A stretch of 64,000 bases of DNA, from positions 62,001 through 126,000 of the forward strand of contig NZ_NISI01000004.1 of the NCBI RefSeq assembly GCF_002205845.1, given 5' to 3'. This document shows positions 1 through 64,000 of the stretch, in pieces; position 1 is the first letter of the stretch, and the number at the start of each line of letters is the position of its first letter. The stretch is from Roseateles puraquae. GTDB taxonomy: Bacteria > Pseudomonadota > Gammaproteobacteria > Burkholderiales > Burkholderiaceae_C. The notes below the pieces were generated by a model that was given only the letters and a program-made list of their open reading frames with translations, had not been told where the DNA came from and searched no databases. A program made the position numbers and the translations under genes.

Positions 1-1
1 C

Positions 2-1270
2 ACGGGCAGCCTCGCGCATGCGGAGATGCTGGCAGCCCAGGGCATCCTGAGCACGGAAGATCACGCCGCCATCCAGCGGGGCCTGAACGAGATCGCCGCC
101 GAGATCGAGGCCGGCCAGTTCGAATGGAAGCTCGACCTCGAAGACGTGCACCTCAACATCGAGGCCCGCCTGACCGAGCGCGTGGGCATTGCCGGCAAGC
201 GGCTGCACACGGGCCGCAGCCGCAACGACCAGGTCGCCACCGATGTGCGGCTGTGGTTGCGTGGCGAGATCGACGAGATCAGCAGCCTGCTGCGCGCGCT
301 GCAGAGCGTCCTGGTGGAAAAGGCCGCCGAGCATGCCGACGTCATCCTGCCCGGCTTCACGCACCTGCAGGTGGCCCAGCCGGTGAGCTTCGGCCACCAC
401 CTGCTGGCCTATGTGGAGATGTTCGCCCGTGACGCCGAGCGCCTGGCCGACGCACGCAAGCGCGTCAACCGCCTGCCGCTGGGTGCCGCCGCCCTGGCCG
501 GCACCAGCTACCCGCTGGATCGTGAGCGCGTGGCGCGCACGCTCGGCATGGACGGCGTCTGCCAGAACAGCCTGGACGCGGTGAGCGACCGCGACTTCGC
601 CATCGAGTTCTCATCGGCCGCAGCGCTCGTCATGATCCACATCTCGCGGCTGTCGGAGGAGCTCATCCTGTGGATGAGCCAGAACTTCGGCTTCATCGCC
701 CTGCCGGATGCCTTCTGCACGGGCTCGTCGATCATGCCGCAGAAGAAGAACCCGGACGTGCCGGAGCTCGCCCGCGGCAAGACGGGCCGCGTGGTCGGCC
801 ACCTGGTCGGCCTGGTGACCCTGATGAAGGGCCAACCCCTGGCCTACAACAAGGACAACCAGGAAGACAAGGAGCCGCTGTTCGACACCGTCGACACGTT
901 GAAGGACACCCTGCGCATCTTTGCCGACATGCTGGCCGGCCTGACCGTCAAGCCCGAGGCCATGCGTGCCGCGGCCCTGAAGGGCCATGCCACGGCCACC
1001 GATCTGGCCGACTACCTCGTCAAGAAGGGCCTGCCCTTCCGTGACGCGCACGAGGTGGTGGCCCATGCGGTCAAGACGGCCTCGCAGCAAGGCGTGGACC
1101 TCGCCGCGCTGACGCTGGCGCAGCTGCAGGCCTTCGATGCCCGCGTGGAGGCGGATGTGTTCGAAGTGCTGTCCCTCGAAGGGTCGCTCAATGCGCGCAA
1201 TGTGCTGGGCGCCACCGCACCCGCCCAGGTGCGCGCGCAAGTCGAGCGCCACCGCGCCCGGCTGGCTTGA
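2..1270 (+). CDS. argH: Argininosuccinate lyase, 5' end outside the window
   Basis: This enzyme splits argininosuccinate into arginine and fumarate, the last step of arginine synthesis, in the cytoplasm. The reading frame is open to the first base, and the residues before the first ATG (TGSLAHAE) also fit the family, so the true start lies upstream of the window. The family signature loop [12 protein letters not shown] is present near base 725, with the catalytic serine loop intact. The C terminus looks normal, ending about 45 bases before the next gene. No anomaly is seen apart from the truncation by the window edge. Confidence 0.97.
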
Positions 1271-1314
1271 GCTGGCGCAACACGGCTGATCGACACCCGA
1301 CCTAGCATTCGACG

Positions 1315-1794
1315 ATGACGACCCTCGCCTGGACCGACAAGCTGGTCCTGAACCAGCCCCAGCTCGACCACACCCACGAAGAGTTCGTGGGGCTGCTCAA
1401 TGCCTTTGGCGCCGCGCTCGACGCAGGCGACGACGCCCTTCCCGCCTATCACGCGCTGCTGGCGCACACCGAGGCCCACTTCGCGATGGAGGAGGACTGG
1501 ATGGCGCGCTGCGGCTTCGAGCCGGTGAACTGCCACGCGAGCCAGCACAAGATGGTGCTCAACGTGATGCGCGAGGCGCTGCGCTACGCCACCGAGCTGA
1601 AGGACCGCGAGCCGCTGAACATCCTGCGCACCGAGTTGGCCGGTTGGTTCCCCCAACATGCGGAGATGATGGACGCGGCTCTGGTCTTCACGATGGAGCA
1701 GCTGGGCTTCGACCCGCTCACGGGCGAGCGCCGCGAGGCGGTGGCCGCCGGTGAGAGTGGCTCAGGCTGCGGCGGCAGCAGCTGCGGCCACTGA
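1315..1794 (+). CDS. Bacteriohemerythrin-like di-iron O2-binding protein
   Basis: This 159-residue protein has the single hemerythrin domain of bacterial O2 carriers or sensors. Visible iron-ligand motifs are H-T-H-E-E-F near residue 20, H-T-E-A-H-F with E-E-D near residues 50-60, and H-x3-H (HASQHK) near residue 75. These fit the His/Glu pattern of the four-helix bundle. There is no signal peptide, so it should be cytoplasmic. The tail is glycine, serine and cysteine rich (GSSCGH) and goes beyond the domain. Whether it stores, delivers or senses oxygen or redox state cannot be told from sequence. A possible -10 hexamer, TAGCAT at 1303-1308, lies so close that the mRNA could be leaderless. 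Confidence 0.88.
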   Translation: MTTLAWTDKLVLNQPQLDHTHEEFVGLLNAFGAALDAGDDALPAYHALLAHTEAHFAMEEDWMARCGFEPVNCHASQHKMVLNVMREALRYATELKDREPLNILRTELAGWFPQHAEMMDAALVFTMEQLGFDPLTGERREAVAAGESGSGCGGSSCGH

Positions 1795-1819
1795 CGACAC
1801 CGCCGGGCTGGCGCCCCGG

Positions 1820-2353
1820 TCAGACCGGGTTGTGACGCGCCGCATGCGGATTGACCTCGATGTTGGCCACGTGGCTGATCAACAGCCCGTCCGGCCCGGG
1901 CACCGCCAGGATGGACATGCGGTTCTGCGACGGCGGCCGGGGTTCACCTGACGGCGTCTTGTAGGCCCCCAGCAGCCAGCGCACCACCAGCAGCCGCAGG
2001 CCGCCGGGCAAGGTCTTCACATGCTCGACGGCTTCCAGCTTCAGCGGCACCCCGCGGAACATGAGGTCGAAGAACACCACATGGGCCTGCTTCACGGCCG
2101 CATGACCCTGCCAGTGCATGCCCACGACGTTGACCCAGTGGATGTCGGGCGTGGCCACCGCGAACATGGCATCCATGTCGGAGGCGTTCCAGGTGTCTTC
2201 CATCACGCGCAGCAGCGCGGCCACGGCAGGCTCGATGGGCGTCGGGGTGGCAAGGGGTGACGATGAGGTGGGCATGGGGCTGGCTCCGAGCAGAGGCAAT
2301 ACCGCGGCGCTCAAGCAGCGCTGCATCCAGTGACGGCGATGGGATGAGGGCAT
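1820..2353 (-). CDS. Exported SnoaL-like (SgcJ/EcaC family) protein
   Basis: This 177-residue protein has a probable N-terminal export signal (basic start, hydrophobic stretch LSAAVLPLLGA) followed by one NTF2/SnoaL-like alpha+beta cone domain. The fold is suggested by the opening pattern of about 25 helical residues leading to DMDAMFAVATPDIHWVN and by the closing NRMSILAV strand. Members of the SgcJ/EcaC group are mostly of unknown function, and some are isomerases or cyclases. No catalytic residues can be assigned. It is convergent with the hemerythrin gene. The AraC-type gene lies upstream on the same strand about 85 bases away and could be co-transcribed with it or regulate it. Confidence 0.7.
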   Translation of the reverse strand: MPSSHRRHWMQRCLSAAVLPLLGASPMPTSSSPLATPTPIEPAVAALLRVMEDTWNASDMDAMFAVATPDIHWVNVVGMHWQGHAAVKQAHVVFFDLMFRGVPLKLEAVEHVKTLPGGLRLLVVRWLLGAYKTPSGEPRPPSQNRMSILAVPGPDGLLISHVANIEVNPHAARHNPV

Positions 2354-2437
2354 GGCGGCAGGTGGCGGCGGTGGAACATCGCTCCACTCTAGGCAGCCCA
2401 GCCCCCGAGCGATTGCACGGATCGGACATGAACGCGA

Positions 2438-3265
2438 TCAAGGGCGACCCAGGTCGGGCCAAGCGGCCAAGAAGGCTCCTGGCGGCTGGCCGGTGAAGGC
2501 GCGGCAGTCCCGGATGCAGTGCGACTGGTCGAAATAGCCCGCCTCCAGCGCCAGTTGCGTGAGCGGCGACGCCGGTGCGCGGGCATGGGCCTGCATCAGC
2601 GACTGGAAGCGCAGCAGGCGGCCGTGCAGCGAGGGCGGGAGGCCGGTGCGCTCGATGAAGCGCCGGTGCAGGTGGCGCTCGCTCCAGCCCAGTTGGCGCG
2701 CCCACAGCGCCACGCGGCCGTTGTCCGTGGCAGCGGCCGGCCCCATGCCCGGCGTGATCCGGGCGGCCACCAAGGCATCCAGCCCGTCCGCCGGCCGTGC
2801 GGCTGCCAGCCGCTCGCCAAGCCAGGCGGTGGCACAGGCCACGCGGGCGTCGAAGTCCGGTGCCCGTGCCAAGCGATCGCGCAGGCGCAGCACCGCGGTG
2901 CCGAGCGCATCCGGGGCCGCCAGCGCGTGGTCAGCCAGCCCCTGCAGCGGCAGGCCGAACAGCCGGTGCGGCCCCGTGGGCTCGAAGTGGATGGTGAAGG
3001 TGTCCACATCACCGAGCATCTGCAGACGCTTGCCCGGGCGGGTGTGCGGCGCCACGAGGACCACCTCAGGCACGGCGCGCGGCGACTCGGCTCCCGTGCC
3101 GACTCGCACCGGCTCGCCCAGGTAGAACTCGATGAACCGGTCCAGGCGCGCCGGCAGGTCGAAGGCCGGCACATGGCGCTGAGCCTCGCGGCAGCGCCGC
3201 TGCGAGAAGCGCGCCACGATGCCGCCGAGGGCGGGGATGGGCGGGGTCTGGCGGTAGGTCAGCAT
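2438..3265 (-). CDS. AraC family transcriptional regulator
   Basis: This 275-residue protein has an N-terminal DUF6597-like sensing region (about residues 1-150). The C-terminal AraC/XylS double helix-turn-helix covers about residues 180-265. Helix signatures are GWSERHLHRRFIERTG and the second-HTH stretch ALEAGYFDQSHCIRDCRAFTG, which is the typical DQSHFxRxFRxxxG pattern. The ligand is unknown. The gene lies upstream of the SnoaL-like gene on the same strand and just downstream of prpE, so either neighbour could be a target. Confidence 0.88.
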   Translation of the reverse strand: MLTYRQTPPIPALGGIVARFSQRRCREAQRHVPAFDLPARLDRFIEFYLGEPVRVGTGAESPRAVPEVVLVAPHTRPGKRLQMLGDVDTFTIHFEPTGPHRLFGLPLQGLADHALAAPDALGTAVLRLRDRLARAPDFDARVACATAWLGERLAAARPADGLDALVAARITPGMGPAAATDNGRVALWARQLGWSERHLHRRFIERTGLPPSLHGRLLRFQSLMQAHARAPASPLTQLALEAGYFDQSHCIRDCRAFTGQPPGAFLAAWPDLGRP

Positions 3266-3301
3266 GGCCGGCAGCAGTTGCCGCCAGCATAGCCACCTCG
3301 A

Positions 3302-5191
3302 TCAGCGGCCGAGCAGTTCCTTGACCTGCGCCAGCGCGCTCGGGTCGTCCAGGGTGGTGAGGTCGCCGGGGTCGCGCCCCTCCGCCACGGCCTGCAGCGC
3401 GCGGCGCAGCAGCTTGCCGGAGCGTGTCTTGGGCAGCAGGCTCACGAAATGCACCCGGGCCGGCCGCGCCACCGCACCGAGCTGGCCATCGACATGCTTC
3501 ATGACCTCGCCCTCCAGCGCCATGCCGGCCTGAGCCGGGTCGCGCAGCACGGCGAAGGCGATCGCCACCTGGCCCTTGAGCTGATCGGCCACGCCCACCA
3601 CCGCCACCTCGGCAATCGCCGGATGGCTGGAGATGCTCTCCTCGATCTCCCGCGTGCCCAGGCGATGGCCGGCCACGTTGATGACGTCGTCGGTGCGGCC
3701 GAGGATGAAGGTGTAGCCGTCCGCGTCACGCAGGCCCCAGTCGAAGGTGGAATACACCTGCTGCCCGGGCACGCTGCTCCAGTAGGTGCGCACGAATCGA
3801 TCGTCGTCGCCCCAGACCGTCTGCAGGCAGCCCGGTGGCAGCGGATGCGCGATGGTCAGCACGCCCTTCTGGTTCGGCTCGGTCAACGGCTGTCCGGTCT
3901 GCTCGTCGAGCAGTTGCACGTCATACCCGTACATCGGCACGCCCGGCGAGCCGAAGCGTGTGGGCACCGTCTCGACGCCAGGAATGTGATGCGCCACCGT
4001 CAGCAGCGGCCAGCCGGTCTCGGTCTGCCAGTAGTTGTCGATGATGGGCACGCCCAGCGCCTCGGCGATCCAGCGGCCGGTGGGCTCGTCCAGCGGCTCG
4101 CCGGCCAGGAAGAGTGCCCGCAGGCTGGACAGGTCATGCCGCTTGAGCAGCGCGGGGTCGTGCTTCTTGAGCACCCGAACCGCCGTTGGCGCGCTGAACA
4201 TGACCGTCACCTTGTACTTTTCGACGAGGCTCCACCAGATGGCAGCGTCCGGGCTCACCGGCAGGCCTTCGTACATCAGCGTGGCCATGCCGGCGATCAA
4301 GGGCCCGTAGATGATGTAGCTGTGGCCCACCACCCAGCCGATGTCGCTGGTGGAGAAATAGGTCTCGCCGGGCTTGCCGCCGAAGATGTAGTCCATGCTG
4401 GTGGCCAAGGCCACCGCATAACCGCCCACGTCGCGCTGCACGCCCTTGGGTTTGCCGGTCGTGCCGCTGGTGTAGAGCGTGTAGCTGATGCGATTGGACT
4501 CCAGCCAGACGACAGGCACCTGGGCGCCGGCATGCTGGGCCCGGAGTGCGGCGTAGTCGAGGTCACGCCCGGACACTACCGTGAACGCGGCCAGACCGCG
4601 GTCCACCATCAACACCTTGTGCGGCTTGTGCGCCGCCAGGGTGATGGCTTCGTCGAGCAGGGGTTTGTAGGGCACCACCTTGCCACCCCGGCTGCCGGCG
4701 TCCGCACTGATGATGAGCTTGGGCGCCGCGTCGTCGATGCGGCTGGCCAGGCTGACCGACGCGAAGCCACCGAACACCACCGAATGGATGGCTCCAATCC
4801 GCGCGCAGGCCAGCATCGCAAAGGCAGCCTCAGGGATCATGGGCATGTAGATCAGCACCCGGTCGCCCTCACCCACGCCCTGGGCCTGCAGGATGGCCGC
4901 CAGGGTCTGCACTTCGGCCTGCAACTGCGCGAAGCTGTAGACGACCTCCCGGCCGACCTCGGTGGACACCCAGATCAGCGCGGCGTCATCCGGCCGTGTG
5001 GCCGCATGGCGGTCAACCGCGTTGTGGCAGAGATTGGTCGTGCCGCCGACGAACCAGCGCGCAAACGGCGGTCGGCTGGTGTCGCAGACCTGCTCGGGCA
5101 GTGTCTGCCAGTCGATGCGCCGGGCCTGCTCGGCCCAGAAGGCATCACGGTCGGTGATCGAGCGGCGGTGGAAGTCGGCATAGGTATTCAT
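3302..5191 (-). CDS. prpE: Propionate--CoA ligase (propionyl-CoA synthetase)
   Basis: This AMP-forming acyl-CoA synthetase of 629 residues activates propionate to propionyl-CoA for the methylcitrate cycle or other C3 metabolism. The ATP-binding P-loop YTSGTTGKPKG is near residue 237. The C-terminal catalytic lysine is in the motif TRSGKLLRR near residue 595. The N terminus (MNTYADFHRRSI) and overall length match PrpE more closely than acetyl-CoA synthetase, which is usually about 650 residues. No prpB or prpC lies next to it, so it is a stand-alone copy. A 12-bp perfect palindrome lies 24 bases upstream of the start. Confidence 0.93.
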   Translation of the reverse strand: MNTYADFHRRSITDRDAFWAEQARRIDWQTLPEQVCDTSRPPFARWFVGGTTNLCHNAVDRHAATRPDDAALIWVSTEVGREVVYSFAQLQAEVQTLAAILQAQGVGEGDRVLIYMPMIPEAAFAMLACARIGAIHSVVFGGFASVSLASRIDDAAPKLIISADAGSRGGKVVPYKPLLDEAITLAAHKPHKVLMVDRGLAAFTVVSGRDLDYAALRAQHAGAQVPVVWLESNRISYTLYTSGTTGKPKGVQRDVGGYAVALATSMDYIFGGKPGETYFSTSDIGWVVGHSYIIYGPLIAGMATLMYEGLPVSPDAAIWWSLVEKYKVTVMFSAPTAVRVLKKHDPALLKRHDLSSLRALFLAGEPLDEPTGRWIAEALGVPIIDNYWQTETGWPLLTVAHHIPGVETVPTRFGSPGVPMYGYDVQLLDEQTGQPLTEPNQKGVLTIAHPLPPGCLQTVWGDDDRFVRTYWSSVPGQQVYSTFDWGLRDADGYTFILGRTDDVINVAGHRLGTREIEESISSHPAIAEVAVVGVADQLKGQVAIAFAVLRDPAQAGMALEGEVMKHVDGQLGAVARPARVHFVSLLPKTRSGKLLRRALQAVAEGRDPGDLTTLDDPSALAQVKELLGR

Positions 5192-5214
5192 GCCGATCAG
5201 TGTGGGCTCGGGGC

Positions 5215-5226
5215 ACTGACGTCAGT
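5215..5226. promoter_or_regulatory. 12-bp perfect palindrome upstream of prpE (candidate operator)
   Basis: ACTGACGTCAGT is its own reverse complement and sits 24 bases before the prpE ATG, flanked by GGGG and CCCC. The position suits an operator for prpE. No regulator can be named from the sequence. Confidence 0.35.
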
Positions 5227-5330
5227 CTGACCCCGTGGCGCGCGTGACAAAATCTCGGGTTTCTACCCATCTCGTCAAAGACGAAGACCGGGTTTGCCCT
5301 GAAAATTACAAGCTTTACGTCCCGATTGGG

Positions 5331-5359
5331 TTGACGCTGCCCGGCGCCATCCCTAACCT
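5331..5359 (+). promoter_or_regulatory. Candidate sigma70 promoter for the NlpC/P60 gene
   Basis: TTGACG at 5331-5336 and TAACCT at 5354-5359 are separated by 17 bases, about 70 bases upstream of the chosen ATG at 5430. The -35 box matches 5 of 6 consensus bases and the -10 box 3 of 6. If it is used, the ATG at 5430 is the start, rather than any codon further upstream in the same frame. Confidence 0.4.
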
Positions 5360-5429
5360 GCGCCCCGCTGTCTCCCGCCCGCTACTGCGACCGCTCGCGG
5401 CCCGCCCCTGGTTCCGGTTCCCGTCCTGC

Positions 5430-6155
5430 ATGTCCCTGGTTTCCCGTCGTCTGCTGACCCGCCTTGCACTGGCATGCCTCCTGGCAGCCGGCGGTGCGGC
5501 GCACGCGCAGGGCACCGCCCAGGCTGCAACGGTCACCCCGCCCCCGGGCACCATGACCGGCGCCTATGGCCAGAGCCTGCAGCAGCAGGCCGCGGCCCCC
5601 GAGAAGCCGAGCACGGCCACCCAGCCGGCCCAGGCCAAGGCGCCGGCGCAAGATGCCGTGACCCGATTCCTGAGCGAACGCGGCCTGCTCAACAGCGTCG
5701 AGCAAGCCGGGTCATCTCGCCTGTTGGCCAGTGTGCGCGACACCGCCTCTGACTTGGTGCTGTCGGCGATGAACTTCCTGGGCGTGCGCTACACCCGTGG
5801 TGGCAACTCGGTCGAGAACGGCTTTGACTGCAGCGGCTTCACCCGCCACATCTTCGAAATGAGCGTGGGCCTCGTGCTTCCGCGCCGTGCCGACGAGCAA
5901 GCCAAGGACAGCAGCCTGCTGTCTATCCGCAAGGATGAACTCAAGCCCGGCGACCTGGTCTTCTTCAACACCATGAAACGCACCTTCAGCCACGTGGGCA
6001 TCTACGTCGGCGAAGGCAAGTTCATCCACGCCCCGCGCACCGGCAGCGCCGTTCGGGTGGAAGACATGCGCGATTCCTACTGGGCCAAGCGCTTCACCGG
6101 CGCCCGCCGCGCCGACCTCAAGGCGGCGGCCGAGAGCAACACCGTCACGCGCTGA
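5430..6155 (+). CDS. Secreted NlpC/P60 family cell-wall peptidase
   Basis: This 241-residue protein is predicted to be exported and to cleave peptidoglycan stem peptides. The start at 5430 gives a normal signal peptide (MSLVSRRLLTRLALACLLAAGG, cleavage near AHA-Q). The open frame extends further upstream but that part has no signal-like features. After an Ala/Gln-rich linker, the C-terminal half is the NlpC/P60 domain. The catalytic Cys is in FDCSGF near residue 134, the His in FSHVGIY near 187, and the third polar residue in FIHAP near 200. The RRAD-Q and GDLVFF elements are also typical. It is a single gene with its own promoter candidate and terminator hairpin. Confidence 0.92.
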   Translation: MSLVSRRLLTRLALACLLAAGGAAHAQGTAQAATVTPPPGTMTGAYGQSLQQQAAAPEKPSTATQPAQAKAPAQDAVTRFLSERGLLNSVEQAGSSRLLASVRDTASDLVLSAMNFLGVRYTRGGNSVENGFDCSGFTRHIFEMSVGLVLPRRADEQAKDSSLLSIRKDELKPGDLVFFNTMKRTFSHVGIYVGEGKFIHAPRTGSAVRVEDMRDSYWAKRFTGARRADLKAAAESNTVTR

Positions 6156-6183
6156 GAAACTGCTGACCGCAGACCGCAGTTTC
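6156..6183 (+). terminator. Hairpin directly after the NlpC/P60 stop codon
   Basis: GAAACTGC at 6156-6163 and GCAGTTTC at 6176-6183 are perfect inverted arms of 8 bp with a 12-base loop, starting at the base after the stop codon. No clear T-run follows, so an intrinsic terminator or a 3'-end stabiliser are both possible. Confidence 0.45.
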
Positions 6184-6234
6184 GCCATCGGCATGGCCTC
6201 GATTTCGGCGGCGCGCCGACGATGAGCGACCTCT

Positions 6235-6254
6235 TGATCACCGCACGGTGATCA
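6235..6254. terminator. Hairpin between convergent genes
   Basis: TGATCACC at 6235-6242 and GGTGATCA at 6247-6254 pair perfectly around GCAC. The hairpin lies midway between the NlpC/P60 gene and the fimbrial operon, which converge here, so it could act for both directions. Confidence 0.4.
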
Positions 6255-6261
6255 TCGCTGC

Positions 6262-6279
6262 GCGGCAGCGGGCTGCCGC
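6262..6279 (-). terminator. Hairpin directly after the fimbrial operon stop codon
   Basis: GCGGCAGC at 6262-6269 and GCTGCCGC at 6272-6279 form perfect 8-bp arms. They abut the stop codon of the tip adhesin gene (6280-6282). It is the probable 3' end structure of the fimbrial operon. Confidence 0.45.
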
Positions 6280-7335
6280 TCAGTTGTAGGTGGCCGTGTA
6301 ATAGGCCACGGCGTTCACCGTGCCTGCGGTGACCGTTGCCGCCGTCTGGTAATAGCGCACCCGGTAGCTGATCGTGTTCGACCCGCTGCTGACCGAATTG
6401 ATCTGTCGAGTTTGCGCGCCCGAGATGATGGCCCTGTTGGCCGAATCCACGATCTGAACGCCCACGCCCGTGGCCGTGCCGGTGTTGCTGATCACAGAAA
6501 CGCCGGTGGCGTCTTGGCTGTCCACGTCAAACATCCAGGCCATGCTCAGCGACATGGCGCCACCGCCGGTAGAGCAGGTGTATCGAATGGTCAACGGCGT
6601 GCCAGCCGCAGTACTCCCCACACCCTTGAAGGCGGACCTGCCGACGGTGGGCAAGACCACCGTCTGATCTGCTGGCGTCGCAAGCGTGCAGGTGCTGCTC
6701 AACGTCGTGATGGGAATCGACGGGCCGTTGATGGAGCCAAGCAAACCTGACTGAAAGGCGCATTTGGGACCACTGCACGTCACCGCCAACAGCCAACCGT
6801 CCCCGACCGATGCCATGGCGCCACTCAGCGCAGCCGGGATGGTTCCACTGACGGCGCCCGTGTTCGTGGCAAAGAACGTCAGGCCCAGGCTGACACGGCC
6901 GCTGCAGGTGCCCGAGCCATTGAAGATCATGATGGGCCGACTGGCGGGACGAGTGCCCGTCTGACTGCAAGGCCCCGTGACCCCGGATGTGAACCCATAG
7001 GTGGCCCCTGGTGGCGACTGGGTGACGTTGGAGGTGACGGAGACGTTGGTCACCCCGCTGACGACGTACTCATTGCCAATACTCTGGGACGTCAGCAGGA
7101 AGACGTCGCCATCCACGCCGCCGCTGCAGCTGAAATTGGCCGAGATGACGGTCGAGAAGATGATCTTCCCGGCGGGCACGGACGCCGTCACCACGATCCG
7201 AGACGGTGCCGTCGGGCTCATGCTGAACGAGGAGAAGGTGCACGTGGGGGCCGCCTGCGCGCCGAGCCACACCAGGCCCAGCAGCCAAGCGACAAGCCCG
7301 CGAGCCCAAGGGAGGATGCAGAGACCGCGTTTCAT
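6280..7335 (-). CDS. Two-domain fimbrial tip adhesin (last gene of the chaperone-usher operon)
   Basis: This 351-residue exported protein starts with MKRGLCILPWARG and a hydrophobic signal ending AQA. The N-terminal region (about residues 30-200) has paired cysteines and would be the receptor-binding domain. The C-terminal pilin domain, from about residue 225, starts with CTLATPADQTVVLPTVG and ends with the aromatic-rich strand AYYTATYN, the usual signal read by the chaperone. The two-domain plan and last position in the operon are typical of FimH-like tip adhesins. The ATG at 7335 overlaps the usher stop codon (ATGA), so translation is probably coupled. The frame is open to 7539, but that part overlaps usher coding sequence and is not used. 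The ligand is unknown. Confidence 0.8.
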   Translation of the reverse strand: MKRGLCILPWARGLVAWLLGLVWLGAQAAPTCTFSSFSMSPTAPSRIVVTASVPAGKIIFSTVISANFSCSGGVDGDVFLLTSQSIGNEYVVSGVTNVSVTSNVTQSPPGATYGFTSGVTGPCSQTGTRPASRPIMIFNGSGTCSGRVSLGLTFFATNTGAVSGTIPAALSGAMASVGDGWLLAVTCSGPKCAFQSGLLGSINGPSIPITTLSSTCTLATPADQTVVLPTVGRSAFKGVGSTAAGTPLTIRYTCSTGGGAMSLSMAWMFDVDSQDATGVSVISNTGTATGVGVQIVDSANRAIISGAQTRQINSVSSGSNTISYRVRYYQTAATVTAGTVNAVAYYTATYN

Positions 7336-10055
7336 GGCTTCTTCTCGGAGTGGCTGCAGGCAGCGACCTGGCAGGCGGTGGTGCCCTTCTGCGCGAGCAC
7401 GGGCTGGGCATCGGCGCCAGGAGGCGCTTGCGCCAGATCGCGCGGCGAGCTTGCGCTGGCGGGCTCGCAGGTCACGCCGGCCAGCACCAGGGCATCGTCC
7501 CCGCCAGTCGGGTTCGGCAGGTCGTAGCGGATCAGGCACTGGTCCTGCGCCTCACCGCCCCAGGCCACGCGCAACCGACCAGCCAATTCGCGGCTCGGCA
7601 CTTCAATCCGACCCACTTGGCCGACGTTGCCGACCTGCATGCCCGAAGCGTCATACACGCTGGCGCCGAAGGGCAAGGGCTTGCCGTCGGCTCGGCGGCC
7701 CTGCAGCATCAGGGTGTAGCCCGGCAAGCGCTTGAAACGCCTCAGCACGATGGCGCCGGCCCGCGGTGCGACCATGGCGCTGGTGCTGTCGAACCGGGCG
7801 CTGAGCGGCGCCCGAGACACGTCCAACTCCACCGAATTGCTCGCATAGGGCGTCAGGTAAGGCATCAGCGCGTAGCCGTCGTCATTGAGTTGGACGGCCT
7901 CGCTGGTGGCGAGGTTCATGCCCTTCGCATCGGCCACGTGCACCAGGCCCATGGTGTCGCCAACGAAGGGAGCAAAGACTACTTGGCCATCCGCCGCGAC
8001 GATGCCACCGCTCAGGGTCAGCGACTGCTGGCTGATACCGCGGGAAGTCAAGGCGGTCACACCCACTGTGGCCGTGCGAGCCTGGTAGCCCGCGTTGACC
8101 GACAGCGTGTTGCCATTGCTCTGCGAGTTCAGCTGATTCAGGCCATAGCTGAACTGGCCGCGCGAGCCATAGGCGCCCGACAAGCCCACCTGCCGCGTGT
8201 CCCCGGTGGAGGAGGCATGCGTGTATGAGGCGACAGCCCCTGTGCGGGACTCGGGGCCGGTACTCAAGGGGATGGACATCGCGAGGCTGTAGGTGTTCTG
8301 GGTGTTGGCACTGCCGAGCGTTCGTGAACGGCCGGCACTCAGCGACAGCTGAACCGGGCCCCACTGCTGGCTCACCCCCGCCTGGTAGGAGAACTGCTTG
8401 TTCGTGCTGTCCCAAAAACTCGCGGTATTGGCTGCGATGAAGAACGAGGTGCTTTGGCCCACCATCTGGCTCACGCTCAACACCATCCGATTGCGGGCCC
8501 GGGAAGGTGCCATGGTGATGGCGGCCTCGTCGGTGTCCTGCTGCCGCAAACCTTCTTCGAGGCTGTAGAAGCCACGCGAGGAGTAGCGATAGGCGATGAA
8601 GCTGAAATGTGTGCGCGTAGGCGCGATGGATTCAGCCCAACTGGTCTCCACGCTCCAGCCCTTGTAGCGCTGGAGGCTGTTGCGCTTGAAGCTGGCCTGG
8701 ATGCCGTTGACTTGGAAGGCGCCGATCGGTGTGTTCCAGGCGCTGCCCAGCAGCACGGCCGCGTAGTCATCGGAAGCCAGCACGCCACCGGCAAGGGTGA
8801 GCGTGTTGTTCAACCCATAAAGAGCGGTCCCCTGCAGCAGCTTGCGGGTGCGCGCGTAACCGAGCACTTGGCCCACATCGACGGCATAGTCGAACACGCC
8901 CTCGCGCAGCAGTTGCGGCAGCACCGAGAAGGGCATGGTGGTGACCGTCTGCTTGCCATTGGCCTCCGTGACCACGATCTTCAACTCACCGCCATAACCG
9001 GTGGGGTAGAGATCGTTGATCTCAAATGGGCCTGGCGGTACGGTGGTGCTGTAGACCACCACGTTGTTCTGCAGGATCTCGACTTTGGCGTTGCCCACCG
9101 CCACACCGCGAATGACGGGCGCAAAACCCCGCTGCGACTCCGGCAGCATGCGGCTATCGGCTGCCAGCGATACACCACGCATGCGCACGCTGGAAAACAG
9201 CTGCCCGCCGGTGTAGGCATCGCCGATCGACAACGCCGACCGCCATGCGGGGATGTCCGTGCTCAGGCTGGTGCCCAGGTCATCGTGCTGCCAGTGGCCA
9301 CTGGGCGTCAGGTTGTAGTTGATGCGCTTGCGCAGGCGCCAGTCACCGTAGTTCACGCGAGCGCTGAGGCCGGCGAAGGCGGTCACCACGCGCACGCCTT
9401 CGTTGTCTGTTCGAAAGCCGTTGAGGGTGTAGTCCAGAACGGAGGCGTTGATCCCTCGGTCCAGGGACTCGGGCGGCACATAACCTCGGGGCTGGCGCGC
9501 CTGACTGGCTTGGGCCACATAGAAGTCCAGGCGCTGCTCACCGCTATCGAACCGCACGCTGACGCCACGCGTGAATTGCTCAATGGGCTGGCACCCTGAA
9601 TCCCCGCTCGCGATGGCGGGCTGGCCGGACTGCGGCGCGGCGCTCGAGGGCAGCATCGACTCGGGCCGCAGCCTGAGCAACTGCAGCAAGTCGCTGTCAA
9701 TGCAAGGAATGGCTGGGTTGCCCGCCAAGCGAATGTCGCGGCGCATGAGCCAGCGGTCATTGACGAACACGTCGGCTCGGTAGACCCCGGCGAGTTGAGG
9801 GTTGCCTCGAGAGAACCGCGATACGTCCACGCGCGACCCAGTGCCGAGCGCGAGCAAGTCACGGCTGAACTCAAAGCCATCGACCTGGGCAGATGCCATC
9901 TTCTCTGGTTCGGCCGCCGAACCGTCGGACGTTGGAGGTGCCGCCAACAAGAACCCGGGATGCAAGACCGCCCAACAAGCGGCAACGCTCAGCGCCGCCG
10001 CAGTACGGCGTGAAGGAGACCGGCAGCGCACTTCAGGGGAGTTCCACGGTGCCAT
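7332..10055 (-). CDS. Fimbrial usher (outer-membrane assembly porin)
   Basis: This roughly 900-residue outer-membrane usher secretes and polymerises chaperone-bound pilins. It has a signal-like segment (AACWAVLHPGFLLAAP) and a short N-terminal domain. The beta-barrel core carries the usher signature near the plug (GYGGELKIVVTEANGKQ). The C-terminal domains follow, with PLPFGASVYD and GRIEVPSRELAGRLRVAWG. The ATG at 10055 overlaps the chaperone gene by 23 bp. A GTG at 10031, one base past the chaperone stop, is an alternative start. Neither has a strong ribosome site, so the exact start is uncertain. Confidence 0.93.
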   Translation of the reverse strand: MAPWNSPEVRCRSPSRRTAAALSVAACWAVLHPGFLLAAPPTSDGSAAEPEKMASAQVDGFEFSRDLLALGTGSRVDVSRFSRGNPQLAGVYRADVFVNDRWLMRRDIRLAGNPAIPCIDSDLLQLLRLRPESMLPSSAAPQSGQPAIASGDSGCQPIEQFTRGVSVRFDSGEQRLDFYVAQASQARQPRGYVPPESLDRGINASVLDYTLNGFRTDNEGVRVVTAFAGLSARVNYGDWRLRKRINYNLTPSGHWQHDDLGTSLSTDIPAWRSALSIGDAYTGGQLFSSVRMRGVSLAADSRMLPESQRGFAPVIRGVAVGNAKVEILQNNVVVYSTTVPPGPFEINDLYPTGYGGELKIVVTEANGKQTVTTMPFSVLPQLLREGVFDYAVDVGQVLGYARTRKLLQGTALYGLNNTLTLAGGVLASDDYAAVLLGSAWNTPIGAFQVNGIQASFKRNSLQRYKGWSVETSWAESIAPTRTHFSFIAYRYSSRGFYSLEEGLRQQDTDEAAITMAPSRARNRMVLSVSQMVGQSTSFFIAANTASFWDSTNKQFSYQAGVSQQWGPVQLSLSAGRSRTLGSANTQNTYSLAMSIPLSTGPESRTGAVASYTHASSTGDTRQVGLSGAYGSRGQFSYGLNQLNSQSNGNTLSVNAGYQARTATVGVTALTSRGISQQSLTLSGGIVAADGQVVFAPFVGDTMGLVHVADAKGMNLATSEAVQLNDDGYALMPYLTPYASNSVELDVSRAPLSARFDSTSAMVAPRAGAIVLRRFKRLPGYTLMLQGRRADGKPLPFGASVYDASGMQVGNVGQVGRIEVPSRELAGRLRVAWGGEAQDQCLIRYDLPNPTGGDDALVLAGVTCEPASASSPRDLAQAPPGADAQPVLAQKGTTACQVAACSHSEKKP

Positions 10056-10818
10056 CGACGAACGAGCCGTAGTCGTCGACGGTTTTGAAGATCACCCGCA
10101 TCACAGGGCTGGACACCGGCTGGGCCGCAACGAACTTCAAGGTCAAGACATCGAAGGGGGCGACCATGCCGCTGAGCGCGGGCAGCTCGGTGCCGTCGGC
10201 CAGCTTGGCACGCACCTCGGCGAACGAGACGTAGAAGGCGCTCGGGTTCCGCACGGTCACCACAACCTCGTTGCCCTCGCCCGCCGCGCGGGCCCACCTG
10301 AGCTGGCTGGCCGATTTCTCCGGCCCACCTGGCAGCATGGCAGGCCGATAGAAGATCTTGATCCGTGTCTTGATGGCGAACTGCAGGTAGTTCTCCGACA
10401 CCATGTCCTTGGGCTTGGGCGGGATCTCGAGCACGTTGAGCCAATAGACCGACTCACGGTCCTTCGGCAGGTCGGCACCCAGGAAAACCAACCGCATCAC
10501 CTGTGTCTGCGGTGGATCAAGCCGGAAGATGGACGGAGTGACCGAGAAGGGCACGTCCAGCTGCTCAGGCGCAGCTTGTGGATTGCCGGCATCGACCCAG
10601 CTCTGCACGAGGGCGGGCGTCTCGCCGTTGTTCGTCACTCGGATGGTGACATCACGATTGCCTGCGGGGTAGATCACCCGCGTGCCGGTGATGACCACCG
10701 ACGCGCGGGCGACAGGCGCCACAACGAACATCGCCACCGCCACCATGACAGTGGCCGAGGCGAGTGCTCGAAGCAAGCTCGTGAGCGGCGTGCACCTCTT
10801 GCCAGCCAAGACTCCCAT
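10033..10818 (-). CDS. Periplasmic fimbrial chaperone (PapD-like)
   Basis: This 261-residue periplasmic chaperone with two Ig-like domains gives a donor strand to pilins before they reach the usher. A signal peptide is visible (hydrophobic ATVMVAVAMFVVAPVARA). The mature start SVVITGTRVIYPAGNRDVTIRVTN and the RLDPPQTQVMRLVF and YWLNVLEIPPKP segments are classic for the family (G1 strand and the conserved proline-rich loop). The ATG at 10818 overlaps the pilin stop by one base (TGATG). A GTG one codon earlier is also possible. It is the third gene of the operon. Confidence 0.95.
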   Translation of the reverse strand: MGVLAGKRCTPLTSLLRALASATVMVAVAMFVVAPVARASVVITGTRVIYPAGNRDVTIRVTNNGETPALVQSWVDAGNPQAAPEQLDVPFSVTPSIFRLDPPQTQVMRLVFLGADLPKDRESVYWLNVLEIPPKPKDMVSENYLQFAIKTRIKIFYRPAMLPGGPEKSASQLRWARAAGEGNEVVVTVRNPSAFYVSFAEVRAKLADGTELPALSGMVAPFDVLTLKFVAAQPVSSPVMRVIFKTVDDYGSFVDGTVELP

Positions 10819-11321
10819 CACGTGTAGATCAGCGTGTAGGTGAAGCTGGAGGTGAAGGTGCCTGCGGTGGCTGCCCCGGTCGCGTAGTAACGGACGTAGA
10901 AGCGCTGAGTCGCTGCACTGCTGGACAGCGTCACGGCCGACGGACCCTGGCTACCAGACGCGGCCAGCATGTTCACCACGGCGAATGTGCTCGTGAGAAT
11001 CTGCCCATCAACATTGGTCGCCGAGCCACTGTTGATCAGCCGACCACTGGCGTTGATCGTCGAACCGCCCTCGAAGAGAGTATTCATCGTGGCCGCCGAG
11101 CAGGCCGAGACAGACACGGACCACGGCGTGGTGCCCGCTGTGGCGCCATTGGACGCCAGTGACGTCTTGGAAACCGTTGGCAACGAGACCGTGGTGCTGG
11201 ACGGTGTGACGGTGCAGGTGACCGCAGTGACGGTACCGCCAAGGCTGACGGTCCCGTCGACCGCGAAGGCACTACACGCGCACAGCGCGAGCAGCGAGGG
11301 TGCTAGGAACTTCCTGAACAT
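10818..11321 (-). CDS. Fimbrial major subunit, second pilin copy
   Basis: This 167-residue pilin with signal peptide (MFRKFLAPSLLALCACSAFA) ends in the beta-strand FTYTLIYT expected for chaperone recognition. A cysteine pair (ITCTV-type cysteine and SACSAAT) fits the single disulfide of these Ig-like pilins. It is about 70% identical by eye to the pilin encoded just upstream, with whole blocks unchanged (for example FYVRYYATGAATAGTF), so the pair arose by tandem duplication. A Shine-Dalgarno-like AGGGG precedes the ATG. Spacing to the first pilin is 49 bases. Confidence 0.92.
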   Translation of the reverse strand: MFRKFLAPSLLALCACSAFAVDGTVSLGGTVTAVTCTVTPSSTTVSLPTVSKTSLASNGATAGTTPWSVSVSACSAATMNTLFEGGSTINASGRLINSGSATNVDGQILTSTFAVVNMLAASGSQGPSAVTLSSSAATQRFYVRYYATGAATAGTFTSSFTYTLIYT

Positions 11322-11370
11322 GGTCAAACCCCTGAAATGTGCGCTGATGCGACGGAGGTCCTGCATGCGC

Positions 11371-11874
11371 TCAGGAGTAAACCAGCGTGTAGGTGAAGCT
11401 CGACGTGAACGTACCCGCCGTGGCTGCGCCGGTGGCGTAGTAGCGGACGTAGAACTGCTGCGTGGCCGCATTGCTGCTCACGGAGACCGCCGTGGTGCCT
11501 TGGCTGCCGTTCGCGGCGCCGATGTTGACCACGCCGAAGGTGCTCGTGACGATCTGACCGTCCACGTTGCCAGCCGTGCCGCTGTTGATGAGGCGGCCAT
11601 TGCTGTTGACGGTGGTCCCGGCCTCGAAGAAGGTGTTCATCGTGGCGGCGGAGCAAGACGAGACCGACACGGACCACGGCGTGGTGCCTGCGGTGCTGCC
11701 GGCGGTGGCGAGCGAGGTCTTGGAGACAGTGGGGAGCGTGACCGTGGTGGCAGACGCGGTCACGGTACATGTGGCACTAGAGACGTTGCCGCTGACGGTG
11801 ACCGTGCCGTCGACTGCGTAAGCACCGGAAGCGGAAATCGCGAGCACGGCCAGCGCCGAAATTTTCTTGAACAT
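11371..11874 (-). CDS. Fimbrial major subunit, first pilin copy
   Basis: First gene of the operon. This 167-residue pilin has a signal peptide (MFKKISALAVLAISASGAYA) and an Ig-like pilin domain of the spore coat U/fimbrial type. Its donor strand and disulfide cysteines match those of the second copy. A strong ribosome site, AAGGAG, lies 9 bases before the ATG (11884-11889 on the complement), which suits the highly expressed major subunit. Threonine/serine/alanine-rich composition is typical for pilins. Confidence 0.93.
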   Translation of the reverse strand: MFKKISALAVLAISASGAYAVDGTVTVSGNVSSATCTVTASATTVTLPTVSKTSLATAGSTAGTTPWSVSVSSCSAATMNTFFEAGTTVNSNGRLINSGTAGNVDGQIVTSTFGVVNIGAANGSQGTTAVSVSSNAATQQFYVRYYATGAATAGTFTSSFTYTLVYS

Positions 11875-12269
11875 GCCTATCTACTCCTTGAGAGGAACCT
11901 CGTTGCGATGGGAATCAGCGTCAGGCGCTCTGGCCGTTGGAAACGCCTTTGCAGACACTGCAATCGCCTGCAGGCTGAGCCTCGTCCGCAAGCCGGCTAA
12001 GGGTGCTGCTGCTGCAAGCGGTCGCCATCATGAGGATGACGGACACGCCCGGGCGGCTTTCTGACGAGTGGCCTTGAAGGCGGTGCGAATCGATGCCCAA
12101 GGCCGCCGAAAGGTTGGCTCGGGATGCGTGAGAGATGGACGACGCACGCGCTACATGAGTCGGCTTGTTCGAGTCCAGGGATCCCGGCAGGCCATCCCAT
12201 GGTCCGCACTGCAGACGCACAGCCGAAACGCTGGCTTACGCCCGCAGCGGGTGGGCGGCTTGTGGTTGG
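11875..12269. other. 395-bp intergenic leader of the fimbrial operon
   Basis: This is the largest gap in the first half of the window. It must contain the promoter of the fimbrial operon (minus strand). Apart from the ribosome site at 11884-11889, I see no convincing promoter, operator or phase-variation repeat. A 99-codon open frame on the minus strand (11921-12220) lacks family features and a ribosome site, and I do not call it a gene. Confidence 0.6.
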
Positions 12270-12614
12270 CTAACCGAGGGTTGCCACGTCGGCGCGGGGG
12301 CCGCCGTTGTCGCGCCAGGCTTGTGCCAGCAAGGGCTGCACCCAGGCCGGCTTTGCGTGGGCGAGCAGCACTTTCACGCCGCAGCGCTTGCCACCCCAGT
12401 AGAGCGGCTGGACCGCGCCAGGCTCGCGAGCGATCCACGCATCGCGGGCATCGTCGTCTTTGATGAAGGCGCGCAGCTCGGCGCCATCGGGGGTCATGGT
12501 CGCGAAGATCCTGCCCTTGACGCCGGGCAGGCGGAACGACGTGAGGTCGTGGTGCGGCTTCTCGACCGCACCTGGCAGGCCCAGCGCAAGTTGGCGGGCC
12601 TGCGCGGGCGTCAT
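12270..12614 (-). CDS. MmcQ/YjbR family protein
   Basis: This 114-residue small protein of the MmcQ/YjbR family has a double-wing CyaY-like fold and an unknown function, and is sometimes called DNA-binding. Family features are the opening LALGLPGAVEKPHHDLTSFR, the RIFATMTPDGAELRAFI strand pair and the GVKVLLAHAKPAWVQPLLAQAW ending. Its ATG overlaps the paaZ stop (ATGA), so it is probably translated from the paa transcript as its last gene. A role in phenylacetate breakdown is not otherwise supported. Confidence 0.85.
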   Translation of the reverse strand: MTPAQARQLALGLPGAVEKPHHDLTSFRLPGVKGRIFATMTPDGAELRAFIKDDDARDAWIAREPGAVQPLYWGGKRCGVKVLLAHAKPAWVQPLLAQAWRDNGGPRADVATLG

Positions 12615-14653
12615 CCAGCCACTCGCTTGGCGACCAGTGTGAGGATTTCGTAGCTCGCGCAGAGCTCCCCCCGCTGGTTGGTCACGGCCACATCCCAGCC
12701 GATGACGCCCTGCGCGGGTTGGTCGTCGCGCGGCGGGCGGTCGATCTTGCGCTTGGCGGTCAGCCGCGCCTGGATGGTGTCGCCGATGGCCACGGGCGTC
12801 ACGAAGCGCAGGTTCTCCAGACCGTAGTTCGCCAGCACCGGGCCCGGTGCGGGACTCACGAACAGACCCGCCGCCGCCGACAGCACGAAGTAGCCATGCG
12901 CGATGCGCTTGCCGAAGGGCGACTGCGCGGCCGCAACCTCGTCGAAGTGCATGTAGAAATAGTCGCCCGACAGGCCACCGAAGGCGACGATGTCGGCCTC
13001 GCCCACGGTGCGGCGGTGCGTCAGCAGGCTCATGCCCACTTCCACATCCTCGAAGTAGCGGCGGAAGGGGTGGATCTCGCTCTCGGTGACCGCCCCGCCG
13101 CGCTGGTACTCGCCGGTCACGGCCGAGATCATCGTCGGCGAGCCCTGCACCGCGCAGCGCTGCAGGTAGTGCTTGACCGCGCGCAAGCCGCCCAGCTCCT
13201 CACCGCCGCCGGCTCGCCCCGGACCGCCGTGCTTGAGCTTCGGCAGCGGCGAGCCGTGGCCGGTGTTCTCCAGAGCCGCCTCGCGGTCGAGCACCAGCAT
13301 GCGGCCGTGCCAGGCGGCGAAGGTTGGCACCGCCTCGGCGGCGAGCGCCGGCGTCTTGGTGCAGACCGTGCCGACCAGACTGCCGCGGCCGAGCGTGGCC
13401 AGGTACAGGGCCTCGTCGAAGTCGCCATAGGGCAGCAGCGTGGTCACGGGGCCGAAGGCTTCCAGGTGGTGGGCATCGCTGGCGGCTGAATCGCGGGCCA
13501 GCAGCAGGGTCGGTGCGAAGAAGGCGCCGTCTGCCACGCCCTCGCCCTTGGGCGCAAAGCCATTGCGCTCGGACAGCAAGAGCTCGCACTGCTGCGCCAG
13601 TTGCGCCACACGTTCAGCCACGTCCGCCTGCTGCGCCTTGCTGGCGAGCGCCCCCATGCGCACGCCCTCGACGGCCGGATCGCCGACCACCGTCTTGGCC
13701 AGGCGCGCCTTCAGCGCCGTGGCCACTGCATCCACGAGCGGACGGGGCACCAGCGTGCGGCGGATGGCCGTGCACTTCTGGCCGGCCTTGGCCGTCATTT
13801 CGCGGGCGACTTCCTTGATGAAGAGGTCGAACTCGGGATCGTCCGGCGTCACATCGGGCGCGAGGATGGCGCAGTTCAGGCTGTCGGCCTCGGCGTTGAA
13901 CGGGATGCTCTTCTTGAGCAGGTTCGGGTGGGCCTTGAGCATCAGCGCGGTGTCGGCGCTGCCGGTGAAGGTGACGACATCGGCCTCGTCCAGTCGTTCG
14001 AACAGGTCACCCGTGCCACCGATGATCAGCTGCAGCGCGCCGGCGGGCACCAGGCCCGAGTCGACGATCAGCCGCACGCAAGCCTCGGCCACGTAGCTGG
14101 TCGCCGTCGCGGGTTTCACCAGGCAAGGCATGCCGGCCAGGAAGCTGGGCGCGAACTTCTCCAGCATGCCCCACATCGGGAAATTGAACGCATTGATGTG
14201 CAGCGCCACCCCGCGCTTGGGCACCAGCACGTGGCTGCCGATGAAGTGGTTGTTGGCGCCCAGGCGCATCGGCGGGCCTTCATGCAGCACGTTGCTGCTG
14301 GGCAGGTCCTTGCCGCCGATGGAGGCATAGGCGAACAAGGTGCCGATGCCACCCTCGATGTCGATCCAGGAGTCAGACCGGGTCGCGCCTGTGTGGGCGC
14401 TGATGGCGTAGAGCTGCTCCTTGCGCTCGATCAGGTAGTTGGCCAAAGCCTTCAGCACCCGCGCGCGGTCCTGGAAGTGGCTGCGAAGCAGGCCAGGCAG
14501 CGCGGTGGCGCGCGCGTAGGCCATGGCCTCGGCAAAGTCCAGACCTTCTTCATGGGTGTGGGCAACGACGCGACCATTGATCGCGCTGTGCAGCGGCTTG
14601 GCCGCGCGCTCGCCGACCCAGCGGCCGGCGATAAAGCTCTGGAGGGTGCTCAC
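12611..14653 (-). CDS. paaZ: PaaZ: oxepin-CoA hydrolase / semialdehyde dehydrogenase
   Basis: This bifunctional ring-opening enzyme of aerobic phenylacetate degradation has 680 residues. The N-terminal aldehyde dehydrogenase domain (about 1-520) has the catalytic Cys in GQKCTAIRR near residue 293 and the glycine motif FTGSADTA. The C-terminal MaoC-like (R)-hydratase domain (about 535-680) starts at HPFRRYFEDVEVG and has the hot-dog motif IVAFGGLSGDYFYMHFD. The product is 3-oxo-5,6-dehydrosuberyl-CoA. Translation starts at GTG, which overlaps the stop of the binding-protein gene (GTGA). Confidence 0.96.
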   Translation of the reverse strand: MSTLQSFIAGRWVGERAAKPLHSAINGRVVAHTHEEGLDFAEAMAYARATALPGLLRSHFQDRARVLKALANYLIERKEQLYAISAHTGATRSDSWIDIEGGIGTLFAYASIGGKDLPSSNVLHEGPPMRLGANNHFIGSHVLVPKRGVALHINAFNFPMWGMLEKFAPSFLAGMPCLVKPATATSYVAEACVRLIVDSGLVPAGALQLIIGGTGDLFERLDEADVVTFTGSADTALMLKAHPNLLKKSIPFNAEADSLNCAILAPDVTPDDPEFDLFIKEVAREMTAKAGQKCTAIRRTLVPRPLVDAVATALKARLAKTVVGDPAVEGVRMGALASKAQQADVAERVAQLAQQCELLLSERNGFAPKGEGVADGAFFAPTLLLARDSAASDAHHLEAFGPVTTLLPYGDFDEALYLATLGRGSLVGTVCTKTPALAAEAVPTFAAWHGRMLVLDREAALENTGHGSPLPKLKHGGPGRAGGGEELGGLRAVKHYLQRCAVQGSPTMISAVTGEYQRGGAVTESEIHPFRRYFEDVEVGMSLLTHRRTVGEADIVAFGGLSGDYFYMHFDEVAAAQSPFGKRIAHGYFVLSAAAGLFVSPAPGPVLANYGLENLRFVTPVAIGDTIQARLTAKRKIDRPPRDDQPAQGVIGWDVAVTNQRGELCASYEILTLVAKRVAG

Positions 14654-15795
14654 TTCAACAGCTTCCAGGTTCCGTTCTCGATCTGCACCATCACGCGGGC
14701 GCGCTGATCCAGCCCCAGGTGGTCTTGCGGCGACATGTTGAACACGCCGTGCGCGCCGGCCAGGTTCTTGACGTTCTCCAGCGCATCACGCAGCGCTGCG
14801 CGGAAGGCTGGCGTGCCCGGCTGGGCCTTCTTCAGCGCCTCGGGGGCCGCGGCGGCCAGCAGCAGGCCGGCATCCCAGGCATGGCCGCCAAAGGTCGAGA
14901 CCGAGCCCTTGCCGTGCGCTGCCTCGTACTTGGCGATGTAGTCCATCGCGCTCTTCTTGACCGGGTGGTCGGCCGGCAGTTGCGCTGCCACCAGCACCGG
15001 GCCCGAGGGCAGCAGCGTCCCTTCCACGTCCTTGCCGCCCACGCGCAGGAAGTCGTTGTTCGCCACGCCATGCGTCTGGTAGATCTTGCCGGCGTAGCCG
15101 CGCTCCTTCAGGGCCTTCTGCGGCAGCGCGGCGGGCGTTCCGGAGCCGGCGATCAGGATGGCATCGGGCCGCGCGGCCACCAGCTTGAGCACCTGGCCGG
15201 TGACCGAGGTGTCGGTGCGGTTGTAGCGCTCGCTGGCCACGATGTTGAGCTTCTTGGTGGCGGCGATCTTGTTGAACTCGCCCCACCAGCCCTCGCCGTA
15301 GGCGTCCGCGAAACCGATGAAGGCGGCGGTCTTCACGCCGCTGTCCACCATGTGCGTCACGATGGCCAGGGCCATCATGATGTCGTTCTGCGGCGTCTTG
15401 AAGACCCAGCGCTTCTTGGCGTCGATGGGCTCGACGATGCGGGCCGAGGCCGCCATCGAGATCATCGGCGTGCCCGACTCCGCCACGGCGTCGATCATCG
15501 CCAGCGAGTTCGGCGTCACGGTGGAGCCGATGATGAGGTCAACCTTGTTCTCGGTGATGAACTTGCGGGTGTTGGCGACCGCCGTGGTCGTGTCGGACGC
15601 GTCATCCAGCACGATGTAGTTCACCTTCTGGCCGCCCAGCGTGGTGGGCATCAGCGCGATGGTGTTCTTCTCGGGGAGGCCGAGCGAGGCGGCGGGGCCG
15701 GTGGCCGACACGGTCACGCCGACGTTGATGTCGGCCTGGGCCGCGAGGCTCAGTGAGGCGGCCAGGGCGAGCGCGAGTTGCTGGAAGGGCTTCAT
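14650..15795 (-). CDS. ABC transporter substrate-binding protein (Livk/branched-chain or aromatic-acid type)
   Basis: This periplasmic binding protein of 381 residues has a signal peptide ending SLAAQA-D and the Peripla_BP_6 layout (INVGVTVSATGPAASLGLPEKN at the mature start). It sits between paaR and paaZ with a 4-bp overlap to paaZ. It may therefore capture phenylacetate or a related aromatic acid, but no permease or ATPase genes are present in the window. The permease would have to be encoded elsewhere. A GGAG ribosome site lies before the ATG. Family assignment is firm, the ligand is inferred from position only. Confidence 0.88.
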   Translation of the reverse strand: MKPFQQLALALAASLSLAAQADINVGVTVSATGPAASLGLPEKNTIALMPTTLGGQKVNYIVLDDASDTTTAVANTRKFITENKVDLIIGSTVTPNSLAMIDAVAESGTPMISMAASARIVEPIDAKKRWVFKTPQNDIMMALAIVTHMVDSGVKTAAFIGFADAYGEGWWGEFNKIAATKKLNIVASERYNRTDTSVTGQVLKLVAARPDAILIAGSGTPAALPQKALKERGYAGKIYQTHGVANNDFLRVGGKDVEGTLLPSGPVLVAAQLPADHPVKKSAMDYIAKYEAAHGKGSVSTFGGHAWDAGLLLAAAAPEALKKAQPGTPAFRAALRDALENVKNLAGAHGVFNMSPQDHLGLDQRARVMVQIENGTWKLLK

Positions 15796-15812
15796 GGGTT
15801 GTCTCCTCGTGG

Positions 15813-16430
15813 TTATGAATGAACGGCGGGCTGGCGCAGTTGCACGGCACCCAGGCCGCCGAAGAACAGATCACTGACGACGGACGCCAGCGCTTCGGGC
15901 GAGAGGTCGCCGTCGGGCCGCAGCCAGGTGAACGTCCAGTTGATCATGCCAAAGAGCAGCATGGTCAGGGGCTTGTGCAACTGCGCATCTTGCAGCTCGG
16001 GCCGCACGCGGGTCAGCGCGGCCGCGAACTCGGCCACCACGCGCCGCTCCACATCCAGCAGGCGCTGGCGCTCGGCGTCGGCCAGGAACTTGATTTCGCT
16101 GGTCAGCACGCGGTGCTGGTCCTGCGCATCGGCGTAAACGCTGGTGAAGCGCTCAATCAGCGCGCGCAGCTCGGCATCCGGCGCCAGCCCCTTGGCCTTG
16201 ACCTCCTCCACCAGCGCCAGGAGCGCATGCACATGGCTGTCGCAGATCTGGGCGAGCAGGTCGTTCTTGTCCTGGAAGTAGTGATAGAGCGTGGGCTTGG
16301 CCACTCCGCAGGCCTCGGCGACCTGGTTCATGGAGGTGGCGCTGAAGCCCTGCTGGGCGAACAGCCGCGCAGCCTCCGCGAGCATGTCCTCGCGTTGGGC
16401 TTCGAAACCGGGGGCGCGTTTGCGGGCCAT
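15813..16430 (-). CDS. paaR: TetR family repressor, probably PaaR
   Basis: This 205-residue TetR regulator has an N-terminal helix-turn-helix from about residue 12 to 55 (FSATSMNQVAEACGVAKPTLYHYF) and a C-terminal ligand domain (TetR_C). I chose the ATG at 16430 because it begins four bases after the paaE stop. The upstream frame would overlap paaE. Betaproteobacterial paa operons are commonly controlled by a TetR repressor that binds ACCGACCGGTCGGT-like palindromes and responds to phenylacetyl-CoA. Such a palindrome is present before paaG at 22816-22829. Role inferred from family and location. Confidence 0.85.
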   Translation of the reverse strand: MARKRAPGFEAQREDMLAEAARLFAQQGFSATSMNQVAEACGVAKPTLYHYFQDKNDLLAQICDSHVHALLALVEEVKAKGLAPDAELRALIERFTSVYADAQDQHRVLTSEIKFLADAERQRLLDVERRVVAEFAAALTRVRPELQDAQLHKPLTMLLFGMINWTFTWLRPDGDLSPEALASVVSDLFFGGLGAVQLRQPAVHS

Positions 16431-16434
16431 TCGT

Positions 16435-17496
16435 TCAGCGTTCGTCGAAGGAGATGACGACATGCTCCGTCAACGGATGCGCCTGGCAGCTCAGGATGAA
16501 CCCGGCGGCCACTTCGTCCTTGTCGAGCGCAAAGTTGCGGTCCATGCGCACCCGGCCCTCCAGCACCTTGCAGCGGCAGGTGGAGCACACGCCGCTCTTG
16601 CACGAGAAGGGCACGTCCATGCCTTCGCGCGCAGCGGCGTCGAGCAGGCTGGGGTCGGTGGCCAGAAACTCGATCTCCCGGGCGATGCCATCGCGGACCA
16701 CCGTCACCCGAGCCTGGGCCGCATCGCCCGCCTTGACCTCATGCGGCGCCGGCTGGCCGCTCATGGACTGCGGCGTCCCGAAGCGCTCGATGTGGATGCG
16801 CTCGGCCGGGATGCCCGCGCCGCGCAGCGCGGCCTCGGCCTGGTCGTTCATCTCGAAGGGACCGCAGACGAAGACCTCATCCACACTCGCCGCCGGCACC
16901 GGGCCGGCAAGGAAGGCGCTCAACTTGCCAGCGTCCAAACGGCCACCGTACAGCGGTGCATCCACCGCCTCGCGGCTGAAGACCAGGTGCAGCGACAGCC
17001 GGGTCATGAAGCGGTTCTTCAGGTCTTCGAGCTCTTCCTTGAACATCGTCGACGCGGTGCGGCGGTTCGCATAGATCAGCGTCGCCCGGGACCCGGGCTC
17101 GCTGGTCAGCAGGGCCGACACCAGGCTCAAGATGGGCGTGATGCCCGACCCGCCCGCGATGAAGAGCACATGCCGCCCTTCGCGACGGGCCGGGGGCATG
17201 ATGAAGCGCCCTTGCGGCGGGTAGGACTCGATCAGGTCACCGGGCTTGAGCTGCTCGTGCACCCAGGTGGAAAAGGCGCCGCCGTCCACGCGCCGGATGC
17301 CGACCTTCAAGGCCCGGTCCGAGCAGATGGAGTAGCTGCGGCGCAGCTCCTGCCCGCCAAGCGTGGTGCGCAATGTGAGGTACTGCCCGGGCTCGAACCC
17401 GAAGCCTTCGGCCGGCGCCTCGAAGCCGACGACCATGGCGTCATCGGTGTCGCGCTCGACCGAGGTCACGCGCAGGGGATGGAAGTGGAGTGCCAT
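16435..17496 (-). CDS. paaE: Phenylacetyl-CoA epoxidase reductase subunit PaaE
   Basis: This 353-residue reductase passes electrons from NAD(P)H to the di-iron epoxidase. The N-terminal flavodoxin-reductase-like FAD domain has the RSYSICS motif. The NAD domain has FIAGGSGITPILS. The C-terminal plant-type 2Fe-2S ferredoxin domain has ligands in CKSGVCSTCRCKV and a fourth cysteine in SCQAHP. Separated from paaD by 121 bases that contain a large hairpin repeat, whereas paaA-D are tightly packed. Confidence 0.96.
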   Translation of the reverse strand: MALHFHPLRVTSVERDTDDAMVVGFEAPAEGFGFEPGQYLTLRTTLGGQELRRSYSICSDRALKVGIRRVDGGAFSTWVHEQLKPGDLIESYPPQGRFIMPPARREGRHVLFIAGGSGITPILSLVSALLTSEPGSRATLIYANRRTASTMFKEELEDLKNRFMTRLSLHLVFSREAVDAPLYGGRLDAGKLSAFLAGPVPAASVDEVFVCGPFEMNDQAEAALRGAGIPAERIHIERFGTPQSMSGQPAPHEVKAGDAAQARVTVVRDGIAREIEFLATDPSLLDAAAREGMDVPFSCKSGVCSTCRCKVLEGRVRMDRNFALDKDEVAAGFILSCQAHPLTEHVVISFDER

Positions 17497-17530
17497 ATCA
17501 GATCAAGGCGAAGGGCGCCGAGGGAACACG

Positions 17531-17598
17531 GCCACAGAGGCACAGAGACACAGAGGGGCTGTCATCCCGCAGCCTCTGCGTCTCTGTGCCTCTGTGGC
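17531..17598. repeat. Large hairpin repeat, copy 1 (between paaD and paaE)
   Basis: Two 26-bp arms (17531-17556 and 17573-17598) are inverted copies with 25 of 26 positions complementary, around a 16-base loop. The arms are built from CACAGAG units. On the plus strand a run of six T follows at 17602-17607, which on the coding strand is a run of A before the hairpin. The same core is present at 20182-20247. It probably forms a very stable RNA stem in the paa transcript. Confidence 0.9.
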
Positions 17599-17617
17599 GC
17601 ATTTTTTCGGCTCAAGG

Positions 17618-18085
17618 TCAGATCGGTTTGAAGTATTCGAAGGGCTCGCCGCAGTCGATGCAGCGCCACGTGGACTTGCACGGCGTGGAACCGAAGCGCG
17701 ACAGCTGCTCGGTCTGCGCACCGCTGCAGCGCGGACAGCGCAGGCGCGGCACCACCGAAATGGCCTGTGCCGAGCCGCACTGTGGCGGCACGATGCCGTA
17801 CTGCTGCAGCTTCTCGCGGCCGGTGGGCGTGATCCAGTCGGTTGTCCAGGCCGGGGCGCGCTGCAGCGTCACCGTGACGGGGCCAAACTCGGCCAGCGCG
17901 GCGCGCACGTCGTCGGCGATCAGCTCGGTCGCCGGGCAGCCGCTGTAGGTAGGCGTGAGCACCACCTCCAGGCCCGCGTCGGTCGCGCGCAGGTCGCGCA
18001 CAATGCCCAGCTCCACGAGGCTGACCGCCGGGATCTCGGGGTCCGGCACGGCCGCCAGGCGCTCGCGTGCCGCGGCCAGGTTCAC
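17618..18085 (-). CDS. paaD: PaaD, epoxidase accessory protein
   Basis: This 155-residue protein is needed for full activity of the phenylacetyl-CoA epoxidase, probably in Fe-S or di-iron centre maturation. The N-terminal half is a DUF59/MIP18-like domain (PDPEIPAVSLVELGIVRDL and TPTYSGCPATELI). The C-terminal half has a zinc-ribbon-like set of four cysteines, CPRC and CIDC. The start is GTG at 18085, which overlaps the paaC stop (GTGA) and has GGGAGG as ribosome site. A longer open frame exists but lies within paaC in another frame. Confidence 0.95.
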   Translation of the reverse strand: MNLAAARERLAAVPDPEIPAVSLVELGIVRDLRATDAGLEVVLTPTYSGCPATELIADDVRAALAEFGPVTVTLQRAPAWTTDWITPTGREKLQQYGIVPPQCGSAQAISVVPRLRCPRCSGAQTEQLSRFGSTPCKSTWRCIDCGEPFEYFKPI

Positions 18086-18846
18086 CACACGCCTCCCGGG
18101 TAGGCGCGCTGCAGGTGCTGCATCGTGCCCAGCAGGTGGCCCATGTGCTCGCTGTGGATGCCGAGGTGGCCCTGGGGCTGCATGGCGCTGTCGCGCGGCA
18201 GCGTGAGCGTGGCCTCCGCCAGCAAGGTGGCCCAGCGGGCACGCCAATCGGCCTCGATCTCGCCCCACGCCGGGCCCACGCCTGCCACGCCGGCCGCCGC
18301 GAAGAGCTCGTTGAAATAGGGCGTCAGCACCACCAGGGCGGTCTGCATGCGGGCCTGCGACTCGGCGGTGCCGTCTCCCAGGCGCACCACCCAGTCGCTG
18401 CTGTGCTGGCGGTGGTAGCGCACTTCCTTCAGCGACTTGGCGGCGATGCCGGCCAACTCGGCGTCGTTGCTGGCCTGCAGGCGTTCGTACAGCAGCTCCA
18501 GCCAGATCGACACGGCGGCATTGCGCAAGGTGGTGAGCGCGAAGTCACGGCCACCCGAGCCGTCGCTGGGGCTGGCGGCGGCATTGGGCAACTCCACCAG
18601 CACGAGGTTGCGGTAGTCGCGCTCCTCCCGCAGGAAGGCGAGCTGGTCTTCATCGCGACCGGCGCCTTCGAGCTGACCGGCGTAGGTCAGCAAGGCGCGC
18701 GCCTGGCCCAGCAGGTCCAGCGCCATGTTGGACAGCGCCAGGTCTTCCTCCAGCACCGGCGCATGGCCGCACCACTCGCCCAGGCGCTGGGCGTGGATGA
18801 GGCAGGTGTCCGCCAGTTGCAGGACATAGGTGAGCTTGGCGTCCAT
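18082..18846 (-). CDS. paaC: Phenylacetyl-CoA epoxidase structural subunit PaaC
   Basis: This 254-residue ferritin-like subunit pairs with PaaA and holds the complex together. It keeps the four-helix fold but is the non-catalytic partner. Family features are the LADTCLIHAQRLGEWCGHAP start and the SDWVVRLGDGTAESQ segment. The ATG at 18846 overlaps the paaB stop by one base. A GTG one codon earlier is the alternative start. Confidence 0.95.
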   Translation of the reverse strand: MDAKLTYVLQLADTCLIHAQRLGEWCGHAPVLEEDLALSNMALDLLGQARALLTYAGQLEGAGRDEDQLAFLREERDYRNLVLVELPNAAASPSDGSGGRDFALTTLRNAAVSIWLELLYERLQASNDAELAGIAAKSLKEVRYHRQHSSDWVVRLGDGTAESQARMQTALVVLTPYFNELFAAAGVAGVGPAWGEIEADWRARWATLLAEATLTLPRDSAMQPQGHLGIHSEHMGHLLGTMQHLQRAYPGGVW

Positions 18847-19139
18847 CACATGTGATTGAGTTGCTCGGGCAACTCATAAAAGGTGGGATGGCGGTAGACC
18901 TTGTCGTCGGCCGGCTCGAAGAGGCTGCCCTTCTCGACCGGGTCACTGGCAACGATCTGCTCCGAGCGCACGACCCAGATGCTCGTGCCCTCCTGGCGGC
19001 GCGTGTAGACGTCGCGCGCCATCTGGATGGCCATCGCCGAATCGGCGGCATGCAGGCTGCCGCAGTGCTTGTGGTCCAGGCCCGCCTTGCTGCGGACGAA
19101 GACTTCCCACAGCGGCCATTCGTTCTTCGTGTTGCTCAT
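18846..19139 (-). CDS. paaB: Phenylacetyl-CoA epoxidase subunit PaaB
   Basis: This small 97-residue subunit is required for the epoxidase complex PaaABCE. The pattern EWPLWEVFVRSKAGLDHKHC at the start and the ending DDKVYRHPTFYELPEQ are diagnostic. It lies 11 bases after the paaA stop and overlaps paaC. Confidence 0.97.
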   Translation of the reverse strand: MSNTKNEWPLWEVFVRSKAGLDHKHCGSLHAADSAMAIQMARDVYTRRQEGTSIWVVRSEQIVASDPVEKGSLFEPADDKVYRHPTFYELPEQLNHM

Positions 19140-19150
19140 GTCGTGCGTCC

Positions 19151-20155
19151 TTAGGCGGCTTGGGCCTGGGTGGCCTGCTTCTTCGCATGGACCATCGCGG
19201 CCTCACGCACCCAGGCGCCATCGTCCCAGGCCTTGTTGCGCGCAGCCAGGCGTTCGCGGTTGCAGGGGCCCTCGCCACCCACCACGCGCCAGAACTCGGA
19301 CCAGTCGATGGCGCCGAAGTCGTAGCTCTCTCGCTCGGCGTTCCACTTCAGGTCAGGGTCGGGCACGGTCACGCCCAGGATCTCGGCCTGCGGAATGGTC
19401 GCGTCGACGAACTTCTGGCGCAGCGTGTCGTTGGAGACGCGCTTGATACCCCAGCGCATGCTCTGCTCGCTGTTCGGCGAATCCTTGTCCGCCGGGCCGA
19501 ACATCATCAGCGCCGGCCACCACCAGCGGTTCACGGCGTCCTGCACCATGGCCTTCTGGGCGGCGGTGCCCTTTTGCATCATCACCAGCAGGCTCTCGTA
19601 GCCCTGGCGCTGGTGGAAGCTCTCCTCGCGGCAGACGCGGATCATGGCCCGCGCATAGGGCGCGTAGGAGCAGCGGCACAGCGGCACCTGGTTCATGATG
19701 GCCGCCCCGTCCACCAGCCAGCCGATGACGCCGATGTCGGCCCAGGTCAGCGTGGGGTAGTTGAAGATGGAGCTGTACTTGGCCTTGCCCGACAGCAGCG
19801 CCTCGGTCATCTCGTCGCGGCTGGTGCCCAGGGTCTCGGCGGCGGCGTAGAGGTACAGGCCATGGCCGCCCTCGTCCTGCACCTTGGCCAGCAGAATGGC
19901 CTTGCGCTTGAGCGTCGGGGCGCGGGTGATCCAGTTGCCCTCGGGCAGCATGCCGACGATCTCGCTGTGCGCATGCTGGCTGATCTGCCGCACCAGCGTC
20001 TTGCGGTAGTGGTCAGGCATCCAGTCCTTGGCCTCGATGAAGTCTCCCGCATCGATGCGGGCTTCGAAGGCCTCCTCGCGGGCCAGCTCCTCGGCGCTCT
20101 TGACGACCTTGGGCTTGGCCTCGCGCGCCATCAGGTCCATGGCTTGTGTGTACAT
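19151..20155 (-). CDS. paaA: Phenylacetyl-CoA epoxidase catalytic subunit PaaA
   Basis: This 334-residue di-iron oxygenase subunit forms the ring 1,2-epoxide of phenylacetyl-CoA. Carboxylate-bridged di-iron ligands are in [12 protein letters not shown] (Glu-x2-His) and the second set in [11 protein letters not shown]. The N terminus [13 protein letters not shown] is well preceded by an AAAGGAG ribosome site. It is the first gene of the tight paaABCD block. Upstream lies the second hairpin repeat. Confidence 0.97.
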
Positions 20156-20181
20156 CAGCGGCTCCTTTGCTCAGGCGGATG

Positions 20182-20247
20182 AACACAGCCACAGCGGCAC
20201 AGAGACGTTCGAGCGCCTCTGTGTCTCTGTGCCTCTGTGGCTGTGTT
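20182..20247. repeat. Large hairpin repeat, copy 2 (between paaK and paaA)
   Basis: Arms 20182-20207 and 20222-20247 are inverted copies of 26 bp with two mismatches and a 14-base loop. The core (GCCACAGAGGCACAGAGAC type) is shared with the copy at 17531-17598. It fills most of the 98-bp gap between paaK and paaA. Confidence 0.9.
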
Positions 20248-20253
20248 GGGTAT

Positions 20254-21567
20254 TCATGGCTTCTTGCGTTGATCGACCACGCGGCGGGCCTTGCCCACGA
20301 GCGTGCGTTCGATGGATTCGGGCTGCTCGACGCTCACCTTTGCGCTCACGCCGATCAGGTTCTTGATGCGCTCGGCCAGGCGCCAGCCGATGCCGTCGTC
20401 AGTCGCGCCCAGGGCCATCTCGCAGCGGATGACGAGTTCATCCAGATGGCCGTCGCGCGTGACGACCAACTGGTACTGCCCACCCAGCCCCGGCTCCTGC
20501 AGCACCAGCTCCTCCACCTGCGTGGGGAAGAGGTTGACGCCACGGATGATGAGCATGTCGTCACTGCGGCCCACGATCTTGCCCATGCGGCGCATGCTGC
20601 GCGCGGTGGGCGGCAGCAGCCGGGTGAGGTCGCGCGTGCGGTAGCGGATGACGGGCATCGCCTCCTTCGTGAGCGAGGTGAACACCAGCTCGCCCTCGCT
20701 GCCATCGGGCAGCACCTCGCCCGTCTCGGGGTCGATGATCTCGGGGTAGAAGTGGTCTTCCCAGATCACCGGGCCGTCCTTGCTCTCGATGCACTCGTTG
20801 GCCACACCCGGGCCCATCACTTCCGACAGGCCGTAGATGTCCACCGCATCGATGCCCGCGCCCTGCTCGATGTCGCGGCGCATGGCCTCCGTCCAGGGCT
20901 CGGCGCCAAAGATGCCGATCTTCAGCGACGACTCGCGCGCATCCAGACCCTGGCGGCGGAACTCTTCGATCAGCACCTGCATGTAGCTGGGCGTGACCAT
21001 GATGATGTCGGGCTTGAAGTCGGTGATGAGCTGCACCTGCTTCTCGGTCTGGCCACCGCTCATCGGGATGACCGTGCACCCCAGCCGCTCGGCGCCGTAG
21101 TGCGCGCCCAGCCCGCCGGTAAAGAGGCCATAACCGTAGGCGACGTGCACCAAGTCGCCCGCCCGACCGCCCGAAGCGCGAATGGATCGGGCCACCAGGT
21201 TGGCCCAGTGGTCGATGTCCTTCAGCGTGTAGCCCACCACGGTCGGCTTGCCCGTGGTGCCGGACGACGCATGGATGCGCGCGAGCTGCTCGCGCGGCAC
21301 GGCGAACAGGCCGAAGGGGTAGTTCGCGCGCAGGTCGTGCTTGGTCGTGAACGGGAACTTGGCGAGGTCTGCCAGGGTCTTCAGGTCGGACGGGTGCACG
21401 CCCTTGGCATCGAAGCTGGCCTTGTAGTGCGGCACATGGTCGTAGGCATGCTGCAGGCTCCAGCGCAGGCGCTGCAGCTGCAAGGCCTGCAGCTCGTCGC
21501 GGCTGGCAGTCTCGATCGGGTCGAGCTCGCCGGCCTTGGGCACGCGGATGGGGGCTTTGCTGCTCAT
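20254..21567 (-). CDS. paaK: Phenylacetate--CoA ligase
   Basis: This 437-residue AMP-forming ligase makes phenylacetyl-CoA, the entry step and also the inducer of the pathway. The nucleotide loop is SSGTTGKPTVV near residue 100. YGLSEVMGPGVANEC is the typical PaaK A5 region, and the C-terminal domain ends with GKARRVVDQRK, which holds the catalytic lysine region. It overlaps the paaI stop by 4 bp (ATGA). Confidence 0.97.
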   Translation of the reverse strand: MSSKAPIRVPKAGELDPIETASRDELQALQLQRLRWSLQHAYDHVPHYKASFDAKGVHPSDLKTLADLAKFPFTTKHDLRANYPFGLFAVPREQLARIHASSGTTGKPTVVGYTLKDIDHWANLVARSIRASGGRAGDLVHVAYGYGLFTGGLGAHYGAERLGCTVIPMSGGQTEKQVQLITDFKPDIIMVTPSYMQVLIEEFRRQGLDARESSLKIGIFGAEPWTEAMRRDIEQGAGIDAVDIYGLSEVMGPGVANECIESKDGPVIWEDHFYPEIIDPETGEVLPDGSEGELVFTSLTKEAMPVIRYRTRDLTRLLPPTARSMRRMGKIVGRSDDMLIIRGVNLFPTQVEELVLQEPGLGGQYQLVVTRDGHLDELVIRCEMALGATDDGIGWRLAERIKNLIGVSAKVSVEQPESIERTLVGKARRVVDQRKKP

Positions 21568-22001
21568 GGGTTTCCTTCGTCGTAGACCTTGCGCTCACCC
21601 AGCCGGTGCGAGCGACCGCGGAACACGGCGACGAGCTCGCCCCGCTGGTTGGTCACCGTGATGTCGTACAGGCCCGTGCGGCCGGCCAGCGAGGTCTCGG
21701 CCGCCGTCGCGGTGAGCACATCGCCCAGGCGGGCGCTTTTCAGGATGTCGATGCCGAATCCCGACGCCACGGTCAACGCATTGCGGCTGTTGCAGGCAAA
21801 AGCGAACGCAGAGTCGGCCAGCGTGGCGATCAGGCCGCCGTGGCAGATGGCGAAGCCGTTGAGCATGTCCGGCCGCACCGTCATCGTCGCGACCGCACGG
21901 CCCGGGGCGACCTCGGTGATCTGCAGGCCGAGCATGCGGCTCGCGGCGTCGTCCGCAAGCATCACGTCACGGACCTTCTCGGCGGTGGCCTGCGCATCCA
22001 T
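21564..22001 (-). CDS. paaI: Hot-dog thioesterase PaaI
   Basis: This 145-residue hydroxyphenylacetyl-CoA thioesterase frees CoA from dead-end intermediates of the phenylacetate pathway. The hot-dog motif with catalytic region NGFAICHGGLIATLADSAFAFA is clear. The ATG overlaps the paaG stop by one base (TGATG). Confidence 0.95.
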   Translation of the reverse strand: MDAQATAEKVRDVMLADDAASRMLGLQITEVAPGRAVATMTVRPDMLNGFAICHGGLIATLADSAFAFACNSRNALTVASGFGIDILKSARLGDVLTATAAETSLAGRTGLYDITVTNQRGELVAVFRGRSHRLGERKVYDEGNP

Positions 22002-22804
22002 CAGCGGTCCCGGAACTGCGGCTTGCGCTTGTCCAGGAAGGCCACGGCGCCTTCCAGGTAGTCGTAGGCAAAGCCCATCTGGCTCTGCAGCACCGCCTCG
22101 CGTTTGAGGGCCGTCTCGAAATCGAACTTCAGCGCCTCGTCCATCGCGATGCGGGTCTCGACCAGCGCCCGGGTGGGCATGGCGGCGAGCTTCTGCGCCG
22201 TCGCCAGCGCGGCTTCCATCAGCTCGGCATCGGGCAGCACCCGCGAGATCAGGCCCAGGCGCTCGGCATCGGCGGCCTTCAGCTTGTCGCCCAGCAGCGC
22301 CAGCTCCAGCGCCTTGGCGCGCCCCACCAGCCGGGGCAGCAGCCAGGTGCCGCCGCAGTCGGGAATGAGGCCAATCTTGGAGAAGGCCTGGATGAAGCTC
22401 GCACTCTCGCCGGCCAGCACGAGGTCACATCCCAGGGCCACGCTGGCACCGGCACCCGCCGCAACGCCATTGACCGCGGCCACCACCGGCACCGGCATGC
22501 TGCGCAGACGCAGCGCGAGCGGAATGTAGAAATGGTCGAGCAGGTGGCCGATGTCCTTGGGCGGCGCCCCCGCCTCGCGGCTGGGCGCGACATGCGGATC
22601 GGCGAGATCCTGCCCCGCGCTGAAGGCCCGGCCGGCGCCGGTGATCAGCACGCAACGGGTGTCAACGTCGGTCGCCGCCGCCTCCAGCGCCTGGCGCAAC
22701 TGGCCAAGCATGCCGGTCGTGAAGGCGTTCAGCGCCTCGGGGCGGTTCAGGCGCAGCAGGCGCACGGCGCCATGCTGCTCGATGAGGATCGTCTGTTCGG
22801 ACAT
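22001..22804 (-). CDS. paaG: Epoxide isomerase PaaG (crotonase family)
   Basis: This 267-residue protein turns the ring epoxide of phenylacetyl-CoA into oxepin-CoA. The crotonase oxyanion-hole motifs are AFSAGQDLAD and NGVAAGAGASVALGCDL. The typical PaaG region SKIGLIPDCGGTWLLPRLVG contains the catalytic Asp. It is the first gene of the operon. The promoter and a perfect palindrome lie directly upstream. Confidence 0.95.
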   Translation of the reverse strand: MSEQTILIEQHGAVRLLRLNRPEALNAFTTGMLGQLRQALEAAATDVDTRCVLITGAGRAFSAGQDLADPHVAPSREAGAPPKDIGHLLDHFYIPLALRLRSMPVPVVAAVNGVAAGAGASVALGCDLVLAGESASFIQAFSKIGLIPDCGGTWLLPRLVGRAKALELALLGDKLKAADAERLGLISRVLPDAELMEAALATAQKLAAMPTRALVETRIAMDEALKFDFETALKREAVLQSQMGFAYDYLEGAVAFLDKRKPQFRDR

Positions 22805-22815
22805 GGAATTTCTCT

Positions 22816-22829
22816 ACCGACCGGTCGGT
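22816..22829 (-). promoter_or_regulatory. Probable PaaR operator
   Basis: ACCGACCGGTCGGT is a perfect 14-bp palindrome, 12 bases before the paaG ATG and three bases after the -10 box, where bound repressor would block initiation. The shape matches sites described for TetR-type regulators of acyl-CoA pathways in betaproteobacteria. No second copy was seen upstream of the other paa genes. Confidence 0.75.
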
Positions 22830-22831
22830 TA

Positions 22832-22860
22832 ATCGTAGGGCGACGCTTGACCCGGATCAA
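22832..22860 (-). promoter_or_regulatory. Candidate sigma70 promoter of the paa operon
   Basis: On the minus strand TTGATC (22855-22860) and TACGAT (22832-22837) are 17 bases apart, each matching 4 of 6 consensus bases. The predicted start of transcription falls inside the palindrome at 22816-22829. Confidence 0.6.
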
Positions 22861-22866
22861 GGGTCG

Positions 22867-22904
22867 GGCGGGAAAACCCCAGCAGGGCCGGGGTGAGGCC
22901 CGCC
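22867..22904 (-). terminator. Possible terminator after the PfkB kinase gene
   Basis: On the minus strand an ACCCC/GGGGT stem is followed by TTTT, and all of it is enclosed by GGCGGG/CCCGCC arms. It lies 30 bases past the kinase stop codon and before the paa promoter, so it would separate the two units. Confidence 0.4.
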
Positions 22905-22933
22905 TTGTGGTCGATGCCCCGCCCCTGCGCGAC

Positions 22934-23875
22934 TCAAGCCGGCACGATGCGCACCGCCTCGGCCAGGGCCTCCAGCTGCGCCGGGCGCGGCGGCACAAAG
23001 CCGGCGGACGTGCAGGCCGCCGCCCCGGCCGCCAGTGCCCAACGCAAATGCTGCTGCGCCGGCGCGGCGGCATCGCGCATCAGGCTGTCCAGCAGCCCGG
23101 CCAGGGCCGTATCGCCGGCCCCAACGGTGTCCACCACCTCCACCGGCGGCGGCTGGCCCGACACCTCCTCCACGCCGTGATAGAGCGTCGCCCCCGCCGC
23201 GCCCCGGGTCAGCAGCAGCCACGCGCCGGGGTTCCATGCCGCAATCTGGGCCAGGCCAGAGCGGTGGTCCGGCACCCGGAACAGGCCGCGCAGGTCTTCG
23301 TCGGACACCTTGATCACATCCGCCAGGCGGCACATCTGCTCCAGGGTGTCGTCGTAGCGCGAGTCCATCGGCGGGGCGCGGAAGTTGGGGTCGTAGCTGA
23401 TCAGCCGACCCTCGGCCTTCAGCGCCTGGGCCAGCGCCAGCAGCCGCCCGGCCAGCGGCTCCCGCACCAGGCCCAGGCTGCCGAAATGCGCCCAGCGCAG
23501 CGAGCGCGTCCAGCCCGCTGGCAGGCCCTCGGGCCGGAAGTGCAGATCTGCGCTGTCCTGCCCGATGAAGAAGTAGTGGGGCGGGTCGACCTCGTGCACC
23601 ACCGCCAGCAATGGTGGCCGCGGCAACTGCTGAATGAACCGCATGTCCAGGTGAGCCTCCTGGCTGGCCCGCCAGATCTCGGCGCCGAAAAGGTCTTGGC
23701 TGATCGCACCGGCAAAGGCGCTCAGCTGGCCCAGGGTCGACATCGCCACGGCCACATTCCACGGCGAGCCACCACAGGCGCTGCGCCATTGGTCGGGGCC
23801 GATGCGGATCAGGTCGGTCAGGGCCTCGCCGAAGGCGACGAAGCGGGGAAGGTCCGCATGAAGTACTGCACTCAT
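22934..23875 (-). CDS. PfkB family sugar kinase (fructokinase-like)
   Basis: This 313-residue ribokinase-fold kinase has the N-terminal substrate region FVAFGEALTDLIR and GGSPWNVAVAMSTLG. The C-terminal catalytic signature is VDTVGAGDTALAGLLD, where the Asp is the base and GAGD the anion hole. This resembles bacterial fructokinases. Substrate not certain. I chose the ATG at 23875 (MSAVLHAD), because upstream codons add residues with no family match and run towards divergent moaA. No sugar transporter is adjacent. Confidence 0.87.
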   Translation of the reverse strand: MSAVLHADLPRFVAFGEALTDLIRIGPDQWRSACGGSPWNVAVAMSTLGQLSAFAGAISQDLFGAEIWRASQEAHLDMRFIQQLPRPPLLAVVHEVDPPHYFFIGQDSADLHFRPEGLPAGWTRSLRWAHFGSLGLVREPLAGRLLALAQALKAEGRLISYDPNFRAPPMDSRYDDTLEQMCRLADVIKVSDEDLRGLFRVPDHRSGLAQIAAWNPGAWLLLTRGAAGATLYHGVEEVSGQPPPVEVVDTVGAGDTALAGLLDSLMRDAAAPAQQHLRWALAAGAAACTSAGFVPPRPAQLEALAEAVRIVPA

Positions 23876-24006
23876 TCGCCCATTCAAGCGGGCGGGCGCA
23901 AGCCTGACAAGTCCCGAAAGCCAGCCGCATCCCGCCATCAGACGATAGGGATGGCGCCGATGGCCGGGCGGACGCAAGGTTGCCGGGTCGCGGTGAGAAT
24001 GCGGCC

Positions 24007-25119
24007 ATGAGCGCCCGCGAAGTTCCTCTCGTCTACACCCCGCCGGCCCGCCGGTTGGTGGTGCCGGCAGACGCGCCGATGCCGCGCGGCCCGCTGGGCG
24101 ACACGCTCGGCCGCCCGCTGCACGACCTGCGTATCTCGGTGACCGACCGCTGCAACTTCCGCTGCGGCTATTGCATGCCCAAGCAGGTGTTCGACAAGCA
24201 CCACCAGTTCCTCCCGCATGCCGACTTGCTGAGCTTCGAGGAGATCACGCGGCTGACACGGGTCTTCGTGGCCCTGGGAGTGGAGAAGCTGCGCATCACC
24301 GGCGGCGAGCCCACGCTGCGCCGCGGGCTGGAGTCGCTGATCGAGATGCTCGCGGTGCTGCGCACGCCCGATGGGCGCGAGCTCGACCTGACACTCACCA
24401 CCAACGGCTCCACGCTGGTGAAGAAGGCCGGTGCCCTGCGCGCTGCCGGCCTCAAGCGCCTCACCGTGAGCCTCGATGGCCTGGACGACGCGGTGTTCCA
24501 GCGCATGAACGATGTCGGCTTTCCGGTAGCCGATGTGCTGGACGGCATCGCCGCAGCCCAGGCCGCCGGGCTCGGCCCGATCAAGGTCAACATGGTCGTG
24601 CAACGCGGCGTGAACGATGACCAGATCCTGCCCATGGCGCGCCACTTCCGACACAGCGGCGTGGTGCTGCGCTTCATCGAATACATGGACGTCGGCGCCA
24701 CCAATGGCTGGCGCATGGACCAGGTGCTGCCTTCGCGGGACGTGATGCAGCGCATTGCAGCCGAGTTCCCCCTGACACCTCTCTCAGCCAGCGCCCCCGG
24801 CGAGACCGCCGAGCGCTGGGCCTATGCCGACGGTGGTGGCGAGGTGGGCTTCATCTCGTCGGTGACCCAGGCGTTCTGCGGCGACTGCAACCGCGCCCGA
24901 CTGTCGACCGAAGGACGGCTCTACACCTGCCTCTTCGCGACCCGCGGGCACGACCTGCGTGGGCTGCTGCGTGGCGCCGAAGCGGTCAGCGACGCACAGA
25001 TCGCCGGCGCCATCGCGGAGGTCTGGGGGGGCCGGGCCGACCGCTACTCCCAGTTGCGCGGCAGCGGCCAGGCGCCCACCGGCGAGCGCCGCGTCGAGAT
25101 GCACTACATCGGCGGCTGA
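24007..25119 (+). CDS. moaA: GTP 3',8-cyclase MoaA
   Basis: This 370-residue radical SAM enzyme is the first step of molybdenum cofactor synthesis. The N-terminal 4Fe-4S motif C-x3-C-x2-C lies in [10 protein letters not shown] near residues 49-56. The C-terminal second cluster ligands are in CGDCNRARL near residue 290 and LYTCLF near 307. The terminal Gly-Gly needed for activity is kept (HYIGG). An upstream in-frame ATG at 23980 adds nine residues. The start at 24007 is better spaced. Confidence 0.96.
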
Positions 25120-25121
25120 CC

Positions 25122-25415
25122 ATGGCGGCCTGGTTCACGCCCCGCCTGCGCCGCCGAGCTGCACTGGCGGTGGGCGCGGCCCTGTTGCTGCCCTGGGCGA
25201 CCGGGCAGTTCGCGAAGGGGTTTCACCAGCCGGGGCTGGACAACGACGCCCTGCGGCACCAACTGCTGATCGACTTCATCGTGATCGGCGCGATCGTGTT
25301 CGCGCTGACGATGGTGGCCACCTGGTTGATCGGCTGCTGGGTCACCGGCGTCATGAAGGGCCCGCGACATCAGGCGGATGGCTTCCCCGGCGCACCGGGT
25401 GAGCCGCCCCCATGA
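25122..25415 (+). CDS. Small two-helix membrane protein of unknown function
   Basis: This 97-residue protein has two hydrophobic segments, about residues 14-28 (ALAVGAALLLPWA) and 47-75 (LLIDFIVIGAIVFALTMVATWLIGCW), and a proline/glycine-rich tail. No family is recognised. It starts two bases after the moaA stop and overlaps mobA by 4 bp (ATGA), so it is very likely translated from the same mRNA. Position suggests a link with molybdenum cofactor metabolism but nothing in the sequence proves it. Confidence 0.7.
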   Translation: MAAWFTPRLRRRAALAVGAALLLPWATGQFAKGFHQPGLDNDALRHQLLIDFIVIGAIVFALTMVATWLIGCWVTGVMKGPRHQADGFPGAPGEPPP

Positions 25416-25990
25416 GCCTCATCATCGGCCTCGTGCTGGCCGGGGGCGCGGGGCGGCGGATGGGCGGTGTCGACAAAGGGCTGCAGCCCTGGCGGGGCGA
25501 ACCGCTCGCCTGCCACGTGCTGCGGGCCCTGCAGCCGCAGGTCAGCCAGTTGCTGGTCAGCGCCAACCGGCACGGCGAGACCTATGCGAGCTTCGGCCAC
25601 CCCGTGTTGGCCGACCCAAGCGGCCTGGCCTTCGCCGGGCCGCTGGCGGGCATGCTCGCCGGCCTGCAGGCCATTCCTGACGACGCCTGGCTGCTGACCG
25701 CCCCCTGCGACAGCCCTCAGCCCCCGGCCGACCTGGCGGCGCGCCTGCTTGCCGCGACGCAGCCGCCCGGCTGCGATGAGCCACTGCCGCTCGCCTTCGC
25801 GCAGGCACAGCGCGAGCACCCCACCCACGCCCTGCTCCACGCCCGGCTGCGCGAGCCACTCGCGAACTACCTCGCCAGCGGTGGCCGCGCCGTGCTGCGC
25901 TGGATGCGCGAGCAGCCGCATGGCGTGGCCCGCTTCAGCAATGAGGCCGCCTTCGCCAACTTCAACCATCTCGCCGACCTGACCTCATGA
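25412..25990 (+). CDS. mobA: Molybdenum cofactor guanylyltransferase MobA
   Basis: This 192-residue enzyme transfers GMP to molybdopterin cofactor to make MGD used by DMSO-reductase type enzymes (for example formate dehydrogenase). The nucleotide-binding signature is LAGGAGRRMGGVDKGLQPW near residues 9-28, and APCDSPQPPADL is the metal-binding Asp region. Overlaps both neighbours by 4 bp. The presence of mobA together with selB/selC further along would fit a selenocysteine-containing formate dehydrogenase encoded elsewhere. Confidence 0.95.
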   Translation: MSLIIGLVLAGGAGRRMGGVDKGLQPWRGEPLACHVLRALQPQVSQLLVSANRHGETYASFGHPVLADPSGLAFAGPLAGMLAGLQAIPDDAWLLTAPCDSPQPPADLAARLLAATQPPGCDEPLPLAFAQAQREHPTHALLHARLREPLANYLASGGRAVLRWMREQPHGVARFSNEAAFANFNHLADLTS

Positions 25991-26514
25991 CCGCGGTGAC
26001 CGACGTCCTCATCCGCCCGATGGCGGAACCCGACCTGCTGGCCTACAAGGCGCTGCGCGACGCCATGCTGACCAGCCATCCGGAGGCCTTCACGTCCGAC
26101 GCCGAGACCGAGAGCCGGCGCGACCTGGCCAGCTACCGCAATCGCCTCGCGGGCAATGGCAGCACGCTGTTCACGCTGGTGGCGTTGGACGGCCCGAAGC
26201 TCGTCGGCGCGCTGACCTGCGAGCGCGAGCCGCGCCGCAACGTCCACCACCTCGCCCACCTGATCGGCATGATGGTGTCTGACACCCACGCCGGGCGCGG
26301 CATCGGCCGCGCGCTGCTGGCCGAAACCCTCGCGCGGCTCAGGGCCACGCCGGGGCTGAGCCAGGTCACGCTGAGCGTCACGGCCAGCAACCGCCCTGCC
26401 GTGGGGCTCTACACCCGCGCCGGCTTCGAACGCTACGGCAGCCTCAGCGACGCCATTCGGCTGCCCGACGGGCGCTGCCTGACCAAGGACCTGATGCGAC
26501 TACGGCTGGACTAG
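25987..26514 (+). CDS. GNAT family N-acetyltransferase
   Basis: This 175-residue protein has the acetyl-CoA binding motif A in MMVSDTHAGRGIGRALLAE (R/Q-x-x-G-x-G/A type) and motif B in YTRAGFERYG. The substrate cannot be told. The ATG overlaps the mobA stop (ATGA), so it is the last gene of the moaA-mobA unit. Its end overlaps the end of the convergent YceI-like gene by 15 bp. Confidence 0.9.
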   Translation: MTAVTDVLIRPMAEPDLLAYKALRDAMLTSHPEAFTSDAETESRRDLASYRNRLAGNGSTLFTLVALDGPKLVGALTCEREPRRNVHHLAHLIGMMVSDTHAGRGIGRALLAETLARLRATPGLSQVTLSVTASNRPAVGLYTRAGFERYGSLSDAIRLPDGRCLTKDLMRLRLD

Positions 26515-27144
26515 CTCGAACTGAACCACCAGCGCGTCCTGCACCGCCAACAGCCCGCCAAGCACGGTAAAGGGCTGGATGCCGAAATCGCTCTGACGAA
26601 TCACCACCTCGCCCCGGGCGCGACGATCCTGCACCTCGGCCACGAACCACTGGCGCCGCTTCACGCCATGCAGGCTGATCTCGGCCTCCACCGCCCGGCG
26701 CGGGCCTTCGCCGACCTGCTGCAGCGTCGTCACCACCACCTCGGGGTGGGCGGCTGCCTCCAACGCCCTCAGCAGATTGGCGCGCGTGCCTTCGCGGGCA
26801 CTGTCGTCGACCGCCGACGCGAAGGCCGGCCCCAGCGCCGCGCGCAGGGCTGGCGGGTCAATCGCCAGTGCGTCCAGCCGAAAGCGCAACACCGGCCCGG
26901 CCGCCGGCCAGGACACGCGCAGGTCGCCCGCGCGCAACACGTGGTTGTGCCCCAGCCGCGCGGCCGAGCCGCCGCGGAACACCAGCACCCGCAACTCGTC
27001 AGCCGCACTCGCCATGATGGCCGGGCAATCAGCGCCAACCGGCGGGTCGCTGGCGCAGCCGGCCGACAGCGCGGCGAAGGCCGCCAAGGCGAGGCTCGCA
27101 GCCAGCAGGCTGCGTCGATCGGGGCGCTTCGGTGTCGTTTGCAC
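26500..27144 (-). CDS. YceI-like lipoprotein
   Basis: This 214-residue protein has a lipoprotein signal, with twin arginine-like start RPDRRSLLAAS, hydrophobic stretch and lipobox LSAGC. The rest looks like the YceI lipocalin-type fold (LGHNHVLRAGDLRVSW, AEISLHGVKRRQWF and RQSDFGIQPF). YceI proteins bind isoprenoid-like lipids. The ligand here is unknown. The start is chosen at GTG 27144 because it gives a sensible signal peptide. In-frame ATG codons further upstream (27225, 27219) cannot be ruled out. Confidence 0.75.
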   Translation of the reverse strand: MQTTPKRPDRRSLLAASLALAAFAALSAGCASDPPVGADCPAIMASAADELRVLVFRGGSAARLGHNHVLRAGDLRVSWPAAGPVLRFRLDALAIDPPALRAALGPAFASAVDDSAREGTRANLLRALEAAAHPEVVVTTLQQVGEGPRRAVEAEISLHGVKRRQWFVAEVQDRRARGEVVIRQSDFGIQPFTVLGGLLAVQDALVVQFELVQP

Positions 27145-27247
27145 GCTCAAATCAGGGGAAGACGGTGGGTTTTGACGGCTGGCGCACAGCGCGGCCCGGC
27201 CGGGCTGGACTAGCATAGCCCTCATCTGATTCCAGGGATGTCTTGCC

Positions 27248-27790
27248 ATGGCCAGCCTGTTCCGCTCCGCACTCGACCTGATGGCCCAGTACGCCGCCTA
27301 CCACCGCGACCGCCGCAACATCGCGACCCATTTCATCGGCATCCCGCTGATCGTCTTCGCCATCAGCGCCCTGCTGGCGCGCGCCGAGTTCACGGCCGCC
27401 GGTGCCCCGATGAACGCGGCCATCGTGCTGTGGGCGCTGAGCACGCTGTGGTACCTCACACGCGGCAACCTGGCGCTGGGCCTGGCCACCGCCGTGGTCA
27501 ATGGCGTGCTGACGGCGTTGGCCATGACGCTGGTGCACACCGCCACCACCGCAGGCTGGCTCATCATCGGCCTTGGCAGCTTCGTGATCGGCTGGGTGTT
27601 CCAGTTCATCGGCCACTACTACGAGGGCCGCAAGCCGGCCTTCGTGGACGACCTCGTCGGCCTGCTGGTCGGCCCCATGTTCGTCGTCGGTGAAGCGCTG
27701 TTCATGCTGGGCTGGGGCCGCGGGCTGCTCGACGAGATCGAAAAGCGCGTCGGCCCGACCCATCTGCGCGACCTGGCGCATCCGATCTGA
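27248..27790 (+). CDS. Mpo1-like (DUF962) membrane protein
   Basis: This 180-residue membrane protein has about four to five hydrophobic segments. The family marks are HRDRRNIATHFIGIPLIVFA near residue 20-40 and WVFQFIGHYYEGRKPAF near residue 115, where conserved His residues bind iron in the yeast enzyme. Yeast Mpo1 is a dioxygenase in alpha-oxidation of 2-hydroxy fatty acids. Whether the bacterial protein does the same is unproven. It starts divergently from the YceI-like gene. Confidence 0.88.
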   Translation: MASLFRSALDLMAQYAAYHRDRRNIATHFIGIPLIVFAISALLARAEFTAAGAPMNAAIVLWALSTLWYLTRGNLALGLATAVVNGVLTALAMTLVHTATTAGWLIIGLGSFVIGWVFQFIGHYYEGRKPAFVDDLVGLLVGPMFVVGEALFMLGWGRGLLDEIEKRVGPTHLRDLAHPI

Positions 27791-27801
27791 ACGCGCCGGG
27801 C

Positions 27802-28815
27802 ATGACCGGCATTCTGGTGATGGGTGCCGGCTCGGTCGGCTGCTTCGTCGGTGGGCTGACGCAACTGGCCGGCGTGCCGGTGCACTTCGTGGGCCGGCCG
27901 CGCGTGTTGGCGGGCCTGCGCAAGCACGGCCTGCGCCTGACCGACCAGGACGGGCGGGACCGGCACATCCCCGCGCTGGACCTGCGGCTGCATGAAGCCC
28001 TGCCGCCCGAGCTCAAGCCCGACCTGGTGCTGCTGTGCGTGAAGTCCGGCGCCACGGTGGAGGCCGCCACGGCGCTCGGACTAACCCTGCCGCTGGGCAC
28101 ACCGGTCGTGAGCCTGCAGAACGGCATCGGCAATGCGGACGCCGCTCAGGCGGTGGCGCCGCAACTGCGCTGGCACGCCGGCATGGTGCCCTACAACATC
28201 GCGGAGCTGTCGCCCGGCCACTATCACCGCGGCACTGCGGGTGCACTGGCCGTGCAGGGAGAGTCGCACGACACCGCGCTGGTGGCCTGGCAGACGGCGC
28301 TGTCGCGGGTGCAGATGCGGGTCAAGCTGCATGCGGACCTGCGCCCGGTGCAATGGGGCAAGCTCTTGATCAACCTGAACAACCCGGTCAACGCGCTGTC
28401 CGGCCTGCCGCTGCGCGAGGAGCTCCTGCAGCGGGGCTACCGGCGCGTGTTTGCGGCGCTTCAGGAGGAGGCACTTGATCTGCTGGACGCCGCGCAACGC
28501 TCCATCGCGCAGATGACCCCACTGCCACCGCGGCGCTTGATCCTGCTGCTGCGCATGCCCACGCTCGTCTTACGCCTCGCCGCGGCGCGCATGCTGCGCA
28601 TCGATGCCAAGGCCCGTTCCAGCATGGCTGACGACCTGGCGGCCGGCCGCGTGACGGAGATCGACGCGCTGTGCGGCGAAATCGTGAGACTGGCGCACAG
28701 CCTGGGCCGTCAGGCGCCACTCAACGAGCGGATGCTCGCCCTGGTGCAAGGCTGGCCCAGCCGCCGCCAGCCCTACTCGCCGCGGGAACTGCTGCGCGCG
28801 CTTGGCATGTCCTGA
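27802..28815 (+). CDS. panE: 2-dehydropantoate 2-reductase
   Basis: This 337-residue NADPH-dependent ketopantoate reductase family protein (pantothenate synthesis) has the Rossmann motif GAGSVGCFVGG at the N terminus. The catalytic lysine region is WGKLLINLNNPVNALSGL, and the C-terminal helical ApbA_C domain follows. Family members include many paralogues, so pantothenate synthesis is likely but not certain. It begins 11 bases after the Mpo1-like gene. Confidence 0.85.
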   Translation: MTGILVMGAGSVGCFVGGLTQLAGVPVHFVGRPRVLAGLRKHGLRLTDQDGRDRHIPALDLRLHEALPPELKPDLVLLCVKSGATVEAATALGLTLPLGTPVVSLQNGIGNADAAQAVAPQLRWHAGMVPYNIAELSPGHYHRGTAGALAVQGESHDTALVAWQTALSRVQMRVKLHADLRPVQWGKLLINLNNPVNALSGLPLREELLQRGYRRVFAALQEEALDLLDAAQRSIAQMTPLPPRRLILLLRMPTLVLRLAAARMLRIDAKARSSMADDLAAGRVTEIDALCGEIVRLAHSLGRQAPLNERMLALVQGWPSRRQPYSPRELLRALGMS

Positions 28816-28834
28816 ATTGATCGATGAACGTCTG

Positions 28835-28865
28835 CCGCTGCGTGGCGCGCCATGCACGGCAGCGG
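28835..28865. promoter_or_regulatory. Imperfect inverted repeat between panE and the isochorismatase gene
   Basis: CCGCTGCGTG (28835-28844) and CACGGCAGCGG (28855-28865) pair with one bulged base. It lies between the panE stop and the next gene. It could be a terminator of panE or an operator, and there is no T-run. Confidence 0.3.
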
Positions 28866-28900
28866 AACACTGAGGACCTCTCAACTCCCCGAGGTTCTCC

Positions 28901-29479
28901 ATGACCACCGCCCTCCTCGTCATCGACGTCCAGCAGTCCTTCGCCCACCGCCCCTATTTCGAGCCTGCCGAGGTTCCCGCCTACCTGGCAGCCCAGAACC
29001 GCCTGATCGACGGCTTCGAGGCGGCCGGCCTGCCGATCGTGCGCGTGTTCCATGTGCAGACCGATCCCACCGGCGCGGATCCCTTCAGCCTGTCCAGCGG
29101 CCTGGTGCGTCCGCTGGACGGCCTGCGCGACTTCCAACCCGCCCTCACCGTCCACAAGACACGCCACAGCGCCCTCGTCGGCAGTGGGCTCGACGTGTGG
29201 CTGACGCAGCAGGGCGTGGGCCGACTCGTCATCAGCGGCATCCGGACCGAGCAGTGCTGCGAGACGACCACACGCCACGCGAGCGACCTGGGCTGGGACG
29301 TGATCTACGTGCCCGAGGCGACACTCACGTTCACGATGCAGCACCCTGACGGCTCGCCCCTGACCCCGGCCCAGCTCCGCGCCCGCACCGCCGCCGTACT
29401 GGCCGGCCGATTCGCGCGGGTGCTCGGCGTGGAAGCTGCCCTGCAGGCGGTGGCGCGTGAGGAACCGGCCCTTGCCTAA
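28901..29479 (+). CDS. Isochorismatase-family cysteine hydrolase
   Basis: This 192-residue protein has the catalytic triad pattern of the family: Asp in LLVIDVQQSF near residue 9, Lys in TVHKTRHSAL near residue 87, and Cys in GIRTEQCCETT near residue 123. Hydrolases of this group act on amides such as nicotinamide, on isochorismate or on oxamate-like substrates. The substrate here is unknown. It overlaps the GlxA-type regulator by 23 bp, and such pairing is common for regulators that share a ligand with the hydrolase. Confidence 0.88.
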   Translation: MTTALLVIDVQQSFAHRPYFEPAEVPAYLAAQNRLIDGFEAAGLPIVRVFHVQTDPTGADPFSLSSGLVRPLDGLRDFQPALTVHKTRHSALVGSGLDVWLTQQGVGRLVISGIRTEQCCETTTRHASDLGWDVIYVPEATLTFTMQHPDGSPLTPAQLRARTAAVLAGRFARVLGVEAALQAVAREEPALA

Positions 29480-30452
29480 ACAGGTCGTCTTCGTCCTCCA
29501 GGACCACAGCCTGGTGCTCGACTGGGCCGGCCCGGCCGAAGCCCTGCGGTTGGCGAGCCTGGAGATCACCGCGCTGAAGCTGGCAGCCGAGCCCTTCGAG
29601 TTGCGATTCGTCAGCGCGCATGCCGAGGCGACCGGCTCCGTCGGCGTGCAGCTGCAGGCCTTGGAGCCCTTGCCCGATACCCTGCCCCTGGGCAGTTGGG
29701 TCGTGCTGGTGGGGCGCACTTCGGCCGCCGAGCAGCGCCAGCCCCAGCCACCGCAAGCCCTGATGGCCTGGCTGGCCCGGCTGTCGCCCGGGCGCGAGGG
29801 GCTGCGCCTGGTCACCGTCTGCTCGGGCGCCCTGCTGGCGGCACGCGCCGGGCTGCTGGCCGGCCGCCGCGCCACCACGCACCATCAACACCTGAACGAT
29901 CTGGCCCGGCTCGCGCCCGGCTGCACCGTGCTGCAGGACCGCGTTTTCGTGGAAGACGGCGAAGTGTTCACGAGCGCCGGCGTCACGGCAGGCATCGACT
30001 TGGCGCTGCACCTGATTGCCCGGCACGCCGGGGAACTGGTCGCCGCCCGCGTGGCCGAGCAGATGGCCGTGGCGCTGCGGCGCGGCCCCGCCGACCCGGA
30101 ACTCTCACCCCTGCTGGCTCACCGGCAGCACCTCAGCGCGCGGCTGCACCGCGTGCAGGACGCCGTCAGCGAGGCCCCGGCGCAGGACTGGTCCATCGAG
30201 CGCATGGCGGCCTTCGCCGCGACCACCCCGCGCACCTTGAGCCGCCTGTTCGCCCAACATGGTGGTGTGAGCCCGCAGGCCTACGTGCGCGGCGTGCGGC
30301 TGGCCGTGGCGCGGCGCGCCCTGGAGGCCGGCGCGAGCGTTGCCGCGGCCAGCGAGACAGCCGGCTTCAGCACGGAGCTGCAGCTGCGCCGCGCCTGGGC
30401 CGCCGCAGGCTGGCCGGGCACGCCGTCTGCCGCTCGCCGGGCAGCGCGCTGA
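29457..30452 (+). CDS. GlxA family (DJ-1/PfpI + AraC) transcriptional regulator
   Basis: This 331-residue regulator has an N-terminal DJ-1/PfpI-like domain (about 1-190). The nucleophile elbow Cys is at about residue 122 in VTVCSGALLAARAG. The C-terminal AraC double helix-turn-helix covers about residues 225-325 (IERMAAFAATTPRTLSRLF). The start is GTG 29457 inside the preceding gene. TTG 29472 is an alternative. Overlap with the isochorismatase suggests joint control. Confidence 0.88.
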   Translation: MRNRPLPKQVVFVLQDHSLVLDWAGPAEALRLASLEITALKLAAEPFELRFVSAHAEATGSVGVQLQALEPLPDTLPLGSWVVLVGRTSAAEQRQPQPPQALMAWLARLSPGREGLRLVTVCSGALLAARAGLLAGRRATTHHQHLNDLARLAPGCTVLQDRVFVEDGEVFTSAGVTAGIDLALHLIARHAGELVAARVAEQMAVALRRGPADPELSPLLAHRQHLSARLHRVQDAVSEAPAQDWSIERMAAFAATTPRTLSRLFAQHGGVSPQAYVRGVRLAVARRALEAGASVAAASETAGFSTELQLRRAWAAAGWPGTPSAARRAAR

Positions 30453-30563
30453 CAAGCCTCACACCACAAGAAAAACCGAAGCGTCCTTCAGCTCCAGCCT
30501 TCACCCAGAGCCAGAGGCCGCTCGCGACAATGCGCGGTTTTCCACGCGAGACCCAGCACCGCC

Positions 30564-31331
<768 letters not shown>

Positions 31332-31377
31332 CAGGCCCAGCACGCGGCCGCGGTGTCGGCCCGGCAGCGACTACCTC

Positions 31378-32214
31378 TCAGGTCGCCCAAATGCGGGGGT
31401 CTGCCGCGCTCAGCTGCCAGAGCCGATCTCGCCACAAGGCCCGCACGCGCCGCAGCGCCAGCGTGACGCTCTCGACGTCATCGCCCACAACCCGCGCGAG
31501 CAGCAAGGCACCTCCGGGACTTTGCAGATGCGTGACGCCGGAGCGCGGCACGGCGTCGAGCAGTTCCCGCGCCTCGTCCAGCAGGAGCGGCGCCATCGAG
31601 AGGGCCTCGGTCTGTGCGTAGACCAAGGTCCCGAGCACCCCGTGCCCAGCCAGGCCGCAGGGGCCGTCAAGCAGCGCACGGTCCGCAGCATCCAGCCAGC
31701 CGCGATCAAGCCACTGGCCGGTGACTTCGAGGTGCTGCAGCAGCCGACCGCGGTCGAAGGGCTCGCCGGCAGCCGGCAGCCCCAGGCCCAAGACTTCCGT
31801 CGCGAACAGGCTGGCGCCTTCCGCCAGCGTGAGGCGCACCTCATTGCGGGCATCACAGGCGGGGTAGGCCAGGGTCTCCTGCGGCAGCCACTCCAGCCGC
31901 GCCCCCGTCGCCACGCGAGCCTGCACCGCCTGCGTGGCGGCGCCCGCGGTCGATCGGTAAAAGCGTGTGGCGGCTGGCGTGGTCACCAGCAGATGAGCGC
32001 CGGGCTGGACGTCGATATCGATGTCCAGCCGGTCCCCCCCGACCAAGCCGCCTGGCGGGTGCACCAGCACCGCATGCGCCACGCCCCGCCCCTCGGGGTA
32101 GAGCGTCTTGAGCAGGCGCAACGGCCCGTCGTGGCGGGCGTGCACGCGGGTGGCCTCGCCGTCTCGCGTGGCACTCAGGGCCAGCCGGGCTGGCCAACGG
32201 ACCGCGTCAGCCAA
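31378..32214 (-). CDS. ureD: Urease accessory protein UreD
   Basis: This 278-residue accessory protein opens the nickel channel during apo-urease activation together with UreF and UreG. Typical motifs are [25 protein letters not shown] and [11 protein letters not shown]. The start is a TTG at 32214 that overlaps the ureG stop by eight bases, since no ATG is available nearby. It is the last gene of the ureF-G-D block. In many species ureD instead stands first, before ureA. Confidence 0.92.
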
Positions 32215-32854
32215 CCAGCAGGCCCTTCTTCTCGATGAAGTCCACCACCTCGGCCAGGCCCTCGCGGGTCTTGAGGTTGGTCATGACCCAGGGCTTGACC
32301 GGCCGCATCCGTGCGGTGTCGCTGCGCATGATGTCCAGGTCAGCACCCACGTGCGGCGCCAGGTCGGTCTTGTTGATGACGAAAAGATCGCTCTTGGTGA
32401 TGCCGGGGCCACCCTTGCGCGGAATCTTCTCGCCAGCGGCAACGTCGATCACGTAGATGGTCAGGTCGGACAGCTCCGGGCTGAAGGTCGCCGCGAGGTT
32501 GTCGCCACCGCTTTCAACGAAGACGATGTCCGCATCCGGGAACTTCTCCAGCATGCGGTCGACCGCCTCCAGGTTGATGGAGCAGTCCTCGCGGATCGCC
32601 GTGTGCGGGCAGCCGCCGGTCTCCACCCCCATGATGCGCTCAGGCGCCAGCGCGCCGGCCACGGTCAGCAGGCGCTGGTCTTCCTTGGTGTAGATGTCGT
32701 TGGTGACGACGACGAGGTCCCACTTGTCGCGCATCGTCTTGCAGAGCATCTCGACCAGGGTCGTCTTGCCCGATCCGACCGGACCGCCCACCCCGACGCG
32801 CAATGGCGGCAGTTTCTTGGTGCGGCGGGGAATGGCATGCAGCGGAGCGTTCAT
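32207..32854 (-). CDS. ureG: Urease accessory GTPase UreG
   Basis: This 215-residue SIMIBI GTPase delivers nickel to urease. The P-loop is [12 protein letters not shown] near residue 24. The metal-binding Cys-Pro-His is in [11 protein letters not shown] near residue 75, and the base recognition NKTD is in VINKTDLAP. The ATG at 32854 overlaps the ureF stop (ATGA). The longer open frame upstream is not used. Confidence 0.97.
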
Positions 32855-33531
32855 GAGCGGAAAAGGCGTGAGTACTGGGTTTCGTGGCGGGCACCATGCA
32901 CGCCGAGCAGCGGCGCGAAGGCCATCGGCTCGGGCGTGGCCAGCGCGGTCGCCACGGCTGTCGGAATGGCTTGCACGAGCCGTGCCAGCAGGCGCTGCCC
33001 CGCCGTCTGACCGAGGGGCACACAACGCACCGCGGCCTGCATCAGGTTTTCGGCCCAGCCGAAGGCGATGGCCGTCAAGGCGGGCTCCAGCGCCGTGGCG
33101 CGCGACGCCGCGGCGGCGCCCATCACCACGGGCCAGGTCGGCGCGGGCTTGAGCCCCTGGAGGCAGGGCAACACGGGCGCGTCGGGCACCAGGCCTTGCA
33201 TCCACACGAGCAGGCTGCGCCCCATCTGCTGGGTCTGCTGCAGGCTTTCGCTGGTCTCGCGGGTCTGCAGCACCCAGGCATTGAGCTCGGCAAGCCGGGC
33301 ACCATCGAGCGCCAGCGTCGCGGCATGGGCGGCGGCGGCCACCGGCAGCTCCGCGCGGGCCTGCACGAGTTCGAGCTGGTTCAACAGCCAGCTGCCGGCG
33401 CTGACCTCGTCATGCACCAGCCCGGCATCCACCGCCGCCTCCAGCCCTTCGGAATAACTGAAACCGCCCACCGGCAGCGCGGGCGATGCGAGCCAGAGGA
33501 GGTGCAGCAGCGGGGTGGCGTCAAGGCTCAT
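32851..33531 (-). CDS. ureF: Urease accessory protein UreF
   Basis: This 226-residue helical protein forms the UreD-UreF-UreG-urease activation complex. The N-terminal signature [24 protein letters not shown] is diagnostic. Start at ATG 33531 matches usual family length, though the frame is open to 33573. A 13-bp hairpin lies about 85 bases upstream, between this gene and the outer-membrane protein gene. Confidence 0.95.
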
Positions 33532-33616
33532 GGTGGCGAGGCGCAACAACGGCCGGCCGGCCATGCTGCGCATGAACTGTCATCCCGCCCATCATAGGCA
33601 GGCGCCGCCTACCCAT

Positions 33617-33648
33617 CGGGCACACCGGCCTCGTAGCCGGTCTGCCCG
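33617..33648 (-). terminator. Strong hairpin between the outer-membrane protein gene and ureF
   Basis: Arms 33617-33629 and 33636-33648 are inverted 13-bp copies with one mismatch around a six-base loop. It starts three bases after the stop of the outer-membrane protein gene on the minus strand. No T-run follows. If it terminates, ureF-G-D need their own promoter. If not, it may protect the upstream message. Confidence 0.5.
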
Positions 33649-33650
33649 GG

Positions 33651-34250
33651 TCAGAAACTGAAGCCGATGCCCACGCCTGCCGTCTGCACCGTCACGGACT
33701 GCTTGGGCGACGACGGCGAGTCACGCAGGTCGGCGCGCGTCAAGTCCAGGCCAAGACTCGCCTGCCAGTGCTGCGCAAACTGCCACGACAGGCCCAGGCC
33801 CACGTAAGGTTTCACCGACCTGGTCGAGATGGTGCCCGGGTTGTTCTTGCCCAGGTCGACCGCGGGTTGCAGCTTGAGTTCGTTGGCCGCAATGCCACCG
33901 CGCAACTTGAGCGCGACGCTGTCAGCCAGCGGCACGCGATAAGCCGCGCCCACGCCAAAGCCCGTGTACTCGGCCGAATAGTTGTAGACCAGGAAGCCCC
34001 AGTCCGCATCGATTCGGCTGTAGCTGACCTCGAACGACCAGGCGGGGTCGAACCGATGACCGAAACGCACCACCCCGCTGGCATCGACCCGGCTGCAGGT
34101 GACGTTGGCGGGGCAACTCAGGCTGACCTTGCCGGTGCCGACCTGGACTTCGATGTCGTTGGCACCCGCCAGGTTGGGAGATGCGGATTGGCCAAAAGCG
34201 GGCAGGCAGGCGGCCATCAGCGCCGCCGCGATGAGAGAAAGTCTTGCCAT
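33651..34250 (-). CDS. Small outer-membrane beta-barrel protein
   Basis: This 199-residue protein has a signal peptide (MARLSLIAAALMAACLPAFGQ), a cysteine pair (SCPANVTC) and alternating strands with aromatic ends. It closes with VGIGFSF, the terminal Phe typical for outer-membrane barrels of the OmpW or porin-like group (about eight strands). It lies inside the urease accessory cluster, between ureE and ureF, and may be a nickel or urea entry route. That is only inferred from position. An AGGGAG ribosome site precedes the ATG at 34250. Confidence 0.78.
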   Translation of the reverse strand: MARLSLIAAALMAACLPAFGQSASPNLAGANDIEVQVGTGKVSLSCPANVTCSRVDASGVVRFGHRFDPAWSFEVSYSRIDADWGFLVYNYSAEYTGFGVGAAYRVPLADSVALKLRGGIAANELKLQPAVDLGKNNPGTISTRSVKPYVGLGLSWQFAQHWQASLGLDLTRADLRDSPSSPKQSVTVQTAGVGIGFSF

Positions 34251-34388
34251 GAGGCTCCCTGTGCGTGAAGACGTGTCGCCACGTGATCCGCCTTCCCGGC
34301 AGATCAAAGGACGCCAGTCATGCTAACGCATCCATGAAGCGGCGAACCGGCCCACGTCAATTGACCGCCAGCCCAGGCGCTCTCAGGC

Positions 34389-35042
34389 TCAGTGATCGTG
34401 GCCGCAGCCCGGGCCGTGCACGTGGCCGGCGTCATGCACCTTCACCGGGATGCTCAGCGGCTTGCCGGCGACGGCCGGCGCTGCTGGCGCGTGATCATGA
34501 CCATGATCGTGCGCGTGGCCATGGCCGTGGCCGTGGCCGTGGTCGTGGTCGTGGTCGTGGTCGTGGTGATGATGCGCATGACCGCCACCCTCCCCATACG
34601 CGCCGGCCTCGGGCTCAAAGGCCGCCTCTGCCTCGGTCACGATGAGGTGCTGGCGGCGCAGCATGTCGGCCAGCACGGGGTCGGGTTCGAACTGCAGCAA
34701 CTCGGGCTGCAACTCCAGCGGCACATGCCGGTTGCCCAGGTGGTAGGCCGCCCGCAGCAGGTCGAAGGGCGACCCATGTTCGGTGCAGTGCCGCACCTGC
34801 AGCACCGGCTGGGGCGCCGCCTTGACGACGACCAAGGAGCCATCAGCAGCCACCAGCACATCGCCACCGCGCACCACCGTGCCGCGCGGCAGGAACACGC
34901 CCAAGGTGCGACCGCTGGAGTCTTCGGCCTGAAAGCGGCTCTTCTGGCGCACGTCCCAGTCCAGTTCAACGGTGTGCGCCCGCTTGAGCAGCACGGAAGC
35001 CAGTCCACGGCCTTGGGAAACGAGTTTGTCGACGGTCAGCAT
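34389..35042 (-). CDS. ureE: Urease nickel metallochaperone UreE with His-rich tail
   Basis: This 217-residue nickel carrier for urease activation has the N-terminal UreE domain (VELDWDVRQKSRFQAEDSSG and GTVVRGGDVLVA). The C-terminal domain has the metal site HCTEHG and LGNRHVPLE. From about residue 153 a long tail of HD and HG repeats follows, ending GPGCGHDH. This tail should bind several Ni ions. Start at ATG 35042. It is divergent from the toxin-antitoxin operon and cut off from ureC by over 22 kb. Confidence 0.95.
   Translation of the reverse strand: MLTVDKLVSQGRGLASVLLKRAHTVELDWDVRQKSRFQAEDSSGRTLGVFLPRGTVVRGGDVLVAADGSLVVVKAAPQPVLQVRHCTEHGSPFDLLRAAYHLGNRHVPLELQPELLQFEPDPVLADMLRRQHLIVTEAEAAFEPEAGAYGEGGGHAHHHHDHDHDHDHGHGHGHGHAHDHGHDHAPAAPAVAGKPLSIPVKVHDAGHVHGPGCGHDH
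34515..34580. repeat. Hexanucleotide repeats coding the UreE histidine tail
   Basis: Nearly exact GTGGCC and GTGGTC units follow each other here and encode alternating His-Gly and His-Asp. Such tracts can change length by slippage in steps of two residues, altering nickel-binding capacity without a frameshift. Confidence 0.8.
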
Positions 35043-35090
35043 GGCGTGATTGTGACCGGGCCGGGGCGGGCCGTTACCCAGCAAGGCGGC

Positions 35091-35139
35091 TTGCCCGATC
35101 ACCACCGCCTGGACTAGCATCGATATAACGCTTGTTATA
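35091..35139 (+). promoter_or_regulatory. Promoter and palindromic operator of the toxin-antitoxin operon
   Basis: TTGCCC (35091-35096) and TAGCAT (35115-35120), 18 bases apart, form a candidate promoter. Just downstream TATAAC (35124-35129) and GTTATA (35134-35139) are perfect inverted arms around GCTT, covering the expected transcription start. An AbrB-type antitoxin would be expected to bind here and repress its own operon. Confidence 0.6.
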
Positions 35140-35152
35140 ACCAAGGTGACTC

Positions 35153-35377
35153 ATGAGTGCGCTCAAACTGACTCAAATCGGGAATTCCGTTGGCGTCATC
35201 CTGCCCAAAGAGGTCCTCGCACGGCTCAAGGTGGAGAAGGGCGACGTGTTGTTCCTCTCCGAGGCTGTCAACGGGGTGCTCCTGACGCCTTACAGCCCCG
35301 AGTTCGAAGAGCAGATGAACGCCGCCCGCGACATCATGAAGAAGCGGCGCGCCGTCCTGCATGAGCTCGCCAAATGA
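35153..35377 (+). CDS. AbrB/MazE-family antitoxin
   Basis: This 74-residue protein has an N-terminal swapped-hairpin AbrB DNA-binding domain (LTQIGNSVGVILPKEVLARLKVEKGDVL). A helical C-terminal tail (EEQMNAARDIMKKRRAVLHELAK) would bind the toxin. It is the first gene of the pair. Its stop overlaps the toxin start (ATGA at 35374-35377). The usual Doc partner is Phd, so the AbrB partner is a hybrid arrangement. Confidence 0.9.
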   Translation: MSALKLTQIGNSVGVILPKEVLARLKVEKGDVLFLSEAVNGVLLTPYSPEFEEQMNAARDIMKKRRAVLHELAK

Positions 35378-35772
35378 GCCTGCCGCCGCGCAGCTGGCGA
35401 TGGCTCAATGCCGAGGTGCTGCAGGCCGTGCACTTGGAGCAACTGGCCGAGCATGGCGGCGGTGCGGGTACACGAGACCAGGCCCTGTTCGAGTCGGCAC
35501 TGGCGCGCCCCCAGAACCTGGCTCACTACGGCAACCCTGATGTCTTCGACCTTGCAGCCGCCTACGCTGTAGGTCTGGCCAAGAACCATCCCTTCGTCGA
35601 CGGCAACAAGCGCACCGCCTATGTGGCGATGGAACTCTTCCTGATCCTCAATGGCACCCAGCTGACCGCCGACGATGCGAGTGCCACGCTCACGATGCTG
35701 GCCGTTGCCGCCGGCGACATCGATGAACCCACGCTCGCGCAATGGCTGCGCGAGCACGCCTCACCCTGCTGA
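35374..35772 (+). CDS. doc: Doc-type (Fic fold) toxin
   Basis: This 132-residue death-on-curing toxin has the Fic motif HPFVDGNKRTA near residues 71-81. The Lys-Arg pair and the Gly-Asn-Lys core match Doc kinases, which phosphorylate EF-Tu and stop translation, better than AMP-transferring Fic proteins. Translation is coupled to the antitoxin. It ends four bases before the crotonase gene, which could be read through from the same promoter. Confidence 0.92.
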   Translation: MSLPPRSWRWLNAEVLQAVHLEQLAEHGGGAGTRDQALFESALARPQNLAHYGNPDVFDLAAAYAVGLAKNHPFVDGNKRTAYVAMELFLILNGTQLTADDASATLTMLAVAAGDIDEPTLAQWLREHASPC

Positions 35773-35776
35773 AACC

Positions 35777-36589
35777 ATGCAACTCGAAACCCTCACCCTC
35801 ACCGTCCAGGACCACATCGCCACCGTCCGCCTGAACCGGCCCGACAAGGCCAACGCCATGAACGCCACGATGTGGCAGGACATCCGGCTGGCGTTTGACT
35901 GGATCGACGGCCAAGTCGACGCCCGCGTAGCGGTGCTGGACGGCGAAGGCCGGCATTTCACGGCCGGCATCGACCTGGCCATGATGATGGGCCTGGCACC
36001 TCAGATCCAGGACCCGTGCGACGGCCGCACGCGCGAGGCACTGCGGCGCGTCATCCTCGACATGCAGGACACGCTGACCAGCCTGGAGCGCTGCCGCAAG
36101 CCAGTGCTGGCGGCCATCCACGGGGCCTGCGTGGGCGGCGGCATCGACCTCATCTGCTGCGCCGACATGCGCTACTGCAGCGCCGACGCCTACTTCTCCA
36201 TCAAGGAGATCGACATCGGCATGGTGGCGGACGTTGGCACGCTGCAGCGCCTGCCCAAGCTGATTGGCAGCCAGGGCCTGGTCCGTGAGTTGGCCTACAC
36301 CGGACGGCGGGTCGAGGCGACCGAGGCGCAGCAGATCGGCCTCGTCAACCGCGTGTACGACAGCCGTGAGGCCCTGCAGGCCGGTGTGCATGAGTTGGCC
36401 GCGACCATCGCCGCCAAATCCCCGTTGAGCATCCGTGGCACCAAGGAGCAGCTCAACTACGCTCGCGACCATTCCGTGGCCGACGGACTGAACTACATCG
36501 CCACCTGGAACGCCGCCATGCTGATGAGCGAAGACCTCAGCAAGGCCATGATGGCTGGCAAGGGCGCCACGCCAGCCTTCAGGAACTGA
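35777..36589 (+). CDS. Crotonase-family protein, dienoyl-CoA isomerase (ECH1) type
   Basis: This 270-residue protein has the oxyanion-hole motifs FTAGIDLAMM and HGACVGGGIDLICCADMRYC. The stretch SIKEIDIGMVADVGTLQRLP carries Glu and Asp eight residues apart, the same spacing as the catalytic pair of delta3,5-delta2,4-dienoyl-CoA isomerase, so this activity (oxidation of odd-position unsaturated fatty acids) is more likely than hydration. It starts four bases after the toxin gene. The end overlaps the convergent ParB-like gene by 11 bp. Confidence 0.85.
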   Translation: MQLETLTLTVQDHIATVRLNRPDKANAMNATMWQDIRLAFDWIDGQVDARVAVLDGEGRHFTAGIDLAMMMGLAPQIQDPCDGRTREALRRVILDMQDTLTSLERCRKPVLAAIHGACVGGGIDLICCADMRYCSADAYFSIKEIDIGMVADVGTLQRLPKLIGSQGLVRELAYTGRRVEATEAQQIGLVNRVYDSREALQAGVHELAATIAAKSPLSIRGTKEQLNYARDHSVADGLNYIATWNAAMLMSEDLSKAMMAGKGATPAFRN

Positions 36590-37445
36590 GCGACGACGTC
36601 TGCGCCGCTCTCAGGGCTGCCAGCTCCTCGCGCAGTGCGGCGTTTTCGGCTTCCAGCGCCGCAATGCGCTGCTGCAGGGCGGTGACGCTGGCCTCGGCGA
36701 CGGGCTCGTCGGTGCGCCCTGGCGTCTCGTCAGCGGCGGGGGCGGGTGAAGGCGCAGGCGCCTTGCGGCGCGACTCACGCACCCGCTTGGCTGCCTGCTT
36801 CAGTTCCTCGGCGCCCGCCGCTGCCGCAGCCGCCTGCTCCTCAGCAGGCAAGGTGGCCACTGCCGCTGCCGCGTTGATGGACACGACCCCGGCCTTCACC
36901 GCGGCCACCAGCTCCGGCGCGCCCTGCTTCTGGATCTTCTCGATCAGCACCACCTGGCTGCTGCTCAGGCGGGCGGCGCGGGCCAGAGCCTCGCGGGTCT
37001 CCAGGCTGTCCTGCGGGGGCAGCGGCGCCGGCGCGGCCTCCGGGGCTGCGACCACTTCGGGCGCTGCCGGTGCCTCGGGCGCCGCCACGGCACCTGACTC
37101 CACCGCGGCCCGCCGGGCCCGCCGCTCCGCCACGATCTCGCGCTTGCGCAAGGCCAACACGCCCCGCTGGTAGTCCGACAGGCTGCGCCGGCCCAGATGC
37201 TGGTCGATCATCCACAGGTGCACGTCTTCCATGGACTTGAAGCGTGGGTTCTGCACCGTCTGGAACGGCAGCCCATGCTTCTGGCAGATGCCATAGCGGT
37301 TGTGACCGTCCACCAGCACATCGCCCCACAGCACCAGCGCGTCGCGGCAGCCTTCGGCCAGGATGCTGCGCTCCAGCGCGTCATGCTCCTCGGGCGTCAA
37401 GGGTTCGATGTAGGCCTTGAGTTCTTCGTTGACGACGATGTCCAT
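36579..37445 (-). CDS. ParB-like nuclease-domain protein with coiled coil
   Basis: This 288-residue protein has an N-terminal ParB/Sulfiredoxin-like domain (LEELK...LTPEEHDALERSI, then VDGHNRYGICQKHG). A middle region (about 115-210) is rich in Ala and Pro, and an EDVHLWMIDQHLGRRSLSDYQRG stretch is also seen in plasmid partition-related proteins. A C-terminal leucine heptad coiled coil covers about residues 250-280 (LQQRIAALEAENAALREE). No ParA is nearby. It is likely an accessory or mobile-element-derived DNA-binding protein. Function unknown. Confidence 0.75.
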   Translation of the reverse strand: MDIVVNEELKAYIEPLTPEEHDALERSILAEGCRDALVLWGDVLVDGHNRYGICQKHGLPFQTVQNPRFKSMEDVHLWMIDQHLGRRSLSDYQRGVLALRKREIVAERRARRAAVESGAVAAPEAPAAPEVVAAPEAAPAPLPPQDSLETREALARAARLSSSQVVLIEKIQKQGAPELVAAVKAGVVSINAAAAVATLPAEEQAAAAAAGAEELKQAAKRVRESRRKAPAPSPAPAADETPGRTDEPVAEASVTALQQRIAALEAENAALREELAALRAAQTSSLSS

Positions 37446-37630
37446 GGGCGACGAATGCGGAGCGGGAGGGCGAAAGGGGGCGGATTCTAGAGACCCTCGG
37501 CAGGCCCTCGCCACCGCGGCCTGGCGGCCGCAACCCTGACGCCTTGACTTGACGGAGGTCAGAGCCGGCGCGCGAGCTGCTGCCTAGAGTGAGGCAACTT
37601 CACTGCAGGCGGCCCTGGCTGCTTCACACC

Positions 37631-39220
37631 ATGCTCGACCCCAAGCACGCCGACGTCTGGCTCGTCGGCGGCGGCATCGCCTCAATGGCGGCCGCCACCT
37701 TCCTCATCCGCGATGCCGGCATGCCCGGCGCGCGCATCCACATCCTGGAAGAGCTCGGCCTGGCCGGTGGCTGCCTGGACGGCAGCACCTCTCCGACGCA
37801 GCCGGGCTATGTGACCCGCGGCGGGCGCATGCTGTGTGAAGAGGTCTACCAATGCCTGTGGAACCTGCTGGACGGCATCCCGTCGCTGGAGCGGCCAGGC
37901 CTGTCGGTGCGGCAGGAGATCGTGGCCTTCAATGACCAGGTGCGCACCGAGGCCCATGCCCGATTGATCGGCGATGGCGCCCGCATCCTCGACGCCCGCC
38001 ACTACGGGCTCGATGGCCGCGACCGCGCCGAACTCACCCGCCTGCTGGCCACCCCGGAGGCGCTGCTGGGCGCCCGGCGCATCGACGAGCTGTTTTCGGC
38101 GCACTTCTTCGAGAGCCACTTCTGGCAGATGTGGCGTACCACCTTCGCCTTCCAGAACTGGCACAGCGCGATCGAGCTGCGCCGCTACTTCCTGCGCTTC
38201 CTGCAGGAGTTCCCGCGCATGCACACCCTCGCCGGCGTGCGCCGCACGCCCTACAACCAATACGACTCCATCGCCGTGCCGCTGCAGCGCTGGCTGCTGG
38301 ACCAGGGCGTGGACGTGCGCTTCGGCCACCGGGTGACCGACATCGACTTCGATCAGTCCGACCCGGCCCGGCGCCGCGCCACCCGACTGCATCTGTTGAC
38401 CCGTGAAGGCCCGCAGGCGATCGCGCTGGCGGACGGCGACGCCTGCCTCGTGACGCTGGGCTCGATCACGGCCGACGCCACCTACGGCAGCAACAGCGAC
38501 GCGCCCGAGCTGATCCGCGACCGGCGTGATGGCGCCTGGTCGCTGTGGGAGACGCTGGCGCGCAAGGCCGACGACTTCGGCCGCCCGCACACCTTCTTCA
38601 ACGTCGACGACAACAAATGGGAGTCGTTCACGCTGACCATGCACGGCCGCACGCTGCTGGACCGCATTGCCCGGTTCAGCGGCAACGAGCCGGGCACCGG
38701 CGCGCTGATGACTTTCGTCGACTCCAACTGGCTGATGTCGCTGGTGGTGCCCTACCAGCCGCATTTCCCGGACATGCCCGCCGACACGTTCACGGCCTGG
38801 GGCTACGGGCTGTTCATCGACGCGCCGGGCAACCATGTCCGCAAGCCCATGGCGCAGTGCAGTGGCCGCGAACTGCTGCAGGAGCTGCTGCATCACCTGC
38901 GCTTCGACGACATCCGCGACGAAGCCCTGGCCAGCACTGACGTCACGCCGGTGATGCTGCCCTATGCCTCAGCCATGTTCGCGCCGCGCAAGCCGGCCGA
39001 CCGACCGCGGGTGCTGCCGGTGGGCGCGGCCAACTTTGCCTTCCTCGGCCAACATGTGGAGCTGCCGGACGACACGGTCTACACCGTCGAGTACTCGGTG
39101 CACTGCGCCATGCACGCGGTGTACGGCCTGTTCGGCATCGACAAGCCCATCCCTGCGATCTACCAGGGCCTGCACGACCCCAAGGTGGGGCTGGATGCGC
39201 TGGCGGCGGCCTTCAGCTGA
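37631..39220 (+). CDS. ohyA: Oleate hydratase
   Basis: This 529-residue FAD enzyme adds water to the cis-9 double bond of fatty acids, giving 10-hydroxystearate. The Rossmann start VWLVGGGIASMAAATFL and the family signature RGGRMLCEEVYQCLWNLL are both visible. HFFESHFWQMWRTTFAFQNWHS and a Glu in the N-terminal loop fit the MCRA family. I chose the ATG at 37631, since the frame is open to a GTG at 37589 without family residues. No transporter is adjacent. Probably detoxifies or remodels unsaturated fatty acids. Confidence 0.95.
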   Translation: MLDPKHADVWLVGGGIASMAAATFLIRDAGMPGARIHILEELGLAGGCLDGSTSPTQPGYVTRGGRMLCEEVYQCLWNLLDGIPSLERPGLSVRQEIVAFNDQVRTEAHARLIGDGARILDARHYGLDGRDRAELTRLLATPEALLGARRIDELFSAHFFESHFWQMWRTTFAFQNWHSAIELRRYFLRFLQEFPRMHTLAGVRRTPYNQYDSIAVPLQRWLLDQGVDVRFGHRVTDIDFDQSDPARRRATRLHLLTREGPQAIALADGDACLVTLGSITADATYGSNSDAPELIRDRRDGAWSLWETLARKADDFGRPHTFFNVDDNKWESFTLTMHGRTLLDRIARFSGNEPGTGALMTFVDSNWLMSLVVPYQPHFPDMPADTFTAWGYGLFIDAPGNHVRKPMAQCSGRELLQELLHHLRFDDIRDEALASTDVTPVMLPYASAMFAPRKPADRPRVLPVGAANFAFLGQHVELPDDTVYTVEYSVHCAMHAVYGLFGIDKPIPAIYQGLHDPKVGLDALAAAFS

Positions 39221-39229
39221 CGCGAGCGA

Positions 39230-39622
39230 TCAGGCCGGCTCCGAAATCTCGATGAGGTTGAAGTCGGGGTCGCGCACATAGACCGACCGGATCTTGCGCG
39301 TGGCGCCGGTGCGCAGCACCGGCCCTTCGATGATGGGCCAACCGTGCGACTGCAGCTGCTGGATGACAGCCTCCAGCGGGATGGCCGCCATGAAGCACAG
39401 GTCCAGCGCGCCCGGTACGGGCAGATGCGCCTTGGGCTCGAACTCGGCCCCCTGCACGTGCAGGTTGATCTTCTGGTGGCCGAAGCGAAACGCCCGCCGC
39501 TCCACCGGCGGCGTGCCGCCAATGAAAGTCTCCAGCTGCATGCCGAGCACGCGGGTGTAGAAATCCACGCAGGCCTCGGGGCGCGCGGTGGTCAGGACGA
39601 GGTGGTCGAGATGGTCGATCAT
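39230..39622 (-). CDS. VOC (glyoxalase/dioxygenase fold) protein
   Basis: This 130-residue metal-binding VOC protein starts with HLDHLVLTTARPEACVDFYTRVLGM, has GHQKINLHV in the middle and ends with RDPDFNLIEISE, which supplies the third metal ligand Glu. The substrate is unknown. Its gene is immediately downstream of the CaiB-type transferase (7 bases) and they are probably one operon. Confidence 0.9.
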   Translation of the reverse strand: MIDHLDHLVLTTARPEACVDFYTRVLGMQLETFIGGTPPVERRAFRFGHQKINLHVQGAEFEPKAHLPVPGALDLCFMAAIPLEAVIQQLQSHGWPIIEGPVLRTGATRKIRSVYVRDPDFNLIEISEPA

Positions 39623-39629
39623 GAAGCGG

Positions 39630-40853
39630 TCAATGGACGATGCCTTGGGCGCGCAACTGCGCCACCTGCTCGCGGCTGAGCCCGAGCTCCATCAGCACAG
39701 CCTCGGAGTCCTGGCCGAGTGACGGCGCGTTGCGGCGGTGCTGGCCCGGCGTGGCCGACAGCTTGGGGCAGATGCCCGGCACGGCCAGCGAGCGCCCATC
39801 GGGCAGTTGCACCTGCTGGAGCATGCCACGCGCCTGGTAATGCGGGTCAGCGGCGATGTCAGCCACCGTGTAGATGCGGCCCGCCGGTACATCGGCCCCG
39901 GCCAGCGCCTGCAGCACCGCCTCCACCGGCCGCTGCGCGGCCCAGTCGCTGATGGCGGCATCGATCTCGCCCACGCGCGCCACGCGCCCGGCGTTGTCGG
40001 ACAGGCCGGGGTCCTGGCCCAGGTCGTCACGGCCGATCAAGGTCATCAGGCGGCGGAAGATGCTGTCGCCATTGCCGGCAATCAAGGCATACCCGCCATC
40101 CGCGCAGCGATAGGCGTTGGTGGGCGCGATGCCCGGCATGGCGCTGCCCGCGGCCTCGCGCACCACGCCGAACGCGCTGTACTCGGGCAGCAGGCTCTCC
40201 ATGCAGTTGAACACCGCCTCGTACAGCGCCACGTCGATCACCTGCCCTCGGCCACTGGCATGGCGGTGCTGCAGCGCCAGCAGGATGCCGATCACGCCGT
40301 GCAGCGCGGCCAGCGTGTCGCCGATGCTGACGCCCACCCGCACCGGCACGCGGCCCGGCTCGGCGGTCAGATGCCGCAGGCCGCCCATCGCCTCCGCCAC
40401 CACGCCGAAGCCCGGCCGGTCGCGGTAAGGGCCGGTCTGCCCGTAGCCACTCACGCGCAGCATGATGAGGCGCGGGTTGGCGGCCTGCAGCACCTCGGGG
40501 CCCAGGCCCCAGGCCTCCATCGCGCCCGGGCGGAAGTTCTCGATCAGCACATCGGCCTCGGCGGCCAGCCGCCGCACCACGTCCTGCCCCTCGGGCGTGC
40601 GCAGATCCAGGGCCAGTGAACGCTTGTTGCGCGACTGCACCTGCCACCACACCGAGGTGCCGTCCAGCAGCAGCCGCCACTTGCGCAGCGGGTCCCCGCC
40701 GCCGGGGGGCTCGATCTTGATGACCTCGGCACCGAAGTCGGCCAAGGTCTTGGCGGCGAACGGCCCGGCGATGAGCTGGCCCAGCTCGATGACCTTGAGG
40801 CCAGCCAGGGCGGCGGGGCTGGCGACGGGGGTGGAGGCAGTGGCGTGCGTCAT
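39630..40853 (-). CDS. CaiB/BaiF family CoA-transferase
   Basis: This 407-residue type III CoA-transferase has the N-terminal signature LKVIELGQLIAGPFAAKTLADFGAEVIKIE. The catalytic Asp is in the ENFRPGAMEAWGLG region (about residue 100-115, consensus ENFRPG) with RDRPGF and YGQTGPY. The family moves CoA between carboxylic acids (carnitine, succinate, bile acid or itaconate systems), so the substrate is not known. The start at 40853 (MTHATAS) agrees with family length. Confidence 0.92.
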   Translation of the reverse strand: MTHATASTPVASPAALAGLKVIELGQLIAGPFAAKTLADFGAEVIKIEPPGGGDPLRKWRLLLDGTSVWWQVQSRNKRSLALDLRTPEGQDVVRRLAAEADVLIENFRPGAMEAWGLGPEVLQAANPRLIMLRVSGYGQTGPYRDRPGFGVVAEAMGGLRHLTAEPGRVPVRVGVSIGDTLAALHGVIGILLALQHRHASGRGQVIDVALYEAVFNCMESLLPEYSAFGVVREAAGSAMPGIAPTNAYRCADGGYALIAGNGDSIFRRLMTLIGRDDLGQDPGLSDNAGRVARVGEIDAAISDWAAQRPVEAVLQALAGADVPAGRIYTVADIAADPHYQARGMLQQVQLPDGRSLAVPGICPKLSATPGQHRRNAPSLGQDSEAVLMELGLSREQVAQLRAQGIVH

Positions 40854-41077
40854 GGCGCCAGTGTGCGCCGGACCGCCGGCCGGCGTCCTGCGCATCTGCG
40901 CGAGCCGGGTTGGCCGGCGGCGAAGTGCGCATCAGCAAGACGCCAACACACCGGGCCCCAGCCGGTCGAGTTTGAAGATTTGCTAACCGCAGCTCCGCAC
41001 GCAGCTTCGTCACGACGCCGTCATGCCGGATCGACAGACTGCCGCGCCTTCACCTCCGACCTTTCCCGTACCCCTTC

Positions 41078-43081
41078 ATGCTCGCGCCTGCCTTTTCTGC
41101 CCGCCCTTCTCGCCAACACGCCCCCCGCCCTCGCCTGCTTGTGCTGATGCTCGCCGCCGCCCTGGCGCTGGCCGCCTGCAACGGCAACGACGGCTATGAC
41201 GACAGCATCACCACCTTGCCGACCGAGCCGGCCGGCGTCGGCAGTGCCGACACCGCCCCCGTGCCCACTACGTTGGCCTATGTGGACAACGGCGCCAGCA
41301 ACCAGCGCAACAACCCCTGCCAGGTCACGCTCGAAACCAATGCCGGCGTGCGCGTGCTGCAAGGCTTTCTGGACGTGTGGACGCCCAGCAGCCTGAAGGT
41401 GGATGCCGGCGTGACGCTGGCTGCCGCCAACGGCTGCCCAGCCGTCACCGCCTCGCCCTGGACGGGCATCCCGGGCGATGCCACCGACGGGACGGTGAAG
41501 AACGCGGCCATCCACGCCGCCAACATCAACTACGTCAAGACCGTCACCCAGGCGCGCACGCCTGCGCAGGCCCTGGCGGCCTACCTCGATGACCGGCGCC
41601 AGAAGGGCTACAGCGTCAGCGACGGCATGGGCCCGCTGACCAGCGTGTGGCGCGCCGGCACCGGCCAGACGACCACCATCGCCGCGGTCGACGCCAACCA
41701 GCCGGTGACGCCGGCTGTCAACGACGCGGGCAACAACCTTGGCGTCGGCTCGGCCAGCAACGCCCGGCTGGGCCTGGCCGTGGATTTCATCGGCAACATC
41801 GCCGACGGTTCCACCGAGCCTGCCAAGCGCTTCTACAAGTACGCCCGCCCCTGGCGCTGGAGCAGCGACGTCAAGGTCGTGCCTGCGCTGGAATCAGCCA
41901 AGAGCAGCACGCCGACCACTGATGGCGGCTTCCCCAGCGGCCACACCGCCGAAGCCTGGCGCAACACCCTGGCCATGGCCTACCTGGTGCCGCAGCGCTA
42001 CCAGGAGCTGGTGGCCCGCGCGATGGAGATGGGCGAGAACCGCATCCTGGCCGGCATGCATTCGCCGCTGGACGTGATGGGCGGCCGCGTGCAAGCCACG
42101 GCCGTCGTGGCCTACAGCCTGAACAGCGCCGCCTACTACACGCCGACCGTCAAGGCGGCGGCGTTCGCGCAGGCGCAGAACTACCTCATCGGCCAGGCCG
42201 GCGTGGCCGATGCGGTCGCACTCAACAGCTACGCCCACACCGCCAAGACGACGGACACCGCCGCGACCGACTACGACCGCTTTGCCGACACCGCCGCCTG
42301 GCGCAAGGCCTACCTGCAACGCCTGACCTATGGCCTGGGCACCACCGGCGCCGCGGGCCAGCCTGCCACGGTGCCCAAGGGTGCCGAGGTGCTGCTGGAG
42401 ACCCGCCTGCCCTACCTCAGCGCCGACCAGCGGCGCGTGGTGCTCAAGACCACGGCGCTGGACTCGGGCCTGCCGCTGGGCAACGACGGCGAAGGCTGGG
42501 GGCGCCTGAACCTGTTCGCCGCGGCCGATGGCTACGCCGCCTTCAACGGTGACGTCAGCGTGACCATGGACGCGGCCCAGGGCGGCTTCAGTGCGCGGGA
42601 CAGCTGGCGCAACGACATTGGTGGCAAGGGTCGCCTGACCAAGCTGGGCAGCGGCATGCTGCGCCTGAGCGGCGCCAACACCTACAGCGGCGGCACGGTG
42701 CTCGCTGCCGGCACCTTGGCTGCGGACAGCAACGCCGCCTTCGGCACGGGCGATGTGTTCGTCAAGGGTGGCACGCTCGAGGTCGCCAGCCCTGGCACGC
42801 TGGCCGTGGGCGGCGGCTACACGCAAACCGCAGGCAGCCTGAGCCTGGTGCTCAACGCCAACGACGGTGGCCGGCTGAAGCTGGCCGGCGCGCTGACGGT
42901 CGCCGGCGGCGACCTCAAGCTCAGCTTTGCCGGCGTCACGCCGAAGGTGGGCGACACCCTCACCGTCATCAAGGGCTCGCAGCGCAAGGGCCGCTTCGCG
43001 TCGGTCAGCGTGGCCGGCTTCAGCAAGGTCACCGTGATCTATCTGGACGACGGCGTGCAGGTGAGGCTGGACGGCGTCTGA
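41078..43081 (+). CDS. PAP2 phosphatase fused to an autotransporter-type beta-strand repeat
   Basis: This 667-residue protein has a lipoprotein-like signal (LVLMLAAALALAAC, lipobox LAAC). A vanadium-haloperoxidase/PAP2 acid phosphatase domain occupies about residues 60-370, with KYARPWRW near 254, PSGH near 286 and RILAGMHSPLDVMGGR near 320-335 as the three active-site blocks. From about residue 500 the chain has a passenger-type autotransporter repeat (GSGMLRLSGANTYSGGTVLAAGTL) and a beta-helix-like tail. No C-terminal barrel of an autotransporter follows, so it is probably surface- or periplasm-anchored by lipid. Confidence 0.88.
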   Translation: MLAPAFSARPSRQHAPRPRLLVLMLAAALALAACNGNDGYDDSITTLPTEPAGVGSADTAPVPTTLAYVDNGASNQRNNPCQVTLETNAGVRVLQGFLDVWTPSSLKVDAGVTLAAANGCPAVTASPWTGIPGDATDGTVKNAAIHAANINYVKTVTQARTPAQALAAYLDDRRQKGYSVSDGMGPLTSVWRAGTGQTTTIAAVDANQPVTPAVNDAGNNLGVGSASNARLGLAVDFIGNIADGSTEPAKRFYKYARPWRWSSDVKVVPALESAKSSTPTTDGGFPSGHTAEAWRNTLAMAYLVPQRYQELVARAMEMGENRILAGMHSPLDVMGGRVQATAVVAYSLNSAAYYTPTVKAAAFAQAQNYLIGQAGVADAVALNSYAHTAKTTDTAATDYDRFADTAAWRKAYLQRLTYGLGTTGAAGQPATVPKGAEVLLETRLPYLSADQRRVVLKTTALDSGLPLGNDGEGWGRLNLFAAADGYAAFNGDVSVTMDAAQGGFSARDSWRNDIGGKGRLTKLGSGMLRLSGANTYSGGTVLAAGTLAADSNAAFGTGDVFVKGGTLEVASPGTLAVGGGYTQTAGSLSLVLNANDGGRLKLAGALTVAGGDLKLSFAGVTPKVGDTLTVIKGSQRKGRFASVSVAGFSKVTVIYLDDGVQVRLDGV

Positions 43082-43137
43082 CCCCGCGGCAGGGCCAATC
43101 CCGCAGAGACCAGCGCCCTGCCCGGCCAACTCACAAA

Positions 43138-43731
43138 ATGCGGCGCATGAAAAGCCTGCTCGCTGCACTCGTGGGCCTTCGAGGCGCCCTGGGCGCTCTG
43201 GCCCTGCTCGCCCTGCCTGCGTCATCCGCTTGGGCGCTGGACCTGCGCGATGGCGACATCGTGCTGTACCGCCACGCGCTGGCGCCCGGCGGCGGCGACC
43301 CACCCGGCTTCAAGCTCGGCGACTGCAGCACCCAGCGCAACCTCAGCGACGAGGGCCGCCAGCAGGCGCGGCAGATCGGCGATGCCCTGCGCCAGCGCCT
43401 GGGCCGGCTGCCCGTGGGCGCCGTCTGGTCGTCCCCCTGGTGCCGCACGCTGGAGACGGCGCGGCTCGCCTTCCCCTCAGCCCAGGTGCAGCCGCAGGCC
43501 GCTTTCGCGTCCTTCTTCGAGCAGGCCGACCGCGAGGCCGAGAGCCTGGCCGAGGCTCGTCAGCGGCTGTCGGGCTGGCGGGGGCCGGGCGTGCTGGTGG
43601 TCGTGACGCACCAGGTCAACATCACGGGTCTGACGGGCGTCTTCCCGTCGTCAGGCGAGGGTGTCGCCCTGCGCTTCGGTGACGGGAAACTCGCCGTGCT
43701 GGGCCGCATCGATCCGCCGCCGGCACATTGA
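43138..43731 (+). CDS. Exported histidine phosphatase family protein
   Basis: This 197-residue protein has a signal peptide (LLAALVGLRGALGALALLALPASSAWA). The phosphatase motif is LYRHALAPGGG (RHA in place of the more common RHG), with SSPWCRTLETA and VVTHQVNITGL supplying the second His. The motif set is that of histidine acid phosphatases of the phosphoglycerate mutase-like clan. Position after the PAP2 phosphatase suggests both act on phosphorylated periplasmic compounds. An alternative ATG is at 43147. Confidence 0.85.
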   Translation: MRRMKSLLAALVGLRGALGALALLALPASSAWALDLRDGDIVLYRHALAPGGGDPPGFKLGDCSTQRNLSDEGRQQARQIGDALRQRLGRLPVGAVWSSPWCRTLETARLAFPSAQVQPQAAFASFFEQADREAESLAEARQRLSGWRGPGVLVVVTHQVNITGLTGVFPSSGEGVALRFGDGKLAVLGRIDPPPAH

Positions 43732-43741
43732 AAAGGCGCGC

Positions 43742-43793
43742 TTGCCAGTGACGCGGCAACGCACTAAGCTATTAACAAATGAGTTAATAGCTT
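43742..43793 (+). promoter_or_regulatory. Promoter and perfect 11-bp inverted-repeat operator of the arsR-like gene
   Basis: AAGCTATTAAC (43766-43776) and GTTAATAGCTT (43783-43793) are exact inverted copies with a six-base spacer, six bases before the ATG. TTGCCA (43742-43747) and TAAGCT (43765-43770) 17 bases apart give a promoter whose -10 box lies in the left arm. Such a site is expected for an autorepressing ArsR-family dimer. Its AT-richness stands out from the surroundings. Confidence 0.8.
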
Positions 43794-43799
43794 GGTTTC

Positions 43800-44153
43800 A
43801 TGCAACTTGACCGCGTCTTTGAAGCACTGGCGTCTTCACCCCGCCGGCAGATCCTGGCCTACCTGGCAGGCGGCGAGCTGAGCACCTCAGCGTTGGCCGA
43901 ACGGTTCGAGATGAGCGCTCCTGCGATTTCGCGCCATCTCTCCATCCTTGAGACCGCGGAGCTCGTGACGAGTCGGCGCCAGGGCCAGTTCGTGCTGTAC
44001 GCGCTGAATGCCGACAACCTGGTGACCAGCCTCACGGGTTACGCCATGGAGGTCTGCCCGGTGGGCCGGCCCCTGAAGCGGGAGGCCAAGGCGCAGGCCT
44101 CGGCGCGCACCCGCAAGGTCACGCCCACCCCACCCAAGGCCACACGTTCCTGA
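43800..44153 (+). CDS. ArsR-family winged-helix regulator
   Basis: This 117-residue regulator starts with the typical pattern VFEALASSPRRQILAYLAGGELSTSALAERFEMSAPAISRHLSILE, an HTH of the autorepressor (SdpR) branch. The metal-binding CxC of arsenic sensors is not present. A basic, proline/threonine-rich tail of about 30 residues follows. It sits 12 bases before the desaturase gene and directly after a perfect operator, so it probably controls itself and the desaturase. Confidence 0.92.
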   Translation: MQLDRVFEALASSPRRQILAYLAGGELSTSALAERFEMSAPAISRHLSILETAELVTSRRQGQFVLYALNADNLVTSLTGYAMEVCPVGRPLKREAKAQASARTRKVTPTPPKATRS

Positions 44154-44165
44154 AGGACGCCGACC

Positions 44166-45422
44166 ATGCCGCCCACCCCTGTGCCGTCACTGGACTTTCA
44201 TCGAGTGCAGGCCGCGTCGCCGCAGGACCTGCTGGCGGGCCAAGTGCGCTACTCACCCGCCAAGTCGCTGTGGCTGCTGGGCCATGCGGCGGGTGCGGTG
44301 GCGGGGGCGTGGTTCTACTTCAGCCTGTCGTCGATCACCGTGTTTCTGCTGGCGACCGGTGCCGTGCTGCTGCTCGGCCATTCGCTGGGAAGTCACCGCT
44401 TGTTGATCCACGGCAGCTATCGCTGCCCTCGCTGGCTGGCGCGCGTGCTGGTCTACCTTGGCGTGCAGGTCGGGCTGGCCGGGCCGCTGTCGCTGCTGCG
44501 CCAGCATGAGCTGCGGGACTACGCCCAGCGCCTGCCCGATTGCCACCCCTATCTGCGCCATGGCACCACGTTCTGGCGCGACGCCTGGTGGCAACTGCAC
44601 TGCGAGCTGCATCTCACGCGACCGCCGCGACTCTCGATCGAGCCTCGGCTGGCTGAGGACCGCTTCTATGCCTGGCTGGACCGGACCTGGATGTGGCAGC
44701 AGCTGCCGCCGGCCGTACTGCTGCTCGCGCTGGGGGGTTGGGGCTGGGTCTGCTGGGGCGTCTGCGCACGCATCTGCGCTGGCGTGATCGGGCACTGGCT
44801 GATCGGCCACTTTGCCCACAACGCAGGAGGCATGCACCACGTCGTGGAGGGTGCTGCCGTCCAGGGTCGCAACATCCGCTGGACCTCGCTACTCACCATG
44901 GGGGAGAGCTGGCACAACAACCACCACGCCTTCCCGGGCTCCGCGCGTCTGGGTTTGCAGGCCGGCGAGTGGGACCCTGGCTGGTGGATGCTGCTGGCGC
45001 TGCGGCGTGCAGGCCTCGTCTGGGACCTGCGCCTGCCGCAAGACCTGCCCGCCCGGGCAGAGTTGCGCGCCCTGACCCCGCAGCCAGCGCCTGCCCACTC
45101 CAGCCTGGGCGGCTGGCGGGACCTGCCGGCGCTGCGAGGGCAGCTGCGTGCGACTGCGGGGCGCACGCTGCACCTGCAGGGCCCAGGGGCCTCGGTGCCG
45201 GCGCGCTGGCTGCAGGCCATGACCGGCCAGAAGCTGCATGTCGACAAGCAGCTGGCGCGTCTGGAACTGCACGACCCCACGGTCGGCATCGTCGTGCGGG
45301 GCCTGCCAGCCCTGTGCGTGGCGGTGGCCCGGCGAGGTGCTGCGGCTCACGCCATCGCCCGGGCACTACTGCCTGCCGCCGCGGCCCTCGAATCCGCACG
45401 CGTGCGGCTGACCGTGGCCTGA
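44166..45422 (+). CDS. Fatty acid desaturase-like protein with altered second His box
   Basis: This 418-residue membrane protein has four or so hydrophobic segments. His box 1 is GHSLGSHR (residues 70-77). Box 3 is ESWHNNHHAF (247-256). The second box, normally HxxHH, is LLRQHELRDYAQ (110-121) and lacks the His pair. Other histidines (CHPYLRHG, GHFAHNAGGMHHVV) could complete a metal site. The C-terminal about 110 residues are an extra soluble part. AAGGA precedes the ATG. It forms an operon with the ArsR-like gene. The reaction is uncertain. Confidence 0.82.
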   Translation: MPPTPVPSLDFHRVQAASPQDLLAGQVRYSPAKSLWLLGHAAGAVAGAWFYFSLSSITVFLLATGAVLLLGHSLGSHRLLIHGSYRCPRWLARVLVYLGVQVGLAGPLSLLRQHELRDYAQRLPDCHPYLRHGTTFWRDAWWQLHCELHLTRPPRLSIEPRLAEDRFYAWLDRTWMWQQLPPAVLLLALGGWGWVCWGVCARICAGVIGHWLIGHFAHNAGGMHHVVEGAAVQGRNIRWTSLLTMGESWHNNHHAFPGSARLGLQAGEWDPGWWMLLALRRAGLVWDLRLPQDLPARAELRALTPQPAPAHSSLGGWRDLPALRGQLRATAGRTLHLQGPGASVPARWLQAMTGQKLHVDKQLARLELHDPTVGIVVRGLPALCVAVARRGAAAHAIARALLPAAAALESARVRLTVA

Positions 45423-45435
45423 TCTCACGGCAAGC

Positions 45436-46104
45436 TCAGCGCCGCAGCAGCGTCAGTCCTACCAGGCGCGACACCACCACGGCCAGGTACATCACGCCCA
45501 CCAGCATTTCCAGGCTGGCCAGGCCGCGGGCCAGCGGGCGCACCGGGATGACATCGCCGATGCCGGTGCTGGACAGCAGCGCAAAGCTCAGGAACATCAG
45601 CTCCGTCCAGCTGCGCGGCTGCTCGGGGTTGAGGGCTGCCATGAAGCTGCCGGGCTCGATGACCTGGACAACGACAAAGGCGTAGGTGAAGGCCCAGGCC
45701 AGCAGGGTGAAGGTGGCACCCGCCGCGAAGAGCTCGTCCGTGGTGGCGCGGGCGTCTTCCATCATGTAGGCGACCAGGCTGCCGGCCGCGTAGAAGTAGA
45801 ACAGCGCCTCCAGGGCTGCCGACCACGGCAGCAGGGCCGGCAGGTCGAACACCGCCTGCAGCACCAGCATCACGATGGCCGGCAGCGCCAGACAGGCGCT
45901 CACCCAGGTCAGGCCGGGTGTACGCCGCACCATGCGGGTGGTGACCACCAGCACCGCCACGCCGAAGGCGCTGAGCGTGAGGCGCCCGGCCTGCGTGCCG
46001 TCCAGCAGCGGATACAGCAGCAGGCCAGCGAGCTGCACCAGCAGCAGGATGGCCGACGGATGGCGGCGGGTCAGCGCCAGGTAGCGCAAGTGGCGGAGTT
46101 GCAT
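45436..46104 (-). CDS. Potassium-channel-like membrane protein (Ion_trans_2)
   Basis: This 222-residue protein has about five hydrophobic segments and a C-terminal two-helix pore. The selectivity filter region is LLSSTGIGDVIPV (about residues 175-187), with GIGD replacing the GYGD of typical K+ channels. The preceding helix TELMFLSFALLSST and following LEMLVGVMYLAVVVSRL fit the pore and inner helices. It lacks any RCK or cyclic-nucleotide domain. Ion selectivity not provable from sequence. Confidence 0.85.
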   Translation of the reverse strand: MQLRHLRYLALTRRHPSAILLLVQLAGLLLYPLLDGTQAGRLTLSAFGVAVLVVTTRMVRRTPGLTWVSACLALPAIVMLVLQAVFDLPALLPWSAALEALFYFYAAGSLVAYMMEDARATTDELFAAGATFTLLAWAFTYAFVVVQVIEPGSFMAALNPEQPRSWTELMFLSFALLSSTGIGDVIPVRPLARGLASLEMLVGVMYLAVVVSRLVGLTLLRR

Positions 46105-46228
46105 GGCGGCATTGTGATGGCGCGCACCGCGCAGTCATGCAGCCCACAAGCTTGAGGAAGCGGCCGCCGCGCCGCCTGCCCAGAATGAGTCTCCGCCCCG
46201 CTCACGCCACGTCAAAGGAGACCTCGCC

Positions 46229-47014
46229 ATGATCAATGGACCCGTCTGGAATGAACAGGAACTCAGCCAGGAAGCCGTGTTTCCCACGGTGCTGGCGGTG
46301 GGGGACTCATGGTTCTGGTACCTCAAGAGCAACCTGCTGGTCGGGCTGCACAAGCTCATGAACCAGGGCCGCAATCACATCATCCTGGTGCGTGGTGCCA
46401 ATGGCGCAGAAGCGACCGAGTACACGAGCGGTGCCATCCGCCAGCAGCTCGAGTGGGATCTCAACACCGTCAAGGGCTATGGCAAGACCCTGGAGGCCGT
46501 GCTGGTCTCAGGCGGCGGCAACGACCTCGCTGGGCCGGAGGACTTTGTGCCGCTGCTGCTGCCCAACTGCAGCAACGCCACCACCGCGGCCGCCTGCTTC
46601 AAGCCGGGTGAACCCGACGCGCTGTTCAAGACCGTCACGACGGCCCACGCCAGCACCATCGACCTCGTGCAGCAGCACCTGCCCGGCAAGCCGGTGTTCC
46701 TGCATGGGTACGACTATGCCAACCCGAACGGCCTGGGCTTCCTGGGCTTCGGCCAGTGGCTGCGGGTGCCGATGGACATGTGCCAGGTGCCCCGGCCGCT
46801 GCAGCAGAGCGTCGTGAACCACTGCATCGACACCTACTGGACCGCGTTGAAGGCCCTGCAGGCACGCTACCCGGCCGGTGTGGTTCGCCTGGTCGACCAG
46901 CGCGGCACGCTCGCGCCGACGGACTGGGCCAACGAACTGCATCCGACGCCAGCCGGGTTTCGGCAACTGGCCAAGCGCTGGAAGCCCGAGCTGAAGGCCG
47001 CCGGGCTGATCTGA
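46229..47014 (+). CDS. SGNH/GDSL hydrolase
   Basis: This 261-residue protein has block I LAVGDSWFWYLKSN with nucleophile Ser near residue 26, block III SGGGNDLAG near residue 91, and the C-terminal Asp-x-x-His block NELHPTPAGF near residue 236. There is no signal peptide, so it is cytoplasmic. The substrate (ester type) is unknown. A strong ribosome site AAAGGAG precedes the ATG. Confidence 0.86.
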   Translation: MINGPVWNEQELSQEAVFPTVLAVGDSWFWYLKSNLLVGLHKLMNQGRNHIILVRGANGAEATEYTSGAIRQQLEWDLNTVKGYGKTLEAVLVSGGGNDLAGPEDFVPLLLPNCSNATTAAACFKPGEPDALFKTVTTAHASTIDLVQQHLPGKPVFLHGYDYANPNGLGFLGFGQWLRVPMDMCQVPRPLQQSVVNHCIDTYWTALKALQARYPAGVVRLVDQRGTLAPTDWANELHPTPAGFRQLAKRWKPELKAAGLI

Positions 47015-47042
47015 CCCCGACGCGGCTTTTGCGGGCTGCAGC

Positions 47043-48899
47043 TCACTTGGCCGCGAGCAGCGCCTCCATCTCGTCCATCAGCCGGTCCATGCGCTGGATG
47101 ACGGCGCGGTAGGGCGCGGGACTGGCCATGTCGAGGCCGGCCTTCTTGAGCGCCTCGTAGGGCGGCATCGAGCCGCCGCTGGCGAGCAGCTTGAGGTAGT
47201 TGTCACGGGCGCCCGGCTTGGCGGCCAGCACGTCCTCCGCGAAGTGCAGCGCCGCGGTGATGGAGGTGGCGTACTGGTAGACGTAGAACGGCCGGTAGAA
47301 GTGCGGGATGAAGGCCCACTCCTGGCAGTACAGCGGGTCGATCTTCATGACGCCTGCCGCGTCGCCGTGGTATTCCTTCAGCAGCTTGCAGTACATCTCG
47401 GTGAAGCGCTTGCCGTTCAGGGCCTCGCCCTTGGCCGCAGCGTCATGCGTGTTCAGCTCGAACTCGCCGAACATCGCCTGGCGGAAGAACGTGGCACGCA
47501 GCCGCTCCAGCGCGTAGCCGAGCTGGTAGAGCTTCTCTTCCTTGCTGCGCGCCTGGCCCTGCATGTAGTGGCTGAGCAGCACTTCATTGGCGGTGGAGGC
47601 GATCTCGGCGATGAAGAGCGAGTAGTTGGCCGTCTCGTAAGGCTGGGCGCGGTTGGCCATCGCGGTGTGCATGGCGTGGCCCCATTCATGCGCGAAGGTG
47701 CTGACCGACTCGAACTCACCCTGGTGGTTCAGGAAGACAAAGGGCGGCGCACCATAGACGCCATCCTGGTAGGCGCCGCCACTCTTGCCGGGCGCCGGCA
47801 GCGCATGCATGGTGTTGGCCTTGAACGTGGTCTTCAGCAGGTTCTGGTAGTCCTCGCCGAGCGGCTGGGTGGCCGCCAGCGTCAGGGCGGCGGCCTCATC
47901 CAGGCTGTAGGTCTTGGTCTGGGTGACCAGGGCCGGGTAGATGTCGTAGTAGTGCAGGTCCGGCAGGCCCAGCATCTTCTGCCGCAGTTTGAAGTAGCGG
48001 TGCAGCGTGGGCAGGCCCTGGTGCACTTCGGCCACCAGCGTGCGGTAGACGGCCTCGGGAATGTCCTCCGCGCCAAGGCTCATGGCCACCGCGCTCGGGT
48101 AGCGGCGCAGGCGGGCCATGGTGGTGTCGTCCTGCACCACGTTGCCCAGGGTCACGCCGTAGGTGTTCTCGTACTGGCCGATGGCACCGAAGAAGGCATC
48201 GAACACCTGCTTGCGCACCGCGCGGTCGGGGTGCTGGCGCAGCAGGCCGTAGCGGGTGTCATCCACGCGCTCCGTCTTGCCCTGGATGGTCAGCTCGGGC
48301 CAACGCGTGTCGGCATTGAAGAGCAGCGTGCGTGCGTCCCCTGTGGCACTGCGCACGGGCGCGAGCGCGGCGATGGCCGCTTCGGTCTCGGCGCTCAACG
48401 TGTGGCGGGCCTGGCGCAGGCTGTTGCGCAGGTGCTCGGCATGTTTCTTCAGGCCGGGCTCGGCCTTCAGGAAGGCATTGACCTTGGCCTCGCCCAGCCC
48501 TTGGATCTCAGGCTCAAGCCAGGCGATGGCGCTGCTGAACTGGCCGCCCAGCTGTGCCGCCAGGTTGCTGCGCTCCTGGTTGGCGGCATCGCGGTTGTCG
48601 GTGCTCTGCTTCATGCTGGCGTACACGCGCAGCCGGTCGTAGCGCAGGTTGGCGGCGCTGATGGCGTCGAGCCCGGCGAGCAGGCTCTTCGCACTCTTGC
48701 CCAGGCTGCCCTTCAGGGCCGAGAGCCGGGGCAGGTCGGCGAGCAGGCCCTTGCGCGCGGTGTCCCAGTCGGCATCGCTGGCATACAGCGGGCTGAGGTT
48801 CCAGACGGTGGGCAGCGATGGGGTCTGCGCGGCGGCATGGCCGCCGAGGGCCAGGGCCAGGCTGAGGGCCAGGGCACGAGAGAGGGGCAGGTGCTTCAT
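47043..48899 (-). CDS. pepF: Oligoendopeptidase F-type metallopeptidase (M3)
   Basis: This 618-residue zinc peptidase has an N-terminal signal (LALSLALALGGHAAAQ), so it is predicted periplasmic, unlike the cytoplasmic PepF. The zinc site is FAHEWGHAMHTAM near residue 403, with the Glu ligand in the downstream IAEIASTANEVLL. Cleaves oligopeptides. It is divergent from the M13 peptidase gene, and both proteins are exported peptidases. Confidence 0.93.
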   Translation of the reverse strand: MKHLPLSRALALSLALALGGHAAAQTPSLPTVWNLSPLYASDADWDTARKGLLADLPRLSALKGSLGKSAKSLLAGLDAISAANLRYDRLRVYASMKQSTDNRDAANQERSNLAAQLGGQFSSAIAWLEPEIQGLGEAKVNAFLKAEPGLKKHAEHLRNSLRQARHTLSAETEAAIAALAPVRSATGDARTLLFNADTRWPELTIQGKTERVDDTRYGLLRQHPDRAVRKQVFDAFFGAIGQYENTYGVTLGNVVQDDTTMARLRRYPSAVAMSLGAEDIPEAVYRTLVAEVHQGLPTLHRYFKLRQKMLGLPDLHYYDIYPALVTQTKTYSLDEAAALTLAATQPLGEDYQNLLKTTFKANTMHALPAPGKSGGAYQDGVYGAPPFVFLNHQGEFESVSTFAHEWGHAMHTAMANRAQPYETANYSLFIAEIASTANEVLLSHYMQGQARSKEEKLYQLGYALERLRATFFRQAMFGEFELNTHDAAAKGEALNGKRFTEMYCKLLKEYHGDAAGVMKIDPLYCQEWAFIPHFYRPFYVYQYATSITAALHFAEDVLAAKPGARDNYLKLLASGGSMPPYEALKKAGLDMASPAPYRAVIQRMDRLMDEMEALLAAK

Positions 48900-49133
48900 G
48901 AGTTGGACCGCGAAAGCATGAAAAGCCAGCAGTGTCGCGCGAGCCGCCCTCGCTGACCGAAGTGACAGCAGGCAAACCCGAGACGCGACGCAGGCACCGC
49001 CGGGTCAGCAACACGCAGCGCGGCCCAGGTTTACCGAGGTTTGCACAGCGCGGTGACTTTCAGCATGGCCTGCACCGATGCCCCACGGCTATGGTGCGCG
49101 CTTCGCTTTTCTGCCCTCGTACGGAGTACTCGC

Positions 49134-51170
49134 GTGACCCTTCGCGCCATCACCCTGGCCGCTGCCCTGTGCTGCGCTGGCCTCGCCCGCGCCGCGGCTG
49201 TTCCTGATTTCGTGCCCGACGTCGACCCGGCCCAGTCGGCCTGCACCGACTTCAACGCCTGGGCCAACGGCCGCTGGATCCAGGCCAACCCCATCCCGGC
49301 GGACAAGAGCCGCTGGGGCAGCTTCGACGCCCTGGCCGAGAAGAGCCTGAACGCGCAGCACGACATCGTCGAGAACGCGGCGCGGACGGCCGACCAGGCG
49401 GCACCTGGCTCCATCGAGCAGAAGATTGGTTGGATCTACCGCGCCGCCATGGACGAAGCCGCCATCGAACGCGCCGGCTTTGACCCCATCAAGAAGGACC
49501 TCGCCGCCATCGACGCCCTGGCCACGCACGCCGACGTGGTCACCTGGCTGCGCCAGGCCCATGCCCGCGCCGAGGGCCGCACCTTCAACTTCGGCGTCAG
49601 TGCCGATTACAAGAACGCCAAGCGCCAGATCGCCTTCGCCAACCAGGGCGGCCTGGGCCTGCCCGGCCCGGAGTACTACAGCAAGGACGAATACGCCAAG
49701 CTGCGCACCGCGTACGTGGCCCATATCGCCAAGCTCTTTGAACTGACGGGCGCGCCCGCCGAGCAGGCCCAGGCGCGCGCCAACCTCGTGATGGCGCTGG
49801 AGACCCAGCTCGCCGCCGCCTCGCTGCTGCGGGTGGAGCTGCGCAAGCCCGAGAACCAGTACCACTTCGTCACCGTGGAAGAAGCCAACCAGCTCACGCC
49901 GCACTGGGACTGGGCCGAGTACTTCAAGGTCATGAAGGTGGACGCCGGCATCAAGAGCGCCGGCGGCTTCTCGCTGTCGCAGCCCAAGTTCTTCGCGGCC
50001 TTCGACCAACTGCTGGCCGAGGCCCCGGTGGCGCAGTGGCAGGCCTACTTCGCCTTCCATGCCATCGACGGCGCGTCACCCGCGCTGGCCAAGGCTTTCC
50101 AGGATGAGCACTTCGCCTTCTACGGCAAGACCCTCAACGGCACGCCCGAGCAGGAAGTGCGCTGGAAGCGCGCCCTCGCCGCTGTCAACGGCAGCATGGG
50201 CCAGGCGCTGGGCCAGCTCTACGTGAAGCAGTACTTCACCCCCGAGGCCAAGGTGCGCGCGCAGCAACTGGTGGACAACGTGCGCAATGCCTTGAAGGCG
50301 CGCATCGAGAACCTCGACTGGATGAGCCCCGAGACCAAGGCCAAGGCGATCGCCAAGTGGCAGACCTTCCTGCCCAAGATCGGCTACCCGGACAAATGGC
50401 GCGACTGGAGCGGTCTCAGCGTCACGCCCGACAGCCACTACGCCAACCTGCGCGCGGCACGTGTCTTCAACCAGCGTCACCAACTGGCCAAGATCGGCAA
50501 GGCCACCAACCGCTACGAGTGGAGCATGACGCCGCAGACCGTCAACGCCTACTACAGCCCTTCCACCAACACGATCAACTTCCCGGCCGCCATCCTGCAG
50601 CCGCCGTTTTTCTACGCCAAGGGCGACGACGCCATCAACTACGGCGGCATCGGCGCCGTCATCGGCCACGAGGCGGGCCATGGCTTTGATGACCAGGGCA
50701 GCCAGTTCGACGGCGAGGGCAACAACGCCAACTGGTGGACGGCCGAGGACCGCCAGCGCTTCGAGGCCCGTGCCAACAAGCTGGTGGCCCAGGCCGACGA
50801 GTACGCGCCACTGCCGCAATACCCCGACAAGCATGCCAACGGCCGCCTGACACTGGGCGAGAACATCGGCGACCTCGGCGGCCTGAACATGGCCTACGAC
50901 GCGATGGTCAAGGCTACGGCCGGCCAGCCGGACCCGATGCTCGACGGCCTGAGCCGCGACCAGCGCTTCTTCATGAACTGGGCCAAGGTCTGGGCCGGCG
51001 CCATCCGCCCCGAAGCGCAACTGGTGCGCCTGAACACCGACCCGCACGCGCCGGCCGGCTTCCGCACCAATGGCGCGCCGTCCAACATGCCGGCGTTTGC
51101 CAAGGCCTTCAGCTGCAAGGCGGGCGATGCGATGGTGCGTCCGGAGGACAAGCGGGTCGTGATCTGGTGA
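49134..51170 (+). CDS. Neprilysin-like M13 metallopeptidase
   Basis: This 678-residue exported zinc peptidase has the HExxH motif in VIGHEAGHGFDDQGSQFDGEGN near residue 511. The third ligand is in LTLGENIGDLGGL near residue 575. The C-terminal CKAGDAMVRPEDKRVVIW ends with the family CxxW-type motif. The start is GTG 49134, preceded by GGAG eight bases upstream. It gives a clean signal peptide (LRAITLAAALCCAGLARAAA). The frame is open to 49041. Transcribed away from pepF. Confidence 0.92.
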   Translation: MTLRAITLAAALCCAGLARAAAVPDFVPDVDPAQSACTDFNAWANGRWIQANPIPADKSRWGSFDALAEKSLNAQHDIVENAARTADQAAPGSIEQKIGWIYRAAMDEAAIERAGFDPIKKDLAAIDALATHADVVTWLRQAHARAEGRTFNFGVSADYKNAKRQIAFANQGGLGLPGPEYYSKDEYAKLRTAYVAHIAKLFELTGAPAEQAQARANLVMALETQLAAASLLRVELRKPENQYHFVTVEEANQLTPHWDWAEYFKVMKVDAGIKSAGGFSLSQPKFFAAFDQLLAEAPVAQWQAYFAFHAIDGASPALAKAFQDEHFAFYGKTLNGTPEQEVRWKRALAAVNGSMGQALGQLYVKQYFTPEAKVRAQQLVDNVRNALKARIENLDWMSPETKAKAIAKWQTFLPKIGYPDKWRDWSGLSVTPDSHYANLRAARVFNQRHQLAKIGKATNRYEWSMTPQTVNAYYSPSTNTINFPAAILQPPFFYAKGDDAINYGGIGAVIGHEAGHGFDDQGSQFDGEGNNANWWTAEDRQRFEARANKLVAQADEYAPLPQYPDKHANGRLTLGENIGDLGGLNMAYDAMVKATAGQPDPMLDGLSRDQRFFMNWAKVWAGAIRPEAQLVRLNTDPHAPAGFRTNGAPSNMPAFAKAFSCKAGDAMVRPEDKRVVIW

Positions 51171-51208
51171 GGCCGACCGACCCGGCCCTGCGCCGGCACT
51201 GAGGCCAC

Positions 51209-51231
51209 GCGGGCCTGCGGTGCAGGCCCGC
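51209..51231. terminator. Hairpin between convergent genes
   Basis: GCGGGCCTGC (51209-51218) and GCAGGCCCGC (51222-51231) pair perfectly with a three-base loop. Located 38 bases past the M13 peptidase stop, so it is a candidate terminator, but no T-run follows. Confidence 0.5.
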
Positions 51232-51264
51232 CCAATCCCCGCCTCGGCGGTTGATCACAACCCT

Positions 51265-51285
51265 CGTGGACAAGGCTGTGGATAA
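51265..51285 (+). other. One exact and one near DnaA-box-like sequence
   Basis: TGTGGATAA at 51277-51285 is the exact reverse complement of the consensus DnaA box TTATCCACA. CGTGGACAA at 51265-51273 is a similar sequence with two differences, 12 bases away in the same direction. It lies in the intergenic region between the M13 peptidase and the sensor kinase gene. No other origin features are nearby. Confidence 0.5.
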
Positions 51286-51365
51286 GCGCTGGGGCGCGCT
51301 CGCAAGTGCTTGTCAGCCGCCGGCTGAGCCTGGGCTGCTCACGGATTGAGCAGCACCGGCCTTCT

Positions 51366-54300
51366 TCAAGGGCGGTCGACCGCGACGTAGGCCACACGGC
51401 CGGGTACACGCACCTCCACCGTCGTGCCACCTTCGGCGCCGCTGTTGAACGTCAGGCGCGCGCCGATCTGCTTCGCACGCTCGCGCATGCCGGCCAGCCC
51501 CCAGTGCCCCTCGCGGCCACCGTCCATCTGCCAGGCGGCAGGCAGGCCGACGCCGTTGTCGCGGATGCTCAGCTGGAACTCCTGAGCGCCGAAACTCACC
51601 TCGACGTGGATCGTCGTCGCCTGCGCATGCGCGAACGCATTGCGCAGCGCCTCCAGCCCGATGCAGCCGAGCTGGTCGATGACCGTTCGGTCCAACGGGC
51701 GGGGCGTGCCATGGCTCACCACCTGAAAGTCCACGCCCTCGCGGTGCAGCTCTTCACCGACCGAGCGCAGGCTGTCCAGCAGTTCCGTGCCATCGGCCTG
51801 CAGCGTACGCAGGTCCAGCACCCGCTCGCGGGCTTCGATCACGACCTGGTCCGCGCGGTCCAGCAACGCCTCGATGCGCTGACGAGTGGGGTCGACTGCC
51901 GGCATGCTGCTGGCCACGCCCTGGATGTGCAGGATGAGCCCCTGCGTGCTCTGCAGCAAGGTGTCATGCAACTCGCGGGCAATGCGCTCGCGCTCGCGGT
52001 GCCGTGCCTCCAGTTCGCGGCGCACATGGGCCGCGAGCGCCCGCGTGCGCAGCAGATAGGTTCCTGCCACCAGAGCCAGCGCCAGCAGCGTACAGGCCAG
52101 CACGAAGCCGCGCGTTTGCCACGCATAGGCAGCAATGCGGAAGTCCAGCGTGGCCTCCCGCGTGCTCCAGACGCCGTCGGCATTGGCCGCCACCACGCGA
52201 AAGCGATAGTCGCCTGGCCCCAGGTTGGCGTAGGCCGCCTCGCGGCGGGTGTCTGCGTCCTGCCAATCGGTGTCGACGCCATCGAGCCGGTAGCGAAAAC
52301 GCGCCCGGTCGGCTGCCGCCAGCGTCAGCGCCGAATAGCGGATCACCGCCGCACGCGTACCGGCCGGCAGGGTGAGCCCGGCTTCGGGGCGAAAGCTCCG
52401 ATCGGCGGCCCGCAGACCGAGGATGTCCACGCCGATGGCGCGTTCACTGCGGGTGACGTGCGCGGTATCCAGCCAGGCGACCCCCCCATTGGTGGCCGCC
52501 CACAGCCGTTGCTGCGCATCCACCACGAGGGTCGGCACGGGCGTGGCCTGCAAAGCGATGCCGGGCAGGCCGTCGCGCCAGTCCAGCAGGCGGTAGTTGG
52601 GGCGCGCCTGGCCTGACGCCGGCAGCGCGGGGAGCTCACGCGCCGCCAGCTGCACCAGGCCGCGTCCGCCGTTCAGCCAGAGGTCACCCGAGGCTGACTC
52701 CACCACGCCGGTGACATGGGTGAACACATCTTCCTGCTCGTTGGTGAGCGTCACGAACTGGCGTCCGTCGAAACGCGCGAACCCGGCTTCACCTCCTACA
52801 TAGACCTGCCCGCGGCGGTCCACCAGCAACGTGGTGGCCCGGCCCACATGCAGCCCCTGCGCCGCGCCATGGCGGCGCAGCTCGGCACCCTTGAGGCTCA
52901 GCAGCAAGTCGTCGTAGGCGAACCAGGCCGTGCCGTCTGCGGCCACGACGATGGCCGTGGGCAGGTTGCCCTGCAGCTCCAGCCGAGGCTCACGGTGCGT
53001 GCTGCCGTCGGCATCGATGCGAAACACGCCCGCCCCCTGCGCGGCGACCCACGCGCCACCTTTCTGGTCGGGTGCCAGGGCCTTCGCCACGTACTGGCGG
53101 CGCTGCTCATACAGCCAGACACGCTCTCGCCGGCCCTCACGCTCGCGCCAGACGCCGTCGCCGTGCACCCACCACAGCGTGCCGGTGGCGTCCCGTACCG
53201 CCGCCCGGAACTCGCGCTCCACGGGTGCCGGCTCAGGCGGGCGCGGTGGCGACCAGGTCAAGGCCCGCCGCCCGCTCAAGGCCAGCACGCCGTCGCCGGC
53301 CAGCGCCACGGCAAAGCCGGCGGGCTCGCTGCTGTCAAAACCCTGCAGGCGCTGAAGCCGCTGCAACCGGAAGCTGCTCAGGCCGTGGTTGCTGCCCACC
53401 CAGACCTCGCCGTCCATGCCCTGCACCAGCGGCACGACGACATTGGCCGGCAGGCCATCGCGGCGCGCAAAGAGCTCGACACCGTCCGCCTCCGTCAGGC
53501 TGTGGTCGGTGGGCACCGAAGCAGCCTCCCGCACGCGCCGCACGCCCACGCCAGCCTGCGTCATCCACAGGCTGCCATCGTCAGCAAACAGCAACTGCTT
53601 GGCGCGCAGCTCGTGGCTCTGGTCGCCGTTGAAGGCGGGCGGCAGTTGGCGCGAGGAGGCGGTGGGTGCGCCGCCCGGGTAGTCCGGCAACGGCCGGATG
53701 CCGCGCAGGCCTTCCGACATCCAGACGCGGCCCGCGCGGTCCTCCACCAGCACGGCATTGCGCGAGATGACTTCTCCGGTATCGCGGAACTGCGTCTCGC
53801 CGGGCGGCAGCCAATAGAGCCGCTGAATGCCGGCCACCCAAAGATTGCCGCGACGGTCGGTGAAGACGTAGTCGGCGCCCTCGTCCTGGTAGCCACGCTC
53901 GCGACCGATGCGCTGCCAGCGCTGGCCGTCGAATCGCGCCAGCCCCTCCCCGGCCGCGGCCCAGAGCACGCCGTCCGGCCCGCGGGCGAAGCGCAGCACA
54001 CGCCCGCCGGGCAAGCCCTGGCCCTCATTGAAGGCGGCGATGCGACCATCACGCAGCCTCACCGCTCCCCCCGCAAACAAGCCGATCCAGATGTCGCCGT
54101 TGGCCTCCAGGTGCAGGGCATTGATGTTGTTGGAGGCGAGCCGTTCCCCCTCCCGCAGCGGGTAGGGCTCGAAGCGCACGCCGTCGAACCGGTACAGGCC
54201 CTGGCCCGTGCCCAGCCACAGCACGCCCGAGGGCGACAGGGCCAAGGTCCAGATGTCGGCCGGCGCGCCCTGGTCCACCATCCAGCGCGCATGGGCGAAG

Positions 54301-54401
54301 TCGGCCAAGGGCCGGGCGGGCTGGGCTTGTGACAAGGCGGGGGCTGCGCCAACGAGCAGCGCCGCAGCCAGCCAGAGAAGCAAACGGTCAGCGAACCTCA
54401 T
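51366..54401 (-). CDS. Two-component sensor kinase with periplasmic propeller (ComP/NarX-like kinase)
   Basis: This 1011-residue sensor has a signal peptide (LLLWLAAALLVGAAPALSQA) and a Reg_prop beta-propeller over about residues 50-680, with many VLWLGTGQGLYRFDG-type repeats. A Y_Y_Y domain (about 690-750, ARFRYRLDGVDTDWQDAD) and one transmembrane helix (about 755-780) follow. The HisKA_3 domain has phospho-His in RELHDTLLQSTQG near residue 810, and the HATPase_c domain has N-box NAFAHAQAT near 920. No response regulator is encoded beside it, so the partner is elsewhere. Start at ATG 54401. Confidence 0.92.
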   Translation of the reverse strand: MRFADRLLLWLAAALLVGAAPALSQAQPARPLADFAHARWMVDQGAPADIWTLALSPSGVLWLGTGQGLYRFDGVRFEPYPLREGERLASNNINALHLEANGDIWIGLFAGGAVRLRDGRIAAFNEGQGLPGGRVLRFARGPDGVLWAAAGEGLARFDGQRWQRIGRERGYQDEGADYVFTDRRGNLWVAGIQRLYWLPPGETQFRDTGEVISRNAVLVEDRAGRVWMSEGLRGIRPLPDYPGGAPTASSRQLPPAFNGDQSHELRAKQLLFADDGSLWMTQAGVGVRRVREAASVPTDHSLTEADGVELFARRDGLPANVVVPLVQGMDGEVWVGSNHGLSSFRLQRLQRLQGFDSSEPAGFAVALAGDGVLALSGRRALTWSPPRPPEPAPVEREFRAAVRDATGTLWWVHGDGVWREREGRRERVWLYEQRRQYVAKALAPDQKGGAWVAAQGAGVFRIDADGSTHREPRLELQGNLPTAIVVAADGTAWFAYDDLLLSLKGAELRRHGAAQGLHVGRATTLLVDRRGQVYVGGEAGFARFDGRQFVTLTNEQEDVFTHVTGVVESASGDLWLNGGRGLVQLAARELPALPASGQARPNYRLLDWRDGLPGIALQATPVPTLVVDAQQRLWAATNGGVAWLDTAHVTRSERAIGVDILGLRAADRSFRPEAGLTLPAGTRAAVIRYSALTLAAADRARFRYRLDGVDTDWQDADTRREAAYANLGPGDYRFRVVAANADGVWSTREATLDFRIAAYAWQTRGFVLACTLLALALVAGTYLLRTRALAAHVRRELEARHRERERIARELHDTLLQSTQGLILHIQGVASSMPAVDPTRQRIEALLDRADQVVIEARERVLDLRTLQADGTELLDSLRSVGEELHREGVDFQVVSHGTPRPLDRTVIDQLGCIGLEALRNAFAHAQATTIHVEVSFGAQEFQLSIRDNGVGLPAAWQMDGGREGHWGLAGMRERAKQIGARLTFNSGAEGGTTVEVRVPGRVAYVAVDRP

Positions 54402-54654
54402 CGCCGGGCGGGGTGGCGGCGCCGGGCAGCGACGTCGCGAGTTTCGGAGCGCGAAAGTATCTCCGCAGGTCGGGGTGCCGATGCCAGCCGTCAGGCCCAA
54501 CCGTGATGAGCCGGGCGGCGAGACGTCAGCCGACGCATCAGCTCCGTCCAGCGCCGCCATCTGCCGTTCATGCATCCCATGGGTGAACGTGTCACAAGCG
54601 GCGTGCCAATTCGATGGAGCCGCGTCACCATCAGCGCCAACCGAGGAGCCTGAA

Positions 54655-55143
54655 TTGAAGACCCACCGCCTGATGCCTGCCCTGTTCATCGCCAGCCTGC
54701 TCGCCGCCGTGCCGCTGCATGCCACCGCTGTCGATGCTGCGCCGTCTCCACCCCTGCACGAGCAGATCGCGGCCCTCGACGCCGCGGTGTTCGACGCCTT
54801 CAACCGCTGCGCGGACCCGGCGCAACTGCAACGGCATGCCAGCTACTTCGCCGAGGGCGTCGAGTTCTACCATGACAACGGCGGCGTCACCTGGAACCGC
54901 GCCGACATGCTGGCCAACACCCGGCAGCATGCCTGCGGCAACTACCGGCGGGAGCTGGTGCCGGGCACGTTGCGCGTGTATTCCATCAAGGACTTCGGCG
55001 CCATCGCCCAGGGCACTCACCGCTTCTGCCAGATGGGCGCAACGCGATGCGAGGGCGCTGCGGACTTCCTGATCGCCTGGCGCCGTGATGGCGACCGGTG
55101 GCTGATCACCCGGGTGTTCAGCTACGGTCACCGCGCCGAGTGA
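54655..55143 (+). CDS. Exported SnoaL/DUF4440-like protein
   Basis: This 162-residue protein with a signal peptide (LMPALFIASLLAAVPLHATA) and a small NTF2-like domain (HEQIAALDAAVFDAFNRC, NRADMLANTRQ, IAWRRDGDRWLITRVFSYGH) has paired cysteines. The start is taken as TTG at 54655, because GAGGAG lies 8 bases upstream and the signal peptide is complete. ATG 54673 is the alternative. The upstream open frame is not used. Function unknown. Confidence 0.72.
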   Translation: MKTHRLMPALFIASLLAAVPLHATAVDAAPSPPLHEQIAALDAAVFDAFNRCADPAQLQRHASYFAEGVEFYHDNGGVTWNRADMLANTRQHACGNYRRELVPGTLRVYSIKDFGAIAQGTHRFCQMGATRCEGAADFLIAWRRDGDRWLITRVFSYGHRAE

Positions 55144-55482
55144 GGGTCAGCACCTTTCCTTGCAGCCAGGTGTCCGTGCACCCCATGCGGGTTGACCCGG
55201 CGCTGCGCCGCTGCCGACAATCCGCGCTCCTTCACTGACGGCTTTGCCATGAACCCAGCGCCTAGTTGCTGGCCTTCACCGCACCGTCTGTAGCCTGCCT
55301 TCATCGAGCGGCTGCATCTCGGGCGGTGGGGGCTCTGACGACCTTCCACCCCCCGGGACAGCGGGCTCCCTGCGTGCGGCGTTCTGCCGTGCTGCCTTCT
55401 CCCCGGACACTCTCGTGACCCAGCGGCGCACCCGCGCCGCCCGCTGCCGCCATGCCTGACGCATGGTGGCGGGGAGACACCC
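55144..55482 (+). other. 339-bp leader before the Nramp-related gene, with a translation-site hairpin
   Basis: No gene is seen here. The strongest structure is a hairpin with arms 55446-55455 and 55461-55470 (10 bp, one G-T pair, loop CTGAC), ending right before the GGGGAG ribosome site at 55471-55476. A second weak stem, GGTGG at 55325-55329 with CCACC at 55346-55350, lies further upstream. The arrangement resembles a leader that controls translation, perhaps metal-sensing. The class cannot be named. Confidence 0.45.
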
Positions 55483-56817
55483 GTGCAACACCTCCTCCTG
55501 CGCAACGCTTTCCTGCTGTCCCGCGCGTTCTCGAACGCCCGCAACCGCCTGCCCGACACCCAGGCCCTGGCCCGGCGTCTCGGCCCCGGCCTGATCACCG
55601 GCGCCGCCGATGACGACCCGAGCGGCATCGCCACCTATTCGCAGGCCGGTTCGCAGTTCCGCTTCGGCCTCGTATGGACACTGCTGCTGACCACGCCGCT
55701 GATGATCGGCATCCAGATGCTGTCGGCCCGCATCGGCTGGGTCACCGGCCAGGGCCTGGCGGCCAACATCGCCAAGGTCTGCCCGCGCTGGCTGACGATG
55801 GGGCTCGTGGCTCTGCTGGTGGTGGCCAACACCATCAACATCGCCGCCGACATCGGCGCCATGGCCGAAGCTGCGCGGCTGCTTGCGGGCGGCTCGCGGG
55901 TGCTGTACATCGTCGGCTTTGGCGCGCTGTGCGTGCTGGGCCAGGTGTACTTCTCGTATGAGCGCTCGGTGCGCATCCTGAAGTGGCTGACGCTGGCCCT
56001 GTTCTCGTACGTCGCCGTCGTGCTGGTGGTGCAGGTGCCGTGGCGACAGGCCACCGCGGAGTCGCTGCAGCCTTGGGCCTTCTTTCCGGCGACCGCCAGC
56101 CTCAGCGACTACGCCAGCATGGTGGTGGCCGTGCTGGGCACCACGATCAGCCCCTACCTGTTCTTCTGGCAGGCCTCGCAGGAGGTGGAGGAAATGCATG
56201 CCCGCCCGCAGGCCGCGGAGCTGCGGCTGGTGCCGGCGTATGCGCAGGAGCATCTGTATCGCATCAAGCAGGACACCTACATCGGCATGTCCTTCTCCAA
56301 CGTGATTGCGCTGTGCATCGTGCTGGCCACGGCCGTGACGCTGAACCTGCATGGCGTCACCAACATCCAGACCTCCGGCCAGGCCGCCGAGGCCCTGCGC
56401 CCGGTGGCGGGTGAGTTCGCGTTCGCCGTCTTCGCGCTGGGCATCATCGGCACGGGGCTGCTGGCGGTGCCGGTGCTGGCCGGCTCGGCCGCCTATGCGG
56501 TCAGCGAGGTGTTCGGCTGGAAGGCCAGCCTCGCCCACGGCCTGCGCGAGGCGCGGGGCTTCTACGCCATCATCATCGCGGCCACCGGCATCGGCGCCCT
56601 GATGAGCGTGTTCGAGCTGGACCCGATCAAGGCCCTGGTCTGGAGCGCCATCGTCAATGGTGTCATCTCGGTGCCCATCATGGTCGTCATGATGTGGATC
56701 GGCCAGTCGCCGCGCGTGATGGGCGAGCTCACGATGTCGCGCCGCCACCGCTGCTTCGGCTGGGCCGCGACCGGCGTCATGGCCGTGGCCGTGGTGGTGA
56801 TGTTCGCCACGGCTTGA
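55483..56817 (+). CDS. Nramp-related divalent metal transporter (NRMT-like)
   Basis: This 444-residue protein has about 11-12 membrane segments. The helix-1 metal site is GAADDDPSGIATYSQAG: the canonical DPGN of Mn/Fe Nramps is changed to DPSG. In helix 6 the usual MPH is replaced by ISPYLFFWQASQEVEE. Such substitutions occur in the Nramp-related magnesium transporters (NRMT), so Mg2+ is more probable than Mn2+. The start is GTG 55483 with GGGGAG upstream. The leader has a strong hairpin. A long stem follows the gene. Confidence 0.85.
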   Translation: MQHLLLRNAFLLSRAFSNARNRLPDTQALARRLGPGLITGAADDDPSGIATYSQAGSQFRFGLVWTLLLTTPLMIGIQMLSARIGWVTGQGLAANIAKVCPRWLTMGLVALLVVANTINIAADIGAMAEAARLLAGGSRVLYIVGFGALCVLGQVYFSYERSVRILKWLTLALFSYVAVVLVVQVPWRQATAESLQPWAFFPATASLSDYASMVVAVLGTTISPYLFFWQASQEVEEMHARPQAAELRLVPAYAQEHLYRIKQDTYIGMSFSNVIALCIVLATAVTLNLHGVTNIQTSGQAAEALRPVAGEFAFAVFALGIIGTGLLAVPVLAGSAAYAVSEVFGWKASLAHGLREARGFYAIIIAATGIGALMSVFELDPIKALVWSAIVNGVISVPIMVVMMWIGQSPRVMGELTMSRRHRCFGWAATGVMAVAVVVMFATA

Positions 56818-56863
56818 CGCTCGGTTGAGCCCCTCGGCGCTGCAGCCAGCGCCGCAACGCCGT

Positions 56864-56894
56864 CCCGGCTCGCGCACCCCGGTCGCGAGCCGGG
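56864..56894 (+). terminator. Long hairpin downstream of the Nramp-related gene
   Basis: CCCGGCTCGCG (56864-56874) and CGCGAGCCGGG (56884-56894) are perfect 11-bp arms with a nine-base loop. No T-run. It lies between the transporter gene and the next start at 56923. Confidence 0.55.
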
Positions 56895-56922
56895 CTCCGT
56901 GACGACCACAAAGAGATTGCTC

Positions 56923-57645
56923 ATGAACAAGTTCCTTGCCCGCGGGGCCGCCTCGACCGGCCACCGCCTGATGGCCCGCACCGCACGCGCGCTGCGGCTC
57001 CTCATGCGAGGGCTGCTGCTCACCGCCGCCCACGCAGCCCATGCGGCAGGCGGCCACCATGCCGTGGACGATGCCAGCATCCTTGAGCCGGGCCAATGCC
57101 AGCTCGAAACCTGGGCCGACCGCACCACCGACGGCGCCCGCTCGTCCGCGCACGTCGGACCGGGCTGCCGCGTCGGCCCGGTGGAGCTGAGCCTGAACCT
57201 GGATCGCGTCCGGTCCGCCGACACCACCACCGTGGCCGGCCCGCAGGTCAAATGGGCGACGCCGGTGAGCGACAGCCTCAGCGTCGGGCTCGCCGCCTCC
57301 GCGGCCCTGCAGGACCGGGCGCCGCGCCAAGCGAGCCGCACGCTCCTGCTGCTGGGGACCTGGCAGCCCAGCGACAGCTGGCTGGTCCACGCCAACGCCG
57401 GCCGGGACTTCCGGCCCGGAGGCCTCAGCAGCACCCACGCGGGCGCCGCCATCGAGTGGCAGGCCACCCCGCGCTGGTCCTTCGTCGCCGAGCGCTTTCG
57501 GGAAGGCGGCGGCGACTACGGCCGCACCGGCGCGCGCTGGTCCCTGAACGACGCAGTCAACGTCGACATCAGTCGTGCCAGCGGCTGGCGAGGCGGCTCA
57601 CCCGCCTGGTGGACCGTGGGGGTCAGCTGGGTCTGGGCACGTTGA
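56923..57645 (+). CDS. Putative outer-membrane beta-barrel protein
   Basis: This 240-residue protein has an extended signal-like N terminus (LRLLMRGLLLTAAHAAHA), then alternating strands rich in aromatic residues. The ending VGVSWVWAR is close to an outer-membrane C-terminal signature. No family is recognised. An upstream GTG at 56899 could add eight residues. It lies directly after the Nramp-related gene on the same strand and may be co-transcribed. Confidence 0.6.
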   Translation: MNKFLARGAASTGHRLMARTARALRLLMRGLLLTAAHAAHAAGGHHAVDDASILEPGQCQLETWADRTTDGARSSAHVGPGCRVGPVELSLNLDRVRSADTTTVAGPQVKWATPVSDSLSVGLAASAALQDRAPRQASRTLLLLGTWQPSDSWLVHANAGRDFRPGGLSSTHAGAAIEWQATPRWSFVAERFREGGGDYGRTGARWSLNDAVNVDISRASGWRGGSPAWWTVGVSWVWAR

Positions 57646-57667
57646 CGGGGTGCATCCGCCGGGCGCG

Positions 57668-59382
<1,715 letters not shown>

Positions 59383-59386
<4 letters not shown>

Positions 59387-59688
59387 AGCTTGCCTTGCAC
59401 GAGGCCGCGGAAGCCCCAGACGGCGCGTTCGCCGTCCAGGTCGACGAGTTCGACCGTGCGCGTCTGCCCCGGCTCGAAGCGCACCGCGGTGCCGCTGCAA
59501 ATGTTGAGCCGCATGCCACGCGCCGCCTCGCGGTCGAAGCTCAGCGCAGCATTGGTTTCGGCGAAGTGGTAGTGAGAACCGACCTGGATGGGCCGGGTGC
59601 CGGCGTTGGCCACCTTCAGCGTCAGCGTGCGGCGGCCGGGGTTGAGCTCATGCTCGCCCTCGGCGGTGATCAGCTCGCCGGGAATCAT
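59383..59688 (-). CDS. ureB: Urease beta subunit UreB
   Basis: This 101-residue subunit has the signatures [19 protein letters not shown] and [13 protein letters not shown]. The ATG at 59688 overlaps the ureJ stop by one base. A longer open frame upstream lies in another frame of ureJ and is not coding. Confidence 0.97.
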
Positions 59689-60263
59689 CAGGCGACCCCA
59701 CCCAGCCGGGCCACGGCCAGGGCGGCCACGCTGGCGCCCAGCAGTGCGCGCGCCAGCACCGGCGCATGGCGCAGCTTCCAGCCCATCGCCAGACCAGCGC
59801 CGTGCAGGGCCACGGTGCTGAGCACCACGCCCGCCAGGGCGGCGGCGCCTTGCAGTTCCAGCCCGTGGGCCGCGCCATGGCTGAAGGCCAGGATGGCGGC
59901 CGTGGCAGCGCCAGCCGCTGGCGGCATGGCCAGGCGCAAGGCCACCAGCAGGCCCAGCACCGCGAGCGACACGGTGATGGCGGCCTCCATCGCCGGCATC
60001 TGCCAGCCGGTGGCCATGGACAAGCCGGCGCCCGCCAGCAACGACAGGGCAAAGGCAAGGGGCGCACGCAGCGGCTGCTTCAGCGCCATGGCGCTCCACA
60101 GGCCCACGGCCAGCATGGCCGCGAGGTGGTCGGGCCCGGTCAGCGGATGCAGGGCGCCTTCGACGAAGCCGTGGAGGCGGCTGTGATCGCCCGTGTGGGC
60201 CTGCGCGGCCGTGGCCAGCAGGGGCAAGGAGAAGGCGGCAAGCCAGCGGTGCAGGGTCTTCAT
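59688..60263 (-). CDS. ureJ: HupE/UreJ family nickel permease-like protein
   Basis: This 191-residue membrane protein has a cleavable signal ([15 protein letters not shown]) followed by [25 protein letters not shown], the His-rich motif of the family. Six hydrophobic helices are seen, with a second motif [10 protein letters not shown]. It likely brings nickel to urease. Position between ureA and ureB is frequent in betaproteobacteria. Confidence 0.93.
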
Positions 60264-60278
60264 GGCGTCTCGCAGGGT

Positions 60279-60581
60279 TCAGGCAATCGGTTGGTGCACG
60301 GTCACGAGCTTGGTGCCGTCCGGGAAGGTGGCTTCCACCTGGATCTCCGGGATCATCTCGGGGATGCCCTCCATGACGTCGGCGCGGGTCAACACCTCGC
60401 GGCCTTCGCTCATCAGCTGCGCCACGGTCTTGCCGTCACGCGCGCCCTCCAGGATGGCGGCGCTGATCAGCGCGACGGCTTCGGGGTAGTTCAGCTTGAG
60501 CCCCCGGGCCTTGCGGCGCTCGGCGAGCAGCGCGGCGGTGAAGAGCAGCAGCTTGTCTTTTTCTCGGGGTGTGAGTTCCAT
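60279..60581 (-). CDS. ureA: Urease gamma subunit UreA
   Basis: This 100-residue subunit starts [23 protein letters not shown] and contains [24 protein letters not shown]. It is the first gene of the urease structural block and separate from ureB (not fused). It lies 31 bases downstream of the nitroreductase stop, with no visible terminator between. Confidence 0.97.
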
Positions 60582-60612
60582 CGGGGGCCAGCTCTTCAGG
60601 CGTACAGGTCGA

Positions 60613-61254
60613 TCAGGCCGGTGGCGTCTCAGGGCTGCGAGGCCCCGGCCCATCGGTTCGTTCAGGGTGGGCTTTGCAAGGCGGATGCCAGTCGACGAGC
60701 ACGGCGCCCCCCTCACCCTTGCGGGCCGGCCCCGCCGCCTGGCGGGTAGGCGTGCCCAGCGCGATCCAGCCCAGCAGCGTCTCGCCCGGCTCGCAGAAGG
60801 CTGCAGCCACCGCGGCATTGCGCACCTTGGCGCCGCTGAGCATCTTGCCGCCAAAGCCCAGGGCATGGGCCGCCGTCAGGAAGTTGGCCAGCGCGCCGCC
60901 CACGGCCGCCCACTGTTCGTGGGCCGGCACCTGGGGATGGCCGAGATCGATGCGGGCCACCACCGCGACCGTCAGCGGCGGCTTCAGCGCCCGCTCGGCG
61001 TCCATCGCGGCGCCCTCCTCCCCCTTGCCTGCGGCACGGGCAGCGTCGGCAAACAGGGCAGCCATGCCCTCTTTTGCGGCACCACGCACCACCTTGAATC
61101 GGTAAGGCACCAGTTCGGCGTGGTCGGGTGCACGCAGGGCCGCCTCGGCCATCAGCGCCAGCTGCGCGTCGCTCGGCCCGGGTTCCGTGAGGTACTTGGG
61201 GCCGACCGAATAGCGCGTCAGCAGCGCCTCCAGCGAGGGCGGCACGAGGTTCAC
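60613..61254 (-). CDS. Nitroreductase-family flavoprotein
   Basis: This 213-residue protein has an FMN-binding pattern of the YdjA type ([33 protein letters not shown] at residues 9-45, [27 protein letters not shown]). The start is GTG 61254, overlapping the binding-protein stop (GTGA). The substrate is not known. The gene is translationally coupled to a putative selenium-cluster binding protein, so a role in reducing an oxidised compound is possible but only inferred. Confidence 0.85.
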
Positions 61255-62120
61255 TTCAGCAGCCCGGCGTTCTCGGCCGCGGCCTTGATGCCGTCGTAGT
61301 TGGCCGGCTTGGTGGCAATGAACTTGGTGGCGCGCTGCAGGCCCAGGATCTCCTTGCCTTGCGGCGTGGCGGGGTCCAGGGCGAGGAAGGCGGCCTTGAT
61401 CTTGTCCTGCAGGGCCTGCGGCATCTCGGCGTGCACCGACCAGTTGTAGTCGTAGTAGGCCGGGGTCGTGTAGAAGACCTTGACCTGGGCCGGGTCGACC
61501 TTCTTCTCGGTGACGAACTTCTCCCACACCGAGATGTTCAGCGCGCCGGCGTCCACCTTGCCGCTGGCGACGGCGGCGATGGTGGCGTCATGCGCGCCGC
61601 TGAAGGCCACGCGCTTCAAGTCGGCATCCGGGTTGATCTTGGCGGCCAGCAGGAAGCTGCGCGGCATCAGGTGGCCCGAGGTGCTGCTCTGCGAGCCGAA
61701 GGACAGGGTCTTGCCCTTGAGGTCTTCCAGCTTGGCGATGCCGCTCTTGGCGTCCGTGATGAACACCGAGCGGAACTTCTCGTCCTCCTCACGCTGCACC
61801 AGCGGCACGACCTTGCCGCCCGAGCGCACGTTCGCCTGCACGAAGGTGAAGCCCCCGAACCAGGCCAGGTCGACCTTCTTGTTGACCAGGGTCTCGACGG
61901 CCGCCGCGTAGTCGGTCACCGGCGTCCACTCGACCTTCATGCCCAGCTTGCTTTCCAGGTACTGGCCCAGCGGCGCGAACTTGCGCGCCAGCTCGGTGGG
62001 CGACTCGTCGGGGATGGCGGTCACGCGCAGCACCTGCTGTGCCTGCGCGACGGCGCCCGCCAGGGCGAGCGACGCCACCACACCACGCGCCAGACTGGCG
62101 ACAACACGAGAAAGGGCCAT
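61251..62120 (-). CDS. PhnD-type ABC substrate-binding protein (phosphonate/selenate-like)
   Basis: This 289-residue exported protein has a signal peptide ending AVAQAQQ. It is a periplasmic binding protein of the PhnD/PtxB type (VTAIPDESPTELARKFAPLGQYLE at the start, TLSFGSQSSTSGHLMPRSF in the middle). The start is ATG 62120, with AGGAGA seven bases upstream. Similar proteins next to selenium genes are sometimes annotated as selenate-binding. No permease or ATPase gene is visible in the window. Family is secure, ligand is inferred from location. Confidence 0.82.
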   Translation of the reverse strand: MALSRVVASLARGVVASLALAGAVAQAQQVLRVTAIPDESPTELARKFAPLGQYLESKLGMKVEWTPVTDYAAAVETLVNKKVDLAWFGGFTFVQANVRSGGKVVPLVQREEDEKFRSVFITDAKSGIAKLEDLKGKTLSFGSQSSTSGHLMPRSFLLAAKINPDADLKRVAFSGAHDATIAAVASGKVDAGALNISVWEKFVTEKKVDPAQVKVFYTTPAYYDYNWSVHAEMPQALQDKIKAAFLALDPATPQGKEILGLQRATKFIATKPANYDGIKAAAENAGLLK

Positions 62121-62153
62121 GATCAAGTCTCCTGAGGGAAGAACGGTGTCCGG

Positions 62154-62534
62154 TCAGAACACCAGGGTGGCCCAGGCCGGATCAGCAGCCCGGGCAGCGA
62201 ATTGCACCGCACCGCCATGCTGGCGGGCGGCAGGGATGAGGTCGGCATGCGTGAGGCCGTGAGCGGCCAACGCATCCGTACAGGCCAGGAAGCGCGCGCC
62301 ATGGTCGAGGGCATCCTGCATCCAGCTGGCGATGGTCTTGTCGAAACGCGTGGACGCGCGCAGCGCGTCGGCCACGCCCGGCTGCAGCAACAACACCGAG
62401 CGCGCCGTGAAGTAGACCTCCACCTGCAGCTCCAGAGCAGCGCCCGCCGCCGCCTGCGCGAACGGCGTGGCCAGACGCACCGGGTCCGCCGGGTCCGCAG
62501 CCCACAACAAAATGGCCAGGCCCTGGCGCGACAT
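62154..62534 (-). CDS. DsrE-family protein
   Basis: This 126-residue small protein has the DsrE/DsrF-like alpha/beta fold (LAILLWAADPADPVRLATPFAQAAA at the start). Cys85 in FLACTDALAAHGL is at the position of the sulfur-transfer cysteine. Family members carry sulfur as persulfide in dissimilatory and tRNA-thiolation pathways. Near selB/selC, a carrier of selenium or sulfur is conceivable. The ATG overlaps the previous stop by one base (TGATG). Confidence 0.8.
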   Translation of the reverse strand: MSRQGLAILLWAADPADPVRLATPFAQAAAGAALELQVEVYFTARSVLLLQPGVADALRASTRFDKTIASWMQDALDHGARFLACTDALAAHGLTHADLIPAARQHGGAVQFAARAADPAWATLVF

Positions 62535-62971
62535 CAGGCACCTTCCAACTGGTTGAGCCAGGCCCAGCGCTGCATTGCGGCGCGGATGTTGGCCTCACCC
62601 ACGACAAGCTGGGCGCGCTCCTCGTCCAGTCGCGCCGGCGCCAGCTCCAGCAACCAACCCGCCTCGTAGGGGGCCTGGTGCACCAACTCCGGCCGCTCCT
62701 CCAGCGCTTCATTGACCCGCATGACCGTGCCCGACAACGGCGACTTCACCGACACGATGGACTTGGACAACTCCACCACACCCAGTGACCGCCCTTGCTC
62801 GACCTCGCTGCCCACCGACTTCGGCCGGCACATGTAGATGTCCCCCGACGCCTTCAAGCCCAGCGCCGTGATCCCCACACGCACCCGCCCCCCATCCAGC
62901 GGCATCGCCCAGGTCTGGTCGTCGATCCAGTACCAGAGATGCTCCGGCAGCTCGGCGCCCGCGATCAGCAT
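62534..62971 (-). CDS. GcvH-like lipoyl-domain protein
   Basis: This 145-residue protein has the H-protein/LbpA-type lipoyl domain: VRVGITALGLKASGDIYM, then the lipoyl lysine (Lys70) in VVELSKSIVSVKSPLSG, and APYEAGWLLEL near the C terminus. No gcvT or gcvP is adjacent, so it may not serve glycine cleavage. GcvH-like LbpA proteins pair with DsrE proteins in the sHdr sulfur pathway. That similarity is my basis for a carrier role. The start ATG 62971 lies 130 bases after selC. Confidence 0.82.
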   Translation of the reverse strand: MLIAGAELPEHLWYWIDDQTWAMPLDGGRVRVGITALGLKASGDIYMCRPKSVGSEVEQGRSLGVVELSKSIVSVKSPLSGTVMRVNEALEERPELVHQAPYEAGWLLELAPARLDEERAQLVVGEANIRAAMQRWAWLNQLEGA

Positions 62972-63032
62972 GGCGCCCCCACGATGGTTCGGCCGGCGTC
63001 GCGAGCGGGCACAGGTTGGTTCGAGCACCGCA

Positions 63033-63050
63033 GCCGTACTGGCGTACGGC
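63033..63050. promoter_or_regulatory. Perfect hairpin between selC and the GcvH-like gene
   Basis: GCCGTAC (63033-63039) and GTACGGC (63044-63050) pair perfectly around TGGC. It lies in the 129-bp gap, 50 bases past the tRNA-Sec 3' end on the minus strand. It could terminate or process the selC transcript, or regulate the next gene. Confidence 0.4.
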
Positions 63051-63100
63051 GAGGAGCGCAGGGCCAAGATGTGTCCGCGCAGTAGCCGGACGGGCCATCG

Positions 63101-63196
63101 TGGCGGAAAGAGGTAGGAGTCGAACCTACCCGGCAACGCATGGCGCCACCCACCGGGTTTGAAGCCCGGCCGACACACCGGTGTCGTTCTCTTTCC
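63101..63196 (-). tRNA. selC: Selenocysteine tRNA, anticodon TCA
   Basis: The 96-base gene includes an encoded 3' CCA. An 8-bp acceptor stem (GGAAAGAG with CTCTTTCC) is perfect and is characteristic of tRNA-Sec. The anticodon loop is CTTCAAA with TCA at 63160-63162, within the stem pair GGG/CCC. The T-arm GTAGGTTCGACTCCTAC and a very long variable arm are present. By eye it aligns over its whole length with E. coli selC. It sits four bases downstream of selB. Confidence 0.97.
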
Positions 63197-63200
63197 ATGT

Positions 63201-64000
63201 TCAATGCTCCAGCGGCGCAAACAGCGCGCTGTCAGCCCGCAGCCGATGTTCATCGCCCACCCGGCGCAGCAGACCGACGCGGTCGAAATGCTCCAGGATC
63301 TGGATCGCACGCTTGCGGCCCAGGCCGGTCGCGTCGCGGAAGGCGGCCGCGGCCACATGCCCCTGTTCCGTCGCCAGGCGGCGCACTGTAGCCGCGAGTG
63401 CGGTCATCGTGGGCGTGTCCAGGTACAAGTCCTTCACGACCTGATGCAGATCGCCCTGCTGCGCCAGGCGCGCCAGCGTCGTGCGCATCAGAGGCTCAGG
63501 CTCGGCGCAGTCCTTGGCGAGGTCGCGCGCCCAGGCGCCTTCGGCCCCGGCTGCGGCCAGGCGAGGTGCGACCTTCTGCGCAATGCGCTGCTCGGTGGCC
63601 GACAGCTGAACGCCATGCACTGGCAAATGCACGAAGGCACCGCGCACCGCGACCTGTCCGCGGCCCCGCAGCTCGTTCAGCACCTGGCGCCACAGCGGCT
63701 CGGCCATGCGTGGCGACACGAGGCGGCGCAGCCGGGCCGCGTCAGGCCCGAGCTCGTCGGGTGACTTGGCGTGATAGTCGGCCAACGCGCCCAGCAGCCG
63801 ATGCGTCAGCGCCGCATGGGCCTCGTCACCCAGGGCCCAGCCCTGCAGCGGCTCGGCGAGGCCCTCGGCTTGCGCGAAGCGGGCGAGGTCCAGGCCGAGC
63901 TGGGACAGCACCAGCAGCCGTTCACGGCGGCGCGCCGTGGTGGGCAGCTCACAAGCCGCGAGCTCGTCGAGCCGCTCCGGCGTGCGGCGGTAGCGCGTGG
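63201..64000 (-). CDS. selB: Selenocysteine-specific elongation factor SelB, C-terminal part (cut by window end)
   Basis: The C-terminal part of SelB contains winged-helix domains that bind the SECIS RNA. Visible are HGVQLSATEQRIAQKVAPRLA, then LMRTTLARLAQQGDLHQVVKDLYLD and the last helix turn TGLGRKRAIQILEHFDRVGLLRRVGDEHRL. The frame is open to the last base of the window without a stop, so the GTPase domain lies beyond. The stop at 63201 is four bases before selC. Reading on the minus strand, the order is selB then selC. Confidence 0.93.
   Translation of the reverse strand, partial: TRYRRTPERLDELAACELPTTARRRERLLVLSQLGLDLARFAQAEGLAEPLQGWALGDEAHAALTHRLLGALADYHAKSPDELGPDAARLRRLVSPRMAEPLWRQVLNELRGRGQVAVRGAFVHLPVHGVQLSATEQRIAQKVAPRLAAAGAEGAWARDLAKDCAEPEPLMRTTLARLAQQGDLHQVVKDLYLDTPTMTALAATVRRLATEQGHVAAAAFRDATGLGRKRAIQILEHFDRVGLLRRVGDEHRLRADSALFAPLEH

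Follow-up and report, generated by a model that had tools for sequence, protein, structure and literature searches.

Introduction

The ArsR/SmtB metalloregulators (HTH_5; NF033788) are winged-helix proteins with an AT-rich inverted repeat over their own promoter region, and the metal-sensing ArsR members are marked by a CxC motif in helix 3. The SdpR-type autorepressors (NF033789), also small proteins of the ArsR fold, are linked to an SdpI-type immunity gene and are not known to have a metal site. For the persulfide and peroxide sensors of the BigR/SqrR and RexT type, two cysteines per protomer are given as the criterion in section 4 of PMC10509353. In Mycobacterium tuberculosis, footprints of the ArsR-type autorepressor Rv2034 cover positions -30 to +3 in the promoter region of its gene, with a numbering that is assumed, after the legend of Figure 7, to run from the start codon (PMC3338718), and Brucella ArsR6 is another autorepressor according to PMC8509827. 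PMC7055735 presents SrnR of Streptomyces griseus as nickel-responsive and working with SrnQ, and PMC12445080 gives the site consensus of NolR as (A/T)TTAG-N9-A(T/A).

Here we analyse a small arsR gene within a 64-kb stretch of DNA, referred to below as the window, together with the inverted repeat in front of it. Judged by its sequence and by that of its relatives, the repeat very probably lets the ArsR-type product occlude the promoter and thereby repress the arsR-desaturase operon that encodes it, an arrangement that appears to be real, recurrent and ordinary in kind. The locus provides a concrete candidate operator and a likely target for ArsR-type proteins devoid of CxC. Among the matches listed by literature searches for ArsR with desaturase, for SdpR or autorepressor, for NolR, for leaderless ArsR and for the string TTAGCTAA, neither the gene pair nor the site appeared in titles or abstract openings, most subscription journals lying outside the coverage.

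Results

The features of the locus are the following.

43742..43747, + strand: candidate -35 hexamer TTGCCA (own scan; absent from a stricter scan)
43765..43770, + strand: candidate -10 hexamer TAAGCT, 17 bp after the -35 hexamer, overlapping the left operator arm (own scan; inferred)
43766..43793, no strand assigned: putative operator, a perfect 11-bp inverted repeat with a 6-bp spacer (sequence, genome search, shuffles, resamples)
43772..43787, no strand assigned: TTAAC-N6-GTTAA, the window's version of the family core TTARC-N6-GYTAA (found without mismatch at 25 of the 47 arsR genes compared, this one among them)
43800..44153, + strand: regulator of the ArsR/SmtB type, 117 aa, with Cys86 as its only cysteine (Pfam, NCBIfam, structure and relative comparisons)
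44166..45422, + strand: 418-aa protein resembling membrane fatty-acid desaturases, probably encoded by the second gene of the operon, box 2 HxxRD (Pfam, relatives)

The first-pass annotation of this DNA had described a perfect 11-bp inverted repeat ending six bases before the start codon, and both parts of the description are confirmed. The operator reads AAGCTATTAAC-AAATGA-GTTAATAGCTT, with the left arm at 43766-43776, the spacer at 43777-43782 and the right arm at 43783-43793, and is separated from the arsR ATG at 43800 by the six bases GGTTTC. This start is fixed by an in-frame TAG at 43788, from which no ATG, GTG or TTG codon is found up to 43800, together with a protein beginning common to ten relatives. 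With up to three mismatches allowed, the 28-bp operator occurs once in the window (never in 100 shuffles) and once in the 6.06-Mb genome, where no second full copy was found at that threshold. The window contains two perfect inverted repeats whose arms reach 11 bp or more around a loop of 3-10, against a mean of 0.32 (range 0-2) in 60 first-order Markov resamples, and an 11-bp arm by itself is only mildly rare in 64 kb; it is position and conservation, not arm length alone, that make the operator convincing. A two-codon frame, ATG-AGT-TAA, lying in the spacer region (43779-43787) was set aside as a probable consequence of the spacer's richness in A and T. Of the 36 loci whose core deviates at no more than one position, 5, the window included, have an ATG at the corresponding place in the spacer (43779 in the window).

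The regulator scores above the cut-offs of Pfam HTH_5 (48.4 against 22) and of the NCBIfam ArsR/SmtB model NF033788 (82.6 against 55). With the SdpR type it would share the character of a small autorepressor of the ArsR fold, but its score against NF033789 (75.9 bits) lies below the cut-off of 100, and its neighbours are desaturase-like and histidine-phosphatase-like genes, with no SdpI-type immunity gene among them. Among solved structures, SrnR (7p6f, E 1.1e-16) is the nearest in sequence, the likeness extending to a CP motif near the C-terminus; however, the nickel response and the partnership with SrnQ are described for SrnR, whereas the window's regulator is likened to it by sequence alone. 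The regulator had been said to lack the metal-binding CxC, correctly, since no such motif is present in its 117 residues and Cys86 is the only cysteine. In this it differs from the ArsR/SmtB metalloregulators, with which it shares the winged-helix type and an AT-rich inverted repeat across the putative promoter of its gene; it also differs from them in being linked to a desaturase-like gene and not to a metal pump. Likewise, the pair of cysteines per protomer of the BigR/SqrR and RexT sensors is absent, only one being found, which rules out two-cysteine persulfide or peroxide chemistry within one protomer; an inter-subunit disulfide or a bound ligand would be compatible with a single cysteine. 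Cys86 is present in 41 of the 47 proteins compared, the window's included, and the remaining six (L035-L040) are without that segment, so this residue cannot be needed in every member.

Genes of this type are sparse, being found in at least 10 of 299 genomes of the family (single-protein search, E 1e-12; five of these matches were weaker and were later left out of the comparison), at least 16 of 399 of the order and at least 18 of 398 of the phylum (profile, E 1e-25), the window's own genome counting in each. Fifty-seven of 58 loci gave an arsR match, the exception being L005, and removal of two duplicates of the window (L001, L027) and of eight weak matches (L003, L004, L006, L012-L016) left the 47 loci that were compared, among them the window's own (L007) and the near-duplicates L025/L026, L044/L045, L055/L056 and L021/L046. 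Between -120 and +12 of the arsR start, an exact TTARC-N6-GYTAA is found in 25 of the 47 genes, whereas Markov resampling of these stretches predicts 0.03; at most one mismatch raises this to 36 (0.64 expected) and at most two to 44 (7.1 expected), leaving three loci (L029, L042, L051) in which no core was found at that level. The pattern was defined after inspection of the sequences counted, and the counts are descriptive; the excess of exact matches is very large. Both the core and its position near the arsR start recur in proteobacteria, in actinobacteria and in one acidobacterial MAG, which supports the earlier reading of the repeat as a putative operator for an autorepressor of the ArsR type. 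The window's own core is lengthened to arms of 11 bp.

The same recurrence bears on the idea that the repeat belongs to another regulator and that arsR lies behind it by accident. The genome encodes seven ArsR-type matches besides the window's regulator, one of them with a core-like site in a divergent intergenic stretch, yet the core accompanies the window's type of arsR across lineages despite different neighbours, and we regard a foreign regulator as the least probable of the explanations considered. The core is not specific by itself, with three sites in the genome against two for a reversed control pattern. One core-like site (L059 1501-1516; C6:34714-34729 of the same genome) lies between another ArsR-type gene and a divergent gene that by eye is efflux-adaptor-like; another (L061 1501-1516; C38:167953-167968) lies 9 bases 5' of a small open frame, which together with the next frame resembles, again by eye, a RelE/HigB-type toxin and helix-turn-helix antitoxin pair. 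As extra targets, these core-only sites were discarded, since they do not rise above the reversed control pattern.

Compared with the sites of described regulators, the core is distinct. Rv2034 is of the same autorepressor type, with a footprint around its own gene start, and offers a precedent for autorepression, but its site has arms CCGTAAGT and a 4-bp spacer in place of TTARC-N6-GYTAA. NolR (4omy) is a further relative of the ArsR fold and the TTAG-type site is NolR's; no TTAG occurs on either strand of 43766-43793, and those exact-core relatives that carry TTAGC differ from the published consensus in having T and not A after N9.

The operator had also been proposed to contain the -10 box. 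This is plausible, but the match is weak: TTGCCA-17-TAAGCT agrees with the consensus at 8 of 12 positions, and the stricter scan of 43600-44300 found neither a standard sigma-70 promoter nor a terminator. TAAGCT overlaps the left arm and begins one base outside it. The pattern would place the transcript start near 43777. Here and below, promoters are pattern matches and not mapped starts. With respect to the core, TAAGCT stands in the same register as TAGACT, CATACT and TATACT in L035-L040. Clearer examples are found in L030 and L031, where a clear promoter match, TTGACA-17-TTTAAT, overlaps the core; in these and in L053 and L054, TTGACA lies 29-32 bp before the core, the -10 hexamer abuts or overlaps it, and the predicted start falls 22-25 bases before the start codon. 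The window appears to fit this arrangement weakly. In five other loci (L018, L020, L044, L045, L048) the best hexamers flank the core, with a predicted start at most 2 bases from the ATG. The position of the clear elements in L030, L031, L053 and L054 also bears on the proposal that the regulator acts here as an activator, or together with a partner, and switches the operon on in the manner of SrnR. Besides the structural match already mentioned, this proposal draws on two reference titles, one (in PMC10509353) calling SrnR a nickel-binding transcriptional activator and the other (in PMC7055735) having SrnQ repress sodF with SrnR. Nevertheless, promoter elements that overlap the core are better explained by blocking than by activation, and we hold an activating role to be highly improbable; it explains less than steric autorepression, as does a foreign regulator.

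A third possibility places the action in the RNA: on read-through transcripts a hairpin would mask the start codon of arsR, and translation would be limited to transcripts made from the arsR promoter itself. A possible source of read-through is an upstream open frame on the same strand that ends 68 bases before the ATG, and the RNA of 43750-43830 has a computed fold of -33.4 kcal/mol (z -6.3, unmatched in 200 shuffles), in which the repeat forms an inner stem and an outer stem, GACGCGG/CCGCGTC, encloses the start codon. However, when the operator was held fixed and the flanks of 43740-43830 were resampled, 89 of 1000 sequences folded equally well, and for the hairpins of 11 relatives between 20 and 151 of 200 resamples were as good, with no consistent excess. 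Moreover, arm positions beyond the 5 bp of the core are each paired in no more than 8-15 of the 25 exact-core loci, which indicates that a DNA core is kept and not a long stem, and RNA beginning at 43777, the predicted start, is not unusually structured (z 0.28). The fold being strong but unexceptional once the operator is held fixed, the hairpin reading was rejected as very unlikely, and repression at the DNA is preferred.

The claim that no Shine-Dalgarno sequence precedes arsR holds, the pairing of the 16S tail to the stretch from -20 to -3 amounting to only -2.7 kcal/mol. Weak pairing is likewise found in 28 of the 31 loci with a close operator, three of which (L019, L055, L056) reach -4 kcal/mol or better (median 0.5, with corrected starts). 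By comparison, that level is reached by 38 of 80 further open frames in these loci (median -3.7) and by 4 of the 16 loci in which the operator is further off or poorer. The one-sided p of 4e-7 for this test ignores relatedness, uses uncorrected starts and takes as controls first-ATG open frames and not curated genes. The correction concerns L036, L039 and L040, for which the scan had started at a downstream GTG, the likelier start being an in-frame ATG or GTG in the operator spacer; it changes 4 of 31 to 3 of 31, and the downstream GTG was kept in the core counts, the promoter scan and the spacer-ATG count. In fact, in L036-L040, all of the same order, the spacer opens with an in-frame ATG (GTG in L036), and the right half-site GTTAAT then encodes Val-Asn of the protein. 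This start codon lies six bases behind CATACT, TAGACT or TATACT, hexamers that were the scan's best in L036 and L040 only. A start codon inside the operator spacer suggests leaderless transcripts in these five relatives.

Membrane fatty-acid desaturases typically carry three histidine boxes, HxxxxH, HxxHH and HxxHH. The gene that begins 12 bases after arsR encodes a protein that scores above the cut-off of PF00487 (39.5 against 29.7) and matches the solved desaturase 4ymk only weakly (E 0.24). Box 1 is kept in 19 of 19 proteins of this type and box 3 in all 18 that reach that far, while box 2 departs from the canonical form, being H114-xx-R117-D118-xx-Q121 (HxxRD) in all 19, the window included. 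A desaturase of this type is found in at least 19 of the 47 loci, most of which comprise about 1.5 kb per side or less: beside arsR in 17 and further off in two. It lies downstream and in the same direction in five (the window, L008, L030, L031 and L033), divergent with its aligned start at most 146 bases from arsR in 12, and divergent at 538 bases in L048 and about 1090 in L058. Within 130 bases before arsR, at least two core-like sites (at most two mismatches) are present in 7 of 13 divergent loci, one in five and none in L042; in L018 they lie at -24 and -65, with one mismatch each.

The linkage is not strict, no desaturase being found within the locus DNA compared in L032, whose regulator is 68% identical, or in L045, a near twin of L044. 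Other neighbours of arsR are a COQ7-type protein (L010), a methyltransferase with a DCC1-like protein (L034), a DUF2867 protein (L011) and, in L045, a protein that matched no Pfam family; given such variety, this type of regulator is not confined to a single target. The frames downstream of arsR in L011, L053 and L054 look alike by eye, L011 being the one scanned, which suggests a DUF2867-like gene as a second recurrent partner. Elsewhere in the window, about 4.6 kb from arsR, 37589-39217 encodes an MCRA-family protein (Pfam PF06100, E 5e-187), which we take to be of the oleate hydratase type, and the frame at 41078-43081 joins a PAP2 phosphatase domain to an autotransporter-type PATR repeat, a pairing that seems unusual.

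Discussion

The observations on which a model can be built are the repeat and its single genomic occurrence, the recurrence of core and position, the regulator family, the desaturase linkage and the weak Shine-Dalgarno pairing. From these we infer binding, the direction of control, the promoter, a shared transcript and an inducer, as follows. A winged-helix ArsR-type dimer would read the TTAAC-N6-GTTAA core and, by covering the -10 region together with the beginning of the transcribed sequence, would block the start of RNA polymerase. The regulator would thereby shut off its own gene and, if the transcript is shared, as the distance of 12 bases suggests, the desaturase-like gene as well. A signal, perhaps a small molecule or a redox or thiol change on the dimer, would release it and allow the desaturase to be made; the association with one desaturase-like enzyme suggests membrane lipids, or a related substrate, for that role. 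arsR would be translated without a clear Shine-Dalgarno sequence from an AU-rich leader of about 23 nt, and leaderless transcripts may occur in several relatives.

Less ordinary than autorepression itself are the desaturase linkage, the HxxRD box and an operator that sits at the translation start. We may hypothesize, tentatively and with more doubt than conviction, that a mostly single-cysteine ArsR subfamily has fused its operator to the translation start, to the point of encoding the start codon and first residues, so that one site would set both repression and a leaderless or Shine-Dalgarno-free start, and that in many bacteria it controls an HxxRD desaturase-like enzyme with Cys86 or a lipid product as input. 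The five relatives with a start codon in the operator make leaderless initiation under repressor control straightforwardly testable. In Nocardia (L003, L004), a more distant ArsR-type gene has a perfect repeat of its own, ATACTGAAC-6-GTTCAGTAT, with an ATG in the spacer.
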